A DNA stretch of 64,000 bases from NCBI GenBank assembly GCA_944324905.1, contig CALUYB010000006.1:1-64000 (forward strand), written 5' to 3'. Made by a program: the position numbers and the translations under genes. Under the pieces are notes generated by a model. That model was given only the letters and a program-made list of their open reading frames with translations. It ran no database searches and had not been told where the DNA came from. Positions 1 to 64,000 of this stretch are shown here, piece after piece. Every line of letters begins with the position of its first letter. Position 1 is the stretch's first letter. Source of the stretch: Candidatus Gastranaerophilales bacterium. GTDB taxonomy: Bacteria > Cyanobacteriota > Vampirovibrionia > Gastranaerophilales > Gastranaerophilaceae.

Positions 1-72
1 CAGATGATTAAAGGCTTTAGCCTGTTTTTAAAAATTTTGGTTTTTATTCTTTTTTTGCCGCCAATACTGTAA
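1..72 (+). CDS. 3' end of a membrane protein gene (partial)
   Basis: The reading frame is open from the first base and stops with TAA at 70-72. The visible 23 residues are strongly hydrophobic (ending FILFLPPIL) and look like the last membrane segment of a protein that starts outside the window. A hairpin with a T-run follows nine bases after the stop, which supports a real plus-strand gene ending here. The family cannot be recognised from this fragment. An ATG at position 4 would alternatively give a 22-residue free-standing peptide, but I see no ribosome site because the upstream sequence is missing. Confidence 0.45.
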   Translation, partial: QMIKGFSLFLKILVFILFLPPIL

Positions 73-80
73 ACATGTAT

Positions 81-105
81 AAAAGAGCCTTTTCGGCTCT
101 CTTTT
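81..105. terminator. bidirectional rho-independent terminator
   Basis: A 6-bp stem AGAGCC (84-89) / GGCTCT (95-100) closes a TTTTC loop. It is followed by CTTTT on the plus strand and by TTTTA on the minus strand. It can end both the plus-strand membrane protein gene and the minus-strand tRNA-Val transcript. Confidence 0.7.
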
Positions 106-113
106 AGAAAAAA

Positions 114-186
114 TGGGCGTTGAGAGGCTCGAACTCCCGACATCTTCCTTGTAAGGGAAGCGCTCTACCAACTGAGCTAAACGCCC
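114..186 (-). tRNA. tRNA-Val (anticodon UAC)
   Basis: Read on the minus strand, the sequence folds as a full 73-nt cloverleaf. The acceptor stem is GGGCGTT/AACGCCC, the D-arm contains TAGCTCAGTTGGTAGAGC, the anticodon stem is CTTCC/GGAAG with loop CTTACAA, and the T-arm contains GTTCGAGCC. The anticodon is TAC, which reads valine codons. The discriminator base is A, and the 3' CCA is not encoded (the next bases are TTT). Its upstream region is unusual and contains a copy of its own 5' part. Confidence 0.95.
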
Positions 187-214
187 TAATATATTCAATT
201 TTCAATCTTTTTTG

Positions 215-229
215 TTAGCTCAGTTGGTA
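215..229 (-). other. 15-nt antisense match to the tRNA-Val D-arm in its leader
   Basis: TTAGCTCAGTTGGTA on the plus strand at 215-229 is the exact reverse complement of 166-180, the acceptor/D-arm part of tRNA-Val, and of 13 nt of the partial copy at 258-270. In a minus-strand leader transcript this segment could pair with the upstream partial copy or with the real tRNA, but not both. Any regulatory role is inference. Confidence 0.5.
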
Positions 230-257
230 TGAATTGTGCAAAAGCACTTTGGCTTCG

Positions 258-295
258 CCAACTGAGCTAAACGCCCTAATATATTCAATTTTCAA
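258..295 (-). repeat. partial duplicate of tRNA-Val 5' end and upstream flank
   Basis: This 38-nt stretch is identical to 168-205. It covers 19 nt of the tRNA-Val 5' end (acceptor strand plus half the D-arm) and 19 nt of the leader immediately before it. The copy breaks off inside the D-loop, so it cannot make a tRNA. Between the two copies lie two small hairpins (GTGC-AAAA-GCAC at 236-247 and TTGGC-TTC-GCCAA at 249-261). Confidence 0.85.
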
Positions 296-319
296 GCGAG
301 TTCCTGACTCGCAATATCT

Positions 320-347
320 ATAATACTTGCTCAAAAACTTCTGTCAA
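320..347 (-). promoter_or_regulatory. sigma70-type promoter for tRNA-Val
   Basis: On the minus strand a perfect -35 TTGACA (342-347) is followed after 16 nt by -10 TATTAT (320-325). Transcription would begin near 313, just at a 6-bp hairpin GCGAGT/ACTCGC (296-312), and run through the partial tRNA copy into tRNA-Val. It lies immediately downstream of the end of the ABC exporter gene. Confidence 0.7.
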
Positions 348-352
348 GTTTT

Positions 353-2170
353 TTATTGCGCAGCTTCTAAGTCCTCTTTTGCAAATTGCATTTCATAAAG
401 GTATTTATACTGTCCGTTAGGAATTTGCATAAGGTCATGATGGGAACCCATTTCAACAAGTTGCCCTTCATTTATTACTGCAATTTTATCAGCATTTTTA
501 ATTGTAGAAAGTCTGTGTGCTATAACAAAAACAGTTCTACCTTTTATTAAATTTTCAAGAGCTTTTTGTACAATTGCCTCAGATTTATTATCTAATGCCG
601 AAGTCGCTTCATCAAGTATTAAAATTGGCGCATCCTTAATCATAGCGCGAGCAATTGCTACTCTTTGTCTTTGTCCGCCTGACAAGCTGGCACCTCTTTC
701 GCCTATAATGGCGTCAATACCATTTTCAAGTGTGTCGATAAATTCGTTTAAATGCGCTGCATGTACTGCTTGTTGTATTTCATCTTCAGTTGCATCTTTT
801 TTGCCCATCATAATGTTTTGGCGAATTGTGCCCGAGAATAGGAAATTATCTTGAAAAACTTCGCTGATATGGCTTCTTAGAGATGTTAGAGTATATTCTC
901 TGATATCTGTGCCATCAATTTTTATGCTGCCGCTTTTGATGTCGTAGAATCTTGGTATAAGATTAACTATTGTAGATTTTCCGCCGCCTGAATTGCCTAC
1001 AAGTGCTATTATTTCACCTTTTTTAACTTCAAATGAAATATTGTTTAAAACAGGCTTGTTTTCTTGATATTCAAAACATACGTTTTCAAAAGTTATATCA
1101 TTTTTTACTTCTTGTAATTCTTTTGCGTTTTCTTTGTTTTTTATTTCGGGTTGTAAGTCAAAAAGTTCAAAAACCCTGCTCATAGCAACAAAAATAGTTT
1201 GCATATTAGTGAGTGTGCTACCCAGTGTTTTTATTGGTTTGTAAAGCAATAGCAGTGAGGTTATAAAGCTTGCCAAAGACCCTGTTGACATTTCACCCGT
1301 AATTACAAGGTGATTGCCTACAATCATAACTACAGCGATACCTATACTTGCAATAAAATACATAATAGGAGATAGCCAGCCTGTACGCTTTGTGAGTGAC
1401 ATTGAAAGCCCGAAAAGCTCTCTTACTTGCGCTTTAAACTTCTGGTAAATGTCCTCTTGTAAGCAATATCCGCTAATAATTTTATTACCATGGTATGTTT
1501 CATTAACATTTGTTGTCATACCGCTACCTACAACCATTGAAGCGTTTGAGACCCTCTTAACCCTTTTTCTTATAAGCGTCATCGGCAAAAATGCGCATAT
1601 GAGCACCACTACACCGACAAATGCAAGTTTCCAAGAGTTATACAGTAACACTGCAATTAAACCAATTGAACCCGTAAAGGCAGTAATTAGTGTTTTAATT
1701 GAATCTACAATGCTTCTTGAGGCGGTGTCCGGGTCTGATAAAAATCTTGAGATTACAAGTCCTGATGTGTTTTCATCGTAGAATTTTGAATCAAGGTAGA
1801 CAAGTTTTTTAAATAAATCTTCCTTGACTGAATTTGAAATTTTTAAACTAATCCAATCGGTCAGGTATGAATTTAAATATTTTAGTACACCTTGGACAAT
1901 TGCAAGTAAAATTACTATCCAAGGGATTAATGCAGCTAAAAGGTCTCTTGTTAATGTAAGACCTTTGTAAACAAAAGTATTACCGTTTATTACGATATCA
2001 ATATATGGTTTGAGCGCAAATGCTACAGCGCCATCTAAAAGTCCCAAAGGTATTGCAAGGGCAATACCTATTACAATTCTAAACATTACAGGCTTTATAT
2101 ATGGCCATATGCGTCCGAGTAAGTATCCGTAATCAAAAGCTCTATCAGTATTAGTAGCTGCTAATTTCAT
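353..2170 (-). CDS. ABC exporter, fused membrane and ATPase domains (MsbA-like)
   Basis: This is a half-transporter of about 605 residues that would act as a homodimer in the inner membrane. The N-terminal half has about six membrane segments (type I exporter fold). The C-terminal half has a complete ATPase: Walker A GNSGGGKST, Q-loop VFQDN, signature LSGGQRQRVAIARA, Walker B ILILDEATSALD and switch His in IAHRLST. The order and length fit MsbA/lipid-exporter proteins, and waaA elsewhere in the window indicates lipid A-Kdo is made, but the substrate cannot be read from sequence. I chose the ATG at 2170, which has AAGGAT seven bases upstream. A longer reading from a TTG at 2212 has no ribosome site. 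The Nudix gene lies just upstream on the same strand. Confidence 0.88.
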   Translation of the reverse strand: MKLAATNTDRAFDYGYLLGRIWPYIKPVMFRIVIGIALAIPLGLLDGAVAFALKPYIDIVINGNTFVYKGLTLTRDLLAALIPWIVILLAIVQGVLKYLNSYLTDWISLKISNSVKEDLFKKLVYLDSKFYDENTSGLVISRFLSDPDTASRSIVDSIKTLITAFTGSIGLIAVLLYNSWKLAFVGVVVLICAFLPMTLIRKRVKRVSNASMVVGSGMTTNVNETYHGNKIISGYCLQEDIYQKFKAQVRELFGLSMSLTKRTGWLSPIMYFIASIGIAVVMIVGNHLVITGEMSTGSLASFITSLLLLYKPIKTLGSTLTNMQTIFVAMSRVFELFDLQPEIKNKENAKELQEVKNDITFENVCFEYQENKPVLNNISFEVKKGEIIALVGNSGGGKSTIVNLIPRFYDIKSGSIKIDGTDIREYTLTSLRSHISEVFQDNFLFSGTIRQNIMMGKKDATEDEIQQAVHAAHLNEFIDTLENGIDAIIGERGASLSGGQRQRVAIARAMIKDAPILILDEATSALDNKSEAIVQKALENLIKGRTVFVIAHRLSTIKNADKIAVINEGQLVEMGSHHDLMQIPNGQYKYLYEMQFAKEDLEAAQ

Positions 2171-2218
2171 TGTACTATCCTTATATCCTCTCGTTTGTTT
2201 ATTATTACACAAACAAAA

Positions 2219-2785
2219 TTAATTGCCAAAAAAGGAGAAAAACAGCCCGCACAATGTTTGTGCGCCTATTGCATTTCCTTGTTTTTCAAAATCTTGTATG
2301 AAATCTAAAACTTTGTCTTTTTCAACAAGCTTTTTCTCAATAATCACTCCGCCATCGTTGTCTGTTGGCTTGTCATGCTCTATATTGCCATCTATGTAAG
2401 CAATTGCAATTGTTGATGTTTCAGAGGTTAAGCCTGCGGAACTTGAAATTTTTCTTGAAACAATTTTTATTTCTTGCGCCTCATAACCGCTTTCTTCTTT
2501 TAATTCGCGCTTAATTGCCGCTAAAATATCTTCATTTTCATTGATGTCGCCAACAAGTCCTGCTGGCATCTCCAAGCAAAATTGTGCTTTATTTTCGCAA
2601 AATATGGGCGGTCTTTTTGTAATTAAAAATAGTATGTATTCTTTGTCGTCTTTTTTTACAACAGGTACAATTACAACGACGTCTTTTGCATTTGGTCTGT
2701 GTGCGTACACCCATTTTGCGCCGTTTTGCCTTAAATATGCTTTTAATTGCAAGAATTTTGTTGAATATAAAATTTCATTTTCCAT
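2219..2785 (-). CDS. Nudix hydrolase (ADP-ribose pyrophosphatase-like)
   Basis: This 188-residue protein has a perfect Nudix box: G-x5-E-x7-RELKEESGY. The Glu residues of REL-x-EE bind the catalytic metal. Such enzymes hydrolyse nucleoside diphosphates linked to another group; the layout around the box resembles NudF/ADP-ribose pyrophosphatases, but substrate is not determined by what can be seen. The ATG at 2785 has GAGGTGA five bases upstream. It lies just upstream of the ABC exporter gene and is probably co-transcribed with it. Confidence 0.85.
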   Translation of the reverse strand: MENEILYSTKFLQLKAYLRQNGAKWVYAHRPNAKDVVVIVPVVKKDDKEYILFLITKRPPIFCENKAQFCLEMPAGLVGDINENEDILAAIKRELKEESGYEAQEIKIVSRKISSSAGLTSETSTIAIAYIDGNIEHDKPTDNDGGVIIEKKLVEKDKVLDFIQDFEKQGNAIGAQTLCGLFFSFFGN

Positions 2786-2856
2786 ACTTCACCTCATTAA
2801 TATAATATTATAAATTTCTAAAGTCGCACAGTTGTTTTTGTGTTAATTTTACTTAT

Positions 2857-3117
2857 ATGGAAAGATTTTTTGCAAAAGTAATTGTAACTTTAAAAAACGA
2901 GGTAAAAGACAACCGCGCTTTAGTATTGGATAAAATGCTTAAAAACCTTGAAATAGAGGAGAGCGCAAGTTTTTCGACAGGCAGGTTTTACACTTTTTTT
3001 GTAAGTGCTGCTGATTTGTCTAATGCAAGTGAGAAAATAAATTACATTTGCAAAGAAATACTCTCAAATCCTGTTGTTGAAAAGTATGAAATACTTTCAA
3101 TTGAGGCCCTAAAATGA
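2857..3117 (+). CDS. purS: FGAM synthase subunit PurS
   Basis: This 86-residue protein matches PurS, the small structural subunit that with PurQ and PurL forms formylglycinamidine ribonucleotide synthase, step 4 of purine synthesis. It has the usual size and pattern (a beta-strand with VTLKNEVKDNRA, and a later VEKYEI strand). It opens the purine operon, and its stop overlaps the purQ start by 4 nt (ATGA). No purine riboswitch or clear ribosome site is visible upstream. Confidence 0.9.
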   Translation: MERFFAKVIVTLKNEVKDNRALVLDKMLKNLEIEESASFSTGRFYTFFVSAADLSNASEKINYICKEILSNPVVEKYEILSIEALK

Positions 3118-3740
3118 AAGCTGCGGTCGTTGTTTTTTTAGGTACAAACTGCGAAGTTGAAACAAAGCGCGCGCTTGAATTTTGCGGATTTGAAGCTGAG
3201 TATGTAAATTTTAATGCAAATAATTTAGATAATTATGACGCAGTTTTTTTATGCGGCGGTTTTTCTTATGGAGATTATATTCGCTCGGGCAGGCTTGCAA
3301 AGTTTACACCAGTTGTGGAGGCACTTAGAAAATATATTGATAAAAAAAGAGGGGTAACAGTAGGTATTTGCAATGGTTTTCAGGTTTTGTGCGAAGCTCA
3401 CATTTTAAAAGGCGCGCTTGTTGAAAATGATTGCTCAAAATTTATATGTAAAAATGTTCCTCTAGAGCTTAAATTTAACGGGATTGTAAAAAATATTTCG
3501 CTTCCAATTGCCCATAGGGAGGGAAAATATGTGTGTTTTGAAGATGTTTATGAGTATGAGTTTTTAAAATATTTAGACAATCCCAACGGGTCAATGCAAA
3601 ATATTGCAGGATTGTATGATTGTAAAAACAGGGTTATGGGATTAATGCCACACCCTGAAAGAGCTATATTTGCCAGAAATTTTGGTTATGATGGCAAAGA
3701 GATTTTTAAAATTGTTGAGGAAGAAATTAAGCGTGGATGA
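3114..3740 (+). CDS. purQ: FGAM synthase glutaminase subunit PurQ
   Basis: This is a class I glutamine amidotransferase of 208 residues that supplies ammonia to PurL. The nucleophile is Cys86 in GICNGFQ, and the triad is completed by His180 and Glu182 in MPHPERA. The length is close to the family norm (about 225). It overlaps purS by 4 nt and purL by 8 nt, consistent with coupled translation of the three subunits. Confidence 0.95.
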   Translation: MKAAVVVFLGTNCEVETKRALEFCGFEAEYVNFNANNLDNYDAVFLCGGFSYGDYIRSGRLAKFTPVVEALRKYIDKKRGVTVGICNGFQVLCEAHILKGALVENDCSKFICKNVPLELKFNGIVKNISLPIAHREGKYVCFEDVYEYEFLKYLDNPNGSMQNIAGLYDCKNRVMGLMPHPERAIFARNFGYDGKEIFKIVEEEIKRG

Positions 3741-5862
3741 TTTTATAAAACAAGAGATTGAAAAGCGTTTAAAAAGGCAAATGAATGAGCTTGAAAGGCA
3801 CATTTTTAGTGCAATGTGGAGTGAGCATTGTGGTTATTTGCACTCAAAAAATGAGCTTAAAAAGTTTAACAGAATTGGCGCACTTTTTCCCGATGAAAAT
3901 GCAGGTGGTGTAAAAATAGGCGATTGGGGCGTATTTTTTAAAACAGAATCACATAATCACCCTTGCGCTGTTGAGCCTTATCAGGGCGCAGCAACAGGCA
4001 TTGGTGGAATTATAAGGGATATACTTGCGCTAAACGCTAGACCCATTGCACTTTTAAACTCTTTAAAATTTTCTTTTTCTCAAAAGCATTTAATTGAAGG
4101 TGTAACCCGCGGTATAAGCGATTATGGGAATTCTTGCGGCATAGCAGATGTTGGTGGAGAAGTTATTTTTGATGACAATTATTACGATTTACCCCTTGTA
4201 AATGTTATGGCGCTTGGAATTGCGCCAATTAATGAGGTAAAATTATCTGCTGCAAAAGAAGATTGCGCAGTTGTTCTTTTGGGCTCCCCTACAGGTCTTG
4301 ATGGTGTAGGTGGGGCTGCTTTTGCCTCAAAAGAGTTAAACAGCAACAAAAGTGAAGAAAAAATCCATGTTCAAATAGGTGATCCTTTTGTCAAAAAGAA
4401 ATTAATTGAAGCGACGCTTGAAATACTAAAACTTGAGGATGTTGTAGCTTGTCAGGATTGCGGTGCGGCAGGTCTTTTGAGTTCTACAACCGAGATGGCT
4501 TACAAGGGAAAGTGTTCCCTTGAGCTTGATTTAGACAAGTTGCACTTGGCTGTAAATAATATGAGCGCGGCGCAAATTTTATTGAGTGAAACGCAGGAGA
4601 GAATGGTTTTTGCGCTTAAAAAAAGTGCAATTAAGAAAGTTTTTGAAATTGCAAAAAAATTTGAACTTGAAATCTCTGAGATTGGCAAGACTTTTAAAGG
4701 TTGTGACTATGTTGTTAAAAAAGGTGGCAAAATACTTTCTAAAACCCCGCTTGATGTTATTTGTAATCCTTATGTGTATAATCTTTGCCCTAGAAAATCT
4801 AAACAAGAGCTTGATAAAGAATGCAACGGCGAAATGGATATAGCTGAGGCTGTAAATAAAGTTGTTTCAAATCCTGAGTTTTCCTCAAAAAGATGGTTTT
4901 TTGAGCAGTGGGATTACGCGGTTGGCGGCAGAACATTTATCCCGCCTCAAAAAGCCGGTGCTGCAGCATTAAAGCTCTTTGAAAATGATTATTTTGTAGG
5001 TGTTTGCATGGATTCAAAGCCCAGATTTTGCGCACTTGACCCTTACCTTGGCGCAAAAAGTACGTTCCTTGAAAGTTATAGAAACCTTGTTTCATCAGGT
5101 TTTGAACCTTTGGGACTTACAAATTGTCTTAATTTTGCAAATCCGCAAAAAGATGACGTGAGCGCAGATTTTATAGAGGCTGTCGGTGGTTTGGCGGATA
5201 TTTCAAAAGAGTTTTCAATACCTGTAGTGTCAGGCAATGTCTCTTTTTATAATGAAACGGGCGATTCTAAAATTTATCCCACAGTGACAATTGGCATGGT
5301 TGGCTCTTGCAAGAGTGAAAAAGAGCTGATTGAGGCTGTTTTTAGTGGTGGTGAGAGCGTATTTTTATTGGGCGCAAAAATTACTCCAGACAGCTTTGTT
5401 GGTGGGTCATTGTATCAAAAAATTCTATTTAACTTTTTGGGTGGCAGGGTTGATGATTCAAATTATGACTTTGAAATTAAACTAAAAAACGCAATTTTTG
5501 AATTAAGAAAAAAAGGACTATTACAAGGCGCAATTGATGTTTCAAAGGGCGGAGCTTTAGGCGCGCTTTTGTGTGTACTTTTTAACTCTGATATAGGCTT
5601 TTGCGGCAGTCTTTTAGGGGATGGTAAATATACAAATTCACAAAAACTTAAAATGCTTTTTGGCGAAATTGAAGGCAGGTATATTTTTTCAACTAAAGAC
5701 TATGAGGGAGCAAGGCAGTATTTAGAAAAAAATAAAATCCCTTTTGTTTACCTTGGGGAGTGTGTTGGTGATAAAATAAAATTTGACGGCTTTGAATTTG
5801 AATTAAGCGAGCTGAAAAATAAATATTTTAATTCAATTTCAGAGGTGCTTGATAGAGTATAA
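3733..5862 (+). CDS. purL: FGAM synthase large subunit PurL
   Basis: This is the ATP-dependent synthetase subunit of the PurSQL complex, about 709 residues, the short form that lacks a fused glutaminase. The conserved MWSEHCGY motif near residues 28-34 carries the active-site His32, and KTESHNHP follows. I place the start at GTG 3733, which overlaps the purQ stop and has a GAGGAA sequence about 11 bases upstream. The open frame extends back to an ATG at 3670, but that extension only re-reads purQ codons. The gene ends 2 bases before purF. Confidence 0.93.
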   Translation: MDDFIKQEIEKRLKRQMNELERHIFSAMWSEHCGYLHSKNELKKFNRIGALFPDENAGGVKIGDWGVFFKTESHNHPCAVEPYQGAATGIGGIIRDILALNARPIALLNSLKFSFSQKHLIEGVTRGISDYGNSCGIADVGGEVIFDDNYYDLPLVNVMALGIAPINEVKLSAAKEDCAVVLLGSPTGLDGVGGAAFASKELNSNKSEEKIHVQIGDPFVKKKLIEATLEILKLEDVVACQDCGAAGLLSSTTEMAYKGKCSLELDLDKLHLAVNNMSAAQILLSETQERMVFALKKSAIKKVFEIAKKFELEISEIGKTFKGCDYVVKKGGKILSKTPLDVICNPYVYNLCPRKSKQELDKECNGEMDIAEAVNKVVSNPEFSSKRWFFEQWDYAVGGRTFIPPQKAGAAALKLFENDYFVGVCMDSKPRFCALDPYLGAKSTFLESYRNLVSSGFEPLGLTNCLNFANPQKDDVSADFIEAVGGLADISKEFSIPVVSGNVSFYNETGDSKIYPTVTIGMVGSCKSEKELIEAVFSGGESVFLLGAKITPDSFVGGSLYQKILFNFLGGRVDDSNYDFEIKLKNAIFELRKKGLLQGAIDVSKGGALGALLCVLFNSDIGFCGSLLGDGKYTNSQKLKMLFGEIEGRYIFSTKDYEGARQYLEKNKIPFVYLGECVGDKIKFDGFEFELSELKNKYFNSISEVLDRV

Positions 5863-5864
5863 AT

Positions 5865-7253
5865 ATGTTTAACTTTAGCGAAATAAACGAAGAATGCGGT
5901 ATTTTTGGGGGCTGGTGTCCTCAAAAAAATATAGCGCAATATATAAAATGCGGACTTTTAAAGTTGCAGCACAGGGGGCAAGAGTCGGCAGGGATTTCTT
6001 GCGGTAATGAATTTCAAAAAATTGTAAAAAATAAAGGGCTTGTAAATCTTGCTCTTGAAAATTCTATTTTAAAAAATATTGAAGGCAATTTTGGCATAGG
6101 GCATGTCAGATATTCAACCTTTGGTGATAACAGAAAAGAAAATATACAGCCTTTAAAAGTAACATATATGGGCGAAGATGTTTCACTTGCGCACAATGGA
6201 AATGTTGCTCAGGCAAAAAAAATCAGAGAAAAATTTGAGCGAATAGGAGAGGTTTTTTTAAGCTCGTCAGATTCTGAAGTTATTTTAAAGCGTTTAATTT
6301 TTTCACTAAAGAAAAAGCCCTCCCTTTGGACTTTTGAAGAAGTCGGAAAATGCCTTAAGGAGAATTTTTCTGATGGTGCGTATTGCATTTTGTTGTATTT
6401 GCCTAATCGGATTATGGCTTTTAGAGATAATTTCGGTTATCGACCTTTGATGTTTGCAAAGTGCGAAGAAGGGAATTTTGTGGCATCAGAAGACGTTGCT
6501 TTTTACGGTTTGAATGTGGAAGAATTAACTGAAATAAAGCCGGCATATGGTGTTGAAATTACAAAAGAAGGATATGAGATTAAGCTGTTTGCACAGTCAA
6601 AAAGTGCTTGCCAGTGTGTTTTTGAGCAAATTTATTTTGCCTCCCCTGCTTCAAATATATTTTCAAAAAATGTTTATGAAACAAGGGTAAAATTGGGAAA
6701 AATTCTTTTTGAAGCTGTGGATAAGAATTTTAGTGCTGATGTTGTAATACCTGTAATGGATAGCGGTTTAGGGTGTGCAATAGGATATTCTCAAGCCTCA
6801 AATATTCCTTTTCATTTGGGGTTAATCAGAAATAGCTGGATGGAGAGGTCTTTTATACAGCCTAATCAGGAAAAAAGGACGCTTAACGTGCGCCAGAAAT
6901 TTATTCCAATAAAGCAGGTGATTGAAAATAAAAAAGTTGTTTTGATTGATGATTCACTTGTAAGGGGAACGACATCAGGGGAAATTATAAGTATGTTAAG
7001 ATGCTGCGGTGCAAAAGAAGTGCATATGCGCTCTGTTTCACCAAAGATAATTAATACTTGCCTATGGGGAGTTGATATTCCAACAAAGGAAGAACTTATT
7101 TCTTACAAAAAAACAGATAAAGAAATCGCCCGACAAATCGGCGCGGACAGTGTAAAATTTTTACCGCTTGAAAAGCTCTCAGAAGTTTTTATGGGAGATG
7201 TTTGGTGTAAAAAATGCTTTAAGGAGGATGAAAATGGAATATTCTTACCTTAA
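5865..7253 (+). CDS. purF: amidophosphoribosyltransferase PurF
   Basis: This enzyme makes phosphoribosylamine from PRPP and glutamine, the first committed step of purine synthesis. The N-terminal Cys nucleophile is Cys11 in EECGIFG, preceded by a 10-residue propeptide to be cleaved. The PRPP loop is VVLIDDSLVRGTTS. The late INTCLWGVD motif and the C-terminal WCKKCF (Cys448, Cys451) match cysteine positions that bind a 4Fe-4S cluster in the Bacillus-type enzyme, so this is probably the iron-sulfur, oxygen-labile form. The purM start lies inside its last codons. Confidence 0.95.
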   Translation: MFNFSEINEECGIFGGWCPQKNIAQYIKCGLLKLQHRGQESAGISCGNEFQKIVKNKGLVNLALENSILKNIEGNFGIGHVRYSTFGDNRKENIQPLKVTYMGEDVSLAHNGNVAQAKKIREKFERIGEVFLSSSDSEVILKRLIFSLKKKPSLWTFEEVGKCLKENFSDGAYCILLYLPNRIMAFRDNFGYRPLMFAKCEEGNFVASEDVAFYGLNVEELTEIKPAYGVEITKEGYEIKLFAQSKSACQCVFEQIYFASPASNIFSKNVYETRVKLGKILFEAVDKNFSADVVIPVMDSGLGCAIGYSQASNIPFHLGLIRNSWMERSFIQPNQEKRTLNVRQKFIPIKQVIENKKVVLIDDSLVRGTTSGEIISMLRCCGAKEVHMRSVSPKIINTCLWGVDIPTKEELISYKKTDKEIARQIGADSVKFLPLEKLSEVFMGDVWCKKCFKEDENGIFLP

Positions 7254-8166
7254 TTCCGGGGTTGATATAAAAAAAGCGGATGAGCTTACCAGTATAATTG
7301 CAGACGTTGCAGGTAAGAAGAATATAGGCTCTTTTGCGGGCTTGTATGAGCATAAAATTCTTGATGAATACTGCTTTGCAGCTTGTTGTGACGGAATTGG
7401 GACAAAAATTATTCCGCTTATTGAAAAATCTTATACAAAAACAATTGCAAATGACCTTTTTGCAATGAATATAAACGATTTAATCTGTTGCGGTGCAGAA
7501 CCTTTGTTTTTTCTGGATTATATAGCAGCCTACAGTTTAAATAAAGATGTTCTAAGTAATTTTATTTTGGAATTAAATAAAATATTAAAGAAGCATAATT
7601 GTGTTTTATTGGGTGGAGAAACGTCTGAGCTGGGAAATTTGATTTTGAAAAAATATTTTGATGTTGCTGGCTTTCTCTTGGGTATTGTAAAAAAGGAAAA
7701 TATAATAACTAAGTACAATGTTGACAGGGGTGATATTATAATAGGCTTAAAGTCTAACGGTGTTCATGCAAACGGTTTTTCGCTCATAAGGAAACTCTAC
7801 AGCGATAATATGCTCGATGAAAAATCTTTTATAGAGTCGCTTGCGCCGGTCAGGATTTATTATGACATTGTCATGAAATTAAATAAAAATAAGTTAATTA
7901 ATTCTTGTGCAAATATTACAGGTGGAGGCATATTTGCTAATTTAAAGCGCGCTATACCTGAAGATTTAAGTGTTGAACTTGATTACAATAAAATTCCTAA
8001 AATTGAAATTTTTGAAAAGATAAAAACTTTGGTAGATGAGGACGAAGCCTTTAAAACCTTTAATATGGGGGTTGGTTTTTGTCTTGTAGTAAGCACTTCA
8101 AAGGTTAAAAAAGTCCTTGAAATTTCAAAAGATTACAAGCCTTTTGTTTTTGGCGAGGTTGTATGA
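7234..8166 (+). CDS. purM: AIR synthase PurM
   Basis: Phosphoribosylformylglycinamidine cyclo-ligase, about 310 residues, closes the imidazole ring in step 5. The GVDIKKADEL opening, DGIGTKI and MNINDLICCGAEPLFFLDY motifs are typical. The start is ATG 7234, six bases after a perfect AAGGAGG; the ATG at 7228 touches that site and the frame upstream only re-reads purF. It overlaps purF by 20 nt and purN by 4 nt. The C-terminus is slightly shorter than in E. coli (345 residues). Confidence 0.93.
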   Translation: MEYSYLNSGVDIKKADELTSIIADVAGKKNIGSFAGLYEHKILDEYCFAACCDGIGTKIIPLIEKSYTKTIANDLFAMNINDLICCGAEPLFFLDYIAAYSLNKDVLSNFILELNKILKKHNCVLLGGETSELGNLILKKYFDVAGFLLGIVKKENIITKYNVDRGDIIIGLKSNGVHANGFSLIRKLYSDNMLDEKSFIESLAPVRIYYDIVMKLNKNKLINSCANITGGGIFANLKRAIPEDLSVELDYNKIPKIEIFEKIKTLVDEDEAFKTFNMGVGFCLVVSTSKVKKVLEISKDYKPFVFGEVV

Positions 8167-8681
8167 AAAGCGTTCTTGTTTTTGCCTCCGGTGAAGGAAC
8201 AAATTTTGAGGCGATTGTTGATTATTTCAAAGGAAAAGACGTTAAAATTGAGCTTTTGTGCAATGTGGACGGGGCAGGGGTTTTAAATAGGGCAAAAAGA
8301 TTGAATGCAAAATCTTACCTTGTAAGATTTGCGCAAACTTATGAATTTTTAAAAAATAAAAAATATGACTTATATGTTCTTGCCGGCTATATGCGGATTT
8401 TGCCACAAGGAATACTTGATTTTGGAACATTTATAAATATTCATCCTTCGCTTTTACCTGATTTTAAAGGGGTAGATGCAATAAAAAGAGCTTTTTTGTC
8501 AGGAAAAAAAGAAACAGGTGTAAGTGTTCATTACGTGAATGAAGAAGTGGACTCAGGTGAAATAATAGCCCAGCAAAAATGCGCAATTGAGCCTGATATG
8601 ACACTTGTTGATTTAGAGAATAAAATTCATAATATTGAACATAAATTGTACCCAAAAGTTATTGAGGGGCTTTTAAGATGA
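8163..8681 (+). CDS. purN: GAR transformylase PurN
   Basis: This is a 10-formyl-THF-dependent phosphoribosylglycinamide formyltransferase of 172 residues. The catalytic Asn92, His94 and Asp130 lie in INIHPSLLPDFKG and EVDSGEI, and the N-terminal FASGEGTNF loop binds the substrate phosphate. It is a little shorter than E. coli PurN (212). It overlaps both purM and purD by 4 nt. Confidence 0.93.
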   Translation: MKSVLVFASGEGTNFEAIVDYFKGKDVKIELLCNVDGAGVLNRAKRLNAKSYLVRFAQTYEFLKNKKYDLYVLAGYMRILPQGILDFGTFINIHPSLLPDFKGVDAIKRAFLSGKKETGVSVHYVNEEVDSGEIIAQQKCAIEPDMTLVDLENKIHNIEHKLYPKVIEGLLR

Positions 8682-9910
8682 AAATATTACTTTTTGGCTC
8701 CGGCGCTCGCGAGCATGCTTTATATGATGCTATTTTAAAATCGCCGCTTGTAAAAAAAGAAGATATTTATTTTGCGCAGACAGGTGCTTTTGCTGGTGGT
8801 AATATAATTGATTTTGATGATTATTGTAATCTTGCTAAAAAAGCGCGCGAACTGGGTATTGAGCTTTTAATTGTGGGACCTGAAGCTCCGCTTGCGGATG
8901 GCATTTGTGATGTATTTTTAAGCTTTGGTATCAAAACAATTGGTGCAAATAAATACTGGGCGCGGCTTGAGGGCTCAAAAAGCTTTGCAAAAGAGTTTAT
9001 GTGTAAATTTGATATAAAAACAGCGGAATATTTTGTTTTAGATGATTATTTGCAAGTTGACAATATACTTTCAAAGTTTGAAAAACCTCCTGTTATTAAG
9101 GCTGATGGACTTGCGCAAGGCAAGGGTGTGTATTTACCAAAGACTTTTAATGAGGCGCGACAAATTGCAAAAGAATTTTTAGATGGTAAATTCGGCGAGT
9201 CTTCAAAAAAAATTATATTAGAAAAAAGGCTTTATGGGCGAGAGTTATCTATATTTTCCCTTTGGGATGGTAAAACCTTGCTAAGCTTTCCGCCGGCATG
9301 CGATTTTAAAAAGCTTTTAGATGATGACAAAGGCGCAAACACAGGCGGCATGGGTTCTGCTTTCCCCTGCGCATTAACGGATTTTGAAAAAAATGAAGTT
9401 GATGGGTATTTGCTAAAGTTGGAAAAAGCATTAAAAAATAGCAAAGCGGATTTTTGCGGCGTGATTTATTCCGGGCTTATGATGTGCAATGACGGGCTTT
9501 ATGTTCTTGAGTATAATGTTCGTTTTGGCGACCCTGAAATTCAATCAGTATTAGATAATTTTTGCGGTGATATTTTAGATGTATTTATAAAAATGACGCA
9601 AGGCAGACTTTGTGAGGTGAAATTGCAATTTTCTAATGAGCCGTCTTATTGTGTTGTTTTAGCTTCCGAGGGGTACCCTGTTTCACCAAAAAAAGGATGT
9701 GAGATTTTTAATATTGATATTGCAGAAAAATATGGTGTAAAGATTTTGTTTGCAGGGGTTAAAAAGGTTGGTGAGAAATATTACACCAATGGCGGCAGGG
9801 TCTTGAGCCTTGTAAAAAGCGGTAAAAATGCGCTTGAAGGCATTTATAAGGTTGCTCAAGAAATTAAGTTTGATGGGAAAATTTATAGAAAAGATATTAA
9901 ATTAAGATAA
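8678..9910 (+). CDS. purD: GAR synthetase PurD
   Basis: Phosphoribosylamine-glycine ligase, 410 residues, step 2 of the pathway. It begins LLFGSGAREHAL, has the ATP-grasp region PPVIKADGLAQGKGV and the metal-binding VLEYNVRFGDPE. It is the last gene of the operon and is followed directly by a strong terminator. With purF, purN, purSQL and purM the operon covers PRPP to AIR; purE/K, purC, purB and purH are not in the window. Confidence 0.95.
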   Translation: MKILLFGSGAREHALYDAILKSPLVKKEDIYFAQTGAFAGGNIIDFDDYCNLAKKARELGIELLIVGPEAPLADGICDVFLSFGIKTIGANKYWARLEGSKSFAKEFMCKFDIKTAEYFVLDDYLQVDNILSKFEKPPVIKADGLAQGKGVYLPKTFNEARQIAKEFLDGKFGESSKKIILEKRLYGRELSIFSLWDGKTLLSFPPACDFKKLLDDDKGANTGGMGSAFPCALTDFEKNEVDGYLLKLEKALKNSKADFCGVIYSGLMMCNDGLYVLEYNVRFGDPEIQSVLDNFCGDILDVFIKMTQGRLCEVKLQFSNEPSYCVVLASEGYPVSPKKGCEIFNIDIAEKYGVKILFAGVKKVGEKYYTNGGRVLSLVKSGKNALEGIYKVAQEIKFDGKIYRKDIKLR

Positions 9911-9937
9911 AAAAACCGCCTTTTAAAGGCGGTTTTA
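9911..9937. terminator. bidirectional terminator between purD and rpsR
   Basis: The stem AAACCGCC (9913-9920) / GGCGGTTT (9928-9935) has a 7-nt loop, with A-run before and T-run after, so it works for the purine operon and for the converging ribosomal operon. Confidence 0.85.
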
Positions 9938-9940
9938 ATT

Positions 9941-10177
9941 TTAGTTTTCAAATACGTAACCGATAAGAGCTGCTTCTCTTGAGCGTTTAACTGCTTTTGC
10001 AAGCATTCTTTGGTGGTATGCGCAGTTGCCAGTTATTCTTCTTGGAAGAATTTTACCTGCTTCTGATAAAAATCTTTTTAATTTTGAAGTGTCTTTGTAG
10101 TCAATTGCTTCTACTTTATCGGCGCAGAAGCTGCAATTTTTTCTTTTTTTGCTGTCTTTTACTGTTTCTTTTGCCAT
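9941..10177 (-). CDS. rpsR: ribosomal protein bS18
   Basis: This 78-residue basic protein is bS18, with the conserved [16 protein letters not shown] segment that binds 16S rRNA next to bS6. It carries CSFC near the N-terminus plus a Cys-x2-His later, the zinc-binding type of S18. It is the last gene of the rpsF-ssb-rpsR operon, 26 nt after ssb. Confidence 0.95.
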
Positions 10178-10203
10178 TTTTATTTCCTTTTCCTTATTTT
10201 TTC

Positions 10204-10605
10204 TTAGAATGGTATTTCATCTTCGTCAATTAGATTTTCAGAAATTTCTTCTGTCGCAAACTGAACAAGGTTTTCTTTTTGCGCCGTTGAAGCTTGCGGG
10301 CTTGATTGTGAGCCTGACATTTTTTCAACTGTTGAAGCATTTATTTCAAAAATCTTTTTATCTTTTCCGCTGGTTGTTTTAAAGGTGTTTGTTTGCAATC
10401 TGCCTTCTACAATTACGCTGTCGCCCATTTTAACCGTTTGTTCGACAGTGTCTGCAAGATTTCCCATTGCAAAAACCCTTACAAGACTTTCATCTTGCGG
10501 ATTTACATCAATTGTAAAGCTTGTTATTGCTAAGTCATTTTGTGTAAATCTTTTTTCGGGATTTTTTACAACTTTTCCTGTGACAAAGATTTTTGCTAAA
10601 GTCAT
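10204..10605 (-). CDS. ssb: single-stranded DNA-binding protein
   Basis: SSB of 133 residues, with the N-terminal OB fold ([33 protein letters not shown]), a short low-complexity linker and the acidic C-terminal tip DEDEIPF that recruits replication and repair proteins. It is shorter than E. coli SSB (178) because the linker is short. It sits between rpsF and rpsR, the usual bacterial arrangement. Confidence 0.93.
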
Positions 10606-10607
10606 TT

Positions 10608-10904
10608 TTACGCCTTTACTGCTGATTGTTCCATAAACATTGTTCTGATAATATTTTCGTTTAATTTAAGTTGTCTTTTAAATTCTGCAACTTTGTCAGG
10701 TTCAAGATTTATTTTTAATACAGCGATAAAGCCATCTCTAAAACCTTTTACATCATAAGCAAGTTTTTTTCTGCCCATTTTGTCTGTATCTACTACATTT
10801 CCGCCTAATGAGCTAATTGATTCTTCGATTTTGGCAATAACTTTATCTGCTTCGTCATTATCTAAATTTGGTTTAATTGTTGCAAGCAGTTCGTATTTTT
10901 TCAT
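10608..10904 (-). CDS. rpsF: ribosomal protein bS6
   Basis: This 98-residue protein is bS6, which pairs with bS18 on the small subunit (YELLATIKPNLDND, and GRKKLAYDVKGFRDGF). AAGGAG lies five bases before the ATG. The ssb gene starts two bases after its stop. A promoter is visible in the 86-nt gap after dapF, so the operon probably has its own transcript. Confidence 0.95.
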   Translation of the reverse strand: MKKYELLATIKPNLDNDEADKVIAKIEESISSLGGNVVDTDKMGRKKLAYDVKGFRDGFIAVLKINLEPDKVAEFKRQLKLNENIIRTMFMEQSAVKA

Positions 10905-10937
10905 GGTTTCTCCTTATTGTACTTACTTTGTTACAAA

Positions 10938-10966
10938 ATGCTAGCACAAACATATTTTTGAAACAA
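10938..10966 (-). promoter_or_regulatory. promoter for rpsF-ssb-rpsR
   Basis: On the minus strand, TTGTTT (10961-10966), a 17-nt spacer and TAGCAT (10938-10943) lie about 35 bases before the rpsF start. Confidence 0.5.
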
Positions 10967-10990
10967 CAAAAACTTAACATATCTAAATAT

Positions 10991-11791
10991 TTATTCCTGA
11001 ATGTAAAATTCTCCTTCAAAAACTTTTGTTGCATCACCTGTCATATAAACGTTTTCGCCATTGTATTCTATTGTTAGTACGCCACCGGGGAGCTCTACTT
11101 TTACGGTGTTGTCCAGCAAACCTTTTAAAATCCCTGCCACAGTTGCAGCGCATGCTCCTGTACCGCAGGCAAGAGTTATTCCGCAGCCTCTTTCGTAGAC
11201 ATCAAGACGCATTTTCGAGGGGTTTTCAATTTTTACAAATTCGACATTTGTTTTTTCGGGAAATAGTTTGTGAGATTCTATTTTTGGCCCGTACTGTAAT
11301 GCAAGTTTTTTACTGTCGTCGTTTGTAAAAATAACACAGTGCGGATTTCCCATACTTATTGCGCTTGCACTAAACCCTTCAATTTCAAATTCTTGCGGAG
11401 TTTCGCTGTTTACTGGTATTTTTTGTGCTTCTAAAATTGGTTTACCCATATTAACCCGAACTCTGCCGTCGGGCAAAATCTTTGGTATGATTGTTCCTGC
11501 AAGAGTTTTTACTGAAAATTCATCTTTGTTTACTAAATTGTTCTGACGAGCAAATTTTGCAAAACAACGAATTCCGTTTCCGCACATTTGCGCAATTGAG
11601 CCGTCTGAGTTATAAAAATCCCAGCCAATGTCAGTATCATCTGTTTTAATAGGAGAAAATAAGCCGTCAGCACCTATTCCAAAATTCCTGTCGCACATTA
11701 TTTTTGCAAGTTTTGGCGTTGCTTTTTCTTCTTTTAAAATTACAAAATCGTTGCCAAGCCCCTGCCATTTTTCAAATTTAATCGTTTTCAT
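10991..11791 (-). CDS. dapF: diaminopimelate epimerase DapF
   Basis: This enzyme converts LL- to meso-diaminopimelate for lysine and peptidoglycan. It has 266 residues and the two catalytic cysteines, Cys70 in MCGNGIRC and Cys209 in GITLACGTGAC. The GLGNDF opening is typical. It overlaps the waaA end by 14 nt, so the two are translated from one message. The product feeds the Mur ligases encoded nearby. Confidence 0.95.
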   Translation of the reverse strand: MKTIKFEKWQGLGNDFVILKEEKATPKLAKIMCDRNFGIGADGLFSPIKTDDTDIGWDFYNSDGSIAQMCGNGIRCFAKFARQNNLVNKDEFSVKTLAGTIIPKILPDGRVRVNMGKPILEAQKIPVNSETPQEFEIEGFSASAISMGNPHCVIFTNDDSKKLALQYGPKIESHKLFPEKTNVEFVKIENPSKMRLDVYERGCGITLACGTGACAATVAGILKGLLDNTVKVELPGGVLTIEYNGENVYMTGDATKVFEGEFYIQE

Positions 11792-13037
11792 GCAGCTCCT
11801 TGATGTAGTTTTCTATGTATTTTACGCTAAATTCCGTTGCGCCGCGATTTTTTTCAAATGCGCGACGGCAATTTTCTTTTATTCTGTCTAAATAGTTGTC
11901 ATTTGTAATGAATTCAACCATTTTTTGTTCAAGTTCTGTGAAGTCATCTACTACAAAAGCACATTCTAAATTGCAAAGATTTTTATATATTTGTTTAAAA
12001 TTTTTGACATTTGGACCTGATATAACGGGTTTGTCCCAAATGGTCGCTTCAAGGGGATTGTGACCGCCTGTTTGATTAAAACTGCCACAAATTACGCAAA
12101 TATCGCAAGCTCCATACACATCACTTAGCTCCCCTGTTGTATCAAGTATTATGACATCAACATTGTCAAATGAAACATTTTCGCTTCTTTTGCCGTAATT
12201 AATTCCTTTTGAAGTTAGAATTTTTTCAATCTGCGCAACTTTTTCTAAATGCCTTGGGGCTATAATTAATTTCAAGTCTTTGTTTTTATTTTTTATTGAT
12301 GCATATGTTTCAATTAATTGTTCATTTTCTTCTTCATGGGTTGAGCCAAAGATTGCCACTTTTTTGTTTAAGGTATTAAACAAAAAGCTATATTTGTGTT
12401 TTGGGTAACTGTTTGGTTTTTTTATGTCAAATTTTATGTTCCCTGAGGTTGTCACCCTGTTTTCAGGCGCGCCTATTTCTACAAATCTTTTAGCATCTTC
12501 GTGCGTTTGGGTTAAAATTGCACTGTAGTTAGCAAGTACTTTTTTAAAAAAGAAAGAAAGTTTTTTATAGCTTTTAAAGGTTTCTTCTGAAATTCTGCCG
12601 TTTACAATAAACAATGGTATTGCAAGTTCTTTCATTCTTTGTGAAAAAGTCGGCCAAATTTCTGTTTCCATTATGATAACCATTTCGGGATTTATGGCTT
12701 TAATTGCATTATCTACAGCTTTTTTAGTGTCATAAGGAAAATATGTTATCATTTTGCATTTGTCTGAAAGCTTGTTTTTTGCTAGCTCTTGCCCTTGTGG
12801 GGTGGATGTTGTTAAAACTATGTCGTTTTTAAAACTTAATTTATTTATCAATGTTTGGGCAAGCATTACTTCGCCAACTGACACTGCGTGTATCCAGATT
12901 GTCCTGTTTAAAAACTTAAAACCATATTTGCCAAATTTTTCTTTTTCACCTGCGCGTATTTTTTGCGAAAAACATCCTAAAATTTTGATTATTAATACAC
13001 CAATTGTTTCGTACAAAAAACTATATATTTTTAACAT
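11778..13037 (-). CDS. waaA: Kdo transferase WaaA (KdtA)
   Basis: 3-deoxy-D-manno-octulosonic acid transferase (GT30), 419 residues, which adds Kdo to lipid A at the inner membrane. An N-terminal membrane anchor precedes the hallmark IWIHAVSVGEVMLAQ, and the C-terminal half has GSFNQTGGHNPLEA and the nucleotide-binding region. Its presence implies a diderm cell with lipopolysaccharide. It overlaps the gene upstream by 17 nt and dapF downstream by 14 nt. Confidence 0.93.
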   Translation of the reverse strand: MLKIYSFLYETIGVLIIKILGCFSQKIRAGEKEKFGKYGFKFLNRTIWIHAVSVGEVMLAQTLINKLSFKNDIVLTTSTPQGQELAKNKLSDKCKMITYFPYDTKKAVDNAIKAINPEMVIIMETEIWPTFSQRMKELAIPLFIVNGRISEETFKSYKKLSFFFKKVLANYSAILTQTHEDAKRFVEIGAPENRVTTSGNIKFDIKKPNSYPKHKYSFLFNTLNKKVAIFGSTHEEENEQLIETYASIKNKNKDLKLIIAPRHLEKVAQIEKILTSKGINYGKRSENVSFDNVDVIILDTTGELSDVYGACDICVICGSFNQTGGHNPLEATIWDKPVISGPNVKNFKQIYKNLCNLECAFVVDDFTELEQKMVEFITNDNYLDRIKENCRRAFEKNRGATEFSVKYIENYIKELHEND

Positions 13038-14421
13038 TAATTTCTACCTCAAAACTCCGATTCCATGGTAGGGAATAACCTATGTTATTATACTCAAAAT
13101 CAAGATAATTTGCGATTTTGTTTTCAAATCTTTTCAAATCTTTATTTTTTTCTTCCAACGCTTGAATAAAATTCGGCGCACTTTCTCTTACATATTTTCT
13201 AACATTTGCTTGATACGCCCAATCATCCAAAAGCCTTATAAACATTAACTTTTTAAATGCAAGTTCATTGTAGGTATTGTTTTTTTGCGCATTGTAATTA
13301 ACAACTGCACCTAAAATGGCACAGCCTATTGAGTTTGCGCTTGTATTGTATGCACAAAAACCTATTAGATTTTTATCAATTTTACTTAAAAGTAATTGTT
13401 CAACAAGCCCGCAATCTGCGCCGTTTGCATTTGAAATGTCTGCTATAAAATATTTTTTGTCAGGAAAATTAATTTGTTTTGAAAGCTTGTTTATTTCCTC
13501 TCCAAGCACATAATCACCTTGCCGGTGTTGAAAATTATTCACAATAAAAATTAAATCCGCATTTTTAGAAAGCTTGAAATTGGCAAGTTTTAGCTGTCCT
13601 TCTGCGCAATTTTTAACACTTATATCTTCGTATTTTGAAATCTCATCTGTTGAATTTTCCCAAACATACCGGACATCTACCGTTAAATTGTCATTTAATG
13701 CTCTTGCAATAAGGGTTAGCGGTATTTCATCCGCACCTGTTTTAACAAACGCGTTTAAATTTCTTTTTTTTATTTGCGCTTCCAAATACTCTGCTTCTTC
13801 AACATTTAAGCCGTATTGCCCTGTGTCATCTTTTGAAAAAACAAGAGTATCAAGGGTTTTATCTTCTATCCAGTCTAAGTATAACTTATTTATGTCAAAA
13901 TTTCTTTTTCTTGTGTCTAAATAATCGTCCAAAATGTCTTGCGGAATTTGATTGTAAACACAATTGTAACTTTTTTCTTTTCTGGATTTGTGCTGGTAAT
14001 AAGAAAATTCAAAAATTCTTTTGCCCCACTGCGCCCAGTACTCTTTTTCTTCTTCGTTAATATTGTTGTTTGAAATGCGCATTATACTTGAAAAAGCCAG
14101 AACTTTTTTTGCCTTTTTCTTAATTATCTCTTTGAATTTTAAAACCCTTTCTTTTATCTGCTCATATGTTTCGGGGCATCTTCTGGAGCTTACAAGCCCG
14201 CCATAGGCAATAGTATCAAGGGATATGACCAATATATCAACTTCTTCTAAGTTTTCAAGAAAATTGTAAATGCCTTCAATATCTGCTTGTTTTGTTAAAC
14301 TGCCCAGCAAATTTCTCTCGGGCATGAAAAGTTTTATATTTTTGTCTTGTGCTAAAATGTCCTCTACAAGTGTGTAACAGATTGGTCTGTTGTCAATTGG
14401 GATAAGTGCTATTTTTTTCAT
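13021..14421 (-). CDS. DUF4127 family protein
   Basis: This 466-residue soluble protein has the DUF4127 pattern: an N-terminal KKIALIPIDNRP, then a SLDTIAYGGLVSSR segment with acidic and glycine residues that could bind a metal or phosphate, and later YQHKSRKEK and KTGADEIP. The family has no established function that I know of. It heads a minus-strand operon with waaA and dapF by short overlaps, which suggests, but does not show, an envelope-related role. It diverges from murF. Confidence 0.75.
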   Translation of the reverse strand: MKKIALIPIDNRPICYTLVEDILAQDKNIKLFMPERNLLGSLTKQADIEGIYNFLENLEEVDILVISLDTIAYGGLVSSRRCPETYEQIKERVLKFKEIIKKKAKKVLAFSSIMRISNNNINEEEKEYWAQWGKRIFEFSYYQHKSRKEKSYNCVYNQIPQDILDDYLDTRKRNFDINKLYLDWIEDKTLDTLVFSKDDTGQYGLNVEEAEYLEAQIKKRNLNAFVKTGADEIPLTLIARALNDNLTVDVRYVWENSTDEISKYEDISVKNCAEGQLKLANFKLSKNADLIFIVNNFQHRQGDYVLGEEINKLSKQINFPDKKYFIADISNANGADCGLVEQLLLSKIDKNLIGFCAYNTSANSIGCAILGAVVNYNAQKNNTYNELAFKKLMFIRLLDDWAYQANVRKYVRESAPNFIQALEEKNKDLKRFENKIANYLDFEYNNIGYSLPWNRSFEVEINVKNI

Positions 14422-14430
14422 AAAAATATT

Positions 14431-14458
14431 TTACATCATATTCTGTTTGATTTACAAT
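14431..14458 (+). promoter_or_regulatory. promoter for the mur/fts cluster
   Basis: TTACAT (14431-14436), a 16-nt spacer and TACAAT (14453-14458) lie 31 bases before the murF start in the short divergent gap. Confidence 0.5.
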
Positions 14459-14489
14459 TATTACAAAAATTTGTTTTTTGGAGATTACT

Positions 14490-15809
14490 TTGAAATTTAA
14501 GTTGGATGAGATTATAAACTGTACCGGTGCAAAGGTACTGCATCAAAAAGATTTGTCTGGTGAATTTGAAATTTCAACAGATACCAGAAAGCTTGAAAAA
14601 GGCAATATTTACTTACCCTTGCGTGGTGAAAATTATGACGGACATAATTTTATAGATAAGGCACTTGAGCAAGGCGCTAGGGGTTATTTTACGCAAGATA
14701 AATTCAAAGTTAATAAAAATGCTGACTTTGTGCTATATGTTGAAAACTCACTTGTTGCTTATCTAAAATTAGCAAACTACATTAGAAACAAAATTAACCC
14801 AAAAGTTATTGCTATTACCGGTTCATCTGGTAAAACTACAACAAAAGAAATGCTCTTTAGTGTTTTATCGACAACATATAAGACTCATAAAACTTATCTA
14901 AACCATAACAATGAAATTGGGCTTTGCCAAACATTTTTTACCATGCCTGATGACTGCGAGGCTGTTGTTGTTGAGATGGGCATGAGAAATCTTGGCGAAA
15001 TTGAGCTTTTATCAAGCTATTGCAAGCCTGATATCGGTATTATTACAAATATAGGCTCAGCCCATGTTGAAAGATTGGGTAATTTAAAAAATATTGCAAT
15101 AGCAAAGTGTGAAATAGCTGCAGGACTTAAGAAAGACGGTGTATTTATAAGTCCAAATTCCACTAAAATTAAAGATAATTTAAATTATGACGGTGAAAAA
15201 ATATTTACTGATTTTAATGATGTTTCAAATGTTAAAATAAGCGTGTCGCACTCAGAATTTACATACGAAGGCGTTGATTATGTATTGAATGTAGAGGGTG
15301 ACTATAATATTGAAAATACTCTTTTGGTTATTGAAGCTGCCAAAAAGTTGAATATTTCGACTCAAAATATTCAAAAAGGTCTGTTTGATTACAAGCCAAT
15401 TGAAAAACGCTGGGAAGTAAGTGAAATAAAGGGCTTAACTTTTATTAACGACAGTTACAATGCAAATCCGGAGTCAATGAAAGCAGTGTTAAAAACATTT
15501 TTATCTGTTTATAAACCACCATTGCTGTTGGTTTTGGGCAATATGGGCGAACTTGGTAAGGATGAAATTGCCTACCATAAGGAAATTGGCGAGTTCTTGT
15601 GCTCTTATGACAATGTAAAACTCTTAACTGTAGGCAATTTGGCAAAATATATACTTAGAAATTCCACTCTTGAGGGTGTTGAGTTTGAAACAAATTTTGA
15701 ATGCGCGAAATATATTTTGGATAATATCGAAAAGGGCACTACGATATTGCTTAAGGCGTCACGCGCGATGAAGTTTGAAGAAATAATTGAAATGGTGGGC
15801 AGATTATGA
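14490..15809 (+). CDS. murF: UDP-MurNAc-pentapeptide synthetase MurF
   Basis: This cytoplasmic ligase adds D-Ala-D-Ala to UDP-MurNAc-tripeptide. It has about 439 residues in three Mur-ligase domains: an N-terminal substrate domain with STDTRKLEKGNIYLPL, the ATP loop ITGSSGKTTTKE near residues 109-120, and the C-terminal domain with NDSYNANPESM and LGNMGELG. I chose TTG 14490 because TTTGGAG ends six bases before it; an in-frame TTG at 14478 would be part of that ribosome site. It overlaps mraY by 4 nt. Confidence 0.92.
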   Translation: MKFKLDEIINCTGAKVLHQKDLSGEFEISTDTRKLEKGNIYLPLRGENYDGHNFIDKALEQGARGYFTQDKFKVNKNADFVLYVENSLVAYLKLANYIRNKINPKVIAITGSSGKTTTKEMLFSVLSTTYKTHKTYLNHNNEIGLCQTFFTMPDDCEAVVVEMGMRNLGEIELLSSYCKPDIGIITNIGSAHVERLGNLKNIAIAKCEIAAGLKKDGVFISPNSTKIKDNLNYDGEKIFTDFNDVSNVKISVSHSEFTYEGVDYVLNVEGDYNIENTLLVIEAAKKLNISTQNIQKGLFDYKPIEKRWEVSEIKGLTFINDSYNANPESMKAVLKTFLSVYKPPLLLVLGNMGELGKDEIAYHKEIGEFLCSYDNVKLLTVGNLAKYILRNSTLEGVEFETNFECAKYILDNIEKGTTILLKASRAMKFEEIIEMVGRL

Positions 15810-16780
15810 TAATGATGAGTGTTGCAGCATTAATAGCACTTGTTTTAGCGCTTTTGCTGGGTGTACCTTACCTTGCTTTTATGAAAAAGAAAATGTACGG
15901 TCAGTACATAAGGGAAGAAGTTGCACAGCTGCATGCGCAAAAAAATAAAACTCCAACTACAGGTGGGGTGTTTTTGGTTTTATCAATACTTGCCGCCTCT
16001 TTGATTACCCTTTTTATGGCACAAGAAACAACTACAGGCGCGCTGATTGTGCTTATGACCCTTATATTTTATACCTTTACAGGTTTTGAAGATGATATAA
16101 AAAAAATTAAAGCACATCAAAATATGGGTCTATCAGCTAGAGGCAAATTGCTTTTGCAAATCGCAGTTTCTATGTTGCCGGCATTTTATTTGATTTTTTC
16201 AGGCAGAACAGAGGTTAGTTTTTTAAACTTTTCTGTTGATTTAGGCTGGTTTTACCCCTTGTTTGCAGTGTTTATGATTGTCGGTTCATCCAATGCTCTT
16301 AATTTAACGGATGGTCTAGATGGTCTTGCTGCAAGCTGTTCTGTGTTTGCCTTTGGTGCTTGTGCAATTTTATGTAAGTTAAACGGCTACACTGACCTTG
16401 CAATTATTTCAGCTGCAACATCGGCTGCTTGTCTTGGATTTTTGTATTTTAATAAAAATCCTGCAAAAATATTTATGGGAGATACAGGCTCATTGGCTCT
16501 TGGCGGATTGCTTGCGACAATCGCTATTATGGGCAAATTTGAACTTTGGTTAATACCAATTGGTATTTTATTTATTTGTGAAACACTATCAGTTATGATA
16601 CAGGTTACAAGTTTTCGCTTGACAGGTAAAAGGGTGTTTAAAATGAGTCCTATTCATCACCATTTTGAACTCTCTGGCTGGGGTGAGAAAAAAATTGTTT
16701 TTGTATTTGCTTTAATAAGCGCATTGGGCGGCTTATTGGCAATTGCGGGTTTTATTGCGCAAAAGATGTTTGGGAATTAG
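15806..16780 (+). CDS. mraY: phospho-MurNAc-pentapeptide transferase MraY
   Basis: This polytopic inner-membrane enzyme makes lipid I from UDP-MurNAc-pentapeptide and undecaprenyl phosphate. It has 324 residues and about ten membrane segments. The conserved acidic motifs are present: FEDDIKK, LNLTDGLDGLA and FMGDTGSLALG, as is the cytoplasmic SPIHHHFELSGW. The ATG overlaps the murF stop, and murD follows after 3 nt. Confidence 0.95.
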   Translation: MIMMSVAALIALVLALLLGVPYLAFMKKKMYGQYIREEVAQLHAQKNKTPTTGGVFLVLSILAASLITLFMAQETTTGALIVLMTLIFYTFTGFEDDIKKIKAHQNMGLSARGKLLLQIAVSMLPAFYLIFSGRTEVSFLNFSVDLGWFYPLFAVFMIVGSSNALNLTDGLDGLAASCSVFAFGACAILCKLNGYTDLAIISAATSAACLGFLYFNKNPAKIFMGDTGSLALGGLLATIAIMGKFELWLIPIGILFICETLSVMIQVTSFRLTGKRVFKMSPIHHHFELSGWGEKKIVFVFALISALGGLLAIAGFIAQKMFGN

Positions 16781-16783
16781 GCT

Positions 16784-18145
16784 ATGAGAAAAAAGGCTTT
16801 AGTGATTGGTTTTTCTGTTACAGGCGTTGCTGCTGCACGCTATTTAAGTGATGAGTATGATGTTTATTTAACTGAGGGCAACCCAAAAAAAGTGGAAGAC
16901 GCTCAGAAAATAAAAGAACTCGAGGAAATTGGCGTAAAGCTTGAATTTGGCTCTCATAGTGAAGATTTTATACAGAATGCTGATTTTGCAATAATAAGTC
17001 CATCTATACCGCGCGATGCTGAAATTTTGTGCAGGTTAGATGAAAAAAATATCGAATATTTTTCAGACTTAGAATATGTGTTTAGATTAATTAAAAATCA
17101 AACTAAGCCAAAAATGCTTGTCATTACTGGTACAAACGGAAAAACAACAACAACGCTTTTGATGTCGCATATATTTTTGCAAGAATTTAAAGCGCCCTCA
17201 TGTGGAAATGTTGGGACTTCGCCTTTTGATTGCCTAAAAGAAAATCCGGATTATTTAATTGCGGAGGCAAGCTCGTACCAGCTTAATTATTCAAAAGAGC
17301 TGGCTCCACAAATTGCTGTATTTACAAATCTTACCCCTGATCATTTATCTTGGCATGGGGGACTGGATGGGTATTTTGAAGCTAAAGCTTCTATATTTAA
17401 AAGGATGGGTGAAAATTCCCATGCAATATTGAATTTTGACGATGAAAAAGTAAAAAAACTTGCAGATTATTTAAAATGCAATGTACATTTTTTTGCACTG
17501 GATAAGTCTGAATTAGCCGATACAGCTGAAAATTGCTATATTGATAATGGCGTAATTTATTACGGTGAAGAAAAAATAATTGATACAAAAGATGTGCCGA
17601 TTGTTGGAAATCACAACTTGCAAAATGTTATGTGCTGTATTGTTGCGGCAAAAATTGAGGGAATTAACACTGGCGTAATTTCAAGCGCAATAAAATCTTT
17701 TAAAGCCCCTGCTCACAGGTGTGAACTTATCAGAGTGCTTGATGACACTGCTTATTACAACGATTCAAAGGCAACAAACCCTGAAGCATCTATTGTTGCA
17801 ATTAACTCTTTTGAAGGCAAAAAAGTTGTCTTAATAGCAGGCGGCAGGGACAAAAACACCTCTTTAGATGAGTTTATAAAATCAGTAAAAGACAGAATTT
17901 CAAAAGTTGTTTTGATAGGAGAAGCAACAAAAAGATTTATGGAGGAATTGTATAACAGTGGTTATACGAACATAGTTCACGCACAATCGCTTGAGGAAGC
18001 TATTGATTTAGCAAGCTTGGACAAACCGGATGCGGTATTACTTTCTCCGGCATGTGCAAGCTTTGATATGTTTAAAAATTACGAGGAAAGAGGGGAGGCC
18101 TTTAGACGCTATGTCCTATCAAAGAAACAACTCGTATCACGATAG
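16784..18145 (+). CDS. murD: UDP-MurNAc-L-alanine:D-glutamate ligase MurD
   Basis: This enzyme adds D-Glu to UDP-MurNAc-L-Ala. It has 453 residues, with an N-terminal Rossmann-like domain (VIGFSVTGVAAARYL), the ATP loop ITGTNGKTTTTLL near 114-126, HLSWHGG and YNDSKATNPEA. The end reads LLSPACASFDMFKNYEERG, the usual MurD C-terminus. Its last 35 nt overlap ftsW. Confidence 0.95.
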   Translation: MRKKALVIGFSVTGVAAARYLSDEYDVYLTEGNPKKVEDAQKIKELEEIGVKLEFGSHSEDFIQNADFAIISPSIPRDAEILCRLDEKNIEYFSDLEYVFRLIKNQTKPKMLVITGTNGKTTTTLLMSHIFLQEFKAPSCGNVGTSPFDCLKENPDYLIAEASSYQLNYSKELAPQIAVFTNLTPDHLSWHGGLDGYFEAKASIFKRMGENSHAILNFDDEKVKKLADYLKCNVHFFALDKSELADTAENCYIDNGVIYYGEEKIIDTKDVPIVGNHNLQNVMCCIVAAKIEGINTGVISSAIKSFKAPAHRCELIRVLDDTAYYNDSKATNPEASIVAINSFEGKKVVLIAGGRDKNTSLDEFIKSVKDRISKVVLIGEATKRFMEELYNSGYTNIVHAQSLEEAIDLASLDKPDAVLLSPACASFDMFKNYEERGEAFRRYVLSKKQLVSR

Positions 18146-19268
18146 AGAATCTGGCAATAATTATATAATTTCCCAGCCTGACAGCACGCTTATTACTGTT
18201 GTTGTTTTTCTGGTTGTAATTGGGATAATGGCTATTTTTTCTGCAGGTTCTCCGCGTGCAATAGCAAATGGTGATAATCCCCTTGTATTTACTATAAAAC
18301 AGTTGGCATGGCTAATAGCAGGTATTGGTGCGGCGTCGTTTTTTTCAAAATACGACTATAAAAACTTAAAAGTGTGGGCGATTCCGGCTTGCGCTGTTGT
18401 TCTTGTTTTGCTTTTAATGGTGCAGTTTTCGCCACTAGGGTTAATGGTAAATGAAGCAAAAAGATGGCTTGCAATAGGGCCTTTGCAGTTTCAACCGTCA
18501 GAGCTTGCAAAACCTGCTGTTGTTCTTGCTTTTGCGTCACTGTTTTCAAGCAACGTAAATATTTTAGATGAGAGAAAAATTCCGTTTTATGTTCTTTTTG
18601 CTGCAATGCTGTTTTTGATTTTTAAACAACCAAATTTATCAATGGTAATTTTGCTATGTATGACAAGTGTTTCAATGTATTTTGCAGCAGGCGGCAGAGT
18701 AAAAACAATCATAGCGGCGTTTACATGTGCTGCTCTTGCTTCACCACCTTTGTTTTTAGGTTATCAAAAGCAAAGAATTCTTGTTTGGCTTGATCCGCAA
18801 AAAGACCCACACAACGCAGGATACAACATTATACAGTCACTTGTTGCATTTGCCGGCGGCGGATTTTTCGGGGTTGGTTTTGGTAACTCTAAACAAAAGC
18901 TCTCTTGGCTTCCTGAGGGGCATACGGACTTTATATTTGCGGTAATTGCAGAGGAATTTGGTTTTTTAGGCTGCTTTTTTATAATCTGTCTTTTTGCAAT
19001 GTTTGCTTACCATGGTTTTATAGCTGCAAAGCGCTGTCCTGATATGTTTGGAAAATTGCTTGCGGTGGGTATTACTTTTTCAATATGTTTTCAAGCTTTA
19101 ATGAATATATCTGTTGCAAGTTCGTTTTTACCTGCAACAGGTATTCCCTTACCTTTTATAAGCTATGGCGGTTCATCTTTGTTTGTTTCTCTTTGTATGT
19201 TTGGTGTATTGTTAAATATATCTAAAAAAAGAGTTCAGAGGATTAAACCGTATGTGCAGCAATATTAA
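18111..19268 (+). CDS. ftsW: lipid II polymerase / division protein FtsW
   Basis: A SEDS-family integral membrane protein of about 385 residues with roughly ten membrane segments. It polymerises lipid II with its cognate transpeptidase at the septum. The diagnostic LPEGHTDFIFAVIAEEFGF and GIPLPFISYGGSS are present. The start at ATG 18111 follows AGGGGAGG at 18091-18098; an earlier ATG at 18030 would only re-read murD. The cluster position between murD and murG favours FtsW over RodA. Confidence 0.92.
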   Translation: MSYQRNNSYHDRESGNNYIISQPDSTLITVVVFLVVIGIMAIFSAGSPRAIANGDNPLVFTIKQLAWLIAGIGAASFFSKYDYKNLKVWAIPACAVVLVLLLMVQFSPLGLMVNEAKRWLAIGPLQFQPSELAKPAVVLAFASLFSSNVNILDERKIPFYVLFAAMLFLIFKQPNLSMVILLCMTSVSMYFAAGGRVKTIIAAFTCAALASPPLFLGYQKQRILVWLDPQKDPHNAGYNIIQSLVAFAGGGFFGVGFGNSKQKLSWLPEGHTDFIFAVIAEEFGFLGCFFIICLFAMFAYHGFIAAKRCPDMFGKLLAVGITFSICFQALMNISVASSFLPATGIPLPFISYGGSSLFVSLCMFGVLLNISKKRVQRIKPYVQQY

Positions 19269-20370
19269 ATATTTTATAACAGGAGGCGGAACAGGCGGGC
19301 ATATTTACCCTGCAATGGCTGTTATAGACGAGCTTGTTAAGTCGGGTGTCAATAAAAAAGATATTTTTTATGTAGGAAATAAAAATAACTTAGAGTATCA
19401 AATTGCTACAAGCAAGGATTTAAATTTTTTATCTTACAATGTTTCAGGCATGCCAAGAAAAATTTCCTTTAAATTATTTTTATTTTTTATAAAGCTTATT
19501 GTAGCTGTATTTTGGGCATTTTATTATGCACTAAAATATAAGCCCGATGTTGTTTTTGCAACTGGCGGTTATGTCTGCGCGCCGATTTTAACAGTTGCTA
19601 AAATTTTAAAAATACCTTATGTATTGCATGATTGCGATGCTCACCCCGGTATTGTTTCAAGGCTTTTTTCATCAGGCGCAAGGTCAATTTCGCTTGCATT
19701 TGAAAGTGCAAAAGAATATACAAAATGCAAGGATTTTCATTGCCTCGGAAATCCTATCAGGGAGGATTTTAAAACTCTTTCAAAAGACGAGGCAAGAAAA
19801 ATCTTGCATATAGAAAAAGATTTTACAATATTAATCATGGGCGGTTCATCAGGTGCTAAAAAGATTAACGAGGCAGCCTTTGGAGTTGTCGAGAAGTTTA
19901 AAAATAACAAGGATATTCAAATAATTTGGCAAACAGGCAAGAAAAATTTTGATGAAGTTAAAAATAAACTTGTGCAAATTCCTGATAATTTAATTTTGCG
20001 ACCATATTTTGAGAATATGGCAATACCTCTTGTAGCCTCAGATGTTGCAGTTTCGCGCGCAGGGTCTTTGTCTTTGTCGGAATTATGTGCTGCAGGCCTG
20101 CCTTCAATACTTGTGCCATACCCTTATGCTGCAGCAGATCATCAAAGAATTAATGCAAAAAAAATGTGTGAACTCGGCGCGTCTTTGTATTTAGATGACA
20201 ATGATTGTAATGCGCAAAATCTTTTAGAAAAACTTTTAGAATTAATTTCAGATAAAGAAAAATTATCTAAACTTGCAAAATGTGCAAAAGATAATGCTAA
20301 ATACGATGCTGCAAAAGAAATTGTCGGATTAATTAAAAAGGCTGCTGAGGATAAAAATGCAAAGTGCTGA
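19252..20370 (+). CDS. murG: lipid II synthase MurG
   Basis: This GT28 enzyme transfers GlcNAc from UDP-GlcNAc to lipid I at the inner face of the membrane. It has 372 residues: the N-terminal GGGTGGHIYPA loop, a hydrophobic membrane-association patch (FKLFLFFIKLIVAVFWAF) and the C-terminal SRAGSLSLSEL and PYPYAAADHQ sugar-nucleotide site. It overlaps ftsW by 17 nt and folC by 14 nt. Confidence 0.95.
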   Translation: MCSNIKYFITGGGTGGHIYPAMAVIDELVKSGVNKKDIFYVGNKNNLEYQIATSKDLNFLSYNVSGMPRKISFKLFLFFIKLIVAVFWAFYYALKYKPDVVFATGGYVCAPILTVAKILKIPYVLHDCDAHPGIVSRLFSSGARSISLAFESAKEYTKCKDFHCLGNPIREDFKTLSKDEARKILHIEKDFTILIMGGSSGAKKINEAAFGVVEKFKNNKDIQIIWQTGKKNFDEVKNKLVQIPDNLILRPYFENMAIPLVASDVAVSRAGSLSLSELCAAGLPSILVPYPYAAADHQRINAKKMCELGASLYLDDNDCNAQNLLEKLLELISDKEKLSKLAKCAKDNAKYDAAKEIVGLIKKAAEDKNAKC

Positions 20371-21547
20371 GAGTATTTTAACCTCAAAAAATAAATTTCA
20401 TATTAATTTAGGGCTTGCTCGCACACTTGAGGCGCTTGAAAAACTGGGAAATCCTCAAAATGACATTAATTTTATCCATGTTGCAGGTACTAATGGCAAG
20501 GGGTCAGTTTGCGCGCTGTTAAATGAGATTTTGTGTACCTATTTTTTAAATACAGATGTAAAAATTGGGCTTTTTACAAGTCCTCATTTGTTTTCTTACT
20601 GCGAGCGCATTAAGGTTAATAATGAAAATATTTCTCAAGATGAGCTTGATAAATATATAAAAATTGCCTCAGACTCTCAAGATGAGCTTACGGAATTTGA
20701 AATTTTAACTGTTGCTGCTTTTTTATATTTTAAAGATAAAAATGTAAAATATGTAGTGTTGGAAGTGGGTCTTGGCGGAAAGTTTGACTCTACAAATGTG
20801 ATTAAAAATACGCTTTGCAGCGTTATTACAACTATTGATTATGACCATACAGCGCGTTTAGGTAATACAATTGAAGAAATTGCGTATCAAAAAGCTGGTA
20901 TTATAAAGCAAAATTGCCCTGTTGTTATAGGTTGTGACAATTTAGGTCTGGACGTTGTAAAAAAATACGCAAGTGATTTTAATGCCCCTTTGTACGAGGT
21001 TAAAAGCCTTGTAAAACCAAGCTTTTCTACTATTTCAATTAATAATAAAGAGTATGACTTTTCGCTTTTGGGTGATTATCAAACCAAAAATCTTGCCCTT
21101 GCGCTTGAAACGCTAAAGCATCTGCCTTTTAAGGTAAGTGAGGAAACTTTAAAAATGGCTCTTAAAAATGTAAGGTGGAAATTTCGACTTGAATATGACA
21201 AGGAAAAAAAGCTTTTAATTGATGGCGCACACAATCCTTCCGGAATAAAGGCTTTAAGGGAATTTTTAAATAAATATTTTCCAGATGATAAAAAAACTTT
21301 TATCTTTGGCTGTCTTAATAATAAAGATTACGAAAATATGCTAAATGAGCTTATTTTGCCTGATGATGAGTTTTATTTTTATGAATTTGATTACCCTAAT
21401 GCTCTTAAATTTGAACAATTGCCAAATAAAATTAAAGCTAGGGCAAAAAGGGTTTTAAATCCTTTTGAGATTTTAGAAAGCAGAAAAAACTTGAAAATCG
21501 TTTGCGGTTCGCTATATATGCTCGGTAAGTTATTTAATCCCCGTTGA
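20357..21547 (+). CDS. folC: folylpolyglutamate / dihydrofolate synthase FolC
   Basis: A Mur-ligase-fold enzyme of 396 residues that adds glutamate to folates and possibly to dihydropteroate. It has VAGTNGKGSVCALL, LFTSPHLFSYCERI, EVGLGGKFDSTN and DGAHNPSG, all family hallmarks. It ends the cell-wall cluster and converges on dut with an 18-nt overlap of coding ends. Folates it makes are used by PurN and TrmFO. Confidence 0.92.
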   Translation: MQSAESILTSKNKFHINLGLARTLEALEKLGNPQNDINFIHVAGTNGKGSVCALLNEILCTYFLNTDVKIGLFTSPHLFSYCERIKVNNENISQDELDKYIKIASDSQDELTEFEILTVAAFLYFKDKNVKYVVLEVGLGGKFDSTNVIKNTLCSVITTIDYDHTARLGNTIEEIAYQKAGIIKQNCPVVIGCDNLGLDVVKKYASDFNAPLYEVKSLVKPSFSTISINNKEYDFSLLGDYQTKNLALALETLKHLPFKVSEETLKMALKNVRWKFRLEYDKEKKLLIDGAHNPSGIKALREFLNKYFPDDKKTFIFGCLNNKDYENMLNELILPDDEFYFYEFDYPNALKFEQLPNKIKARAKRVLNPFEILESRKNLKIVCGSLYMLGKLFNPR

Positions 21548-21976
21548 GCCAAAACCGCCTTCTTGACGCTGGGTTATAGAGAGTTCTTCAACTGCTTCAA
21601 TTTCAGCTTTAACAACCGGTGCAATAAGCATTTGCGCGATTCTATCCCCCCTGTGTACCGTAAAATTTTCATTTGAAAGATTGATTAACCCTACGCAAAT
21701 TTCGCCTCTGTAGTCTTCATCAATTGTTCCAACGCAATTAGAGAGGCTTATTCCGCTTTTTATGGCAAGTCCGCTTCGCGGGCGCACTTGCGCTTCGTAG
21801 TTTTTTGGTAATTCTATTTTTATACCTGTTGGGATTAAAGCGCGCTCAAGTGGTTTTAGCAATATATCAACCTGATTTGCAGCGTATAAGTCCATTGCGG
21901 CAGCACCTTGTGTTTGATACTGCGGTAATTTAAAGCAGTGCGGCAGTTTTTGTATTTTTAGAGTTATTTGAGTCAT
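21530..21976 (-). CDS. dut: dUTPase
   Basis: A trimeric dUTP diphosphatase of 148 residues with all five motifs: GAAAMDLYA, RPRSGLA, GTIDEDYRGEI, RGDRIAQMLI and the C-terminal RQEGGFGSTG that closes over the active site. It keeps uracil out of DNA and supplies dUMP. GGAG lies nine bases before the ATG. The gene starts 47 nt inside coaX. Confidence 0.95.
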   Translation of the reverse strand: MTQITLKIQKLPHCFKLPQYQTQGAAAMDLYAANQVDILLKPLERALIPTGIKIELPKNYEAQVRPRSGLAIKSGISLSNCVGTIDEDYRGEICVGLINLSNENFTVHRGDRIAQMLIAPVVKAEIEAVEELSITQRQEGGFGSTGIK

Positions 21977-22754
21977 TTTTATTTTCTCCGCAATTAAGTT
22001 TGTACAAGTATTTTAACCCTTCAAGTGTCAAATTTGGATTTATGTGGTCAAAACCACGCTCCATATTGTCAAAAAGCACATTTGAATAGCCGCCTGTTGC
22101 AATGACGGTCGCTTTTTGTCCCAGCTCTTTTTCGCAAGCTTTTATCATGCCATCTATCATTGCGGCATGTCCTCTTACAATCCCTGAAAGCATTGCGCTA
22201 ATTGTATCTTTGCCTATCGCATTTTCGGGTGCTTCAATTTTTAATTTTGGCAATTTGGATGTGAATTGACTTAGTGATTTTGCTTGAATTTTAAGTCCCG
22301 GGGCAATTAAACCGCCAATAAAATTTTTATTTTCGTCAACAATATCAAAGCTTGTTGCTGTTCCAAGGTCTATAACTATTGCAGGTAATTTATATAAAAT
22401 AGCTGCGGCGCTTGCATTTGCAAGCCTGTCAGCTCCTGCTTCTTTTGGTTGTTTTAAATCAATTGTTACAGGTAATTTTGCCTTGTGAGAAAGCACAAAA
22501 GGAGTGATTTTTAAATATTTTTCAAGAGCTTTTTTATATGTTTCGCAAAGCGGCGCGACAACGCTTGAAATTATTGCACTGTCGATTTTGGGTGCAATAT
22601 TTGAATTTTGCAGTAAATTTAGTATTAAAATCCCGTATTCGTCTTCAAAACGCTTGATGTCCGAGGCTATATTCCAGCTTTTTTCAAGCTCTCCATTATC
22701 ACTGAAAACGCCTAAATTTGTGTTTGTATTACCAATATCTATTACTAAAAGCAT
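21930..22754 (-). CDS. coaX: type III pantothenate kinase CoaX
   Basis: This ASKHA-fold kinase makes 4'-phosphopantothenate, the first step of coenzyme A synthesis. It has 274 residues, with DIGNTNTNLGVF, EAGADRLANASAA, VIDLGTATSFD and GGLIAPGL. The C-terminus carries about 20 extra polar residues rich in Asn, Lys and Ser; this tail lies exactly where the gene overlaps dut, so it may be a by-product of the overlap. Confidence 0.92.
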   Translation of the reverse strand: MLLVIDIGNTNTNLGVFSDNGELEKSWNIASDIKRFEDEYGILILNLLQNSNIAPKIDSAIISSVVAPLCETYKKALEKYLKITPFVLSHKAKLPVTIDLKQPKEAGADRLANASAAAILYKLPAIVIDLGTATSFDIVDENKNFIGGLIAPGLKIQAKSLSQFTSKLPKLKIEAPENAIGKDTISAMLSGIVRGHAAMIDGMIKACEKELGQKATVIATGGYSNVLFDNMERGFDHINPNLTLEGLKYLYKLNCGENKNDSNNSKNTKTAALL

Positions 22755-22886
22755 AACTTAAATGTATCACAAAAAAGAATTTTAAAAATTTTAATTATTA
22801 AGTTTTGTTAAATTAGTATATATTTTTTGGCAATTTTATATAAAAAATATTTTTTATATATATAAGTTTGTAATAAGGAAAAAAAT

Positions 22887-23306
22887 ATGTTAAACATTTT
22901 AATGACAATGCTTACATATATTGATTTAAGAAGTATCTGGCAGGCAGATGCAATGAAAGACAGCCAAATGCTTCAAGACCAGCAATTACAATCTTCAAAC
23001 GAACAAACAGAGATTATGCGCAAGCAAACAGAAGAAGAAGCACTTGTTCAAATGGAACTTGATGATTCTGAGGATGCTTCAACAGAAGCATACACTGCTG
23101 TTTTGCAAAAAATGAGTGAAATTTCTTCAAAATACGAAACAAAATTGCAGTCACTGCTTGCTCAAAATCAAGCAAGAGAAAGAGAGATAGAGCAAAGAAT
23201 TACAGCTCGTGAACCTAAAATAAAAGCAGTTGATGCCGATATTGAAAGCTTACAAGATACTTTAGATAAAAGAACAGAAGAACAATTTACATATATGCAA
23301 AATTAA
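22887..23306 (+). CDS. unrecognised coiled-coil protein
   Basis: A 139-residue protein with no family I recognise. After a short hydrophobic start (MLNILMTMLTYIDL) almost all of it is charged and Gln/Glu-rich with heptad spacing, so it is probably a long alpha-helical coiled coil (residues 30-135). There is no signal peptide. AAGGA lies upstream of the ATG and a strong hairpin terminator follows its stop, so it appears to be a separate single-gene transcript. Confidence 0.7.
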   Translation: MLNILMTMLTYIDLRSIWQADAMKDSQMLQDQQLQSSNEQTEIMRKQTEEEALVQMELDDSEDASTEAYTAVLQKMSEISSKYETKLQSLLAQNQAREREIEQRITAREPKIKAVDADIESLQDTLDKRTEEQFTYMQN

Positions 23307-23330
23307 AAAACTGCCAGAGGCAGTTTTTTA
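23305..23330 (+). terminator. rho-independent terminator
   Basis: Stem AAAACTGCC (23307-23315) / GGCAGTTTT (23319-23327) with an AGA loop and trailing T-run, directly after the coiled-coil gene. Confidence 0.85.
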
Positions 23331-23391
23331 TTGTAAAGCATTGTAACAATTATTTTTAATTGTATCCGATTGGCGGCACAAAAAATCTTTT

Positions 23392-23419
23392 ACATGTTTT
23401 ATTATAATGAAAAACATGT
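23392..23419 (+). promoter_or_regulatory. inverted repeat around a -10 box (operator candidate)
   Basis: ACATGTTTT (23392-23400) and AAAACATGT (23411-23419) form a perfect 9-bp inverted repeat with a 10-nt centre. That centre contains a consensus TATAAT (23403-23408). A protein binding the two arms would cover the -10 element of the gene starting at 23434. No clear -35 is visible. Confidence 0.45.
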
Positions 23420-23433
23420 TTAAAGAGGTTTAA

Positions 23434-23913
23434 ATGAAGGTTGATAATATTAAAAATGTGGTCGGTACAGTTACGGCTCCTGCAAGAAAAGTTTATACTA
23501 CAGTCAAAAAATCATTTTTAAATGATGTTGCTAGAAATAACTTTAAAAAAGCTGCTCCGGCTGCACTTATTTGTACAGGCGGTTTTAGTTTACTTTCGCT
23601 TATACCTAACAGAAAAACAGACGGCAAACAGAAAAAGCTTGAAAAGAAGAGTGGAACTCTTGCTGCCATAGCTTTTGCAGTAGCGTCATTTAAGAAATTC
23701 TTTAACGCTGAAAACAAAACCCTGAAAAACCTTTTTAACGATGTTAAAAAATTAAATTTCAAAGATGGTCTTGAAAAGTTAAAAACAAATAAATCAAATG
23801 TTATTGTTTATCTTGCCTCAATAGTTGGCGTTAAGGTATTGACAGACATTGCTACAAAAGGTATAGATGGCATTGTTAACGATGTTGCCGAGCCAAAAAA
23901 ACTTGGTGATTAA
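23434..23913 (+). CDS. unrecognised lineage-type membrane-associated protein
   Basis: This 159-residue basic protein begins MKVDNIKN. It has two moderately hydrophobic stretches (about residues 40-52, AAPAALICTGGFSLL, and 125-145, VIVYLASIVGVKVL) with Lys-rich segments between, and no cleavable signal peptide. Its start resembles that of the 675-residue protein at 53220 (MKVQNIKQ), and its alternation of Lys/Ala-rich and hydrophobic stretches recalls the 148-residue protein at 55303. AGAGG lies before the ATG. I do not recognise a family or function. Confidence 0.7.
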   Translation: MKVDNIKNVVGTVTAPARKVYTTVKKSFLNDVARNNFKKAAPAALICTGGFSLLSLIPNRKTDGKQKKLEKKSGTLAAIAFAVASFKKFFNAENKTLKNLFNDVKKLNFKDGLEKLKTNKSNVIVYLASIVGVKVLTDIATKGIDGIVNDVAEPKKLGD

Positions 23914-23995
23914 TAAAAATTAATATTTTTTGCGTATTTAATTAAAGATTTTTTTTATTTTGTCGATAAATCCCTTGTAATTTGCGGGGTTTATC

Positions 23996-25114
23996 ATGTC
24001 TTTAAATGCACCCAATGACCTATTTTTAAATAACCTTGACGATATTTTGCAAACAAGTCCGTCAAAAGCAGCTCATACTGTGCTTCTTGTTGATGACGAG
24101 GTAAACAATCTTCAACTTTTAAAAAGAACTTTGCGCGGCAAATACAATATTTTAACTGCTTCAAATGGTAAAGAAGGTCTTGAAGTTCTTGAAAATAACG
24201 TTGATAGGATTTCTCTTATTGTTTCTGACCATAAAATGCCAGTCATGGAAGGTACAGAGTTTTTAGAAAAGGCAAATGAAATTTCGCCAGATGTTATTAA
24301 AATTCTTTTAACAGGTTTTTCAGATATTGAAATTTTAATGGACGCTGTTAACAAGTGCAATCTTTTTCAATATATGTTAAAACCCTTTGATCCTGAGGAG
24401 TTGCAACAAGTAATTGAAAATGGTCTTGATAAATTTGACCTTGCAAGTTCAAAATCTTGTATTCTAACAGATTTAAGAGAGTTGTTTTATAAAACAATAA
24501 AATCAATCTCATCGGCACTTGATGCTAAAGACCCCTATACCCATGGGCATTCGCTCAGGGTTACTTTGTATTCTTTAATTCTTGCAAAAGAGCTGAATTT
24601 AGATGATAAAATGCTTGAAGAAATTGAACTTGCAGGGCTTTTGCACGACATTGGAAAAATTGCTATTCCTCAGAGTATTTTATGTAAACCGGGGAAATTA
24701 ACCGATGAAGAATTTGCAATAATGAAATCGCATCCTGAAAACTCGGAAAAATTAATTTCAAGCATAAAAAAACTTGCAGGGATTAGCAACTGGCTTAAAT
24801 CCCACCATGAAAAGTGGGACGGTACCGGCTATCCGGGACATTTAAAAGGGGAAGAAATTCCGCTTTCAGCTCGTATTATTGCCCTTGCTGATACATATGA
24901 TGCTATGACGTCTACTCGCTCATACAGAAAAGCTCTTGAGCATGAAGTCGCAATTGAAGAAATAAAAAGATGCTCGGGTACTCAATTTGACCCAAAACTT
25001 GCAGAGCTTTTTGTAAATCTTGGTGATACAATAAAAGCTGCAAAAGAAAATCCTGAAGAATATTACGAAAAATACAGCTATTTACACAAAGAAATCAACT
25101 CGACTATTGTTTAA
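23996..25114 (+). CDS. response regulator with HD-GYP domain
   Basis: A two-domain signalling protein of 372 residues. The receiver domain (about 27-145) has the acidic pair Asp33/Asp34, phospho-acceptor Asp78 in VSDHKMP, Thr106 and Lys129. The HD-GYP domain (about 165-355) has LLHDIGK with His217/Asp218, then HHEKWDGTGYP at 270-280, the full set expected of an active cyclic-di-GMP phosphodiesterase. No histidine kinase gene is adjacent. It converges on the PHP gene with an 11-nt overlap. Confidence 0.92.
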   Translation: MSLNAPNDLFLNNLDDILQTSPSKAAHTVLLVDDEVNNLQLLKRTLRGKYNILTASNGKEGLEVLENNVDRISLIVSDHKMPVMEGTEFLEKANEISPDVIKILLTGFSDIEILMDAVNKCNLFQYMLKPFDPEELQQVIENGLDKFDLASSKSCILTDLRELFYKTIKSISSALDAKDPYTHGHSLRVTLYSLILAKELNLDDKMLEEIELAGLLHDIGKIAIPQSILCKPGKLTDEEFAIMKSHPENSEKLISSIKKLAGISNWLKSHHEKWDGTGYPGHLKGEEIPLSARIIALADTYDAMTSTRSYRKALEHEVAIEEIKRCSGTQFDPKLAELFVNLGDTIKAAKENPEEYYEKYSYLHKEINSTIV

Positions 25115-25739
25115 TAAGTGAGCCATGTTCATCTGTTCCGCCAGTCATTACAAGGTCGTATTTTTGTGCTAAATCTTTTATGTGTTTTCTTGAGTGAAAT
25201 TTTATAATGCCTCTGTGGCGTTTGTATGGGTAATATACCTCAATACCATCAAGCCCTAAGGTTTTCAAGCTTTTTGTAAAGCTATCAAGATTTATAACCC
25301 AGCAACAACATGGATGAGCAAGAACGGCAATACCGCCTGCTGAGTGTATGGCATCGATTGCTTTTTTCGGGTGTCGAGATTTAAAAAGCCTTACAATATC
25401 ATATTGAGTTTCCTTTTTGGATTTTGCACAAATGTTCAGTAAGTCTTGATTGTATGGGTCTATTCCATAGCCTAAAATATGCAAAAGTGTACCTTTATAA
25501 AAGCAATCAAATTCAACTGCAGGAATTAAAAAGTTATACTTTTGGTAGTCAAAATTTTGCCAACCGCGAACACTGTTATGGTCGCAAATTGCCATATGCT
25601 CAAGTTTGAGCTCAAGTGCTTGTTTAACCAGATTTTCAAATGTTTCTGAGCCGTCAGAGTGCTTTGAGTGTATGTGCAAATTGGCGCTTTTATAGTACTG
25701 GGTTGATTTTATTGATTTAATTCTATCTTTAATATTCAT
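25104..25739 (-). CDS. PHP-domain phosphoesterase
   Basis: A 211-residue metal-dependent hydrolase of the PHP family. The motifs are NLHIHSKHSDGS (metal-binding HxH), AICDHNSVRG, a middle VLAHPCCCW and the C-terminal GGTDEHGS. The size and layout resemble RNase AM/YciV-like or TrpH-type proteins that act on 5' ends of short RNA or on nucleotide phosphates, but the substrate is not certain. The run of three cysteines after the HP motif is unusual. Confidence 0.85.
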   Translation of the reverse strand: MNIKDRIKSIKSTQYYKSANLHIHSKHSDGSETFENLVKQALELKLEHMAICDHNSVRGWQNFDYQKYNFLIPAVEFDCFYKGTLLHILGYGIDPYNQDLLNICAKSKKETQYDIVRLFKSRHPKKAIDAIHSAGGIAVLAHPCCCWVINLDSFTKSLKTLGLDGIEVYYPYKRHRGIIKFHSRKHIKDLAQKYDLVMTGGTDEHGSLIKQ

Positions 25740-25803
25740 TAAAAACTTGCATTTACCCTTCTTAATCCTTTAATATATTAACATAAAAAATAAGGAGTAA
25801 CGG

Positions 25804-26628
25804 ATGGATATTAAGTATTCTTTTTTTGGAATAATCTCAAGGTCTTTTAAGTTTTTTGGCAAAAATTTTAAAGAACTTTTTGGAGCAATGTTTATGCCTG
25901 TATTTTTGCAGGGGGCTGGTTTATTGGCAAGTTTGTTTCCGGCTTTATATTTTACTTATATACAAAAACCAACAGCCGATATGATGATGGTTTTCTTATT
26001 GCAATTGTTACTATGTTTAGTTTTTGGCTTAGTTTTATTTTGTATAGGTTTTTGGAGATACATTCTTTTGAGCTGTTATTTTTGTTTAGCGGCAAATGAT
26101 TTTGATGATGATAAAGGATTTTATATTCAAATTTACAAAAATAACATCAATAAAAGGCAGGGAAAGTATGTAAAAACTCTTTTGTGGCCTGCTCTAATAA
26201 TGTTACTAATTATCGTTGTCGGTGTTATTGTTGTACATTATTTTGTTATGCAAAAAACTGTTATGGGAAGTTTGCTTGGGGCTGTATCTTTTTTTGTTGC
26301 TCTAATTGCGCTTGCGATTTTTTCTGTAAAAATTAATCTGTTGGTGCCGATTTTTACATTTGAACCGGAATTAAAACCTTTAGATGTAATGAAAAAGTCA
26401 ATTAATATGGTGAAGTTGCCGCAGTTTTTCTGGTTACTTGCCTTTTCTTTGATTGTTTGGTTGATTAGTATTGTAATTCAGTTTATTATTTCTTTTGTGG
26501 CAGGCATGTTTACAACAAATGTTGTGTGTTTAAGAATTGTGGATTTAATAGCAACTTGTATAGTTTTGTTTTTGTTGCCTATTAGCATATGCACAGTTAC
26601 ACTTTTTTATAAAAAACTAACTAAATAA
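25804..26628 (+). CDS. polytopic membrane protein of unknown function
   Basis: A 274-residue hydrophobic protein with about six membrane segments (roughly 30-53, 60-92, 130-155, 158-182, 205-230 and 240-268). The layout of an N-terminal cytoplasmic helix followed by paired helices resembles proteins annotated as glycerophosphodiester phosphodiesterase-type membrane domains, but I see no catalytic motif. AAGGAG lies before the ATG. A strong terminator follows. Confidence 0.75.
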   Translation: MDIKYSFFGIISRSFKFFGKNFKELFGAMFMPVFLQGAGLLASLFPALYFTYIQKPTADMMMVFLLQLLLCLVFGLVLFCIGFWRYILLSCYFCLAANDFDDDKGFYIQIYKNNINKRQGKYVKTLLWPALIMLLIIVVGVIVVHYFVMQKTVMGSLLGAVSFFVALIALAIFSVKINLLVPIFTFEPELKPLDVMKKSINMVKLPQFFWLLAFSLIVWLISIVIQFIISFVAGMFTTNVVCLRIVDLIATCIVLFLLPISICTVTLFYKKLTK

Positions 26629-26636
26629 TATATAAA

Positions 26637-26668
26637 ATAACCGCCTTAAATAAGGCGGTTATTCTTTT
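26637..26668. terminator. bidirectional terminator
   Basis: Stem ATAACCGCCTTA / TAAGGCGGTTAT with a 2-nt loop and T-run. The stop codon of the converging gene at 26659 lies in its right arm. Confidence 0.85.
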
Positions 26669-26991
26669 TGTGATTCATCTTCGGATAATGTTAATTCTTT
26701 TTTATTTTTCTTTTTTTGATTATTTTTTTCTTTAATTTTCTTTTTGCCTATACTCGCGGCGTTTAGTGTGGCAAGGGAATCTAATGAGGCTCGAAGGACT
26801 GCTGAGCGATCAACATATGGTTCTTGTCTAAAGTTTTCATTTTCTTCAGGGTTTTCTCCTTGTGCAAAGTATTCCCCACCTTGACCATTTTTTTCATCAG
26901 AAGTTTTAGCAGCGGTACCCGATATATCGCCGGATTTGAAATTAAAGCTGCCACCAACACCGAAAAAGCCTGAAGATCTGTTATCAACCAT
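26659..26991 (-). CDS. small polar protein of unknown function
   Basis: A 110-residue protein with no recognised family. The first half is Gly/Ser/Asn-rich (SGFFGVGGSFNFKSGD), the middle has a short helix-like LRASLDSLATLNAASIG, and the end is very Lys-rich then acidic. No signal peptide or membrane segment is visible. AAGGGA precedes the ATG at the right distance. A longer open frame on the same strand overlaps it in another phase but is unlikely to be coding. Confidence 0.6.
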   Translation of the reverse strand: MVDNRSSGFFGVGGSFNFKSGDISGTAAKTSDEKNGQGGEYFAQGENPEENENFRQEPYVDRSAVLRASLDSLATLNAASIGKKKIKEKNNQKKKNKKELTLSEDESQKE

Positions 26992-27137
26992 AGCTTGTTT
27001 CCCTTACACCTCGTTTTTGTGATTATACCATTTTTTAAAATCAGGTACAATTTACATGCGTTTTTTTCATACAAAACATGTAGAAAAAAAAATTTGCGCA
27101 ATTTTTTATTTATTTTGTTTTTATGTGTATAATAAAT

Positions 27138-28601
27138 ATGAAAATGAAAAACTATGTTCATAAAAATTTAATAAGCTTTAAACAAGTTGATGAGTTTGAT
27201 TGTTCAAATGTCTACGCGCCACTTGTTAATGCAATGCGTGCATATAAAGATAATCCTTGTACGGGTTTTCATATACCCGGGCATAACAGGGGGCAGGGTG
27301 TCTTAGACTCTTTTTCTTCTCTTGTTGGGATTGATGCTCTTAATCTAGATACTACAGATGAATTTGATAATCTTGGTACTTTATTCCCTTCAAGCGGTGC
27401 AATAGATGAAGCTCAGAAGTTGGCTTCACAGGTATTTAATTCCAAAAGAACTTTCTTTTTAACTGGCGGTTCTACAATTGCAAATCTTGCGCTAGCTTTT
27501 GCGCTGACTAGACCGAGTGAAAAAATTGCAATAGGCAGAAACTGTCACCGCTCTGTTTTATCTGGCATGATAATTTCAGGTGCAAATCCGCAGTGGATTA
27601 TGCCAAAAAAGCTTGATGATTGGGCAATTTATGGTGCTTTAAATCCTGTGGAATTACAAGACAGGCTTGAAAAAAATCCTGATATTTCGCTTGTTTGGGT
27701 TACAAATCCAACATATGAAGGCGTTGTATCTGATATTGAAGCGATATCTAGAGTTTGCCATGAGTTTGATGTCCCGTTAATTGTTGATGAGGCACATGGC
27801 TGCTTATGGAACTTTTCAGACGTCCTGCCAAAGTCTGCTCTTGAATGCGGTGCTGATGCGGTTGTGCATTCTCTGCATAAAACCGGCGGTTCAATGACCC
27901 AAAGTTCCATGTTGCACATATCTAAAAATTCGTGCTTTGATGTGCATAAGGTAGAGCATGCCCTAAAACTTTTGCATACAACAAGTCCTTCACTGCTGCT
28001 TTTGACCAGTTTAGATGCCGCAAGGGCTTATTTGTCGTCCGACATTGGAAAAAGCGCAATTGAAAATGCCATAGATAATGCGCTTTATTTTAGGGAAAGA
28101 GCTTCAAAAATAAATGGCGTAAGAGTTTTAAATGCACTAAGTAATGTGGCATTTGACGTAACAAAAATATTTATAAAAGTAGAAGGTCTAAGTGGCAAAA
28201 GGTTGGAAAGTATTTTAGAGCTTGATTTTTCAATTGAGATTGAAAGTGCTTCTGATGAGGGTATTTTGATACTTTCAAATATCGGCAACACTCAACAAGA
28301 ATTTGATGTTTTATTAAATGCGCTGGAAAAAATTGCAAGCTCAAATTATCCTGATTTAGCATATTTAGAAGGTATTAAATTTATGCCACTAACTGCTCCA
28401 AAGGTTGTAATGACTCCAAGAGAAGCGTATTTTTCAAAAAAGGAGCGAGTAAAAAAAGAAGATGCTATAGGCAGAATTTGTGCTGAAGTTATAGCGCTTT
28501 GTCCTCCGGGGATTTCTGTACTGTTGCCTGGGGAATTAATAGGTGAAGAACATTTGCCATATTTAAGCGATTTTAGTGAAATTGACGTTTTAGTAAAATA
28601 A
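27138..28601 (+). CDS. Orn/Lys/Arg decarboxylase-family PLP enzyme
   Basis: A fold-type I PLP enzyme of about 487 residues, the length of Bacillus SpeA-type arginine decarboxylases. Hallmarks are TGFHIPGHNRGQG near the N-terminus, VDEAHG, and SLHKTGGSMTQ with the PLP-binding Lys (about residue 248). It probably makes agmatine or cadaverine for polyamines, but Arg, Lys and Orn enzymes cannot be separated by eye. The start is unsure: ATGs at 27123, 27138 and 27144 all lack a ribosome site, and a TATAAT at 27128-27133 with TTATTT 16 nt upstream could place transcription start at the later ATGs (leaderless). Confidence 0.88.
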   Translation: MKMKNYVHKNLISFKQVDEFDCSNVYAPLVNAMRAYKDNPCTGFHIPGHNRGQGVLDSFSSLVGIDALNLDTTDEFDNLGTLFPSSGAIDEAQKLASQVFNSKRTFFLTGGSTIANLALAFALTRPSEKIAIGRNCHRSVLSGMIISGANPQWIMPKKLDDWAIYGALNPVELQDRLEKNPDISLVWVTNPTYEGVVSDIEAISRVCHEFDVPLIVDEAHGCLWNFSDVLPKSALECGADAVVHSLHKTGGSMTQSSMLHISKNSCFDVHKVEHALKLLHTTSPSLLLLTSLDAARAYLSSDIGKSAIENAIDNALYFRERASKINGVRVLNALSNVAFDVTKIFIKVEGLSGKRLESILELDFSIEIESASDEGILILSNIGNTQQEFDVLLNALEKIASSNYPDLAYLEGIKFMPLTAPKVVMTPREAYFSKKERVKKEDAIGRICAEVIALCPPGISVLLPGELIGEEHLPYLSDFSEIDVLVK

Positions 28602-28634
28602 AAGTCCGAATTAAAATAATTCGGACAATTTAAA
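28602..28634. terminator. bidirectional terminator
   Basis: Stem GTCCGAATT (28604-28612) / AATTCGGAC (28618-28626) with A/T runs either side, between the decarboxylase gene and the converging flagellar hook gene. Confidence 0.75.
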
Positions 28635-28657
28635 AAGTTGGAATGTGAAATATTTTA

Positions 28658-30013
28658 CTAGCCTCTACCAAGGTAGACAAGCGTTTGCAATATACTGTTT
28701 GCGGTGTCAAATACTCTTGAGTTAGCCTCAATACCGCGTTGCGCCATTATCATGTTGGAGAATTGCCTTGATAAATCTACGTTAGAGGCTTCTAGTCCAC
28801 CTGTAACTACTGCGCCAACGCCATTGTCGTTACCACATGAGTAAATTACATCGCCTGTATCTGGGCCTGTACTATATAGGTTGTTACCTTCACCAACTAA
28901 GCCTTCATAGTTTCTAACTGTTGCACATTGAATTTGTAAGTTTTCAGGAACTAAAACTGCCGGGTGCGCTGTAACGTCATTAGGACCTAAGATTTCAACG
29001 CCTGACGCTGTTGTGTATTTAAATAGCCTTGAACCGTCATCAGGGTCTTCCCAAACGGTAATTGAATCCCCGTTCTTATAAGTTGCAGTAATTATACCTG
29101 TGCTACTAACAGACATGCTTTTAAATATCATTGCATCTTTGCTTCCATCCCCCGGGTTGATGTCAACTTTGTAGTCAATTGTTTTTGATGTGTACTCACC
29201 TGTTCCATCTGCCTGAAGCGCAATATCTGTTTGGTCAACAAAGTTTGATGAACCTGATGTAAATCTTATTTTTTCGACATTGCCTTGAGTTTTAAACGTA
29301 ATTGCACCATCAACCAGTTCACAAGTTATGTTTTGGCCTGCTAAGTCTGTGTTGATTTCATTAATCATATTTTGTACAGTGCCGGTGCCGGTTATTGAAA
29401 CCTCGATTGGTGTTTGCTCAACTCCTCCTACTGTTGGTGTTATTGTGAATGTTCCTGCTGTAATAGCACCATCTGTACCATTTAATTGTGAAACATCTTT
29501 GTTGGCTAAAATGCCTTGAGGCTGAGCATATGCACCCGCTCTTATTGTTTGGGGTATATAAATTGGTATTTCTGTTGCGCTCATTGAGTAATCGGAGTTT
29601 GTACCCAAAACTTTATATCCTAGTGACGTTACAAGATTTCCGTTTGCATCAAGATCAAAACTACCGTCACGAGTTAAGAATATGCTGCCTTCTGCATCCA
29701 TTACAGTAAAAAATCCGTTGCCTTGCAGTGCCATATCGGTATCTCTACCTGTTGTATTTATGTTGTTTGCTGCCCAGTTTCTTGAAATGCCTGCAACAGT
29801 TGTGCCAACACCTATTTGAAAAGGATTTGTACCACCGAGGTTGCCTGTAGGTGCAGAACCTGTTGTTCTTGTTTGATACCATACATCTTTAAAGGTCATT
29901 TGTGATTCTTTAAAAGCTGTGGTATTTAAGTTTGCAATGTTGTCAGCTACTACGTTAATGTGCAACTGGTTTGCGTTAATGCCTGACATTGCTGTATTCA
30001 TTGCTTGTGACAT
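28658..30013 (-). CDS. flgE: flagellar hook protein FlgE
   Basis: A 451-residue hook subunit. The N-terminus has the axial-protein motif (MNTAMSGINANQ then VVADNIANLNTTAFK), the middle has GNGFFTVMD and LTRDGSFDLDANG, and the C-terminus has GLEASNVDLSRQFSNMIMAQ plus the final coiled-coil segment. It is too long for FlgG (about 260), so FlgE is the best call. GGGAGGAGA lies before the ATG. It follows flgD by 27 nt. Confidence 0.92.
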   Translation of the reverse strand: MSQAMNTAMSGINANQLHINVVADNIANLNTTAFKESQMTFKDVWYQTRTTGSAPTGNLGGTNPFQIGVGTTVAGISRNWAANNINTTGRDTDMALQGNGFFTVMDAEGSIFLTRDGSFDLDANGNLVTSLGYKVLGTNSDYSMSATEIPIYIPQTIRAGAYAQPQGILANKDVSQLNGTDGAITAGTFTITPTVGGVEQTPIEVSITGTGTVQNMINEINTDLAGQNITCELVDGAITFKTQGNVEKIRFTSGSSNFVDQTDIALQADGTGEYTSKTIDYKVDINPGDGSKDAMIFKSMSVSSTGIITATYKNGDSITVWEDPDDGSRLFKYTTASGVEILGPNDVTAHPAVLVPENLQIQCATVRNYEGLVGEGNNLYSTGPDTGDVIYSCGNDNGVGAVVTGGLEASNVDLSRQFSNMIMAQRGIEANSRVFDTANSILQTLVYLGRG

Positions 30014-30040
30014 TTGATTATCTCTCCTCCCTTGATAATT

Positions 30041-30664
30041 TTATTTTGTTAATTCGCTAAACAAATTGCCCAAATATGAAAATGCTGCTGCAGTTTTTGA
30101 AACAGTAGCTGCATTGCTAAAAACTGCTTTAGCATTTTGCGCAATTGAACTGTTGTCATCTGTATTTGTATTATCCCCTGTTGCACTATCTCCTGTAGTT
30201 GTGTCGCTGCCATCTGTGGGGGGTGTAGTTGTACTTGGTGCTTTGGCACTAAGAATTAGACCAGCCGGATATTCTTTGCCGTTAACTTTTACTGCACAAC
30301 CGTTTTGATAAAATACTGCTTCTTCGACAACCCCTGTAATAGTTTTTGTAGTATCGTCAGGATCCATAAGTGTAACTTCTTTTCCAATTAAATCCATACC
30401 CTGTGTTAATCCGTTATTCGCAGCAATTGTTTCATTTAATTGGGTCAACTGTTCAAGCTGAGTGAATTGAGCTTGTTGTGCTAAAAAGTCCTGGTTGCTC
30501 ATAGGGTTAAGAGGGTCTTGATATTTGAGTTGTTCCAGCATTAGTTTTAAAAACATATCTTGGTCAAGTTCATTGCTTGTACCTTCTGTTTTAGACTTTA
30601 GTGCTTCTTGTTGAGCTGTCCAGTTTTGCATATTATTTATTTCATTAATTATGCTTGATGACAT
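30041..30664 (-). CDS. flgD: flagellar hook capping/assembly protein FlgD
   Basis: A 207-residue protein with the conserved DMFLKLMLEQLKYQDPLNPM and FTQLEQLTQLNE of FlgD, which caps the growing hook. The middle domain is present (GLTQGMDLIGKEVTLMD, NGKEYPAG), and the C-terminal part is replaced by a Thr/Asp-rich stretch and a weak hydrophobic helix. It lies between fliK and flgE in the usual order. Confidence 0.93.
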   Translation of the reverse strand: MSSSIINEINNMQNWTAQQEALKSKTEGTSNELDQDMFLKLMLEQLKYQDPLNPMSNQDFLAQQAQFTQLEQLTQLNETIAANNGLTQGMDLIGKEVTLMDPDDTTKTITGVVEEAVFYQNGCAVKVNGKEYPAGLILSAKAPSTTTPPTDGSDTTTGDSATGDNTNTDDNSSIAQNAKAVFSNAATVSKTAAAFSYLGNLFSELTK

Positions 30665-30679
30665 ATTGTCTCCTTGTTT

Positions 30680-32362
30680 TTAAAGATTGTAATTAATTTT
30701 ACCCCTTAAAGTATTTATGCTTGCGGTAGCGCTTTGTGAATTACTTTCAAAATCAACATTTTCTATTATGTTTGATTGATTAAATTTAAATGTTTCCCTT
30801 CTTTGATGTTGTTGCTGTTGATTTTGATTATTTTCTCTACTGTTTTGATTTTGCCCTTGGTTTTCTTGTTGGTTTTGTCTTTCGTTGTATCCGTTGTTTA
30901 GACCTGCTTGAGAGTTTTGTTCAACGGTTTTTACTTGTACGTTTTGTACGTTAATTCCTTGTTGAACTAGTTGTTGTTTTAAAATTTCTATATTTTTATC
31001 AAGCAACTCTTTAACTTGAGAGTTTTGGGCAATAATATTTGTCGAAATACCATTTGCATTTGATAAAAGTTCAATTGTTACCCTACCTAAGTCATTTGGT
31101 CTTAGAGTCATTGTAATTTTTGTGCTTTGTCCATCTTTCAGCTGTTCAAATTTTGAGCCAATTTGATTTAAAATGTCGTTTATATTTAGTTCTTTTGTAG
31201 CACCTTCAACTTGAATCGGCTTATTTATTGTATTTATATTTTTAATGGTGTTGTCAAATGTAAAAGCTACAGGAGTTGCACTTTCCTTATCTGTATTTTG
31301 AATTTGCAATTTTATAACTTCGTCTTGCGCTGTTGTGTAGCTTTGATTTTGCGAGTTTGTATTTGTTGAGCTATCTGACACTTCTTCAATTCTCACGTCC
31401 ATTTCATTGAGCATTTCTTGTTCAATGTCGACCTTGTCGCTTTGTGTATTTTGAGTGTCTTTTACCTCTTTTGTTTCTTTTGTGGCAATTACAGTGGTTT
31501 GCGAGTCCTTGGTTTTCTTTGTTATTTTTTCTTCATTATTTGTATTGTTTGTCGAAATTTCTTTTGTTTGCTTTTCATTTGTGTTATCAATGTTTATTTC
31601 AAGCGCTTTTGTCGGGTTTGAATTTTCTTCTTCTAGTTTTACTTGTGAATTTAGTTTAAAAGCATTTGCTTTAATATCTTGTGCAAGTTGTTTTAAATCC
31701 TTTTGCAGTTCTGCAACTTCAAGGTCTTTCGGGTTTTGTGTAAGCAGTCTGTCTAAAACATCACTTAGCATTTGTTTTGTTTCTTCACTTACAACAAATT
31801 CGTTATTATTGATTTTTGTTTGTATTTCTTCAAGCGCAGTTTTTAATTGTTTAACATCTTCAAGATTTAACTGCCCATCAAGCGATGTTTCAATTAAATT
31901 GTTAATTTTATCTACTGTATTTTGAATAACTTTATTTATATCAAGCACTTGAGTGTTTTCACCCTGCGCTGTTTCTTGAGTTTCTTTTATTATTGGTTCT
32001 GATTTTACTTCATCAAGAGTTTTATCGGTTGCTTCCTTTGTAGTTTGCTGAGTGTTTTCGGTTATTTGTTTTTTTTCTTCGCTTCTGTTTATTTTTTTAT
32101 TTTCTTTAGTTATTGAGTTCACTCCGTCATTTTGAGTTTTGTCGGTTTGAGAATTTTGAGATTTTTCGTTTCTATTTTCAGTGTTTTTGTTATTTGTTTG
32201 CTTAATTTCTTTATTTGTTGCAGTTTCCTTGTTGTTAAGCACGCTAAAAAAATCTTTCCCTTTTTCGACAATATTGCTTGTATCGTAATTTTTATTTGTA
32301 TTTAAATAATCATCAAGCGAATTTGTATTTTGAGTATTTAACATTGCTGCGAAATTTTGCAT
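30680..32362 (-). CDS. fliK: flagellar hook-length control protein FliK
   Basis: A 560-residue protein. Residues 1 to about 370 are low-complexity and extremely rich in Asn, Lys, Thr, Glu and Gln, as expected for the molecular ruler. The C-terminal globular domain carries KITMTLRPNDLGRVTIELLS and QLVQQGINVQNVQVK, the FliK signature that switches export specificity. A Gln/Asn-rich tail follows. The ATG comes directly after the fliJ stop. Confidence 0.9.
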   Translation of the reverse strand: MQNFAAMLNTQNTNSLDDYLNTNKNYDTSNIVEKGKDFFSVLNNKETATNKEIKQTNNKNTENRNEKSQNSQTDKTQNDGVNSITKENKKINRSEEKKQITENTQQTTKEATDKTLDEVKSEPIIKETQETAQGENTQVLDINKVIQNTVDKINNLIETSLDGQLNLEDVKQLKTALEEIQTKINNNEFVVSEETKQMLSDVLDRLLTQNPKDLEVAELQKDLKQLAQDIKANAFKLNSQVKLEEENSNPTKALEINIDNTNEKQTKEISTNNTNNEEKITKKTKDSQTTVIATKETKEVKDTQNTQSDKVDIEQEMLNEMDVRIEEVSDSSTNTNSQNQSYTTAQDEVIKLQIQNTDKESATPVAFTFDNTIKNINTINKPIQVEGATKELNINDILNQIGSKFEQLKDGQSTKITMTLRPNDLGRVTIELLSNANGISTNIIAQNSQVKELLDKNIEILKQQLVQQGINVQNVQVKTVEQNSQAGLNNGYNERQNQQENQGQNQNSRENNQNQQQQHQRRETFKFNQSNIIENVDFESNSQSATASINTLRGKINYNL

Positions 32363-32809
32363 CTAAATTACTTTCTTTTGTCTTGAATTTGTAATATCAT
32401 CCAGTTCTTTTATTTGATTTTGTTCGTATTCAAAAAGGAAATTTTTGTATTGTTTTTCTTTTAATTTTTCAAGTACTTTTACTTCTTTATAGGCTTCATT
32501 AACTTGAATTTGTTGTTCTTCTAATTGTATTTGCGTTTTTTTAATTATTTCAAATTGCGTTTTGATGTCTTGTTCAAGCCTTTCAAGGTAATTTTTGTGG
32601 CCAACTACAAACTGTATATCAAGAATTGAGTTTTCAAGTGTTGCATTAAGCCGGTTTTTAAGATTTTCTTTTTTGTCACTAAGTTCAAGCAGTACGTCTT
32701 TTTGTGCTTCAAGGGTAGAAATAATTTCGCCCAGCTTTAGCCTTTCATCCTCCAGTTTTTTTTCTTTGATATTCAGAACGCTTTGCAGTCTGAATTTAAA
32801 CCTCCTCAA
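32363..32809 (-). CDS. fliJ: flagellar export chaperone FliJ
   Basis: A 148-residue, almost entirely alpha-helical coiled-coil protein starting RRFKFRLQSVLNIKEKKLEDE, the typical FliJ opening; FliJ links the FliI ATPase to the export gate. The start is TTG 32809 with GAGGA about eight bases upstream. It opens a fliJ-fliK-flgD-flgE operon. FliI and FliH would be expected upstream but are not here; an mlaE-like gene on the same strand precedes it. Confidence 0.88.
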   Translation of the reverse strand: MRRFKFRLQSVLNIKEKKLEDERLKLGEIISTLEAQKDVLLELSDKKENLKNRLNATLENSILDIQFVVGHKNYLERLEQDIKTQFEIIKKTQIQLEEQQIQVNEAYKEVKVLEKLKEKQYKNFLFEYEQNQIKELDDITNSRQKKVI

Positions 32810-32927
32810 AATAAATTTCCTCTTTTAATACCAAGTTTGTTACTAAAAGAATACACCATTTAGGGATTTTGCTTCATCGTCCAAAATGAGGAAAAGATTT
32901 AGTTAAAGCGAAAAAAAATACACCAAA

Positions 32928-33683
32928 TTAATGATTACTTGCATAAAAAAGAAAAGCCACGAGTAAATCTGCTAAAAGCAAGTAAATTGTGCAGTATATT
33001 GCTGATTTTGTGGTAGATTCGCCAACATTTTTTGCGCCACCTACGGTATTATAACCAACAGTTGCGCAGACTGTTGAAATTATTGCGCCAAATAAAAATC
33101 CTTTAAAAATGCTTATGTAAATATCTTTGGTGTTGAGCATAAGCCATACTGAGTTAAAATAACGATTCGGGTGCAAGCCTACAGAAAAATAAGAAACCAG
33201 CATACCACCCAAAATACCAATAAATTCAGCAAGTACAACAACGCACATTACACTAAATGCGCCTGCTATGATTCGTGGTGCAAAGTAATATCCGATTGGA
33301 TTTACGTGTAAGACTTTCATAGCGTCAACTTGTGATGTTACTTTCATATTTGCAATTTGTGCCGTAATTGCTGTTCCTGCCCGCGCTCCAATTGCAAGGG
33401 CGGCAAACCCCGGGGCAATTTCCCTTATTAATGCTATTGCTAAAAAACCGCCAATGTAGGTGTCTGCTCCTGACATTAAAAATTGGTTTGAAACTTGCAG
33501 TGCAATAACCGATGCTGCAATAAAAACTATCATAAGAGAGATGCCTAATGAATCAAAGCCAATCCTTGCAGCTTGAGTTATAACACTTTTGAGGGCAACA
33601 TTACCCCCAAAAGTGTATTTCATAGCACTTATAAAATTTTGGACACATTGACCCAAAAAGCTAATGTTGAAGTTATTATTCAT
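32928..33683 (-). CDS. MlaE-type ABC permease
   Basis: A 251-residue inner-membrane permease of the MlaE/YrbE family, part of MCE-type systems that move phospholipids between membranes. It has five to six membrane segments and the conserved LIREIAPGFAALAIGARAGTA and AQIANMKVTSQVDAM region. I chose ATG 33683, which overlaps the ilvE stop by 8 nt and gives the normal family length; the open frame upstream only re-reads ilvE. The partner ATPase and MCE protein are not adjacent. Confidence 0.9.
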   Translation of the reverse strand: MNNNFNISFLGQCVQNFISAMKYTFGGNVALKSVITQAARIGFDSLGISLMIVFIAASVIALQVSNQFLMSGADTYIGGFLAIALIREIAPGFAALAIGARAGTAITAQIANMKVTSQVDAMKVLHVNPIGYYFAPRIIAGAFSVMCVVVLAEFIGILGGMLVSYFSVGLHPNRYFNSVWLMLNTKDIYISIFKGFLFGAIISTVCATVGYNTVGGAKNVGESTTKSAIYCTIYLLLADLLVAFLFYASNH

Positions 33684-34596
33684 AAATTGGAGTGCACCAT
33701 TTTTTGTATTTTTCAACTTTTCCGCGAACAATGTCATAGTATAGGTTCGCAATTTGTGTTGTTATTTTACCTGTTTGACCATCTCCAATTGTTCGGTTAT
33801 CAATTGAGCCAATTGGGGCAACTTGTGCGCCTGTTCCGCAGAAGAATGCTTCATCCGCTGTGTAGAGTTCTGTTCTGTCAATTTCTCTTTCGCAAACTTT
33901 TAGACCCAGTTCTTTTTGCGCAATTTCTATAATTGTGTTTCTTGTAACGCCAACTAAAATATTACTTGTTGTTTGTGTTGTAACAAGCGTGTCGCCTTCT
34001 ACAATAAAGAAATTCATAGCAGAACCTTCTGCAACGTGACCTGAGGCAGATAATGAAATGCACTCATCAAAGCCAGCAAGCTTAGCATCAGTTATCATAA
34101 GGGCGGTGTTGGCATAAGCCCCTGATACTTTTGCACGCGGAGGAATAGTGTTGTCTTCCAGTCTGTTCCAATTTGAAACGCAAACTTTAAGCATTTTTTC
34201 GCCACCAAAGTAATTACCCAGTTTAATTGTAAAAATTAAAACGGAATCTGTATTATCTATCAAAGTCGGCCCTATTTTTTGCGCACTTTTATATACTTCA
34301 GGGCGAATATAGCAGTCTTCGTGGTAATTATTTTTCTTTAGTAAATCTTTTGTAATTTGCAAATATTCATCAATAGTATGTATTGTGTTCATGTGCATAA
34401 TTTTGCAGCTGTTCAAAAGTCTTTCGTAATGTTCTTTCATACGAAAAGCGTAAATTTGATCTTCCTGTTCGTTATAGTATCCTCTGATACCTTCAAAAAC
34501 TGATGTGCCATATAAAAAAGCGTGGGTTCTTACAGGAATCATTGCTTCATTTGATGGTACATACTTGCCGTCCATGTAGTAAAACTCTTGGCTCAT
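33676..34596 (-). CDS. ilvE: branched-chain amino acid aminotransferase IlvE
   Basis: A fold-type IV PLP transaminase of 306 residues that interconverts Val, Leu and Ile with their keto acids. Key features are RTHAFLYGTSVFEGIR, the PLP Lys156 in PPRAKVSGAYAN, and SGHVAEGSAMNFFIV. GGAGGA lies before the ATG. It is apparently co-transcribed with the overlapping MlaE-type permease gene, a pairing with no obvious metabolic logic. Confidence 0.93.
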   Translation of the reverse strand: MSQEFYYMDGKYVPSNEAMIPVRTHAFLYGTSVFEGIRGYYNEQEDQIYAFRMKEHYERLLNSCKIMHMNTIHTIDEYLQITKDLLKKNNYHEDCYIRPEVYKSAQKIGPTLIDNTDSVLIFTIKLGNYFGGEKMLKVCVSNWNRLEDNTIPPRAKVSGAYANTALMITDAKLAGFDECISLSASGHVAEGSAMNFFIVEGDTLVTTQTTSNILVGVTRNTIIEIAQKELGLKVCEREIDRTELYTADEAFFCGTGAQVAPIGSIDNRTIGDGQTGKITTQIANLYYDIVRGKVEKYKKWCTPIYE

Positions 34597-34691
34597 TTTG
34601 TTCCTCCAAAATTTATTATGTACTTGATAATTATCGCAAAATATTTTAAAAAAAGCTAGATTTTTATTATATTTTTATATAAAATGTAGCA

Positions 34692-36251
34692 ATGCTGATA
34701 ATTAATCTTATAGTATTTATATTATTTTTATGTATAATTCTATATTCAATTTATACGCTTACTGTCAATATTAACGCATTTAAAGCAAGAGAATTTGTTG
34801 ATGACACAAAAATGCTGCTGGAGTCAGGCGGTTCTTTGAATAATCTTTGTGTTGTGATATGGGCAGATTCAAGCAATAAAAAATTGTATAATCTGTTGAA
34901 AATCCTTGATAACCAGACTTTTCCGCGTTCAAACTATGAGGTACATGTTATTTTCAAACGCGACAGGGAAAACGTTTCAATGCCTGAAATAGCATATGGT
35001 GCGCAGGTACATATTATTGAAAACCCTGAGTACTTTTCAAAGGACAAAGCCGTATCTTTGCTCGTAGAAAAAATAGTCGCGGAAAATCGTTTCAGCGCTT
35101 TTGTATTTTTAGGTGCAGACAGAATGGTCGATGAAAATTACCTTTCTTGTGTGAATAAATCCGTTTATTCATCCTGCGTTTTAAGTGGAAATTTAAACGT
35201 AACTTGCTTCGAGAAGGAATTTTTTAAACAAGTAAAATGTCAAGTTTTGCGCGCGTATTTAAAATATCAAAATAAAATTCAAAATATCGTGCGCACTATG
35301 TTTGAAATGCCTGTTATACTTGATGGGCAAAACTGTGTAATCAGCGCGGATGTTTTAGAAAAAACAGGCAGGGTTTGTTTTGAAACAAGAAATGATGAAC
35401 TTAAATTTTCACTATTTCTTGCTTCAAATGGCATAAGGCCAACTTATACTCCATTTGTAAAAACAACAGTTGAAGTTGACAATTACGATGCTTCAACACC
35501 ATCTTTTATGCAGAGATTGGCAATGTTCAAGTATTATCTTCCAAGGTCATTTTCAAAACCGTGGAATTTCAAAGAGTTTGTTTTTCATATTCTAAAGCCC
35601 GACACCCTGTGTGTTATGGTTTCTTACCTTGTTTTGCTTTTCTGTGCATTCAGGTATTTTACGGCATTAGAGCTTAAATTCACCCTTCATTTAGGTGTTT
35701 TACTTATTTTAAACTTTATTTTAGGTACATTTGCCGCAAGACTTAATTTTAAAGAAAGATTTTATATTTTACTTTACCCTGCTTGCATTTTCTGGCAAAG
35801 GGCAAAGATTTTTATGAAAAAAATCTCACTCATGTGGATTGAAAATAAAATCCATGAGGAGGAAAATGTTAACTCTGCAACTGTTAACGCTATTGTAAAT
35901 GACGGCAAAAAAGATACCCTGTGCAAGTTGCTGCTTGTTTCCGAAGATGGCATGAGAAAAGTTGTTTTTGAGTGTGGAAAAAGAACAATTACATCGGATT
36001 CTTTTATTAGAATGTACGACGCGATGGAAGATATTGCAATTAAATTGAAAGCAAAAGGCTTTACCCTTAAAATTTGCCAAACTTGTGGGAATTTCTGTTC
36101 TGTTCCTGATGGCACCGTAGATGTTCTAAAGGGCGAGTGCAGGGCAATTTCACCTGATGACACAATCTCCCAAACTCTTATTTGGAACAGTTGCCCAAAT
36201 TATTTGAGTAACGATATAAAAAATATTATTGATAACTTTAAAAAAGAATAA
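34692..36251 (+). CDS. membrane-bound glycosyltransferase-like protein (GT2-like)
   Basis: A 519-residue protein with an N-terminal membrane helix (LIINLIVFILFLCIILYS), a GT-A-like region (about 45-280) and further membrane segments around 300-360. The pattern of LKILDNQTFPRSNYEVHVIF followed by VFLGADRMVDENYLS resembles GT2 enzymes where a DxD-type motif binds the nucleotide sugar, here Gly-Ala-Asp. The last 150 residues form an unrecognised soluble domain with several cysteines (CQTCGNFCS). The substrate is unknown. Confidence 0.65.
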   Translation: MLIINLIVFILFLCIILYSIYTLTVNINAFKAREFVDDTKMLLESGGSLNNLCVVIWADSSNKKLYNLLKILDNQTFPRSNYEVHVIFKRDRENVSMPEIAYGAQVHIIENPEYFSKDKAVSLLVEKIVAENRFSAFVFLGADRMVDENYLSCVNKSVYSSCVLSGNLNVTCFEKEFFKQVKCQVLRAYLKYQNKIQNIVRTMFEMPVILDGQNCVISADVLEKTGRVCFETRNDELKFSLFLASNGIRPTYTPFVKTTVEVDNYDASTPSFMQRLAMFKYYLPRSFSKPWNFKEFVFHILKPDTLCVMVSYLVLLFCAFRYFTALELKFTLHLGVLLILNFILGTFAARLNFKERFYILLYPACIFWQRAKIFMKKISLMWIENKIHEEENVNSATVNAIVNDGKKDTLCKLLLVSEDGMRKVVFECGKRTITSDSFIRMYDAMEDIAIKLKAKGFTLKICQTCGNFCSVPDGTVDVLKGECRAISPDDTISQTLIWNSCPNYLSNDIKNIIDNFKKE

Positions 36252-36282
36252 TAAAAGCCGCCTTGTATAAGGCGGCTTAAAG
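36252..36282. terminator. bidirectional terminator
   Basis: Stem AAGCCGCCTT (36255-36264) / AAGGCGGCTT (36269-36278) with a 4-nt loop, between two converging genes. Confidence 0.85.
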
Positions 36283-36297
36283 CTTAACAATAGCTTA

Positions 36298-37086
36298 TTA
36301 TTTAAGCATTTCTAATTCTTTTGAATTTCTTGCAAATTCGCGATTAATTGAATTTCTTTGTGCAACTGAAGCAACGATGTTTCTAATTGTTGCAACCATT
36401 TCAATTTGAGTACCAAGCTTGTTAACTGCTGAACCTACGCCAACAGCACTTGCGCCTGCTGCAAAAGCAAGAGGTGTTGTTTGCGCGCTAATGCCTGATG
36501 CACTCATTACAGGAATTGAAACGTGGCGTGAAAGTTCAAGAGTGTTGCCGATTGTAGCTTGAGCAGTTTCTAAAAGTGCTTTTGCTCCAACTGATTTAAC
36601 ACCTTGTGGTTTCATACCTTCAGTTTGAATTAAATCAACGCCAAGTAGTTCAAGTTTTTTAGCAAGTTCAATTTGTTCTTTAACATCAATGTTGCCTGGG
36701 ATTGTTACGCAAACAAAAACATCTTTACCTTCTAAAAGGCTCATTGTTTCAAGAGTGATTTCATAAACTTCATCAGCGCTGAATGTTTCGCCTTTTTTGT
36801 ATAATGCGTCAAAGTTGCCGATTTCAATTGCATCAGCACCCCATTCAACAGCTTGCGCAAGTTTAAAAGGATTGATTGATGAAACAAAAATTGGTAGAGT
36901 TGTGTTTTTTGCTGCTACATCAAATACTTTTTTATCACAAGCAACGTCAACTGCGCTTGCAAGTCCCATTTGTGCTGCGCTTACAACTTTTTTAACATTT
37001 TCAAGATCATAATTGTCAATACCTGAAATAATTTTAATTGCTCTTTTCTCTCTCAAATGTCTTTTGAAAACTTCAATACTTCTCAT
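36298..37086 (-). CDS. DUF561 / Ycf23 family protein
   Basis: A 262-residue TIM-barrel-like protein (repeating patterns such as FDVAAKNTTLPIFVSS, WGADAIEIGNFDALY, GVDLIQTEGMKP and VMSASGISAQTTPLAFAAGASAVGVGS) matching the DUF561/Ycf23 family, conserved in cyanobacteria and in plastid genomes of some algae. Its function is not established. The start is ATG 37086 with AGGAAAGGAAG upstream; an in-frame ATG at 37143 has none. Its presence supports a cyanobacteria-related host. Confidence 0.85.
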   Translation of the reverse strand: MRSIEVFKRHLREKRAIKIISGIDNYDLENVKKVVSAAQMGLASAVDVACDKKVFDVAAKNTTLPIFVSSINPFKLAQAVEWGADAIEIGNFDALYKKGETFSADEVYEITLETMSLLEGKDVFVCVTIPGNIDVKEQIELAKKLELLGVDLIQTEGMKPQGVKSVGAKALLETAQATIGNTLELSRHVSIPVMSASGISAQTTPLAFAAGASAVGVGSAVNKLGTQIEMVATIRNIVASVAQRNSINREFARNSKELEMLK

Positions 37087-37209
37087 GTTTCTTCCTTTCC
37101 TAAAATTCACAAGAATTGTATCATAACATAGCTCTTTGGGCAATGAAAAAATACACTTCCCGTTTTATATTCTCTATTATCCCCTATACGATAACGGAGT
37201 GGTCTATAC

Positions 37210-37908
37210 ATGTTTAAAAAAACATTTTTTGCAATTTTATTGCCTGTTTGTTTAGTTTTGTTAAGCAATATTAATATACCATCTTATGCTTCAAATTCTG
37301 CGCGCTCAGATGATGAGAGTGCAAGTATTAGTGTATATGAAAAAATTACACCATCAATTGTGGCAATAGACGCTGATTTAGACCAAGGTATATCATCAGG
37401 TACTGGCTGTGTCATTGACCCCTCTGGCATTATTCTTACAAGTTCTCATGTAATTAATAAATCAAAAAATATTGAAGTTACCACCCAAAGTGGCAAAACT
37501 TACAAAGCTACAGTTTTTGCAATTTTAAAAGATAAAAATGATTTAGCGCTTATAAAAATTACTCCAAAAGAAAAACTGCCTGTAATACGCCTTGGTGACT
37601 CTGAAACCGTAAAAGTCGGTCAAAGAGTGCTAGCTATAGGCAACCCCTTTGGTTTTAGAGGAACTCTTACAACGGGTATAATCTCGCGTATTGACTATGA
37701 CAGAAAAAAACTCCAAACAGACGCTGCTATTAACCCCGGCTGCTCAGGCGGCCCGCTTTTAAATTTAGATGGCGAAGTTATTGGGATAAATCAATCAATC
37801 TATAATCCTGACAACAATCGCTCAAACATTGGTATCGGCTTTGCTGTTCCTGTTAATTATGCAAAAGAGTTTATCGCCCTTACAAAAAACACAAAAAAAA
37901 TTCCATAA
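37210..37908 (+). CDS. secreted trypsin-like serine protease (HtrA/Deg type, no PDZ)
   Basis: A 232-residue protein with a signal peptide (FFAILLPVCLVLLSNINI, cleavage likely after SYA27). The trypsin-fold catalytic triad is intact: His80 in TSSHVIN, Asp111 in KDKNDLALI and Ser179 in NPGCSGGPLLN. The usual GNSGGP is changed to GCSGGP. It ends right after the protease domain, with no PDZ domain, so it lacks the substrate-sorting part of DegP/DegS. It should act in the periplasm. It converges on an XRE regulator gene. Confidence 0.88.
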   Translation: MFKKTFFAILLPVCLVLLSNINIPSYASNSARSDDESASISVYEKITPSIVAIDADLDQGISSGTGCVIDPSGIILTSSHVINKSKNIEVTTQSGKTYKATVFAILKDKNDLALIKITPKEKLPVIRLGDSETVKVGQRVLAIGNPFGFRGTLTTGIISRIDYDRKKLQTDAAINPGCSGGPLLNLDGEVIGINQSIYNPDNNRSNIGIGFAVPVNYAKEFIALTKNTKKIP

Positions 37909-37917
37909 ACACTTTGC

Positions 37918-38238
37918 TTAAAGGTTATCTTTTATACTTTTAATAACATCCCTGTATATTTTTAGCTCTTTATTGTTCGAGTCGTTTAAAATTTGATTAA
38001 TGTCATCTTTTAGCGGATTTATTTCCTTGTTTTCTTCAAACTCTCTTAAGCTTATATTCAGTGTTTTAATTATCTTAATAAAATTCTCTAAAGTCGGATA
38101 GTGAAGCCCAGCTTCAATTCTTGAGAGTTGTTTTTCGTGGATTCCTATTTTTTCGGCAAGCTCAAATTGTGTTAATTTTAACCTTTTCCTCTGCTGTCTT
38201 ATTTTCTGACCAATAAATTTTTTGTCCTCGGCAATCAT
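37918..38238 (-). CDS. XRE-family transcriptional regulator
   Basis: A 106-residue DNA-binding protein. Residues 8-63 form an HTH of the Xre/Cro type (IRQQRKRLKLTQFELAEKIG, then EKQLSRIEAGLHYPTLENF). A helical tail follows (DDINQILNDSNNKELKIYRDVIKSIKD). The protein encoded at 56020 has the same size and layout, so the two are paralogs. Its gene diverges from the prepilin-like gene at 38377 with 138 nt between them, making that gene and itself the obvious candidate targets. Confidence 0.88.
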   Translation of the reverse strand: MIAEDKKFIGQKIRQQRKRLKLTQFELAEKIGIHEKQLSRIEAGLHYPTLENFIKIIKTLNISLREFEENKEINPLKDDINQILNDSNNKELKIYRDVIKSIKDNL

Positions 38239-38319
38239 TATACATACCCCATGTCCTTTTCTATAACTAGCATAGAGCGTTCTTGTTACTTTTTAAACCA
38301 TATTAATATTACTAAATAT

Positions 38320-38348
38320 TTGCAAAAGTAATAAACATGTTCTATAAT
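38320..38348 (+). promoter_or_regulatory. strong promoter for the prepilin-like gene
   Basis: TTGCAA (38320-38325), an exact 17-nt spacer and a perfect TATAAT (38343-38348), 28 bases before the ATG. The -10 is preceded by the palindrome AACATGTT. AAGGA lies upstream of the ATG. Confidence 0.7.
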
Positions 38349-38376
38349 TCAATTGTTTAATTTAGAAGGATAAGAT

Positions 38377-40737
38377 ATGAAGAAGTACGCGTTTACACTC
38401 GCGGAGTTATTGGTGTCTACACTAATAATCTCTATTATTATGGTAGTTTTAGCCCCTGTAATTACAAAAAGGGTCACAAGTAATATTAATGTTTCAGGCG
38501 GAGGAGGAAGTACTAAAAAAGAAAGTAAACTTTTTTTGTATAATCCAACTGATCCGGACTGTAACCCAGTTTCTGGGCAAAATGCTCTTGATTGCAACTT
38601 TACAACAGGAACTGGTGTAAAGAGTGTAAATGTTGTAATGGTCTCAGGCGGAGGCGGTGGCGCTGGTGGAACACCTCCAACAGTTGAATATGGTAAAAAA
38701 CTTACAGTGACAAATTCTACAATTGGTAGTGCTAAGACTCAAGAAATAACTATAACAAAAAATATGAAAAACTTTGTTGTAAGTTATCTCTCTGGCTCTG
38801 GCGGCGGTGGAGGCGGTGGCGCATGGGTTGAAGAACAAGGTGGCGCACCGACAAGTCAGGCGGATTGTGACAGATATGACGCAAAATTCCTCACAGCAGC
38901 TCAAAACAATGGAACACCTGTATGTGTTACAAAATATAACATTGGTGATATTCCAGATGCGCTAAATGGAGGGATTGCAACATCTGTTACAACTGTATCA
39001 ACAGGTACACGTTGCTCTGCTAACGCATGCTGTTGGCAAGGAAGAACTGCAAACCAATGCAGTAGCTCTGGAACTAGTTACAGCGGCTGTAATAGAACTA
39101 TGTGCACTTGGTATGCCGGCAATGCTTCATGCCAAGCTCTAGCTTACAATGGCACAAAAGCAGGGGACTGGAGATTACCAACTAAAAATGAGATGTCTAA
39201 ATGGGCATCAAATATTAACACTATTAACAAAAATCAAGGTGACAACGGTTTAAGGCTTTGTGACAGCCTCGACGGTTACGGCGCAGCACTATGCGACAAT
39301 TACGGCATTTGCCACGGGGCTACCTATGATTACTGCTACCCGAGAGAGGTGTGGTCTTCTACACTTGGTGGCAGCTTTTACCACTATTTCTACCTGCACA
39401 ATGGTAGTTTCGGTCAGAGCAGTCAGGGTCCGCGCTGCGCCAGTTCGGTTCGCTGTGTCCTTGAAGAGGGAGCTACAACCTATAACTCATACGGGGGCGG
39501 CGGAGGAAGTGCTGGAGGATATTTTAAGAATTATCAAATTCCTGAAAGTGTAATTTCAAATAATATTGGAGGAAAGATTGTATTGTATTCTGCTCCTTGG
39601 GCAAAAGGTGGTAATGCTGCAAGTTCAAAAGGAGCTAATGCAAGTGATGGAGACAATGGAACAGTATCATATATTGCAATATACAATAAATCAGGGCAAC
39701 AAGTTTGGGGTTTAGAAGCTTCAGGCGGAAATGGAGGAAAAGGAGCGACTGGGTCTAATTATGGCAATGGTGGAAGCTCTGTTGCGACAAATAGTTGTAA
39801 GATATTTCAAAATGGAAGCTGGACAAATACAAGCTGTTCTGGTGTTGGCGGTGCAGGAAATAATGGAAATAAATTACAAGTAACAGATAGTAATACTGCA
39901 GCTAATGGCGGTGTTGGCGGAGGATCAATGTATAATACAACATCGCTATCCAGAGGTGGTAATGGTGGCAGCTCAAGTTCTGTAAACGGCGGTAACGGCG
40001 TCCGCTGTGGTTCAGGTGGTGGAGGAGGAACAACAAAAGTTGTTTCTGATGTTGCAACCGCAGGAGCAGGAGGAAAAGGAGCGACTGGAGTAGCAGAAAT
40101 TACATATGACATAGTTTACGACCCTGCTGCTGGTGGAGGTGGTGGCGGCGGTGCCATGTTAAAGGTTGAAAATATAACTGTTACTCCTTCTACTAATTAT
40201 GTTATTCGTGTTGGTGGTGGTGGTAATGGTGGGGCCGTTGCAAATAATGGCTCAAATGGTGGAGAAAGTAGAGTTACTTTTGGTGCTACAAGTTATAGCT
40301 TAAGTGGTGGTAAAGGTGGTACAGCAGGAACCAGCGCAAGTGCAACTACTTCTGTTATCCATGGTGTAGGTGGTAATGGTGCTTCTAAATTAAGTACCGG
40401 AACATCTGTTGCAGGGACTAAGGGTAGCGATGGAAGTGCAGGTGATATTGGTGCAATTGGTGGAAATGGTGGAAAAAGTGGAGTTCAAAGCGAAGGAGGC
40501 TGCGGAGCATTATTTGATAATGGCGGAAGTTGCTCAGCAACTAGCGCATATGGTTTAAGTCCATTATTTGTTTCACCATCTAATATATTTGACGCTGCTG
40601 ATTATGGTAAAGCAGGAGCCGGCGGAGGTGGCGGCGGATATGCGTATAATACTACGATGTACCCTACCAACAACCCAGGCTATGGCGGTAATGGACAAAA
40701 CGGATATGTGTATTTGTATTGGACGGAGTACAACTAA
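38377..40737 (+). CDS. prepilin-like glycine-rich surface protein with a hypervariable lectin-like domain
   Basis: A 786-residue protein. It begins with a type IV prepilin signal, MKKYAFTLAELLVS, with cleavage likely between Ala5 and Phe6, Glu at mature position 5 and a hydrophobic helix to about residue 30. Residues 85-160 are glycine-rich (GGGGGAGG, GSGGGGGGG). Residues about 195-363 form a Cys-rich domain with GDWRLPTKNEM, as in DUF1566/C-type-lectin-like modules, ending WSST...SVRCVLE. Residues 370-786 return to glycine-rich, probably beta-rich sequence. Codons in the last part of the lectin-like domain are unlike the rest of the gene and fit a DGR variable region. Expected to be exported by a type II secretion/type IV pilus system; no such genes are in the window. 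Confidence 0.88.
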   Translation: MKKYAFTLAELLVSTLIISIIMVVLAPVITKRVTSNINVSGGGGSTKKESKLFLYNPTDPDCNPVSGQNALDCNFTTGTGVKSVNVVMVSGGGGGAGGTPPTVEYGKKLTVTNSTIGSAKTQEITITKNMKNFVVSYLSGSGGGGGGGAWVEEQGGAPTSQADCDRYDAKFLTAAQNNGTPVCVTKYNIGDIPDALNGGIATSVTTVSTGTRCSANACCWQGRTANQCSSSGTSYSGCNRTMCTWYAGNASCQALAYNGTKAGDWRLPTKNEMSKWASNINTINKNQGDNGLRLCDSLDGYGAALCDNYGICHGATYDYCYPREVWSSTLGGSFYHYFYLHNGSFGQSSQGPRCASSVRCVLEEGATTYNSYGGGGGSAGGYFKNYQIPESVISNNIGGKIVLYSAPWAKGGNAASSKGANASDGDNGTVSYIAIYNKSGQQVWGLEASGGNGGKGATGSNYGNGGSSVATNSCKIFQNGSWTNTSCSGVGGAGNNGNKLQVTDSNTAANGGVGGGSMYNTTSLSRGGNGGSSSSVNGGNGVRCGSGGGGGTTKVVSDVATAGAGGKGATGVAEITYDIVYDPAAGGGGGGGAMLKVENITVTPSTNYVIRVGGGGNGGAVANNGSNGGESRVTFGATSYSLSGGKGGTAGTSASATTSVIHGVGGNGASKLSTGTSVAGTKGSDGSAGDIGAIGGNGGKSGVQSEGGCGALFDNGGSCSATSAYGLSPLFVSPSNIFDAADYGKAGAGGGGGGYAYNTTMYPTNNPGYGGNGQNGYVYLYWTEYN
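39262..39459 (+). other. putative diversity-generating retroelement variable region (VR)
   Basis: Codons 296-361 of the prepilin-like gene. By my count the last 100 bases (39361-39460) are 55% G+C with only 16 adenines, inside a genome that is otherwise strongly AT-rich, and about 42% of codons 289-364 end in C. The residues are mostly those reachable from AAC/AAT by changing adenines: Tyr, His, Phe, Ser, Gly, Asp, Cys, Asn (for example GSFYHYFYLHNGSFG). The region ends in a G+C-rich invariant-looking segment encoding SVRCVL, where the initiation of mutagenic homing signal sits in known DGRs. No template repeat or reverse transcriptase is in the window. Exact borders need the template. Confidence 0.7.
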
Positions 40738-40768
40738 ATTAACTAAAGGTTTCGTATCTTAATTACAA

Positions 40769-40806
40769 GGGGTGCACTCCAGGAATATTTGCACCCCGTT
40801 TTTTTT
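40769..40806 (+). terminator. rho-independent terminator of the prepilin-like gene
   Basis: Stem GGGGTGCA (40769-40776) / TGCACCCC (40790-40797) with a 13-nt loop and a run of nine T. Confidence 0.85.
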
Positions 40807-40856
40807 AAAAAAGTATTTTATTTTAATTTTGTTTGTGATAAGATTATTTTGAACTT

Positions 40857-40933
40857 GCGCCTGTAGCTCAGCTGGATAGAGTGTTTGGCTACGAACCAAA
40901 AGGTCAGGGGTTCGAATCCCTTCAGGCGCGCCA
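40857..40933 (+). tRNA. tRNA-Arg (anticodon ACG)
   Basis: Full cloverleaf with acceptor stem GCGCCTG/CAGGCGC, anticodon stem TTTGG/CCAAA, loop CTACGAA and T-arm GGTTCGAATCC. The 3' CCA is encoded at 40931-40933. The first anticodon base is A, normally converted to inosine, so it reads CGU, CGC and CGA. Confidence 0.96.
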
Positions 40934-40965
40934 TAAAAGAGCTCTTTTTAGGGCTCTTTTATTAT
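40934..40965 (+). terminator. terminator between tRNA-Arg and tRNA-Thr
   Basis: Stem TAAAAGAGC (40934-40942) / GCTCTTTTA (40953-40961) followed by a short T-rich stretch, directly after the tRNA-Arg CCA. Confidence 0.6.
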
Positions 40966-40971
40966 AATTTT

Positions 40972-41044
40972 GCCGATGTGGCTCAGTTGGTAGAGCAGTC
41001 GATTCGTAATCGACAGGTCAGGGGTTCGAATCCCCTCATCGGCA
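40972..41044 (+). tRNA. tRNA-Thr (anticodon CGU)
   Basis: Full cloverleaf with acceptor stem GCCGATG/CATCGGC, anticodon stem GTCGA/TCGAC, loop TTCGTAA and T-arm GGTTCGAATCC. The discriminator is A and CCA is not encoded. It reads ACG. Its last 9 nt overlap the stop end of the converging acetyltransferase gene. Confidence 0.96.
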
Positions 41045-41569
41045 ATTTGTGTTATTTAGGGTAAAAATTAAATGCTCTATTTTTTTGCCGTTTACGTTTT
41101 TTATGAAATTGCCTGTTTCTTTTGCTCCAAGTCTTTTTGCAACCTTAATTGATTTTAAATTTATTGGGCGTATTTCAAAAATAACTTTGTCTAAATTCAT
41201 AATTTCAAAGGCAAAATCTGCCATATGCCTTGCTGCCTCTGTTGCAAGCCCATATCCAACATATTTTTCATTTAAAATATAGCCTATTTCATAGTAAATT
41301 TTGCCGTTTATTGTGTCTTGAGATAGCGAAATTTGCCCTACAACGTCATTATTTTCTTTTGATTGCATAATGTAGTAGCCCTCACCAGTGTTTGAGTATG
41401 AGCCCATGCAGTTTTCAATCCATTTTTTAATGTCTTTGTTTGTAAAATCTTTTTCCCAGATTTCTTTTACGCTTTTTTGATTGAGCATTTTTGAAATTTC
41501 ATTAAAGTCATCAAGCTCGACTTTTCTAAAGAAAAGTCTTTTTGTTTGTCCCCAATTTTTGTTTTTCAT
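41036..41569 (-). CDS. GNAT-family N-acetyltransferase (RimJ/RimL type)
   Basis: A 177-residue acetyl-CoA-dependent transferase. It starts WGQTKRLFFRKVELDDFNEI, has the acetyl-CoA loop region YVGYGLATEAARHMADFAF and ends with the LDKVIFEIRPINLKSIKVAKRLGAKETG pattern of the RimJ/RimL-like subgroup that modifies N-termini or small molecules. The substrate is not determined. The final codons and TGA stop are read from the antisense of the tRNA-Thr acceptor stem, so the last residues NTNCR may be recent additions. Confidence 0.85.
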   Translation of the reverse strand: MKNKNWGQTKRLFFRKVELDDFNEISKMLNQKSVKEIWEKDFTNKDIKKWIENCMGSYSNTGEGYYIMQSKENNDVVGQISLSQDTINGKIYYEIGYILNEKYVGYGLATEAARHMADFAFEIMNLDKVIFEIRPINLKSIKVAKRLGAKETGNFIKNVNGKKIEHLIFTLNNTNCR

Positions 41570-41599
41570 AGTTGAATTTTATCATGTTATAATTTTGAA

Positions 41600-43393
41600 A
41601 TGAATACGCCTTTAGAACTTTTAGCCCCTGCAAAAGATAAGAATTGCGCAATAAGCGCCATTAACTTTGGTGCTGACGCGATTTACATTGGCGCAAATGC
41701 CTTTGGCGCGCGAAAAAATGCTGCAAATAATTTGCAAGATATAAAAGATGTCGTTGACTATGCGCACAAATTTTTTGCAAGGGTGTATGTGGCACTAAAT
41801 ACCATTTTAAGGGATGAGGAGCTGGATGATCTCCAAAAGCTGCTTTATGATTTGTATGAAATAGGCGTTGATGGCATTATAGTGCAGGATTTTGGCATTT
41901 TTAAATTGGATTTGCCGCCTTTTTTAATTTCAGCAAGTACTCAGTGTGATATTCGAGATAGTCAAAAAGTTAAATTTTTTGAAAACATTGGTGTAGATAG
42001 GGTAATCCTTGCGCGCGAGTTGTCATTAAATCAAATTAAAGATATTTGTAAAAGCACTGATGTTGAGGTTGAAACCTTTATCCATGGCGCACTTTGCGTG
42101 AGCTATAGCGGTCAGTGTTACCTGAGTTATGCGCTTGGCGGGCGCAGTGCAAATCGTGGAGAGTGTGCCCAACCCTGTCGGAAAAAATATACCCTGATTG
42201 ATGAAAATGGCAAAGTTTATGCAAAAAATAAACATCTTTTGTCATTGAAAGACTTTTGCGCTGCTCCTTGTTTAGATGATTTAGTTAAGGCTGGTGTAGT
42301 TTCTTTTAAAATTGAGGGTCGATTAAAGGATGAAAATTATGTTAAAAACGTTGTAGCTTATTACAATATTTTGCTTGAAAAATATAAAAGAATTTCATCG
42401 GGCAAAGTTTTTTGTGATTTTGAGCCTAATGTTGCTAAAAGCTTTAATCGTGGTTTTAGCACCTACTTTTTACAGGGTAAGCCTGAGGATATTTATAATT
42501 TTGACACACCAAAGCAAATTGGTGAGAAAATCGGGGTTGTAAAAAATATTGCAAAAGATTTTTTTGAAATAAAAACAGATGTGAAAATCAATGCCCAAGA
42601 TGGTTTGTGCTATTTTTCAAATGATAGTTTAGAGGGTTTTTTGGTAAATAAAGTTGAGTTTAAAAATGGAGTTTTGCGAATTTTTCCAAATTCTATGCCA
42701 AAAATTAATGCAGGGGTAATAATTTACAGGAATTTTGATTTTGAATTTGATAAGCTTTTAAAAAATTCAAAAACAAAAAGGCAAATTGGGGTTGAATTTT
42801 GTGTATTTGAAGACAAAATTTTAGTACTTGATGAGGATAATTGTAGCTGTGAAATGCCATTTGATACTAAGGAGCGGGCAAATAATCAGGATAAAATGCG
42901 CTTTGCGTTTGAAAATCAGCTTAGAAAAACCGGTGAGAGCGATTTTTATGTAAAAGAAATTGTTTTTAAAACAGATAATTTGCCATTTTTAAAAATTTCT
43001 CAAATTAACACTATAAGGCGCGATTTGCTTGAAAAATTAATGACAAAACGACTTGAAAAATATGATGAAATTAGAAAAAACAGAAAAAAGAAAAAAATTT
43101 CCTGTGCGCCTTTTCCGCTGAAAAATAACGATTACAGGCTGAATATTCACAACAAAAAAGCGCAAGAGTTTTATAATGAGTGTAATGTGGGGTGTTCAGA
43201 GCGTTCTTTTGAGTCAGAAAAAGTTAAAAATGCAGAGCTTATGAGGACAAAACACTGTCTGCGCAGGGCTTTTAATATGTGTTTAAAAGGGCAAAAAGAA
43301 AAGGAAAAGCTGTTTTTATTAGATGAAAATGCAAAAAAGCTAAGACTTGAGTTTGATTGTAAAAATTGTGAAATGATAATAAAAGAATTTTAG
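41600..43393 (+). CDS. U32 peptidase-family protein (RlhA/TrhP-like)
   Basis: A 597-residue protein. The N-terminal part has LLAPAKDKNCAISAINFGAD and the hallmark ETFIHGALCVSYSGQCYLS...GECAQPCRK, where the cysteines bind an iron-sulfur cluster in family members. U32 proteins RlhA and TrhP hydroxylate rRNA or tRNA using prephenate; the extra C-terminal region after about residue 320 (with DUF3656-like layout) favours the RlhA type. The exact RNA target is inference. It overlaps the end of the converging TPR gene by 4 nt. Confidence 0.85.
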   Translation: MNTPLELLAPAKDKNCAISAINFGADAIYIGANAFGARKNAANNLQDIKDVVDYAHKFFARVYVALNTILRDEELDDLQKLLYDLYEIGVDGIIVQDFGIFKLDLPPFLISASTQCDIRDSQKVKFFENIGVDRVILARELSLNQIKDICKSTDVEVETFIHGALCVSYSGQCYLSYALGGRSANRGECAQPCRKKYTLIDENGKVYAKNKHLLSLKDFCAAPCLDDLVKAGVVSFKIEGRLKDENYVKNVVAYYNILLEKYKRISSGKVFCDFEPNVAKSFNRGFSTYFLQGKPEDIYNFDTPKQIGEKIGVVKNIAKDFFEIKTDVKINAQDGLCYFSNDSLEGFLVNKVEFKNGVLRIFPNSMPKINAGVIIYRNFDFEFDKLLKNSKTKRQIGVEFCVFEDKILVLDEDNCSCEMPFDTKERANNQDKMRFAFENQLRKTGESDFYVKEIVFKTDNLPFLKISQINTIRRDLLEKLMTKRLEKYDEIRKNRKKKKISCAPFPLKNNDYRLNIHNKKAQEFYNECNVGCSERSFESEKVKNAELMRTKHCLRRAFNMCLKGQKEKEKLFLLDENAKKLRLEFDCKNCEMIIKEF

Positions 43394-45072
43394 CCTCTTT
43401 GCCTTAAAAGCTGCTCAAGGCGCAGTATTTGCGAGTTGTAAAAGTCCGCTTTTTCTTTGTCGTTCATTTTTTGGGCAAGGTTTTTTGCCTGTCTTTTGTA
43501 ATTAATTTCCTCAGGCGCTATTTCAATTGCCTCTTTAATGTATAACATCGCATTTTCTAAATCCCCCATTGTTTCATAAGCTCTTGCTGTTTGTGCGTAG
43601 TATTTTGCGGGCATAGGATTTAGCGTGAGTGCAATTTTGAAGTTTTCAAGAGCTGCCTCTGCTTGGCAAGTGTCGTTTTGGACAAGCCCTAAGAAATAAA
43701 AGCCCTCGGCGTTGTTTATGTCCATTTCGTTTAAAATTTTAAGATTTTCAATTGCAGCGTCGTAATTTTTAAGCCTGTAATAAATTCTTGCAAAAGAATT
43801 AAAAGTGCTTGGGCATCTTGGTGCGCTGTGTTCAAGTTTTTTAGTATATTCGAGCGCTTTGTCGTAACATTTGTTATCAATTAAAATGTCAATAAGCTCT
43901 ACAGCGTAGAAAACTGAATCAGGGTAAGTTTCAAGCGCTGTTTCATAAAGGTTTTCAGCTTCTTTATATAATTTCAGTTGTTTGTAAATTTTCCCTAAAG
44001 ACTCAATTAAAATAGGGTTTTTTGCTTCTTCCGGGTTGCTGTTGTAATAATTTTCCAGAATTTCTTTTGCTTTTGTGCAATTTTGAGTTGTTAAATTTAA
44101 AGTGTTTTTCAAAATTTGCGCGTTAGGGTACATTTTAGAGTCTTTGTCAATTAAATCTAAATAAAGCAGTGCACCCTTTTTATCATCTTGTTTTGATAAA
44201 ATCCACGCTAAAAGAAAATGATGTTCATCTAATTGTGGCGAAAATTCATTTTTTAATTTCAAAATTGATATTGAACTTTTAAGGGCAATTTGCGCTTCTT
44301 CGAGCCAATTTATGTCAATGTATGCTTTTGCAAGCTCAAAGCAACACTTGTCGTTTGATTTATCCAGCTTTATACACTCTAGATAATTATCAATTGCTTC
44401 AAAAAAATGCCCTTCAATGTGTTCTATTGAACCTAAATAAAAATGCGCTAAAGAGTTGTTTTCAAGTTCTAAAGCGTGCTTGAAAAGTTCTTTCGCGTCT
44501 TTATAATTTTCGTCATTATAATATTTAAGTGCAAGTTCAAAACAAGGCTGAAAGAGGGTTTTGTCCTTTTCAACAGCTCTTTTTAAAAATTCCTCTTGAG
44601 GGTACAAGCCTGTTTTTGACATAATGTATAGGATTTGCGCGTTGTTTTTCAAGTCCTCATCGAAAGATTCGTATAAATCTTTCATTTTGTCAAAGTATTT
44701 TAGCTTGTATAAAATTTGTAAGTGATTAATAAAATAATCAGCATTGTGAGTGGTTTTTAATAACCTCTCAGAGGTACCAAGGGCTTTTGGGTATTGTTCT
44801 AGATAAAAGTAAATTTTAGACATTTCACTTAATGAATGAGTGTGATTTTTGTCTATATCAAGAACTTTTTCGTATTCTTCAAGTGCTCTGTCGTAATTTT
44901 TTAATAGCACGTATAAATCAGCAATTTGCGATATTATTTCGGCATTTTCTCTGCCTTCTTCGCACTCTAGCGCCTTGTAGAGCATTTCTATTGCTTCTTT
45001 GTAAAGTTTTGAATTTTTAAGTTCAAAGGATTTTTTTATATAATCTATTGAATTTTCATTATTTGAGTCCAT
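43390..45072 (-). CDS. tetratricopeptide repeat protein
   Basis: A 560-residue soluble protein made almost entirely of TPR helix pairs: repeats such as LYKEAIEMLYKALE, NYDRALEEYEKVLDID, NYKDAKELFKHALELE and NLENAMLYIKEAIEIAPEE. Such proteins are scaffolds for protein complexes. No signal peptide or other domain is visible, so the partner is unknown. It diverges from the glycosyltransferase pair at 45137. Confidence 0.85.
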   Translation of the reverse strand: MDSNNENSIDYIKKSFELKNSKLYKEAIEMLYKALECEEGRENAEIISQIADLYVLLKNYDRALEEYEKVLDIDKNHTHSLSEMSKIYFYLEQYPKALGTSERLLKTTHNADYFINHLQILYKLKYFDKMKDLYESFDEDLKNNAQILYIMSKTGLYPQEEFLKRAVEKDKTLFQPCFELALKYYNDENYKDAKELFKHALELENNSLAHFYLGSIEHIEGHFFEAIDNYLECIKLDKSNDKCCFELAKAYIDINWLEEAQIALKSSISILKLKNEFSPQLDEHHFLLAWILSKQDDKKGALLYLDLIDKDSKMYPNAQILKNTLNLTTQNCTKAKEILENYYNSNPEEAKNPILIESLGKIYKQLKLYKEAENLYETALETYPDSVFYAVELIDILIDNKCYDKALEYTKKLEHSAPRCPSTFNSFARIYYRLKNYDAAIENLKILNEMDINNAEGFYFLGLVQNDTCQAEAALENFKIALTLNPMPAKYYAQTARAYETMGDLENAMLYIKEAIEIAPEEINYKRQAKNLAQKMNDKEKADFYNSQILRLEQLLRQRG

Positions 45073-45136
45073 AGTGCTATTATATTTTTTTATTACAACA
45101 TTTGCAACTAATTTGCTTTACAACTAAAATAAAAAT

Positions 45137-45925
45137 ATGATTAACGATAAAAAAGTTGTTGTAATAATGCCTGCTTACAATGCAGAAAAGACCCTTGAGA
45201 AAACCTTTTCAGAGATTTACAGGGGTGTGGTTGACTCAATAATTTTAGTTGATGATAATTCACATGATAATACTAAAGAAATTGCAAAAAATCTTGGGAT
45301 TACAACAATTGTTCACAAAAATAATTTAGGTTACGGCGCAAATCAAAAATCCTGCTACATAGCAGCACTGAGGGAAAATGCCGATATTGTTGTTATGTTA
45401 CACCCTGATTATCAGTATACACCTAAGTTAATTCCTGCTATGGCGTCCATGATTGCTTTTGGAGAGTATGATGCGGTTATTGCTTCGCGCATGCTAATGG
45501 ATTCAGCTTTAAGTGGCGGAATGCCCTTGTACAAGTATGTTTCAAATAAATTTTTAACAATGTTTCAAAATTTATTCAGCGGAAAAAGTCTTTCAGAGTA
45601 TCATAGCGGTTTTCGCGCTTTTAGTGCGGATGTTTTAAAAACCCTGCCGCTTGGTGAGTGTGATGACGATTTTATTTTTGATAATCAAATGCTCTCGCTT
45701 GCTTTTTATTACGGTTTTAAAATGGGTGAAATTTCTTGTCCCACAAAGTATTTCCCTGATGCAAGCTCAATTAATTTAAGACGTTCAATTAAATATGGTT
45801 TTGGAGTTTTAGGGGTGAGTATTGAGTATTTTCTTGCTAATTTAGGGGTTTATAAGTCAAAAATCTTTAGAAATGACGCTAAAAAGTTGGATTTAAATGC
45901 AAAACTTGAGTATTACGACATATAA
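45137..45925 (+). CDS. family 2 glycosyltransferase
   Basis: A 262-residue GT-A enzyme: [33 protein letters not shown], and [12 protein letters not shown] as the metal/nucleotide-sugar site, followed by FHSGFRAF-like acceptor motif ([14 protein letters not shown]) and [10 protein letters not shown]. This matches the dolichol/undecaprenyl-phosphate mannosyl- or glucosyltransferase-like group. It overlaps the GT-C gene downstream by 29 nt, so it may supply a polyprenyl-linked sugar for that enzyme. Confidence 0.88.
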
Positions 45926-47393
45926 AAATATAATTTATAAGATTGTGATTTATTTAGTACTGTTTTTTTCTTGTTTTACAAGGGTTTTTGCTTATATTCA
46001 AAATAGGCCTCTCTGGCATGATGAGTGCTTGCTTGCTTTGAATGTCATAAATCACAACTTTTTTGGCTTATTTTTACCTTTTGATGACAATCAAAGTGCT
46101 CCTTCCATGTTTTTGGTGTTTACAAAGTTTTTGACAATTTTATTTGGTGAAAATGAGCTTGTATTAAGGTTTTTGCCTTTTGTTTTTTCAATTGCAAGCG
46201 TATTTGTATTTTATTTATTGACTAAAAAAATATTTTCGCAAAAATGGTTATTAGTTTTGGCAAATCTTTTATTTGCGCTTAATTTGCCCCTTATATATTA
46301 TTCTCAAGAGTTTAAGCAATACAGTCTTGAGGTCTTTTTTGCGGTTTTTTCTTTGCTTATTTTTTCAAAAATTTCAATTAAAAGTTTTGATGTAAAAAAA
46401 GCTGTTGTGTTTGGTTTTCTTTCTTTTTTGCCTTTTTTGTTTAGTTTTTCATACGTTTTTGTTTTTGCAGCTTATTTGCTGTATGAGTTTTTTAACTCTA
46501 AAACAAAGCCCAACAGGCCTTTTTGGGTATTTATTTCTGTGAGTTTAGTGCTTTTTATTTTTTCTTATTTTTTAATTTTATTGCCTCAAAAGCAAAGCAG
46601 TCAGGCATTTTTGCTTAATTATTGGGATAGCGGGTTTATAAGGTTTGATTTTAGTATTTTTAAATTGTTTATAAATAATTTAAAATATTTTTTCGCACCG
46701 AACTTAAATTTACTTTTTATTGCATTGTTTGTTGTTCTTGGTTTTTTAAAGGCTTTCAAATCTAAAAATAAGATTTTAAAAATTTGTGCTATTTCAATTT
46801 TGCTTGGAATAATTGCAGCAATGTTGCAAATTTACCCGATAAAAGAGCGTCTTGCGCTTTGGAGTATGCCAATTTTAATTATTTTTATTTGCGATACGCT
46901 AAATTTTGATTTTAAAAAAGCAAATAAATTTTTTGCGGGATTTTTGTTATTTACCTTTTTATTTACCTTTAGCGGTTATGGGGTTAAATATTTCACTAAT
47001 ATTAAAAATGGCGGAATTTATTATGTTACAAGCTTTTTTCACTCTTATGAGGACGCAAGATTTGCACTTAAGATTCTAAAAAATAATTATAAAAAATCTG
47101 ACATAATAGTTTTAAATAAGGCGTCAATTAAAGAATGGGAGTACTATTCGCGCCTTTTAGATTTTAGTGTTGATAATTATATTGTCATAAATCCAAATGA
47201 GTATTCAAAACAATTATATTTTAATGAATTAAATATGCTTAAAAAAGGAAAGGACTATATTTTTTATCATTCCTATGACTATTATTCAAGCCAGCTTTCG
47301 CCCTATTTAAACGAGTGGATTTATGCCAATGCTCAAAAAATTTATTTTATAGAAAAAATTGATCGCACCTACGTTGCTAAAGTTAAACTTTAA
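45897..47393 (+). CDS. GT-C membrane glycosyltransferase (GT39/GT83-like)
   Basis: A 498-residue polytopic protein with about eleven membrane segments. The first extracytoplasmic loop has [13 protein letters not shown], with Asp42-Glu43 as the likely catalytic acid pair, and later [15 protein letters not shown], both typical of ArnT/PMT-type enzymes that use polyprenyl-phosphate sugars at the outer face of the inner membrane. The ATG at 45897 lies inside the gt2 gene with GGA a few bases upstream. The acceptor (lipid or protein) is unknown. Confidence 0.82.
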
Positions 47394-49249
47394 ACAGTTG
47401 TAGACAGGCTTGGAGCAATTACAATAAATTGTCTTACAAGCTCTTTATCCCACTGAACACCTGCGCCGAGTTTTAAAATTTCGCAAGCCTTTTCAACACT
47501 TAACCCTTTTCTGTAAGGTCTGTCTGAAACAAGCGCATGGTAAGCATCAGCTATTGACACTATTCTTGCGTTAAGCGGAATTTCTTCACCCTTTAGACCG
47601 CAGGGATAGCCTGTTCCATCCCAATGTTCGTGGTGATATTTAACCATAGGAATTAAGTCGCGCAATGATTCATTTGGCGCAAGCACTTTGTCAGCACCTA
47701 TTACAGGGTGTTGCTTCATAATTTCCCACTCATCATCATCAAGCATTGCGGGCTTCCTTAATACGTTTTCAGGAATACCGATTTTACCTATATCGTGCAA
47801 AAGCGCGCCCAGCTTTATGCGCTCAACTTCAGCCTCAGGCAACTGTATTGCTCTTGCAAGAGCTTCAGAATACCTTGAAACAAGGCTTGAGTGACCTTTT
47901 GTGTATGGGTCTTTAGCATCAATTGTGCCTGCCAAAGATGTAACAACTTCAAGCATATGTTTGCTTGATAGAATTTCTTCATTATGGAATTTGTGTATCA
48001 GTTCTTCTTCAAAATCAACACCTATTTGAGCGTGTTTTTTAGTTAAGACTTCCGCAAAACATTTTAGCGCTTCATCGTCCCAGAAATTGTAATCCTCAGA
48101 TGTTACAATAACGCAAGTTCCGCTTTCATAGCATTTGCTTTTTGAAATGTACATCGCTTGTTCCGCAAGTAAAACAAGTTTTTCATGGTCTTTTGAAGTT
48201 TGCGGATATGTTGCAATACCGCAACTTAACTTAACCGGCCCGACATCGTCAATAAGTACGCAAGATAATGCGTAAGATAAGTATTCTGCTATGTATTTTG
48301 CTTCATCTGTTGAAGTGTTTGGCATTATGATGCTTATTTCATCGCCGCCATAACGACCTGCAAAGTCTGTATTTCTTATGTTTTGTTTGATTTTTTTAGC
48401 CACTGTTTTTATTATCTCGTCGCCCTTAGCGTGGCCAAATTCTCTATTTATTTGTGAAATATTTAATACGTCAAAGATACAAACCGAAAGTGGTGAGTTG
48501 GATTTGTTGCAGCTTTCAATTTGCCTTATAAGTTCTTCTTGGAAGCACTTGTGGTTTGCAAGCCCTGTAAGTGAGTCAATATCAGTGTTTTTATCTACCA
48601 GTTCCGCTAAATTTCTGTTATGGATGAAAATTGCCATGTAGTTTGATAAAAATTGATACAATTCAGTGCAGCTGTTTAGCTGGTTGTCACCTACAATAAA
48701 CACTCCAAGACACTCGCCAAAGGATATAAGTGGAATAATTATACAAGGCGAGCTGTTTAGATAGTTTGCTTTTAAAAATTTATTATCCTGACAATTTTGA
48801 ATTGATTTTGTTGAATAACACTTAATGAGCGGGTTTGTGTCGTCATTAAGCATTATTTTTGTATTAAAAATTGAACCTATTTTATCTATTAATTTTACAT
48901 TAATGCAGTTGGATTGAGGGTTTAAAAGCCCAATAGCACTAAAGTTTGTTTGCATATTGGTTGTTAAAATGTTGTGTAAAATATAAAAAAGTTGTCCTAA
49001 ATCATTTTTTTGTGCAAATGCTTCATTTATGATTTTTAGAGTTTGTTTATAATTTATATTTAGATTTTTTGTGTTTAAATTGGACGAATAACCGCCATAG
49101 AGCCTGTTGGCACTTGTTCTGTTGCCCTGAGGCATATTTTTTTGGTTATTTATGGGGTTTGAAAACAATATATTTATTTTTGAATCGTCTGATTTTATAT
49201 TTGTTTCGCCCGTTTGACCTGCATTATGGGGATTTTTATAATAATTCAC
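47390..49249 (-). CDS. GAF-GGDEF-HD-GYP signalling protein
   Basis: A 619-residue protein. Residues 1-50 are polar and disordered. A GAF-like sensor (about 55-210) is followed by a GGDEF domain (about 215-380: DIDSLTGLANHKCFQEEL, and RYGGDEISI with the last Phe replaced by Ile) and a complete HD-GYP domain (about 415-610: LLHDIGKIGIP, HHEHWDGTGYP). It could both make and degrade cyclic di-GMP; the HD-GYP half looks active, and the GGDEF core residues are kept. Converges on the GT-C gene with a 4-nt overlap. Confidence 0.92.
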   Translation of the reverse strand: MNYYKNPHNAGQTGETNIKSDDSKINILFSNPINNQKNMPQGNRTSANRLYGGYSSNLNTKNLNINYKQTLKIINEAFAQKNDLGQLFYILHNILTTNMQTNFSAIGLLNPQSNCINVKLIDKIGSIFNTKIMLNDDTNPLIKCYSTKSIQNCQDNKFLKANYLNSSPCIIIPLISFGECLGVFIVGDNQLNSCTELYQFLSNYMAIFIHNRNLAELVDKNTDIDSLTGLANHKCFQEELIRQIESCNKSNSPLSVCIFDVLNISQINREFGHAKGDEIIKTVAKKIKQNIRNTDFAGRYGGDEISIIMPNTSTDEAKYIAEYLSYALSCVLIDDVGPVKLSCGIATYPQTSKDHEKLVLLAEQAMYISKSKCYESGTCVIVTSEDYNFWDDEALKCFAEVLTKKHAQIGVDFEEELIHKFHNEEILSSKHMLEVVTSLAGTIDAKDPYTKGHSSLVSRYSEALARAIQLPEAEVERIKLGALLHDIGKIGIPENVLRKPAMLDDDEWEIMKQHPVIGADKVLAPNESLRDLIPMVKYHHEHWDGTGYPCGLKGEEIPLNARIVSIADAYHALVSDRPYRKGLSVEKACEILKLGAGVQWDKELVRQFIVIAPSLSTTV

Positions 49250-49364
49250 GTCAACCTTCCGAAAAATTCTTCACTTGATACTAATAAATCACATACAGAA
49301 AAATAATTGCCTTTTTTGTTAAGAATTATAACATAAAAATTTTAAAAAAGAAGTGTAACATTTA

Positions 49365-49676
49365 CTATTGTAAAGTTTTTGGGATAAAAAGTAACATTTT
49401 AAGAGATGATTTTTCGCCGTTTAAAATTTGAATATTATTTTTAGGTAAATTTAAAGTGTCACTTAAATATTTTATAATTTCCTTGTTTGCCTTGCCGTCT
49501 ACTGCCGGTTTTGATATTTTTAGTTTAATGTAATCATCAAAAAATTCTATCGAATTTTTCTTTGAATTTGCACTTACTTTTACTTGTAATTTTATCTTGT
49601 CTTGAGAATTTTTTATTAAATCTAAAAATTCATCGAGATTTTTTGGCTTTAAAATTTTATTTACATCATTTGGCAT
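49365..49676 (-). CDS. DUF167 (YggU) family protein
   Basis: A 103-residue protein with the DUF167 core: KIKLQVKVSANSKKNSIEFF, then KLKISKPAVDGKANKEIIKYLS and an alpha-beta end. A small conserved protein of unknown function. The N-terminal 25 residues precede the core. It diverges from rel. Confidence 0.85.
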   Translation of the reverse strand: MPNDVNKILKPKNLDEFLDLIKNSQDKIKLQVKVSANSKKNSIEFFDDYIKLKISKPAVDGKANKEIIKYLSDTLNLPKNNIQILNGEKSSLKMLLFIPKTLQ

Positions 49677-49739
49677 ATAGAAAAAAGTTGTTCAAAGTTG
49701 TAAAATTCCTATGTATTATTATATATTAGAAAAATTTTT

Positions 49740-51980
49740 ATGTCCTATCTTGTAATTTTTGAAGAATTAAAAGAACTTTTAAAAAAACAAAACCGCCCGA
49801 GCGAAGAAATTTGCGATATTGAGCGTGCTTTTGAATTTGCAAGAAAACTGCACGAAGGTCAGTATAGAATTTCAGAAGAACCTTACATAGTTCATCCTGT
49901 CGAAGTTGCAAAAATTTTAACAGAGCTAAAGGCTGATAAAGATAGTATTATAGCGGCTTTTTTGCATGATATTTTAGAAGATACCGATACACAGCCTGAG
50001 GAAATTGAGCAAAATTTTGGGGCAGATGTTTTAAAGCTTGTGCAAGGCGTTACAAAACTTGGAAAATATCAGTTTAAATCCAAAGAAGAACGTCAAGCAG
50101 AGAACTTTAGGCGCATGTTTATTGCAATGGCGCAAGATATTAGGATTATCTTTTTAAAATTAGCTGACAGGTTGCACAACATGCGCACATTAGGTTATAT
50201 GGCTGCAAATAAGCAAAAGCGAATAGCGCAAGAAACCCTTGATATTTTTGCTCCGCTTGCTAACCGTTTAGGTATAGGTAAAATAAAGGCAGAACTTGAG
50301 GATTTGTCTTTAAGATATATAAATCCTGAAAAATATTATGAAATAGCAAAACTTGTGGCGCAAACTAAAAACGAACGCGACGCTACAATTTCAGCGCTCA
50401 TTGAAGATATTAGCGCAAGCCTTAAGGAAAATAACATAAAAGCAAAAATAAACGGCAGGGCGAAGCACTATTACAGCATTTATAAAAAAATGGAAAGGTT
50501 AAATGTAACTTTTGACCAACTTTATGATGTCAGTGCAATTAGAGTTATTGTAGATGATGAAAAAACCTGTTATGAAGTTCTGGGTATAATTCACTCTCGC
50601 TTTAAACCAATCCCTGGTCGCTTTAAAGACTATATTGCAATGCCAAAAGGTAATATGTATCGTTCTTTGCATACATCTGTTATAGGGTCAAAAAATAAGC
50701 CTGTTGAAATTCAAATTAGAACTAAAGAAATGCATGAAGTTGCAGAGTACGGTGTTGCGGCGCATTGGAGGTATAAAGAATCAGGCTCCGTTAAATCTGA
50801 TAATAAATACGATATGCAATTTTCTTGGATGCGCAAAATGATGGAGATTGATAAAGATTCATCAAATGCAAAAGACTTTGTAGAGCGAGTTAAGCTGGAT
50901 TTGTTTTCAGATCAGGTTTTTGCTTTTACCCCTGCAGGAGATGTTATAGATTTGCCTGCAAACTCTACTCCTGTTGATTTTGCGTATCGTATTCACACAG
51001 AAGTCGGACACAGGACGGTTGGTGCGCTTATAAACGGCAGAATCGCGCAACTTGATACAAAACTCAAAAACGGTGATATTGTTGAAATTTTAACTTCAAA
51101 ACAGTTTATGCCAAAGATTGACTGGCTCAATTTTGTAGTTACAAAAAGTGCAATTTCAAAAATCAGGCTATGGTTCAAAAAATATAACAGGGAAGAAAAT
51201 ATCGAAATCGGGCGTGCAAATCTTGAAATTTATATTACAAAACCTGTTTTTGACGAGTTGTTAAAATCGGGTGAAATAGAGCGCACAGCGCATGAAATGA
51301 ACTATAAAACTCAGGATGATTTATTTGCTGCAATAGGTTATGGTGAAACCACCCTGCATAAAGTTGCAAATAAGCTGAAAAAACCGGCTCTTGAGCCTTC
51401 TGATATTAAAAGTATTCCTGAAAGAGTACAACAAGATAGTCAAAAACGCAAAAAAGACGCTAAAAAATACGATATTGTGGGACTTGAAGATATGCTCTGG
51501 AGTCTTGCAAAGTGCTGCACGCCAATCCCAGGAGAGCCTATAGTTGGTGTTATTACACGTTCTAAAGGTGTTAGTGTGCATAGGCTTGATTGTAAATGTC
51601 TTTATGATGTTGAGCCTGAGCGCATGATGGATATTAAATGGGCTGATACTGTTTCAAAGGGAACATATATTGCTCATATCAGAATTGAAACTCAAGACAG
51701 AGTCGGGCTTTTAAAAGATGTACTTTTAAAAATTGCAGATACAAATATTTCTTATGCAAACAGCTATTCAAAAAACAAAAAATTTGGCATAATAGATTTA
51801 GGTATTGAACTTGATAACATAGAAACTCTAAAAAAGGTTATAGCAAATATTCAGTCAATACCTGATGTATACTCTGTAAGACGATTGCAACAAAAAGACC
51901 AAGGCTTTGGGCCAAAACCCAAAAAACATAATCACAAGTACAAAAACCATCATCAGGACAAAAAACATGAAAATATTTAG
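49740..51980 (+). CDS. rel: (p)ppGpp synthetase/hydrolase Rel
   Basis: A full-length bifunctional RSH protein of 746 residues. The hydrolase domain has the active HDxxED motif (His76 to Asp81), so hydrolysis is retained. The synthetase domain includes YKKMERLNVTFDQLYDVSAIRV and PKGNMYRSLHTSV. TGS (VFAFTPAGDVIDLPANSTPVDFAY), a zinc-finger-like CCTPIPGE region and a C-terminal ACT domain follow. It controls the stringent response. No clear ribosome site precedes the ATG. It overlaps ribF by 14 nt. Confidence 0.95.
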   Translation: MSYLVIFEELKELLKKQNRPSEEICDIERAFEFARKLHEGQYRISEEPYIVHPVEVAKILTELKADKDSIIAAFLHDILEDTDTQPEEIEQNFGADVLKLVQGVTKLGKYQFKSKEERQAENFRRMFIAMAQDIRIIFLKLADRLHNMRTLGYMAANKQKRIAQETLDIFAPLANRLGIGKIKAELEDLSLRYINPEKYYEIAKLVAQTKNERDATISALIEDISASLKENNIKAKINGRAKHYYSIYKKMERLNVTFDQLYDVSAIRVIVDDEKTCYEVLGIIHSRFKPIPGRFKDYIAMPKGNMYRSLHTSVIGSKNKPVEIQIRTKEMHEVAEYGVAAHWRYKESGSVKSDNKYDMQFSWMRKMMEIDKDSSNAKDFVERVKLDLFSDQVFAFTPAGDVIDLPANSTPVDFAYRIHTEVGHRTVGALINGRIAQLDTKLKNGDIVEILTSKQFMPKIDWLNFVVTKSAISKIRLWFKKYNREENIEIGRANLEIYITKPVFDELLKSGEIERTAHEMNYKTQDDLFAAIGYGETTLHKVANKLKKPALEPSDIKSIPERVQQDSQKRKKDAKKYDIVGLEDMLWSLAKCCTPIPGEPIVGVITRSKGVSVHRLDCKCLYDVEPERMMDIKWADTVSKGTYIAHIRIETQDRVGLLKDVLLKIADTNISYANSYSKNKKFGIIDLGIELDNIETLKKVIANIQSIPDVYSVRRLQQKDQGFGPKPKKHNHKYKNHHQDKKHENI

Positions 51981-52878
51981 AACAATTAATCACAATCCTG
52001 ATCTTGCCCTTGCGCTAGGGTATTTTGACGGTGTTCATCTTGCGCATCAAAAACTCATTTCGCGAGTTGTAGATTATGCAAAAGAAAATAAAAAAAAGTC
52101 TGCAGTTGTCACATTTGAAATAAATCCTGCTAATTATTTTAATAAAGAAAAAGTCTACAATGTTTGCTCTAATGAAGAAAGACTGGAGCGAATTGAGGCT
52201 TTAGGGGTTGATTTTGTTTATATTCTGGATTTTGAACAGTATATGCAGTATGAAGCACTTGATTATTTAGAAAATGTGCTTGTTAAAAATTTTCAACCAT
52301 GCTGTATTGCAACAGGATTTAACCATAAATTTGGCAGAGGTAAAGAGGGGGACACGAAACTTTTATCAAAGTATTCAGATAAATTTGGGTACAAGTATAT
52401 GGAGCTTACCCCTCAAAAAATTCAAACTTGCCTTATAAGCAGTTCGAATATACGTGAGATGATTTCAAACGGGCATATTAGAAATGCAAATTTACTTTTA
52501 GGACATTCTTTTTCGCTAAAAAATAATGTGGTAAAAGGGGACGCAATTGCAAGAAAATTAGGTTTCCCAACCGCGAATATTTTTTGGCCCAACAACATAG
52601 TTCATCTCCCCCATGGTGTGTACTTTGGCTATGCTGTGGTTGATAAAACATACCCTGCACTTATTAATTGGGGTGTAAGACCAACATTTGATGATAGCGA
52701 AGAAGAAGTCGTCGAAGTACATATTTTAAATTTTGACTCTCAAATTTATGGAAAAATAATAAGAGTGTTGTTTTTAATGAAGATAAGGGATGAATTTAAA
52801 TTTCCCAACAAAGAGGCGCTAATTAAGCAAATTCAAGAAGACGTTGAAACTGCGAGAAAGCTTGCCAGATTATCTTAA
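51967..52878 (+). CDS. ribF: riboflavin kinase / FAD synthetase RibF
   Basis: A bifunctional enzyme of 303 residues. The N-terminal nucleotidyltransferase has LGYFDGVHLAHQKLI and CIATGFNHKFGRG and SSSNIREMI. The C-terminal flavokinase has GDAIARKLGFPTANI and VYFGYAVV. It makes FMN and FAD. The start is ATG 51967 with AGGA upstream; an in-frame ATG at 51907 would re-read the end of rel. FAD is the cofactor of TrmFO nearby. Confidence 0.93.
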   Translation: MKIFRTINHNPDLALALGYFDGVHLAHQKLISRVVDYAKENKKKSAVVTFEINPANYFNKEKVYNVCSNEERLERIEALGVDFVYILDFEQYMQYEALDYLENVLVKNFQPCCIATGFNHKFGRGKEGDTKLLSKYSDKFGYKYMELTPQKIQTCLISSSNIREMISNGHIRNANLLLGHSFSLKNNVVKGDAIARKLGFPTANIFWPNNIVHLPHGVYFGYAVVDKTYPALINWGVRPTFDDSEEEVVEVHILNFDSQIYGKIIRVLFLMKIRDEFKFPNKEALIKQIQEDVETARKLARLS

Positions 52879-52953
52879 TATTAAATTTGTAAGTACAAAA
52901 AATAAAACGTAGCATGAAAAAATGTACATTCCACATAGTCTGGTAATACTCAT
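52870..52953 (-). CDS. possible 27-residue membrane peptide
   Basis: A minus-strand frame starting ATG 52951-52953 with a near-ideal ribosome site (AAAGGAG four bases upstream). It encodes 27 residues, MSITRLCGMYIFSCYVLFF in the first part, strongly hydrophobic as a single membrane segment, ending in NLILR. It overlaps the ribF end by 9 nt. Too short to match a family by eye; the ribosome site and hydrophobicity are the only support. Confidence 0.35.
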   Translation of the reverse strand: MSITRLCGMYIFSCYVLFFVLTNLILR

Positions 52954-53010
52954 GTTTCTCCTTTGTTAAAAACTATATTCATAAAATATTATTTAAATGA
53001 ATTATGTGAA

Positions 53011-53022
53011 CCGCCCGGGCGG
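53011..53022. repeat. 12-bp GC-only perfect palindrome
   Basis: CCGCCCGGGCGG is self-complementary and consists only of G and C within an otherwise AT-rich intergenic stretch. No T-run follows, so it is not a normal terminator. It could be a protein binding site. Confidence 0.5.
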
Positions 53023-53059
53023 GTAATTAATTTGTATTTTTAACATAAGTTTACATTTC

Positions 53060-53088
53060 TTGCATGTTTTAGCTTAAAGTGTTACAAT
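53060..53088 (+). promoter_or_regulatory. promoter candidate for the 53220 gene
   Basis: TTGCAT (53060-53065), 17-nt spacer and TACAAT (53083-53088). The leader to the ATG is about 125 nt. Confidence 0.5.
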
Positions 53089-53219
53089 AACACCCGCTCT
53101 AGTTTAGAAGCATCCATCACAAACTTTTGTAAAAATATTTAAACAAAGAAGCTAAAAATAGCAATTTTTAAATTGTTTGTTTTTTCAAAAAGTGTCAACG
53201 TGTGACAAGTAGAGGTTAA

Positions 53220-55247
53220 ATGAAAGTCCAAAATATTAAGCAAACGGCATATAATAGCCAAAGAATTAACAATGAAAATGAAAACAACACATCTTTTAGG
53301 GGTGCTACAGATGCTCTTGTTAGTTTTTGGGAAGGTGTAGACAGGGGTGGCCTTGCTGCAAGCTTTACTATACAAGACATGCTTGGTACAAATATACCAA
53401 GGACTTGGGCTGCAAAAGACGTTGGCAAAGATTTAACCGGAAAAAACAACTGGGGTGCGGTATTAGAAAACGGATTGCGTGAATTTTTAACAGGTCCGAG
53501 CATGTTTGTTGTCCCTGGGGGTGTTTTGTATGCTTCAACTAAATTTGGAGCTAAGTCTAATGCTGTTCCTGTTCAAACAATAAAAGATTTTGCTGAAATT
53601 ATTAAAAAATCAAATATTGACACCACAAGTAAAGAGGCATTTAAAAAGTCATTTTATGAAAGCGTTTTAAAACGTGCATTTTCTAATTTTGAAGGTTTAA
53701 AAAATGTTGAAGACCTTGCACAAAAAGGCATTGATATTGATGATTACATTGCTCAAATTTTAAAAATGGAATCTGCGAAGAAAAAAGGCCTTATAAATAA
53801 TATTAAAAATGTTTCAATGCCAGATTCAAAAGAAGAAATTTTAGAGGGCATTATAAAGAAATTTGTTACAGATAAAAAAGCAAATACTACCGGTTATCCA
53901 AATTTCTTAAAAGCTTTAATTACTGACACCAGTGCTGATAAAGCTGCGAAATACGAAGTTAAAATTGGTGATTTGATTAACCGAATGATTAAATATTCTG
54001 ATGATTTATATGAATCGTTAGGAAAGCAAAAAGGCAGTCTTGATGATATTCTTGAAGGTTTTACAAAATCAAGAATGGGTTCAAGATTTGCTACAAATAT
54101 TTTAATGGGTGTGTTTACAGCAGCTGCTATGTGGTTTATACCTAAAATTTATACTGTAAATAAAACAAATCCTGAAACAGACCCTGTAAGACAGAAGGCA
54201 AGCGAACTCAAGGGTGATAAAAGTAACCAAACAAACAGCCAAGTTAACTTTAGCGGTGGCGGTATAAGTAAGATTATGTCTGATATTGGTGAAAAAGTTA
54301 ACCCCGGTCAAAATACGTGGTTATCTAAACATGCTTCATCCCTTGAAAGCAATTGGATTAACGTAGCTAGGCCAATATTTTATACATTAATTACTTGCTT
54401 TACTTTGATTCCGCGACTTATTCAGTCTACAAAAAGAGATATAGAAAGTTCTAAGAAAAACGGCGGTCCCGTCCAATGGGATGAAACCTCAAATATCTTA
54501 AGACGTGATATTACAACAATTCTTACCATACTTTTTGCAATGGAAGGTATGGGTGCCGGCATGGGGCTTTTGGGTTCTAAGAAAAGCGGTATTGTTCTAA
54601 CAAGTGACATTTTAAGAAAAGAAGACAGTTTCTTTAAGAAATTTATCAAAATATTCAATCCTGAAGGTGGTGTGCAGGTTCTTGGAAAAGCTGAAAACAC
54701 TGCACAAATGTCTAATTTTGAAAATTTAGATCAAGTTATAAGATTCTTTGAGAAAAACGATGAAAATAAAGGTAACTTGTATAAACTATTGCACATCGAT
54801 GCTAAAGTTAAAAATAAAGAAGGAAAAGAAGCCTCAACTTTTTATAACGCAGCTAAAAAATTGTTTGGCGATGTTATAGAAAATGAAAAACTTAAAGCTG
54901 AAGATTTAAGGAATTATGTAGCAAATAACAAATTGAATGAAAATGATGTAAAAGAATTCTTGGGAATTTTAAACGATACAAAGAAAAATCCTCTTTTGAA
55001 TTTTGCAAATAAATTAAACGCTATATTCCAAACAGTTTCATTGGCGATAGTAACAGGATTCTTAGGTTTTGGTTTGCCAAAAATAAATGATGCTATTATC
55101 AAGAAAAAATATTTGAAAAACGATAATACCTTGCAGCCAAAATATTCTGATCCAAATATGCCAATTCCGGCGTATAGTATTTTAAACAACTTAAAGCCTA
55201 ATGAAAAACAAATATATCAGTATTTTTTGGGAAATAAAAATGTATAA
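53220..55247 (+). CDS. large unrecognised membrane protein, lineage-type
   Basis: A 675-residue protein beginning MKVQNIKQTAYNSQ followed by an NNTSFRG segment, a start also seen in part in the 23434 protein. There is no cleavable signal peptide. Four hydrophobic segments are visible, at about residues 293-312, 383-402, 428-456 and 608-628, separated by large Lys/Asp-rich domains. I see no catalytic motif or known domain. Expression probably starts at the promoter at 53060, and a terminator follows. It may be a cell-envelope protein restricted to this lineage. Confidence 0.75.
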   Translation: MKVQNIKQTAYNSQRINNENENNTSFRGATDALVSFWEGVDRGGLAASFTIQDMLGTNIPRTWAAKDVGKDLTGKNNWGAVLENGLREFLTGPSMFVVPGGVLYASTKFGAKSNAVPVQTIKDFAEIIKKSNIDTTSKEAFKKSFYESVLKRAFSNFEGLKNVEDLAQKGIDIDDYIAQILKMESAKKKGLINNIKNVSMPDSKEEILEGIIKKFVTDKKANTTGYPNFLKALITDTSADKAAKYEVKIGDLINRMIKYSDDLYESLGKQKGSLDDILEGFTKSRMGSRFATNILMGVFTAAAMWFIPKIYTVNKTNPETDPVRQKASELKGDKSNQTNSQVNFSGGGISKIMSDIGEKVNPGQNTWLSKHASSLESNWINVARPIFYTLITCFTLIPRLIQSTKRDIESSKKNGGPVQWDETSNILRRDITTILTILFAMEGMGAGMGLLGSKKSGIVLTSDILRKEDSFFKKFIKIFNPEGGVQVLGKAENTAQMSNFENLDQVIRFFEKNDENKGNLYKLLHIDAKVKNKEGKEASTFYNAAKKLFGDVIENEKLKAEDLRNYVANNKLNENDVKEFLGILNDTKKNPLLNFANKLNAIFQTVSLAIVTGFLGFGLPKINDAIIKKKYLKNDNTLQPKYSDPNMPIPAYSILNNLKPNEKQIYQYFLGNKNV

Positions 55248-55275
55248 AAAATGAGAGGTTTTGCCTCTCATTTTC
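55246..55275. terminator. bidirectional terminator
   Basis: Stem AAAATGAGAGG (55248-55258) / CCTCTCATTTT (55264-55274) with a TTTTG loop, between two converging genes. Confidence 0.85.
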
Positions 55276-55302
55276 ATATGCAGTTAATGTTATACATGCA
55301 AT

Positions 55303-55749
55303 TTAATTTTCAAATTTTTTTCTAAGTTCAATTTTATCTGCATATTTTTGATTAATTTCGCCTGATTTGTAAGCGCCCTCATTGTTTATTTGATATGCTG
55401 CAATACCTGCAAGTGCTGCTCCTGCCACAGTTAGCAGTTTTGCTGAGCCTGGTAGATTTTTAAACTTTGTTGTTGCTTTTTTAAGAGCCTCTGTTGCTTT
55501 TGGTGCAAGCTCCTTAAAAGTTTCACTGTTTGCTACTTTGCTCATTAAGTTACTTACTACCTTATTTGCACTTTTTGATTTTACTGCCGCAGCTGTACCT
55601 GCGCCTATAGCAAGTGTTGCACCTGCTGTTTTTAAGTTTGTTTTAACCGCGTTTGTCATTTGTTCCTTAGTATTACCAAGTCTTTCTGATAAATTTGCGT
55701 TAGGGTTGTCTATCAAGCTTTTTGATACTGTTGTAGCATTCACTATCAT
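55303..55749 (-). CDS. unrecognised small Ala/Lys-rich membrane-associated protein
   Basis: A 148-residue protein with two hydrophobic stretches, near residues 40-56 (TAGATLAIGAGTAAAV) and 102-118 (AKLLTVAGAALAGIAAY), in a Lys/Ala/Asn-rich background. AAAGGAG lies seven bases before the ATG. Its composition and alternation of Lys-rich and Ala-rich segments resemble the 159-residue protein at 23434. No known family is recognised. Confidence 0.68.
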   Translation of the reverse strand: MIVNATTVSKSLIDNPNANLSERLGNTKEQMTNAVKTNLKTAGATLAIGAGTAAAVKSKSANKVVSNLMSKVANSETFKELAPKATEALKKATTKFKNLPGSAKLLTVAGAALAGIAAYQINNEGAYKSGEINQKYADKIELRKKFEN

Positions 55750-56019
55750 AAATTTTCTCCTTTTATTTAATTTCTCTGCTAATTCAAAAACGTTTCTGAT
55801 GTATTTATAAAGAAATTTTTAAAAAGAAAATTGCTAGAATTAATGAAATAAAATTTCTTAAATATCTAAAAACAAGAAATAATAATGCTTAACAGCTTAA
55901 TAAAATTTAATATTATATAAACTACTATGAAAATATAATTCTAAAAATACATTAAATACTGATTAAATTTCGTTATAAATAAGTCAAGATGAAATTATAC
56001 TTATTAATACGGTGTAATT

Positions 56020-56346
56020 ATGGATATTAAAAGACTACTCGGAAAAAAAATTAAGCAATACCGCATATTGAGAAATTATACTCAAGAGCAGCTTGCTGAA
56101 AAGTTAAATATATCTCAAAGAACATTAAGTGGGATTGAGTGTGGCACAAATTTTTTAACGGCGCAAACCTTAAATAAAATTTTTGAAGTACTGGAAATTA
56201 CCCCTGATGATTTATTTTATCTTAATTATTTGAAACCAAATAAAGAGCTGGTTAACGAGTTAATTGGGGATATAAAAATGCAAATTAATGATACAAATAA
56301 ATTGCACACTATTTATAAAGTTGTAAAAGCAATAATTAAAGATTAA
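56020..56346 (+). CDS. XRE-family transcriptional regulator (second copy)
   Basis: A 108-residue protein with an N-terminal HTH (IKQYRILRNYTQEQLAEKLN, then QRTLSGIECGTNFLTAQTL) and a short helical tail ending IYKVVKAIIKD. Size, domain order and tail resemble the regulator at 37918-38238 (IYRDVIKSIKD), so the two are paralogs. The 270-nt region upstream is very AT-rich with no feature I can support. It is directly followed by the converging TPR gene, with no base between. Confidence 0.85.
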   Translation: MDIKRLLGKKIKQYRILRNYTQEQLAEKLNISQRTLSGIECGTNFLTAQTLNKIFEVLEITPDDLFYLNYLKPNKELVNELIGDIKMQINDTNKLHTIYKVVKAIIKD

Positions 56347-57111
56347 CTATTTAACAATTCTCAAGTTAGTTTTTTTGTTTTGTTTTAAGTTATATATCTC
56401 GCAAACTCTGCCAACAAGAGATTTAGTAGTATCCGAATGGGGTTTTCTTGCTATATATTTTTTATAATATCTTATTGCGCGAGAAAATTTATTCATTTTA
56501 TCAAAACAAATGCCCAAGCCCAAATTTGCCCTGTAATACGCTGGATTAATATTTAAAATTTGATAAAATAAATATGATGCCTCAGAATACCTTTCAAGTG
56601 TAATATACAGCCCTGCCATATGGTTGTATGCAGGTATGTAATGAGGGTTTTCTTCAATAATTTTTTGATAAATACTAAGCGCCATTTCCTCCTCGCCCAA
56701 AAGCTCATGAGAAATTGCTAATTGTACTTGTGCATTTACATTTTTCGGATCAAGTTTTATTGTTCGTATAAAATTTTTTCTTGCCTCTTGAGAGTTGGCA
56801 TTTAAAAGGTGATTTAACCCTAATTCATAGTATATTTCAGAATCAAAACGACTCATAGTTTTTGCTTTTACTAAATGATTTATAGCTTTGTCATAACATT
56901 TTATTTTTTTATAAGCTTTTGAAATTTCTTTATACAGGGAAATGTCAGGTTTCGAAAATATCATGGACATTAAATATTCTTTTATGGCTTGTCTGTAGTT
57001 TTTTTGGTTCATGAATTTTCTTGCAAGTTTAAAATGCTCACACTCTCTTGAGTCAGCATTTTGCAAGAATTTTTCAAATTTTTCTTCGCTACAAGTTACT
57101 TTAATGCCCAT
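56347..57111 (-). CDS. tetratricopeptide repeat protein
   Basis: A 254-residue protein with about five TPR units, from NYRQAIKEYLMSMIF through CYDKAINHLVKAKTM, SQEARKNFIRTIKLDPKN and EEMALSIYQKIIEENPHY to FSRAIRYYKKYIARKP. No signal peptide or catalytic domain is seen. It probably acts as a protein-interaction scaffold. It is unrelated in length and repeats to the 560-residue TPR protein. Confidence 0.82.
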   Translation of the reverse strand: MGIKVTCSEEKFEKFLQNADSRECEHFKLARKFMNQKNYRQAIKEYLMSMIFSKPDISLYKEISKAYKKIKCYDKAINHLVKAKTMSRFDSEIYYELGLNHLLNANSQEARKNFIRTIKLDPKNVNAQVQLAISHELLGEEEMALSIYQKIIEENPHYIPAYNHMAGLYITLERYSEASYLFYQILNINPAYYRANLGLGICFDKMNKFSRAIRYYKKYIARKPHSDTTKSLVGRVCEIYNLKQNKKTNLRIVK

Positions 57112-57202
57112 AATTTTATCCTTATTTTTTAGTTTATGTTTATTTTGGAAAAAATAGATTAATCTTTTGATTTAATTTTTTGGGTATCTAAAGATTTATT
57201 TT

Positions 57203-57211
57203 TGATATAAT
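57203..57211 (+). promoter_or_regulatory. extended -10 promoter for the MscS gene
   Basis: TGATATAAT is a perfect extended -10 element 22 bases before the TTG start. No good -35 is present, which extended -10 promoters tolerate. Confidence 0.5.
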
Positions 57212-57233
57212 TTAGTAAAATTAAGGAGGAATT

Positions 57234-58067
57234 TTGGATATATTAGAATTTTTAAAAGGGCTAAAATGGTCTACAATACTAAATATTTTGTTCACTTTAG
57301 TGTTTTTTGTCTTTGCGTTGAAATTTGTAAAAACCTTCATGCTGCATTTGTTTGAACGTTTCAAAAAGAGAGCAAAAGACATTGAAAGTGCTAAAAACTT
57401 TGATACACTGTGTATAATTTCAATTCATGCCTTGAATTTTATACTGTTTATTTTTGTTGCAATAAATATTTTAAATCATCTTGGCGTAGATGTTCGTCCA
57501 ATAATAACAGCAGCCGGAGTCTTAGGTGTTGCTGTTGGTTTTGGTTCAAAAAGATTTGTTGAAGATTTACTGTCAGGGCTTACTATACTTTTTGAAGGGC
57601 AAATTCGCGTGGGTGATGTTGTTGAAATTCAAAACGTAACAGGGACTGTCGAAAAAATCACGCTTTCAATTATTGTTTTAAGAAGTATTGATGGTGCTGC
57701 GCATTTTATAAGAAATGGCATGGTCGATATGGTTACAAATTATACAAGAGGATATTCATATTCTCTGGTAGAAATTCCTGTTGCTTACAAAGAAAATATC
57801 GCTCAAGTTATGGATGTAATTAAGCAAATCGGTGAAAATTTAAGAAATGAAGATGACTGTAAGGACAAGATTTTAGGTGAAATTGAGGTATTGGGTTTAG
57901 ATAAATTTAACGATAGTTCAATTTCTATTCTTGCCAGATTTAAAACTCTCCCTCGCCATCAATGGGAAGTAAAAAGAATTTTTAATCTTAGAATAAAAGA
58001 AAAATTTGACGAACTGGGAATTGAAATTCCATTTAATCAACTGGTGGTTACTCAAAATCAAAATTAA
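57234..58067 (+). CDS. MscS-family mechanosensitive channel
   Basis: A 277-residue inner-membrane channel of the small-conductance family. Three membrane segments lie in the first 110 residues. The pore helix reads GVAVGFGSKRFVEDLLSGL, and the beta domain has VGDVVEIQNVTGTVEKITL followed by a C-terminal alpha/beta domain. It starts at TTG 57234; AAGGAGGA ends 3 bases upstream, and no ATG lies near. It would release ions on osmotic downshock. Confidence 0.9.
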   Translation: MDILEFLKGLKWSTILNILFTLVFFVFALKFVKTFMLHLFERFKKRAKDIESAKNFDTLCIISIHALNFILFIFVAINILNHLGVDVRPIITAAGVLGVAVGFGSKRFVEDLLSGLTILFEGQIRVGDVVEIQNVTGTVEKITLSIIVLRSIDGAAHFIRNGMVDMVTNYTRGYSYSLVEIPVAYKENIAQVMDVIKQIGENLRNEDDCKDKILGEIEVLGLDKFNDSSISILARFKTLPRHQWEVKRIFNLRIKEKFDELGIEIPFNQLVVTQNQN

Positions 58068-58096
58068 AAAAGCAGGGTTTAAACCCTGCTTGTAAA
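58067..58096. terminator. bidirectional terminator
   Basis: A 22-nt perfect palindrome with arms AAGCAGGGTTT / AAACCCTGCTT (58070-58091), followed by a T-rich stretch, between mscS-like and pepA genes. Confidence 0.8.
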
Positions 58097-58098
58097 AT

Positions 58099-59595
58099 TT
58101 ATAATGACATAATGTAGTTTGTAAGTGTTCTTACCATAACGCCCGTTGCGCCTTTGTTTAGCTCCTTATAGGGCTTATCAATAAAGGTCGTACCTGCAAT
58201 ATCAATGTGCGCCCAGTTTTTGCTTTTTGTGAAATTTTGCAAAAATCTTCCCGCTACACTTGCGCCTGCAAATCTTGAGCCTGTATTTCTCATATCTGCA
58301 ATGTCGCTTTTTAACATATCTTGCATGTCGTCAAATATAGGTAATTCCCAAAGTGTTTCACCTGATTTTTTACCGATATTTATAATGTTTTTAATCATAT
58401 CAGGGTTATTACCCATAATGCCTGTTATGTTTTGTCCAAGAGCTACAATGCAAGCACCTGTTAGGGTTGCAATATCTATAACTTCATCAGGGTTTAGTTC
58501 ATCGGCATAAGTTAAAACATCGGCAAGGGTTAACCTGCCCTCTGCGTCAGTATTGTCGACTTCAATTGTTTTGCCGTTTTTAGCGGTCAAAACATCGCCT
58601 TGTTTGTATGATTTTCCGCTTGGCATATTTTCGCACAATGCACTTAGAGCGTGAACTTCAATGTCGGGTTTGAGTGCTGCTATTGCCTGAATTACCCCTA
58701 AAACAGTTGCGCAGCCTGACATATCAGTTTTCATTGTAAGCATAGAATTTGCAGGTTTAATATCCAAACCGCCCGAGTCAAAAGTTATGCCTTTGCCAAT
58801 TAGTACAATTTTTTTCTTTGCTTTTTTAATTGGTTTATAAGCAAGGTGTATAAATTTTGGCTCTTGTTCGCTTCCTTGCCCTACTGCAAGAAAAGCATTG
58901 AAATTCATTTCGCTCAATTGCTTTTTGTTGTAAACTTCAAAAGTTAATCCTAAATCAGCGCTTAAATTTTTTGCAATTTGAGAAATTGCTTCGGGCGTAG
59001 CGGTTTGCGCCGGTTCGTTTATCAAGTCTTTTGTAAAGTCCATAGCCGAGCAAATAATTTTTGCATTATTAACACCAATTTTTGCCAGTTTCTCATCTTT
59101 TGCATCTTGGGTTGTTATTCTTATTTTTTTAATTTGAGGAGTTGATTTTTTGGTTTTGTACTTGTCGTAGTCGTACATCCCTATTAATATACCTTCGCTC
59201 ATTGCGCCAGCACAGCTTTGTACGTCAAAATTGCCGCTTTTTAGTCCTAAAAGTTCAGTGGATATGTTTTTCACATTTAAAGTTTTATCTAATTGTTTTA
59301 TGATTTTTGCGCATAATTCTCTTAATTTTGAGCAGTTAAAATCTTTTTTCTTACCTAAACCAATAAGCATAATTTTATCTGATGGGATTTTAAGTTGCGT
59401 AGGAACAATAACTGTGTCTGAAAATTTAGCTTTAAAGCCTTCTTTTTTAATTAAATCGTTGCTTATTAAACCTTTAAGTGCTTTATCAATTTTTTGTTGC
59501 GTGGGAGTGAGATTTTTGTCATCCTCAAAAATTCCAAGTACAACAACGTTAGCAAGAGCTGTTGTTAAGTCTTGATGTTTAGCAAAAATATCCAT
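58099..59595 (-). CDS. pepA: leucyl aminopeptidase PepA (M17)
   Basis: A hexameric dizinc aminopeptidase of 498 residues. The C-terminal catalytic domain has GKGITFDSGGLDIKP, MKTDMSGCATV and NTDAEGRLTLADVL, the metal-binding and M17 signature motifs. The N-terminal domain is the usual regulatory macro-like part. It removes N-terminal residues in the cytoplasm. It overlaps trmFO by 17 nt as last gene of a three-gene operon. Confidence 0.94.
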   Translation of the reverse strand: MDIFAKHQDLTTALANVVVLGIFEDDKNLTPTQQKIDKALKGLISNDLIKKEGFKAKFSDTVIVPTQLKIPSDKIMLIGLGKKKDFNCSKLRELCAKIIKQLDKTLNVKNISTELLGLKSGNFDVQSCAGAMSEGILIGMYDYDKYKTKKSTPQIKKIRITTQDAKDEKLAKIGVNNAKIICSAMDFTKDLINEPAQTATPEAISQIAKNLSADLGLTFEVYNKKQLSEMNFNAFLAVGQGSEQEPKFIHLAYKPIKKAKKKIVLIGKGITFDSGGLDIKPANSMLTMKTDMSGCATVLGVIQAIAALKPDIEVHALSALCENMPSGKSYKQGDVLTAKNGKTIEVDNTDAEGRLTLADVLTYADELNPDEVIDIATLTGACIVALGQNITGIMGNNPDMIKNIINIGKKSGETLWELPIFDDMQDMLKSDIADMRNTGSRFAGASVAGRFLQNFTKSKNWAHIDIAGTTFIDKPYKELNKGATGVMVRTLTNYIMSL

Positions 59596-60907
59596 CTTTT
59601 ATCTCCTTTATGTATTCAAGTGCAATTTTAGATAGTATTGCACTTTTTTCCTCTTTGTTTTTTCTAATTTTTTTATCAAACTCTACTTTTTTTATTATAC
59701 CCCAGTTTGAGTTAACCGGCTGAAAAGATTTGTGCCCTTCAAATGTTATGTACTCTAAAAGTGCGCCCAACATGCACTTTGAGCTTAACTCCACAAGGGG
59801 TTCTCCTTTTAAATATTTTAGCATATTTATCCCTGCAAAGAGTCCTGTTGTGATACTTTCACTATAACCTTCCACACCCGTTATTTGTCCTGCAAAAAAT
59901 AAATTGGGGTTGTTTTTTGTCTGCAAAGTTTTGTTTAAAATTTTAGGGCTGTTAATAAAGGTATTAGCGTGCATTACGCCATATCTTACAATTTGAGCAT
60001 TTTCTAATCCCGGGATTGAATTTAACAGTCGCTTTTGTTCGCCCCATTTTAAATTTGTTTGAAAGCCTACAAGATTGTATAAATCCGCCTCTTTGTCATC
60101 TTGCCTTAGTTGCACAACTGCGTAAAATTGATAGTTTTTGTGTTCTTCTTTTCTTGTGCGTTTGTCAAAAAGTCCGACAGGCTTCATCGGTCCAAATCTT
60201 AAAGTGTCTTTACCCCTTGATGCAAGGACTTCTACAGGCATACAACCTTCAAAATATTTTGCTTCAAAGCTTTTTAGGGGGATTTTTTCTGCCGTTGTCA
60301 AAATATTGTAAAAATTTTCGTATTCTTCTTTTTCCATCGGGCAATTTATAAAATCGGCATCCCCCTTGTCCCAGCGACTTGCGTAAAATGCTTTATCAAA
60401 ATTTATTGACTCTTTTTTGACAATTGGCGCTATCGCATCAAAAAAATGAAAATTTTCTTCCCCTGTTAATTTCTTAATTTCATTACATAAAGTGTCAGAT
60501 GTAAGAGGGCCTGTTGCAATTATACTTGGTGTATCGGGCAGTAATATTATTTCTTCTCTAATTACAGTGATATTGGGGTGATTATTTATAAGTTCTGTTA
60601 TTTTTGCGCTAAATCCTTTTCTGTCGATTGATAATGAATTGCCCGATGGCACTCGGTTATTAAATGCTTCTTGCATAAGTGTTGAGCCTAAAAGCAGCGC
60701 TTCTTCTTTTAGTAATCCTGATGCACTATTTGTACCTACTGAGCCTAAGCTGTTTGAGCATACAAATTCTGCAAAATCTTCACCAGTGTGTGCGCCAGTT
60801 GTTTTCTTTGGGCGCATTTCATATAGCTCAACCTGAATATCATTGTTTGCAAGGTATAATGCTGCCTCTGAACCTGCTAAACCGCCTCCTGCAACAATTA
60901 CCTTCAA
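59579..60907 (-). CDS. trmFO: folate-dependent tRNA(U54) methyltransferase TrmFO
   Basis: A 442-residue FAD enzyme that makes 5-methyluridine at position 54 of tRNA using methylene-tetrahydrofolate. The FAD loop is VAGGGLAGSEAALYL, and the catalytic Cys50 lies in FAEFVCSNSLGS. The C-terminus has FFAGQITGVEGYSES. TrmFO occurs in firmicutes, cyanobacteria and some others in place of TrmA. It overlaps the HD-GYP gene by 4 nt and pepA by 17 nt. Confidence 0.94.
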   Translation of the reverse strand: MKVIVAGGGLAGSEAALYLANNDIQVELYEMRPKKTTGAHTGEDFAEFVCSNSLGSVGTNSASGLLKEEALLLGSTLMQEAFNNRVPSGNSLSIDRKGFSAKITELINNHPNITVIREEIILLPDTPSIIATGPLTSDTLCNEIKKLTGEENFHFFDAIAPIVKKESINFDKAFYASRWDKGDADFINCPMEKEEYENFYNILTTAEKIPLKSFEAKYFEGCMPVEVLASRGKDTLRFGPMKPVGLFDKRTRKEEHKNYQFYAVVQLRQDDKEADLYNLVGFQTNLKWGEQKRLLNSIPGLENAQIVRYGVMHANTFINSPKILNKTLQTKNNPNLFFAGQITGVEGYSESITTGLFAGINMLKYLKGEPLVELSSKCMLGALLEYITFEGHKSFQPVNSNWGIIKKVEFDKKIRKNKEEKSAILSKIALEYIKEIKDGYFC

Positions 60908-61893
60908 AATTTTAACTCCTCAAAAGATGTTGTATCGCCATAGCTCAACATATGTACAAAGGCGTACAGCGGTTTTGGAGAAAATGCTCTGCTTCCTGCT
61001 TTTAGTAATGCTCTTAGTGCTTCTCTAAAGTTTGAAATTTCCATATTTGTAGCAGAGGATGTCATATTGTCAAAATGATTGCACACTGCAATAATTTGAG
61101 CGTATTCGCTTATCATAGTTGAAGAAATGCCATAGGGCCAACCTGTTCCATCCATTCTTTCATGGTGCTGAAGTGCAACACGTGCTATGTTTTCACTTAA
61201 TTTAAGTTCTGTTTTAATTAATCTGTGACCGTTTAGCGGATGTTTTCTGTAGGCAAGTTCTTCGTCTTTTGTCATTTTTGAAACATCACTTATTTCTCCG
61301 CTGAGTTCGATTTTTCCAATGTCATGCAAAAGCGCACTTAGGGCAATTTCCATAATTTGAACTTCGTTGTATTCCAGCTTATTTGCAAGAAATACACTGA
61401 AAATCGCAGTATTTAGCGGATGGATATTTTTGTGCTCGCCTAAAAGCTTTAATTCTGAAAAGAATTGCACATTTTTTCTTATTAATTGTGAATCCTTAAT
61501 AATTTTATCCCTAATTTCAAGAATCATTGATTTTGCGCGCATAACATCACTTTGATTAAACACATTCATTGCGTTAATATAGTTTGACTTTAACTCTATT
61601 TGCGATTGAAAATCAATTTTAGATTTTTTATTTAACGGGCCATATTTTTTAATGTCTTCTTGGTTTTCTGTATAAGTTTCACGAGAATATCTTTTTATTG
61701 TCTTTTGTTGGGGCTCTTTTTGCTCTTCATTTTTTTCTTCTTTTCTGAATAAAACTTCATGGTTTCTGACCAGCAAAATTTTCCCTGGAGTCAATATTTC
61801 GCCGGCCTCAAGGATTTTTGTCCCCTTTTCGTCGTACAAATCATAAGGGAGGACTTTTTGTGAAATTATTTCTTCACTGGATACAATTATCAT
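60904..61893 (-). CDS. HD-GYP domain protein
   Basis: About 329 residues. The N-terminal part (residues 1-110) has a small beta domain (LPYDLYDEKGTKILEAGEI) and a Glu/Lys-rich linker. The HD-GYP domain has LLHDIGKIEL and HHERMDGTGWP, with Tyr of GYP replaced by Trp; the metal ligands look intact. It probably cleaves cyclic di-GMP or a similar dinucleotide. The start is uncertain between ATG 61893 (GAGGG 13 bases upstream) and ATG 61932 (no ribosome site). First gene of the operon with trmFO and pepA. Confidence 0.85.
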   Translation of the reverse strand: MIIVSSEEIISQKVLPYDLYDEKGTKILEAGEILTPGKILLVRNHEVLFRKEEKNEEQKEPQQKTIKRYSRETYTENQEDIKKYGPLNKKSKIDFQSQIELKSNYINAMNVFNQSDVMRAKSMILEIRDKIIKDSQLIRKNVQFFSELKLLGEHKNIHPLNTAIFSVFLANKLEYNEVQIMEIALSALLHDIGKIELSGEISDVSKMTKDEELAYRKHPLNGHRLIKTELKLSENIARVALQHHERMDGTGWPYGISSTMISEYAQIIAVCNHFDNMTSSATNMEISNFREALRALLKAGSRAFSPKPLYAFVHMLSYGDTTSFEELKF

Positions 61894-61915
61894 TACTAAA
61901 TTATAACCCTCTTTT

Positions 61916-61944
61916 TTGCAAATGACACACATTATTTGTATGAT
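61916..61944 (+). promoter_or_regulatory. promoter for rlmN
   Basis: TTGCAA (61916-61921), 17-nt spacer, TATGAT (61939-61944), about 18 bases before the ATG. The same -35 TTGCAA is used by the prepilin-like gene. Confidence 0.5.
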
Positions 61945-61961
61945 TATGGTAGAATTTTATT

Positions 61962-62978
61962 ATGAACACCCTTGTGAAATTATCGTTAGAAGAATTAGAA
62001 CAATTTGTAGAAAATCTAGGTGAGAAAAAATTTCGCGCAAAGCAACTTTTTTCATGGATTTATTCAAAATCTGCGTCAAATTTTGATTTAATGAGCGATA
62101 TTAATAAAGATTTTAGAGAAAAGTTAAAAAATTGTGCTGTGATTTTGGATACTAAAATAAAAAAGAAGCAAGTTTCATCAGATGGCACAATAAAATATTT
62201 AATTGAATTTCACGATGGTAACTGTGCCGAGTGCGTGCTTATGAGATTTGATAATCGTTCTAATTTAAGCGCCTGCGTTAGTTCGCAAGTCGGTTGTTAT
62301 ATGGGTTGTGATTTTTGTGCGACAGCAAAGAGGGGATTTATTAGAAATCTTGAGCCTTATGAGATTTTAAGTCAAATACTAACTATTCAGCAAGATACGG
62401 GTCTGAAAATCACAAATGTTGTTTTTATGGGTCAGGGAGAGCCTTTGAATAATTATGATAATGTTTACGAGGCAATTGAGCGAATAAATAAATATTTAAA
62501 TATTGGCATTAGGCGCATAACTGTTTCTACATGTGGTGTTGCATCTAAAATAAAGCAAATGTGTGAAATGGAGCTTGTGCCAACACTTGCAATATCTCTG
62601 CATTGTGCTGATAGTGAAACAAGGGCAAGAATTATGCCTGTTGAGAAAAAATATAACCTTGACGAGCTTAAAAAATCCCTTATTTTTTACTGTGATAAAA
62701 CAGGCAAGAGAGTAACACTTGAATATGTTCTAATCGGCGGCTTGACTGATACGAAAGAAATGGCGCAAAAGCTTTGTGATTATATTAAGGATTTAAAGTG
62801 TAATATAAATTTAATCCCTTATAATCCAATAGGACTTGATAAATATAAAAAGCCGGTAAAAAAAGACATAATGATTTTTAAGTATTTGCTTGAGTCGCAA
62901 GGGAAAAAAGTTACAATAAGGCTTGAGCGCGGTGCTGATATTGATGCTGCTTGCGGTCAATTGGCCGGAAAAATTTAA
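61962..62978 (+). CDS. rlmN: rRNA/tRNA adenine-C2 methyltransferase RlmN
   Basis: A radical-SAM methyltransferase of 338 residues that methylates A2503 of 23S rRNA and A37 of tRNAs. The iron-sulfur cysteines are Cys112, Cys116 and Cys119 in GCYMGCDFCATAKRGF. The two cysteines of the methyl transfer mechanism are Cys105 (SACVSSQ) and Cys331 (DAACGQL). No clear ribosome site precedes the ATG. Confidence 0.95.
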   Translation: MNTLVKLSLEELEQFVENLGEKKFRAKQLFSWIYSKSASNFDLMSDINKDFREKLKNCAVILDTKIKKKQVSSDGTIKYLIEFHDGNCAECVLMRFDNRSNLSACVSSQVGCYMGCDFCATAKRGFIRNLEPYEILSQILTIQQDTGLKITNVVFMGQGEPLNNYDNVYEAIERINKYLNIGIRRITVSTCGVASKIKQMCEMELVPTLAISLHCADSETRARIMPVEKKYNLDELKKSLIFYCDKTGKRVTLEYVLIGGLTDTKEMAQKLCDYIKDLKCNINLIPYNPIGLDKYKKPVKKDIMIFKYLLESQGKKVTIRLERGADIDAACGQLAGKI

Positions 62979-63003
62979 AATGCACCCAATATGGGTGCAT
63001 TTA
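62976..63003. terminator. bidirectional terminator
   Basis: Stem AAATGCACCC (62978-62987) / GGGTGCATTT (62993-63002) with a 5-nt loop, between rlmN and the converging fliD. Confidence 0.8.
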
Positions 63004-63028
63004 GTGCTTTTATGTGGGATGAGGTTGT

Positions 63029-64000
63029 TTAGCTTATAAATGAAGAATATTGTTGTTGTAGTTTTGAAATCATCTCATCCATATACTGAAATTTCTTTGT
63101 AAGTTGCGTTTCATAAGATTCAAGACTTGCATATGCTCTTGTAATCCTGTCTTCTTGTGTTGAAATTAACCTTGAAACAGATTCGCTTTTTATTGCAAAC
63201 ATACCATTTGTGGGATCAAGCGTATTTTCAACTTTAGCAAGCATTTGATCAAATATACCTGTTTTATCGCCTGAGTATCCGCCCGAGATAAGGTTTTTAA
63301 CAGAATTAGAGTCTTTTGCCCAGGCTTTATCAAACGCTTCTTCATCAAATACAAGAGTTGTTGCAGAATTAGAAACATCAAGTCCTGCATCGCCTGTTGA
63401 GATACCTATTTGAGCCAGCATACCAAAAGAACCGTTGTCACTTACAATTGAACCTACTATATTTCTCAGTTCGGTCTGTATGCTTCTCATATTGATATCC
63501 ATTTTTAGATATCCGTCTTGAGCTGTAGCAGTGTCGATTTGTTCGGTTATTTTGTTGTAGGCATCAATGAATTCTTTTATTGCGCTTTTAACTTCTGTTA
63601 AGTCACTTTTAGCATTAAGCGTTACTTCAGTTGTGTTATCTTCGTCGCTGCCATCTGTTACTTTAAGTGCATTAATTGTAAGGCCGTTTATACCTGTTGA
63701 TTCACTGGTTACAGTGTTTGAAGAAGAAACAATTTTGTTTCCGTTAACAGTTAAAATAGCATTTTGCCCAAGGGTTTGAGAGCCATCTGCAAGTGCGCCA
63801 TCTTTTGTTAGGCCAAAAACATCAAAGAAATTTGTACCTTCTGCTTCAAGGCTAATATTAAATTCTCCACTTTCTTTTGATGTGAATACGAGTTTATTTG
63901 TAAGTGTGTCGTATTTTGCACTGACTTTAGCGTCTTCTGTTGTGTTGATTTTGTTTATTAAATCTTGAAGTGATGTATTTTCGTTTATTTCAAATTCTAC
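63029..64000 (-). CDS. fliD: flagellar hook-associated protein FliD (3' part)
   Basis: The minus-strand frame is open from the stop at 63029 to the edge of the window, so at least 323 C-terminal residues are present and the N-terminus is missing. Diagnostic segments include GQNAILTVNGNKIVSSSNTV, STGINGLTINALKV, FIDAYNKITEQI and the C-terminal coiled coil RITRAYASLESYETQLTKKF. FliD caps the filament and assists flagellin assembly. An internal ATG at 63502 is not the real start. Confidence 0.93.
   Translation of the reverse strand, partial: VEFEINENTSLQDLINKINTTEDAKVSAKYDTLTNKLVFTSKESGEFNISLEAEGTNFFDVFGLTKDGALADGSQTLGQNAILTVNGNKIVSSSNTVTSESTGINGLTINALKVTDGSDEDNTTEVTLNAKSDLTEVKSAIKEFIDAYNKITEQIDTATAQDGYLKMDINMRSIQTELRNIVGSIVSDNGSFGMLAQIGISTGDAGLDVSNSATTLVFDEEAFDKAWAKDSNSVKNLISGGYSGDKTGIFDQMLAKVENTLDPTNGMFAIKSESVSRLISTQEDRITRAYASLESYETQLTKKFQYMDEMISKLQQQYSSFIS

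Follow-up and report, generated by a model that had tools for sequence, protein, structure and literature searches.

Architecture of the tRNA-Val leader

The window, by which we mean the whole 64-kb stretch of DNA analysed, comes from a Candidatus Gastranaerophilales genome, and its start coincides with the edge of the contig. Close to that edge an intact tRNA-Val gene is preceded by an ordered series of elements, given here 5' to 3' along the minus strand.

320-347, minus strand: sigma-70-type promoter TTGACA-16-TATTAT (TTGACA 347-342, TATTAT 325-320), with 11 of 12 consensus matches
296-312, minus strand: 6-bp hairpin GCGAGT-CAGGA-ACTCGC, directly 5' of the first boxA-like motif
282-295, minus strand: boxA-like motif TTGAAAATTGAATA, first copy, 14 nt, identical to a 14-mer in the 16S rRNA leaders of relatives G040 and G045
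258-276, minus strand: decoy, a copy of tRNA-Val nucleotides 1-19 (direct repeat)
249-261, minus strand: hairpin TTGGC-GAA-GCCAA, its 5' arm overlapping the end of the decoy
236-247, minus strand: hairpin GTGC-TTTT-GCAC
215-229, minus strand: 15-nt antisense TACCAACTGAGCTAA to tRNA-Val nucleotides 7-21, with no equally good match in 100 shuffles
192-205, minus strand: boxA-like motif, second copy, adjoining the real tRNA
114-186, minus strand: tRNA-Val(tac), intact, with the antisense target at 180-166

The elements described in the initial annotation are all present. These are the promoter and the 6-bp hairpin (312-296); the copy of the first 19 nt of the tRNA with its 19-nt upstream flank, which together make a 38-bp perfect direct repeat (168-205 and 258-295); the exact 15-nt antisense, an inverted repeat (229-215 and 180-166); and the 13-nt complementarity between the antisense and the false copy, likewise an inverted repeat. 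The two copies of the duplicated segment, 5' end plus upstream flank, are separated by 52 nt. The antisense scores 15, compared with a maximum of 9 in 100 dinucleotide shuffles. In the hairpin preceding the first boxA-like motif the arms of relatives differ yet still pair (GCAAG/CTTGC and CAAGC/GCTTG, by eye). Between antisense and tRNA, a scan of positions 1-600 of the window found no sigma-70-like promoter. The tRNA genes for Arg (40857) and Thr (40971), the two others in the window, are without the unit.

Leaders at other tRNA genes

Each tRNA locus was scored by the best ungapped antisense match between the 130 nt upstream and tRNA nucleotides 1-42, with 100 dinucleotide shuffles and the other tRNAs of the same genome as controls. 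In the genome that contains the window (G000), for which the set is complete, the antisense exceeds all 100 shuffles at 16 of 34 loci, and Pro-tgg and Met are borderline cases beyond these. The same holds for 11 of 30 loci in G005 and 7 of 32 in G388, which probably belongs to another genus (g49) and has six more loci scoring 8-12, values reached by between one and seven shuffles. No locus exceeded all its shuffles in G020 (0/31), G045 (0/32), G046 (0/30) or G057 (0/30), 0 of 123 altogether. These comparisons cover 30 tRNA matches per genome (from 34 in G005, 43 in G045, 43 in G020, 37 in G046, 42 in G057 and 38 in G388), with neighbouring tRNAs on the same loci added to the counts.

At most antisense-positive loci there are upstream copies of the gene's own tRNA of at least 8 nt, and at 13 of the 18 G000 loci with a score of at least 8 the leader fits its own tRNA better than any other tRNA of the genome. 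The antisense is directed at parts of tRNA nucleotides ~7-34. G000 and G005 differ in which tRNAs bear a leader. No anticodon occurs twice among the 34 loci of G000, and thus no second gene was found for any tRNA whose gene has a leader.

Some other upstream features were seen along the way. A second class of leader insert, with a shared hairpin about GACUAAAUGUC whose arms are A-rich and U-rich (L067, L308, L310, L311), occurs in G000 and G388, at loci of Met/Ile2-like, Pro, Ala-GGC and initiator-like Met tRNAs. Upstream of tRNA-Tyr (L058/L084) lies a 287-bp repeat that begins with a copy of the first 14 nt of the tRNA and holds a long, internally repeated insert. By eye, loci of different tRNAs (L299, L301, L309, L306 and L307) share AGAUUA-like letters a short way 5' of the antisense; a hairpin that contains tandem G-A mismatches is often common to them too.

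Taxonomic distribution

Genome contigs of 84,980 species, one genome per species, were searched with a DNA pattern combining an antisense and a downstream D-arm. This retrieved 40 loci, 35 read as Gastranaerophilales and five from other phyla. The strict form of the pattern, which detects only tRNAs with the TAGCTCAGTTGG D-arm, was found within the order in 28 of 383 sampled genomes and 7 of 52 genera, one of them (G039) in another family. The members sampled from large genera, g7, g8, g42 and g46 among them, gave no match, and neither did a scan of viral contigs.

The five matches beyond the order, excluded from its folding counts, come from two Desulfovibrio, one Saccharibacteria, Algoriphagus and a member of the Bacteriovoracaceae. 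Units of decoy and antisense that look complete precede tRNA-Thr in Algoriphagus (L124) and tRNA-His in Bacteriovoracaceae (L126). In the two Desulfovibrio (L094, L101) an antisense of 12 nt lies 29 nt upstream of tRNA-His with no decoy, and the Saccharibacteria genome also has an antisense without a decoy. Contig ends at tRNA loci were considered as proof of long arrays and rejected, because several tRNAs also lie close to contig starts in G046, which has no leaders.

The boundary motif and rRNA leaders

Units usually include the motif that adjoins the real tRNA in the window, beginning 14-28 nt upstream of the tRNA. Counted with at most two mismatches within 60 nt of the tRNA, a test that gives 1.5% with shuffles, it is present in G000 at 16 of 18 antisense-positive loci versus 2 of 16 others; one of these two is Tyr, with its own decoy-bearing repeat. 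The association is weaker in G005 (11/12 versus 7/18) and G388 (7/13 versus 5/19). Counts in the leaderless genomes are 2/32 (G045), 5/31 (G020), 2/30 (G046) and 0/30 (G057).

In the two relatives where an rRNA operon was found, G040 and G045, the identical 14-mer lies 138-139 nt upstream of a conserved segment near the start of 16S rRNA. There it adjoins a second, similar copy that is itself 3' of a hairpin. The 14-mer occurs in 0 of 2000 shuffled leaders of L283. The motif is therefore common to the tRNA leaders and the rRNA leader of the lineage, as for an rRNA-type boxA antiterminator, on the evidence of relatives' operons: the 16S model found no rRNA in G000 itself, G005, G007 or G014. 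The name boxA, and use of the motif by Nus factors in this lineage, are presumptive.

The rRNA leader antitermination element, a boxB hairpin plus boxA acted on by a Nus complex, resembles the present arrangement in having a hairpin followed by TTGAAAATTGAATA. It differs in that the motif here stands before single tRNA genes, in tandem, beside a tRNA-specific antisense and decoy. BoxA of E. coli is reported to be bound by NusB and NusE (PMC4807359). A word search for tRNA in a paper on Nus factor targets found no mention (PMC5725501).

Predicted folding

For the Val leader of the window alone, the lowest-energy fold pairs decoy and antisense over 13 bp, in place of the hairpin at 249-261. The initial annotation held that the antisense can pair with the false copy or with the real tRNA but not with both, and folding indeed predicts mutually exclusive states.

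Minimum free energy (MFE) folding of the last 105 nt of leader plus the tRNA separates the two kinds of locus. Among antisense-positive loci the real acceptor stem is predicted for 0/16 in G000, 0/11 in G005 and 1/11 in G388, and the 3' strand of the tRNA pairs instead with the leader, mostly the decoy, in 14/16, 11/11 and 8/11, respectively. The real acceptor stem is predicted for 15/17, 13/18 and 14/18 antisense-negative loci of the same genomes, and in the leaderless genomes for 21/31 (G020), 28/32 (G045), 25/30 (G046) and 19/30 (G057). The mean energy gain in G000 is -10.3 kcal/mol, versus -1.3 with swapped tRNAs. A further set of 43 loci from pattern and similarity searches, each with an antisense of at least 11 and at least 80 nt upstream, gave no real acceptor stem and 39 decoy acceptor stems. 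The tRNA-Phe of G388, with an antisense and no decoy in the last 130 nt, folds normally.

Folding at successive nascent lengths predicts that the antisense duplex appears after 16-34 nt of tRNA at most loci; two Met(cat) loci never form it and Ile loci hold it unsteadily. Ensemble calculations covered 64 distinct units in which decoy and antisense each score at least 9, the real acceptor being counted at P>0.5. It was formed in 0/64 intact units, in 61/64 cut after the antisense, in 4/64 cut after the decoy and in 3/64 with the antisense omitted. Decoy or antisense alone thus mostly holds the lock, and losing both frees the tRNA. All these folds are equilibrium predictions for RNA free of proteins, modifications and tertiary contacts, and the lock is in part a trivial outcome of carrying both a copy and an antisense.

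Conservation and covariation

The Val unit is present in 12 of 14 same-genus genomes, a contig end cutting it in G001 and G004. Only a remnant survives in G002 (L041), a natural deletion within the genus, and the Val locus was not found in G012. Several of these genomes have two or three tandem Val units at ~91-bp spacing, nearly identical within a locus, and duplication evidently takes part in array growth. The decoy of relatives usually reads CTCACTTGG and the tRNA CTCAGTTGG, so that antisense and decoy share ~8 uninterrupted base pairs, compared with 15 for antisense and real tRNA.

Conservation of the pairing in close relatives, through compensatory changes, had been put forward as a check on the leader; the leader is kept across the genus, but compensatory change is weak. 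In nine Val units, cut out with an expression that demands the antisense, 98.1% of cells are paired and one pair of 18 is altered at both positions (UA to CG in three sequences). The covariation score was reached by 3 of 500 shuffles but exceeded by a slid control, and we regard this covariation as no more than suggestive. RNAalifold gave no consensus fold for 15 Phe units, whose variable middle MAFFT probably misaligns.

Between G000 and G005, in the Val, Phe, Pro, Gly and Ile leaders (Met being excluded as misaligned), changes number 2/64 in the antisense, 1/80 in the decoy, 4/70 in the boundary motif and 18/236 elsewhere; for the antisense the direction appears right, on few sites. Where the Phe acceptor differs between genera, the nearest decoy tracks its tRNA (L322, L323, L324), which concerted evolution could equally explain, and in L325 and L326 the antisense is kept and the acceptor part of the decoy lost. 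That the antisense never varies in the Phe, Met and Asp sets was rejected as evidence of selection because these loci were fetched and cut out by patterns demanding the antisense.

Comparison with known families and systems

No Rfam 15 family covers the leader. In 20 loci, the matches above gathering score were tRNA and one AdoCbl-II riboswitch elsewhere in L087 (2788-2856), downstream of tRNA-Leu(caa), and the remaining listed matches all fell below their gathering scores. With E-values of up to 5 the same loci showed no T-box and no group I or group II intron family. The T-box riboswitch is a leader RNA that switches through pairing with a tRNA, and the likeness lies in that dependence. The present leader, however, is predicted to pair in cis with its own nascent tRNA, as an antisense to the 5' half, and the T-box was rejected on the lack of a match to its covariance model, which comprises stem I, specifier and antiterminator. 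Group I and group II introns in the tRNA were rejected likewise, there being no covariance match and the contiguous tRNA being intact. Integrative elements that target tRNA genes duplicate the 3' part of the tRNA, as the attachment site, and lie between the copies; such an element was rejected here since the duplicated part is the 5' end with its upstream flank and 52 nt intervene. The rtT repeats after E. coli tyrT, which carry tRNA 3' fragments, are similar in being tandem and in containing part of the neighbouring tRNA, but they involve the 3' end and lie downstream, whereas the present units involve the 5' end, lie upstream, carry an antisense and occur at many tRNA genes.

There is also a likeness to the 16S leader-trailer helix, which joins sequences flanking the mature RNA (PMC10250234). 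Both are precursor pairings outside the mature RNA that bear on maturation, but the pairing predicted here blocks the mature fold. Literature searches, in part narrow and hence weak evidence of absence, found no description of such leaders.

A putative folding gate and its alternatives

Our best reading is that the unit may be a cis-acting tRNA leader of a new kind, acting as a gate on folding or maturation. More specifically, it may hold its downstream tRNA in a locked, non-native fold, a proposal whose chances we consider evenly balanced. The folding predictions suggest that the 5' half of the nascent tRNA would pair with the antisense once ~16-34 nt of tRNA have emerged, and that the acceptor strand of the emerging 3' half would then pair with the decoy. 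The locked product would have a tRNA-like shape with a large D-loop insert and with the real 5' end buried; tandem units would supply extra locks. Release might come about when the leader is cut between antisense and tRNA, where it is A/U-rich, or, alternatively, when a Nus complex bound to boxA remodels the RNA. In either case the output of tRNA would depend on release, and perhaps also on rRNA synthesis. The most economical mechanism would be a gate on folding that opens when the stretch between antisense and tRNA is cut or remodelled. The fuller proposition, that the precursors of about half of the tRNA genes are born locked and that unlocking is coupled to ribosome synthesis through the boxA-like motif, is tentative and, as we see it, rather unlikely.

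The initial annotation had offered two origins for the arrangement, debris of a duplication-inversion or a control element for tRNA folding or processing. The latter is favoured, and debris may hold for the origin. As a full explanation, debris would mean that tRNA 5' ends of this lineage are prone to tandem duplication and template switching, leaving arrays of direct and inverted copies that recombination maintains and that have no function. The Val copy number of one to three, the concerted evolution apparent in near-identical units within a locus, the different tRNAs affected in G000 and G005 and the loss of the unit in G002 would all fit. Yet a single plan of decoy, hairpins, antisense and boundary motif recurs at many tRNA sequences in several genera, the antisense remains matched to its own tRNA, and a lock without function would be expected to do harm where a tRNA has a single gene. 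We consider functionless debris unlikely. We favour a functional cis-acting leader because the units are matched to their tRNAs at many loci, stand in a conserved neighbourhood with an rRNA-leader motif and show an on/off distribution.

It is quite improbable that the unit is a small mobile element that targets tRNA 5' ends and restores the gene with the first ~14 nt, which it brings along. The patchiness over genera and tRNA genes, and the related insert hairpins at different tRNAs in G000 and G388 (the GACUAAAUGUC class), are what such an element might leave. However, when G000 was searched with the window locus the six matches listed were all on tRNA genes, and antisense and decoy are specific to each tRNA, so that no constant element moves. 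More doubtful again is a sensor acting in trans, in which the antisense binds 5' halves of tRNAs of the same kind, or unfolded tRNA, and so raises or lowers transcription of the gene. The targets, within nucleotides ~7-34, do fall inside a 5' tRNA half, but the antisense has its cis target next to it on one and the same RNA, and nothing in the Val leader resembles a terminator apart from a hairpin of 5 pairs whose T tail is weak. A D-loop intron, with the decoy as true 5' exon and the stretch to about nucleotide 14 of the contiguous tRNA spliced out, would account for the resemblance of the predicted locked fold to a tRNA with a D-loop insert and for the complementarity of the Val antisense across the would-be exon junction, but is hardly credible given the intact contiguous tRNA, decoys that diverge (CTCAC, GTTAGCC, GCGCACG) and range from ~10 to 19 nt, and the lack of a matching Rfam intron family.

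Transfer RNA genes are usually seen as simple, steadily expressed units. If sole genes produce precursors that prefer another fold, the question is raised of where functional tRNA-Phe, -Asp and -Val come from. A self-capturing leader at many tRNA genes, absent in neighbours, would mean that tRNA supply can be set at folding, gene by gene. If the fuller proposition of locked precursors and coupled unlocking holds, these bacteria would have genome-wide post-transcriptional control of the tRNA pool, through a riboregulator class new to science.
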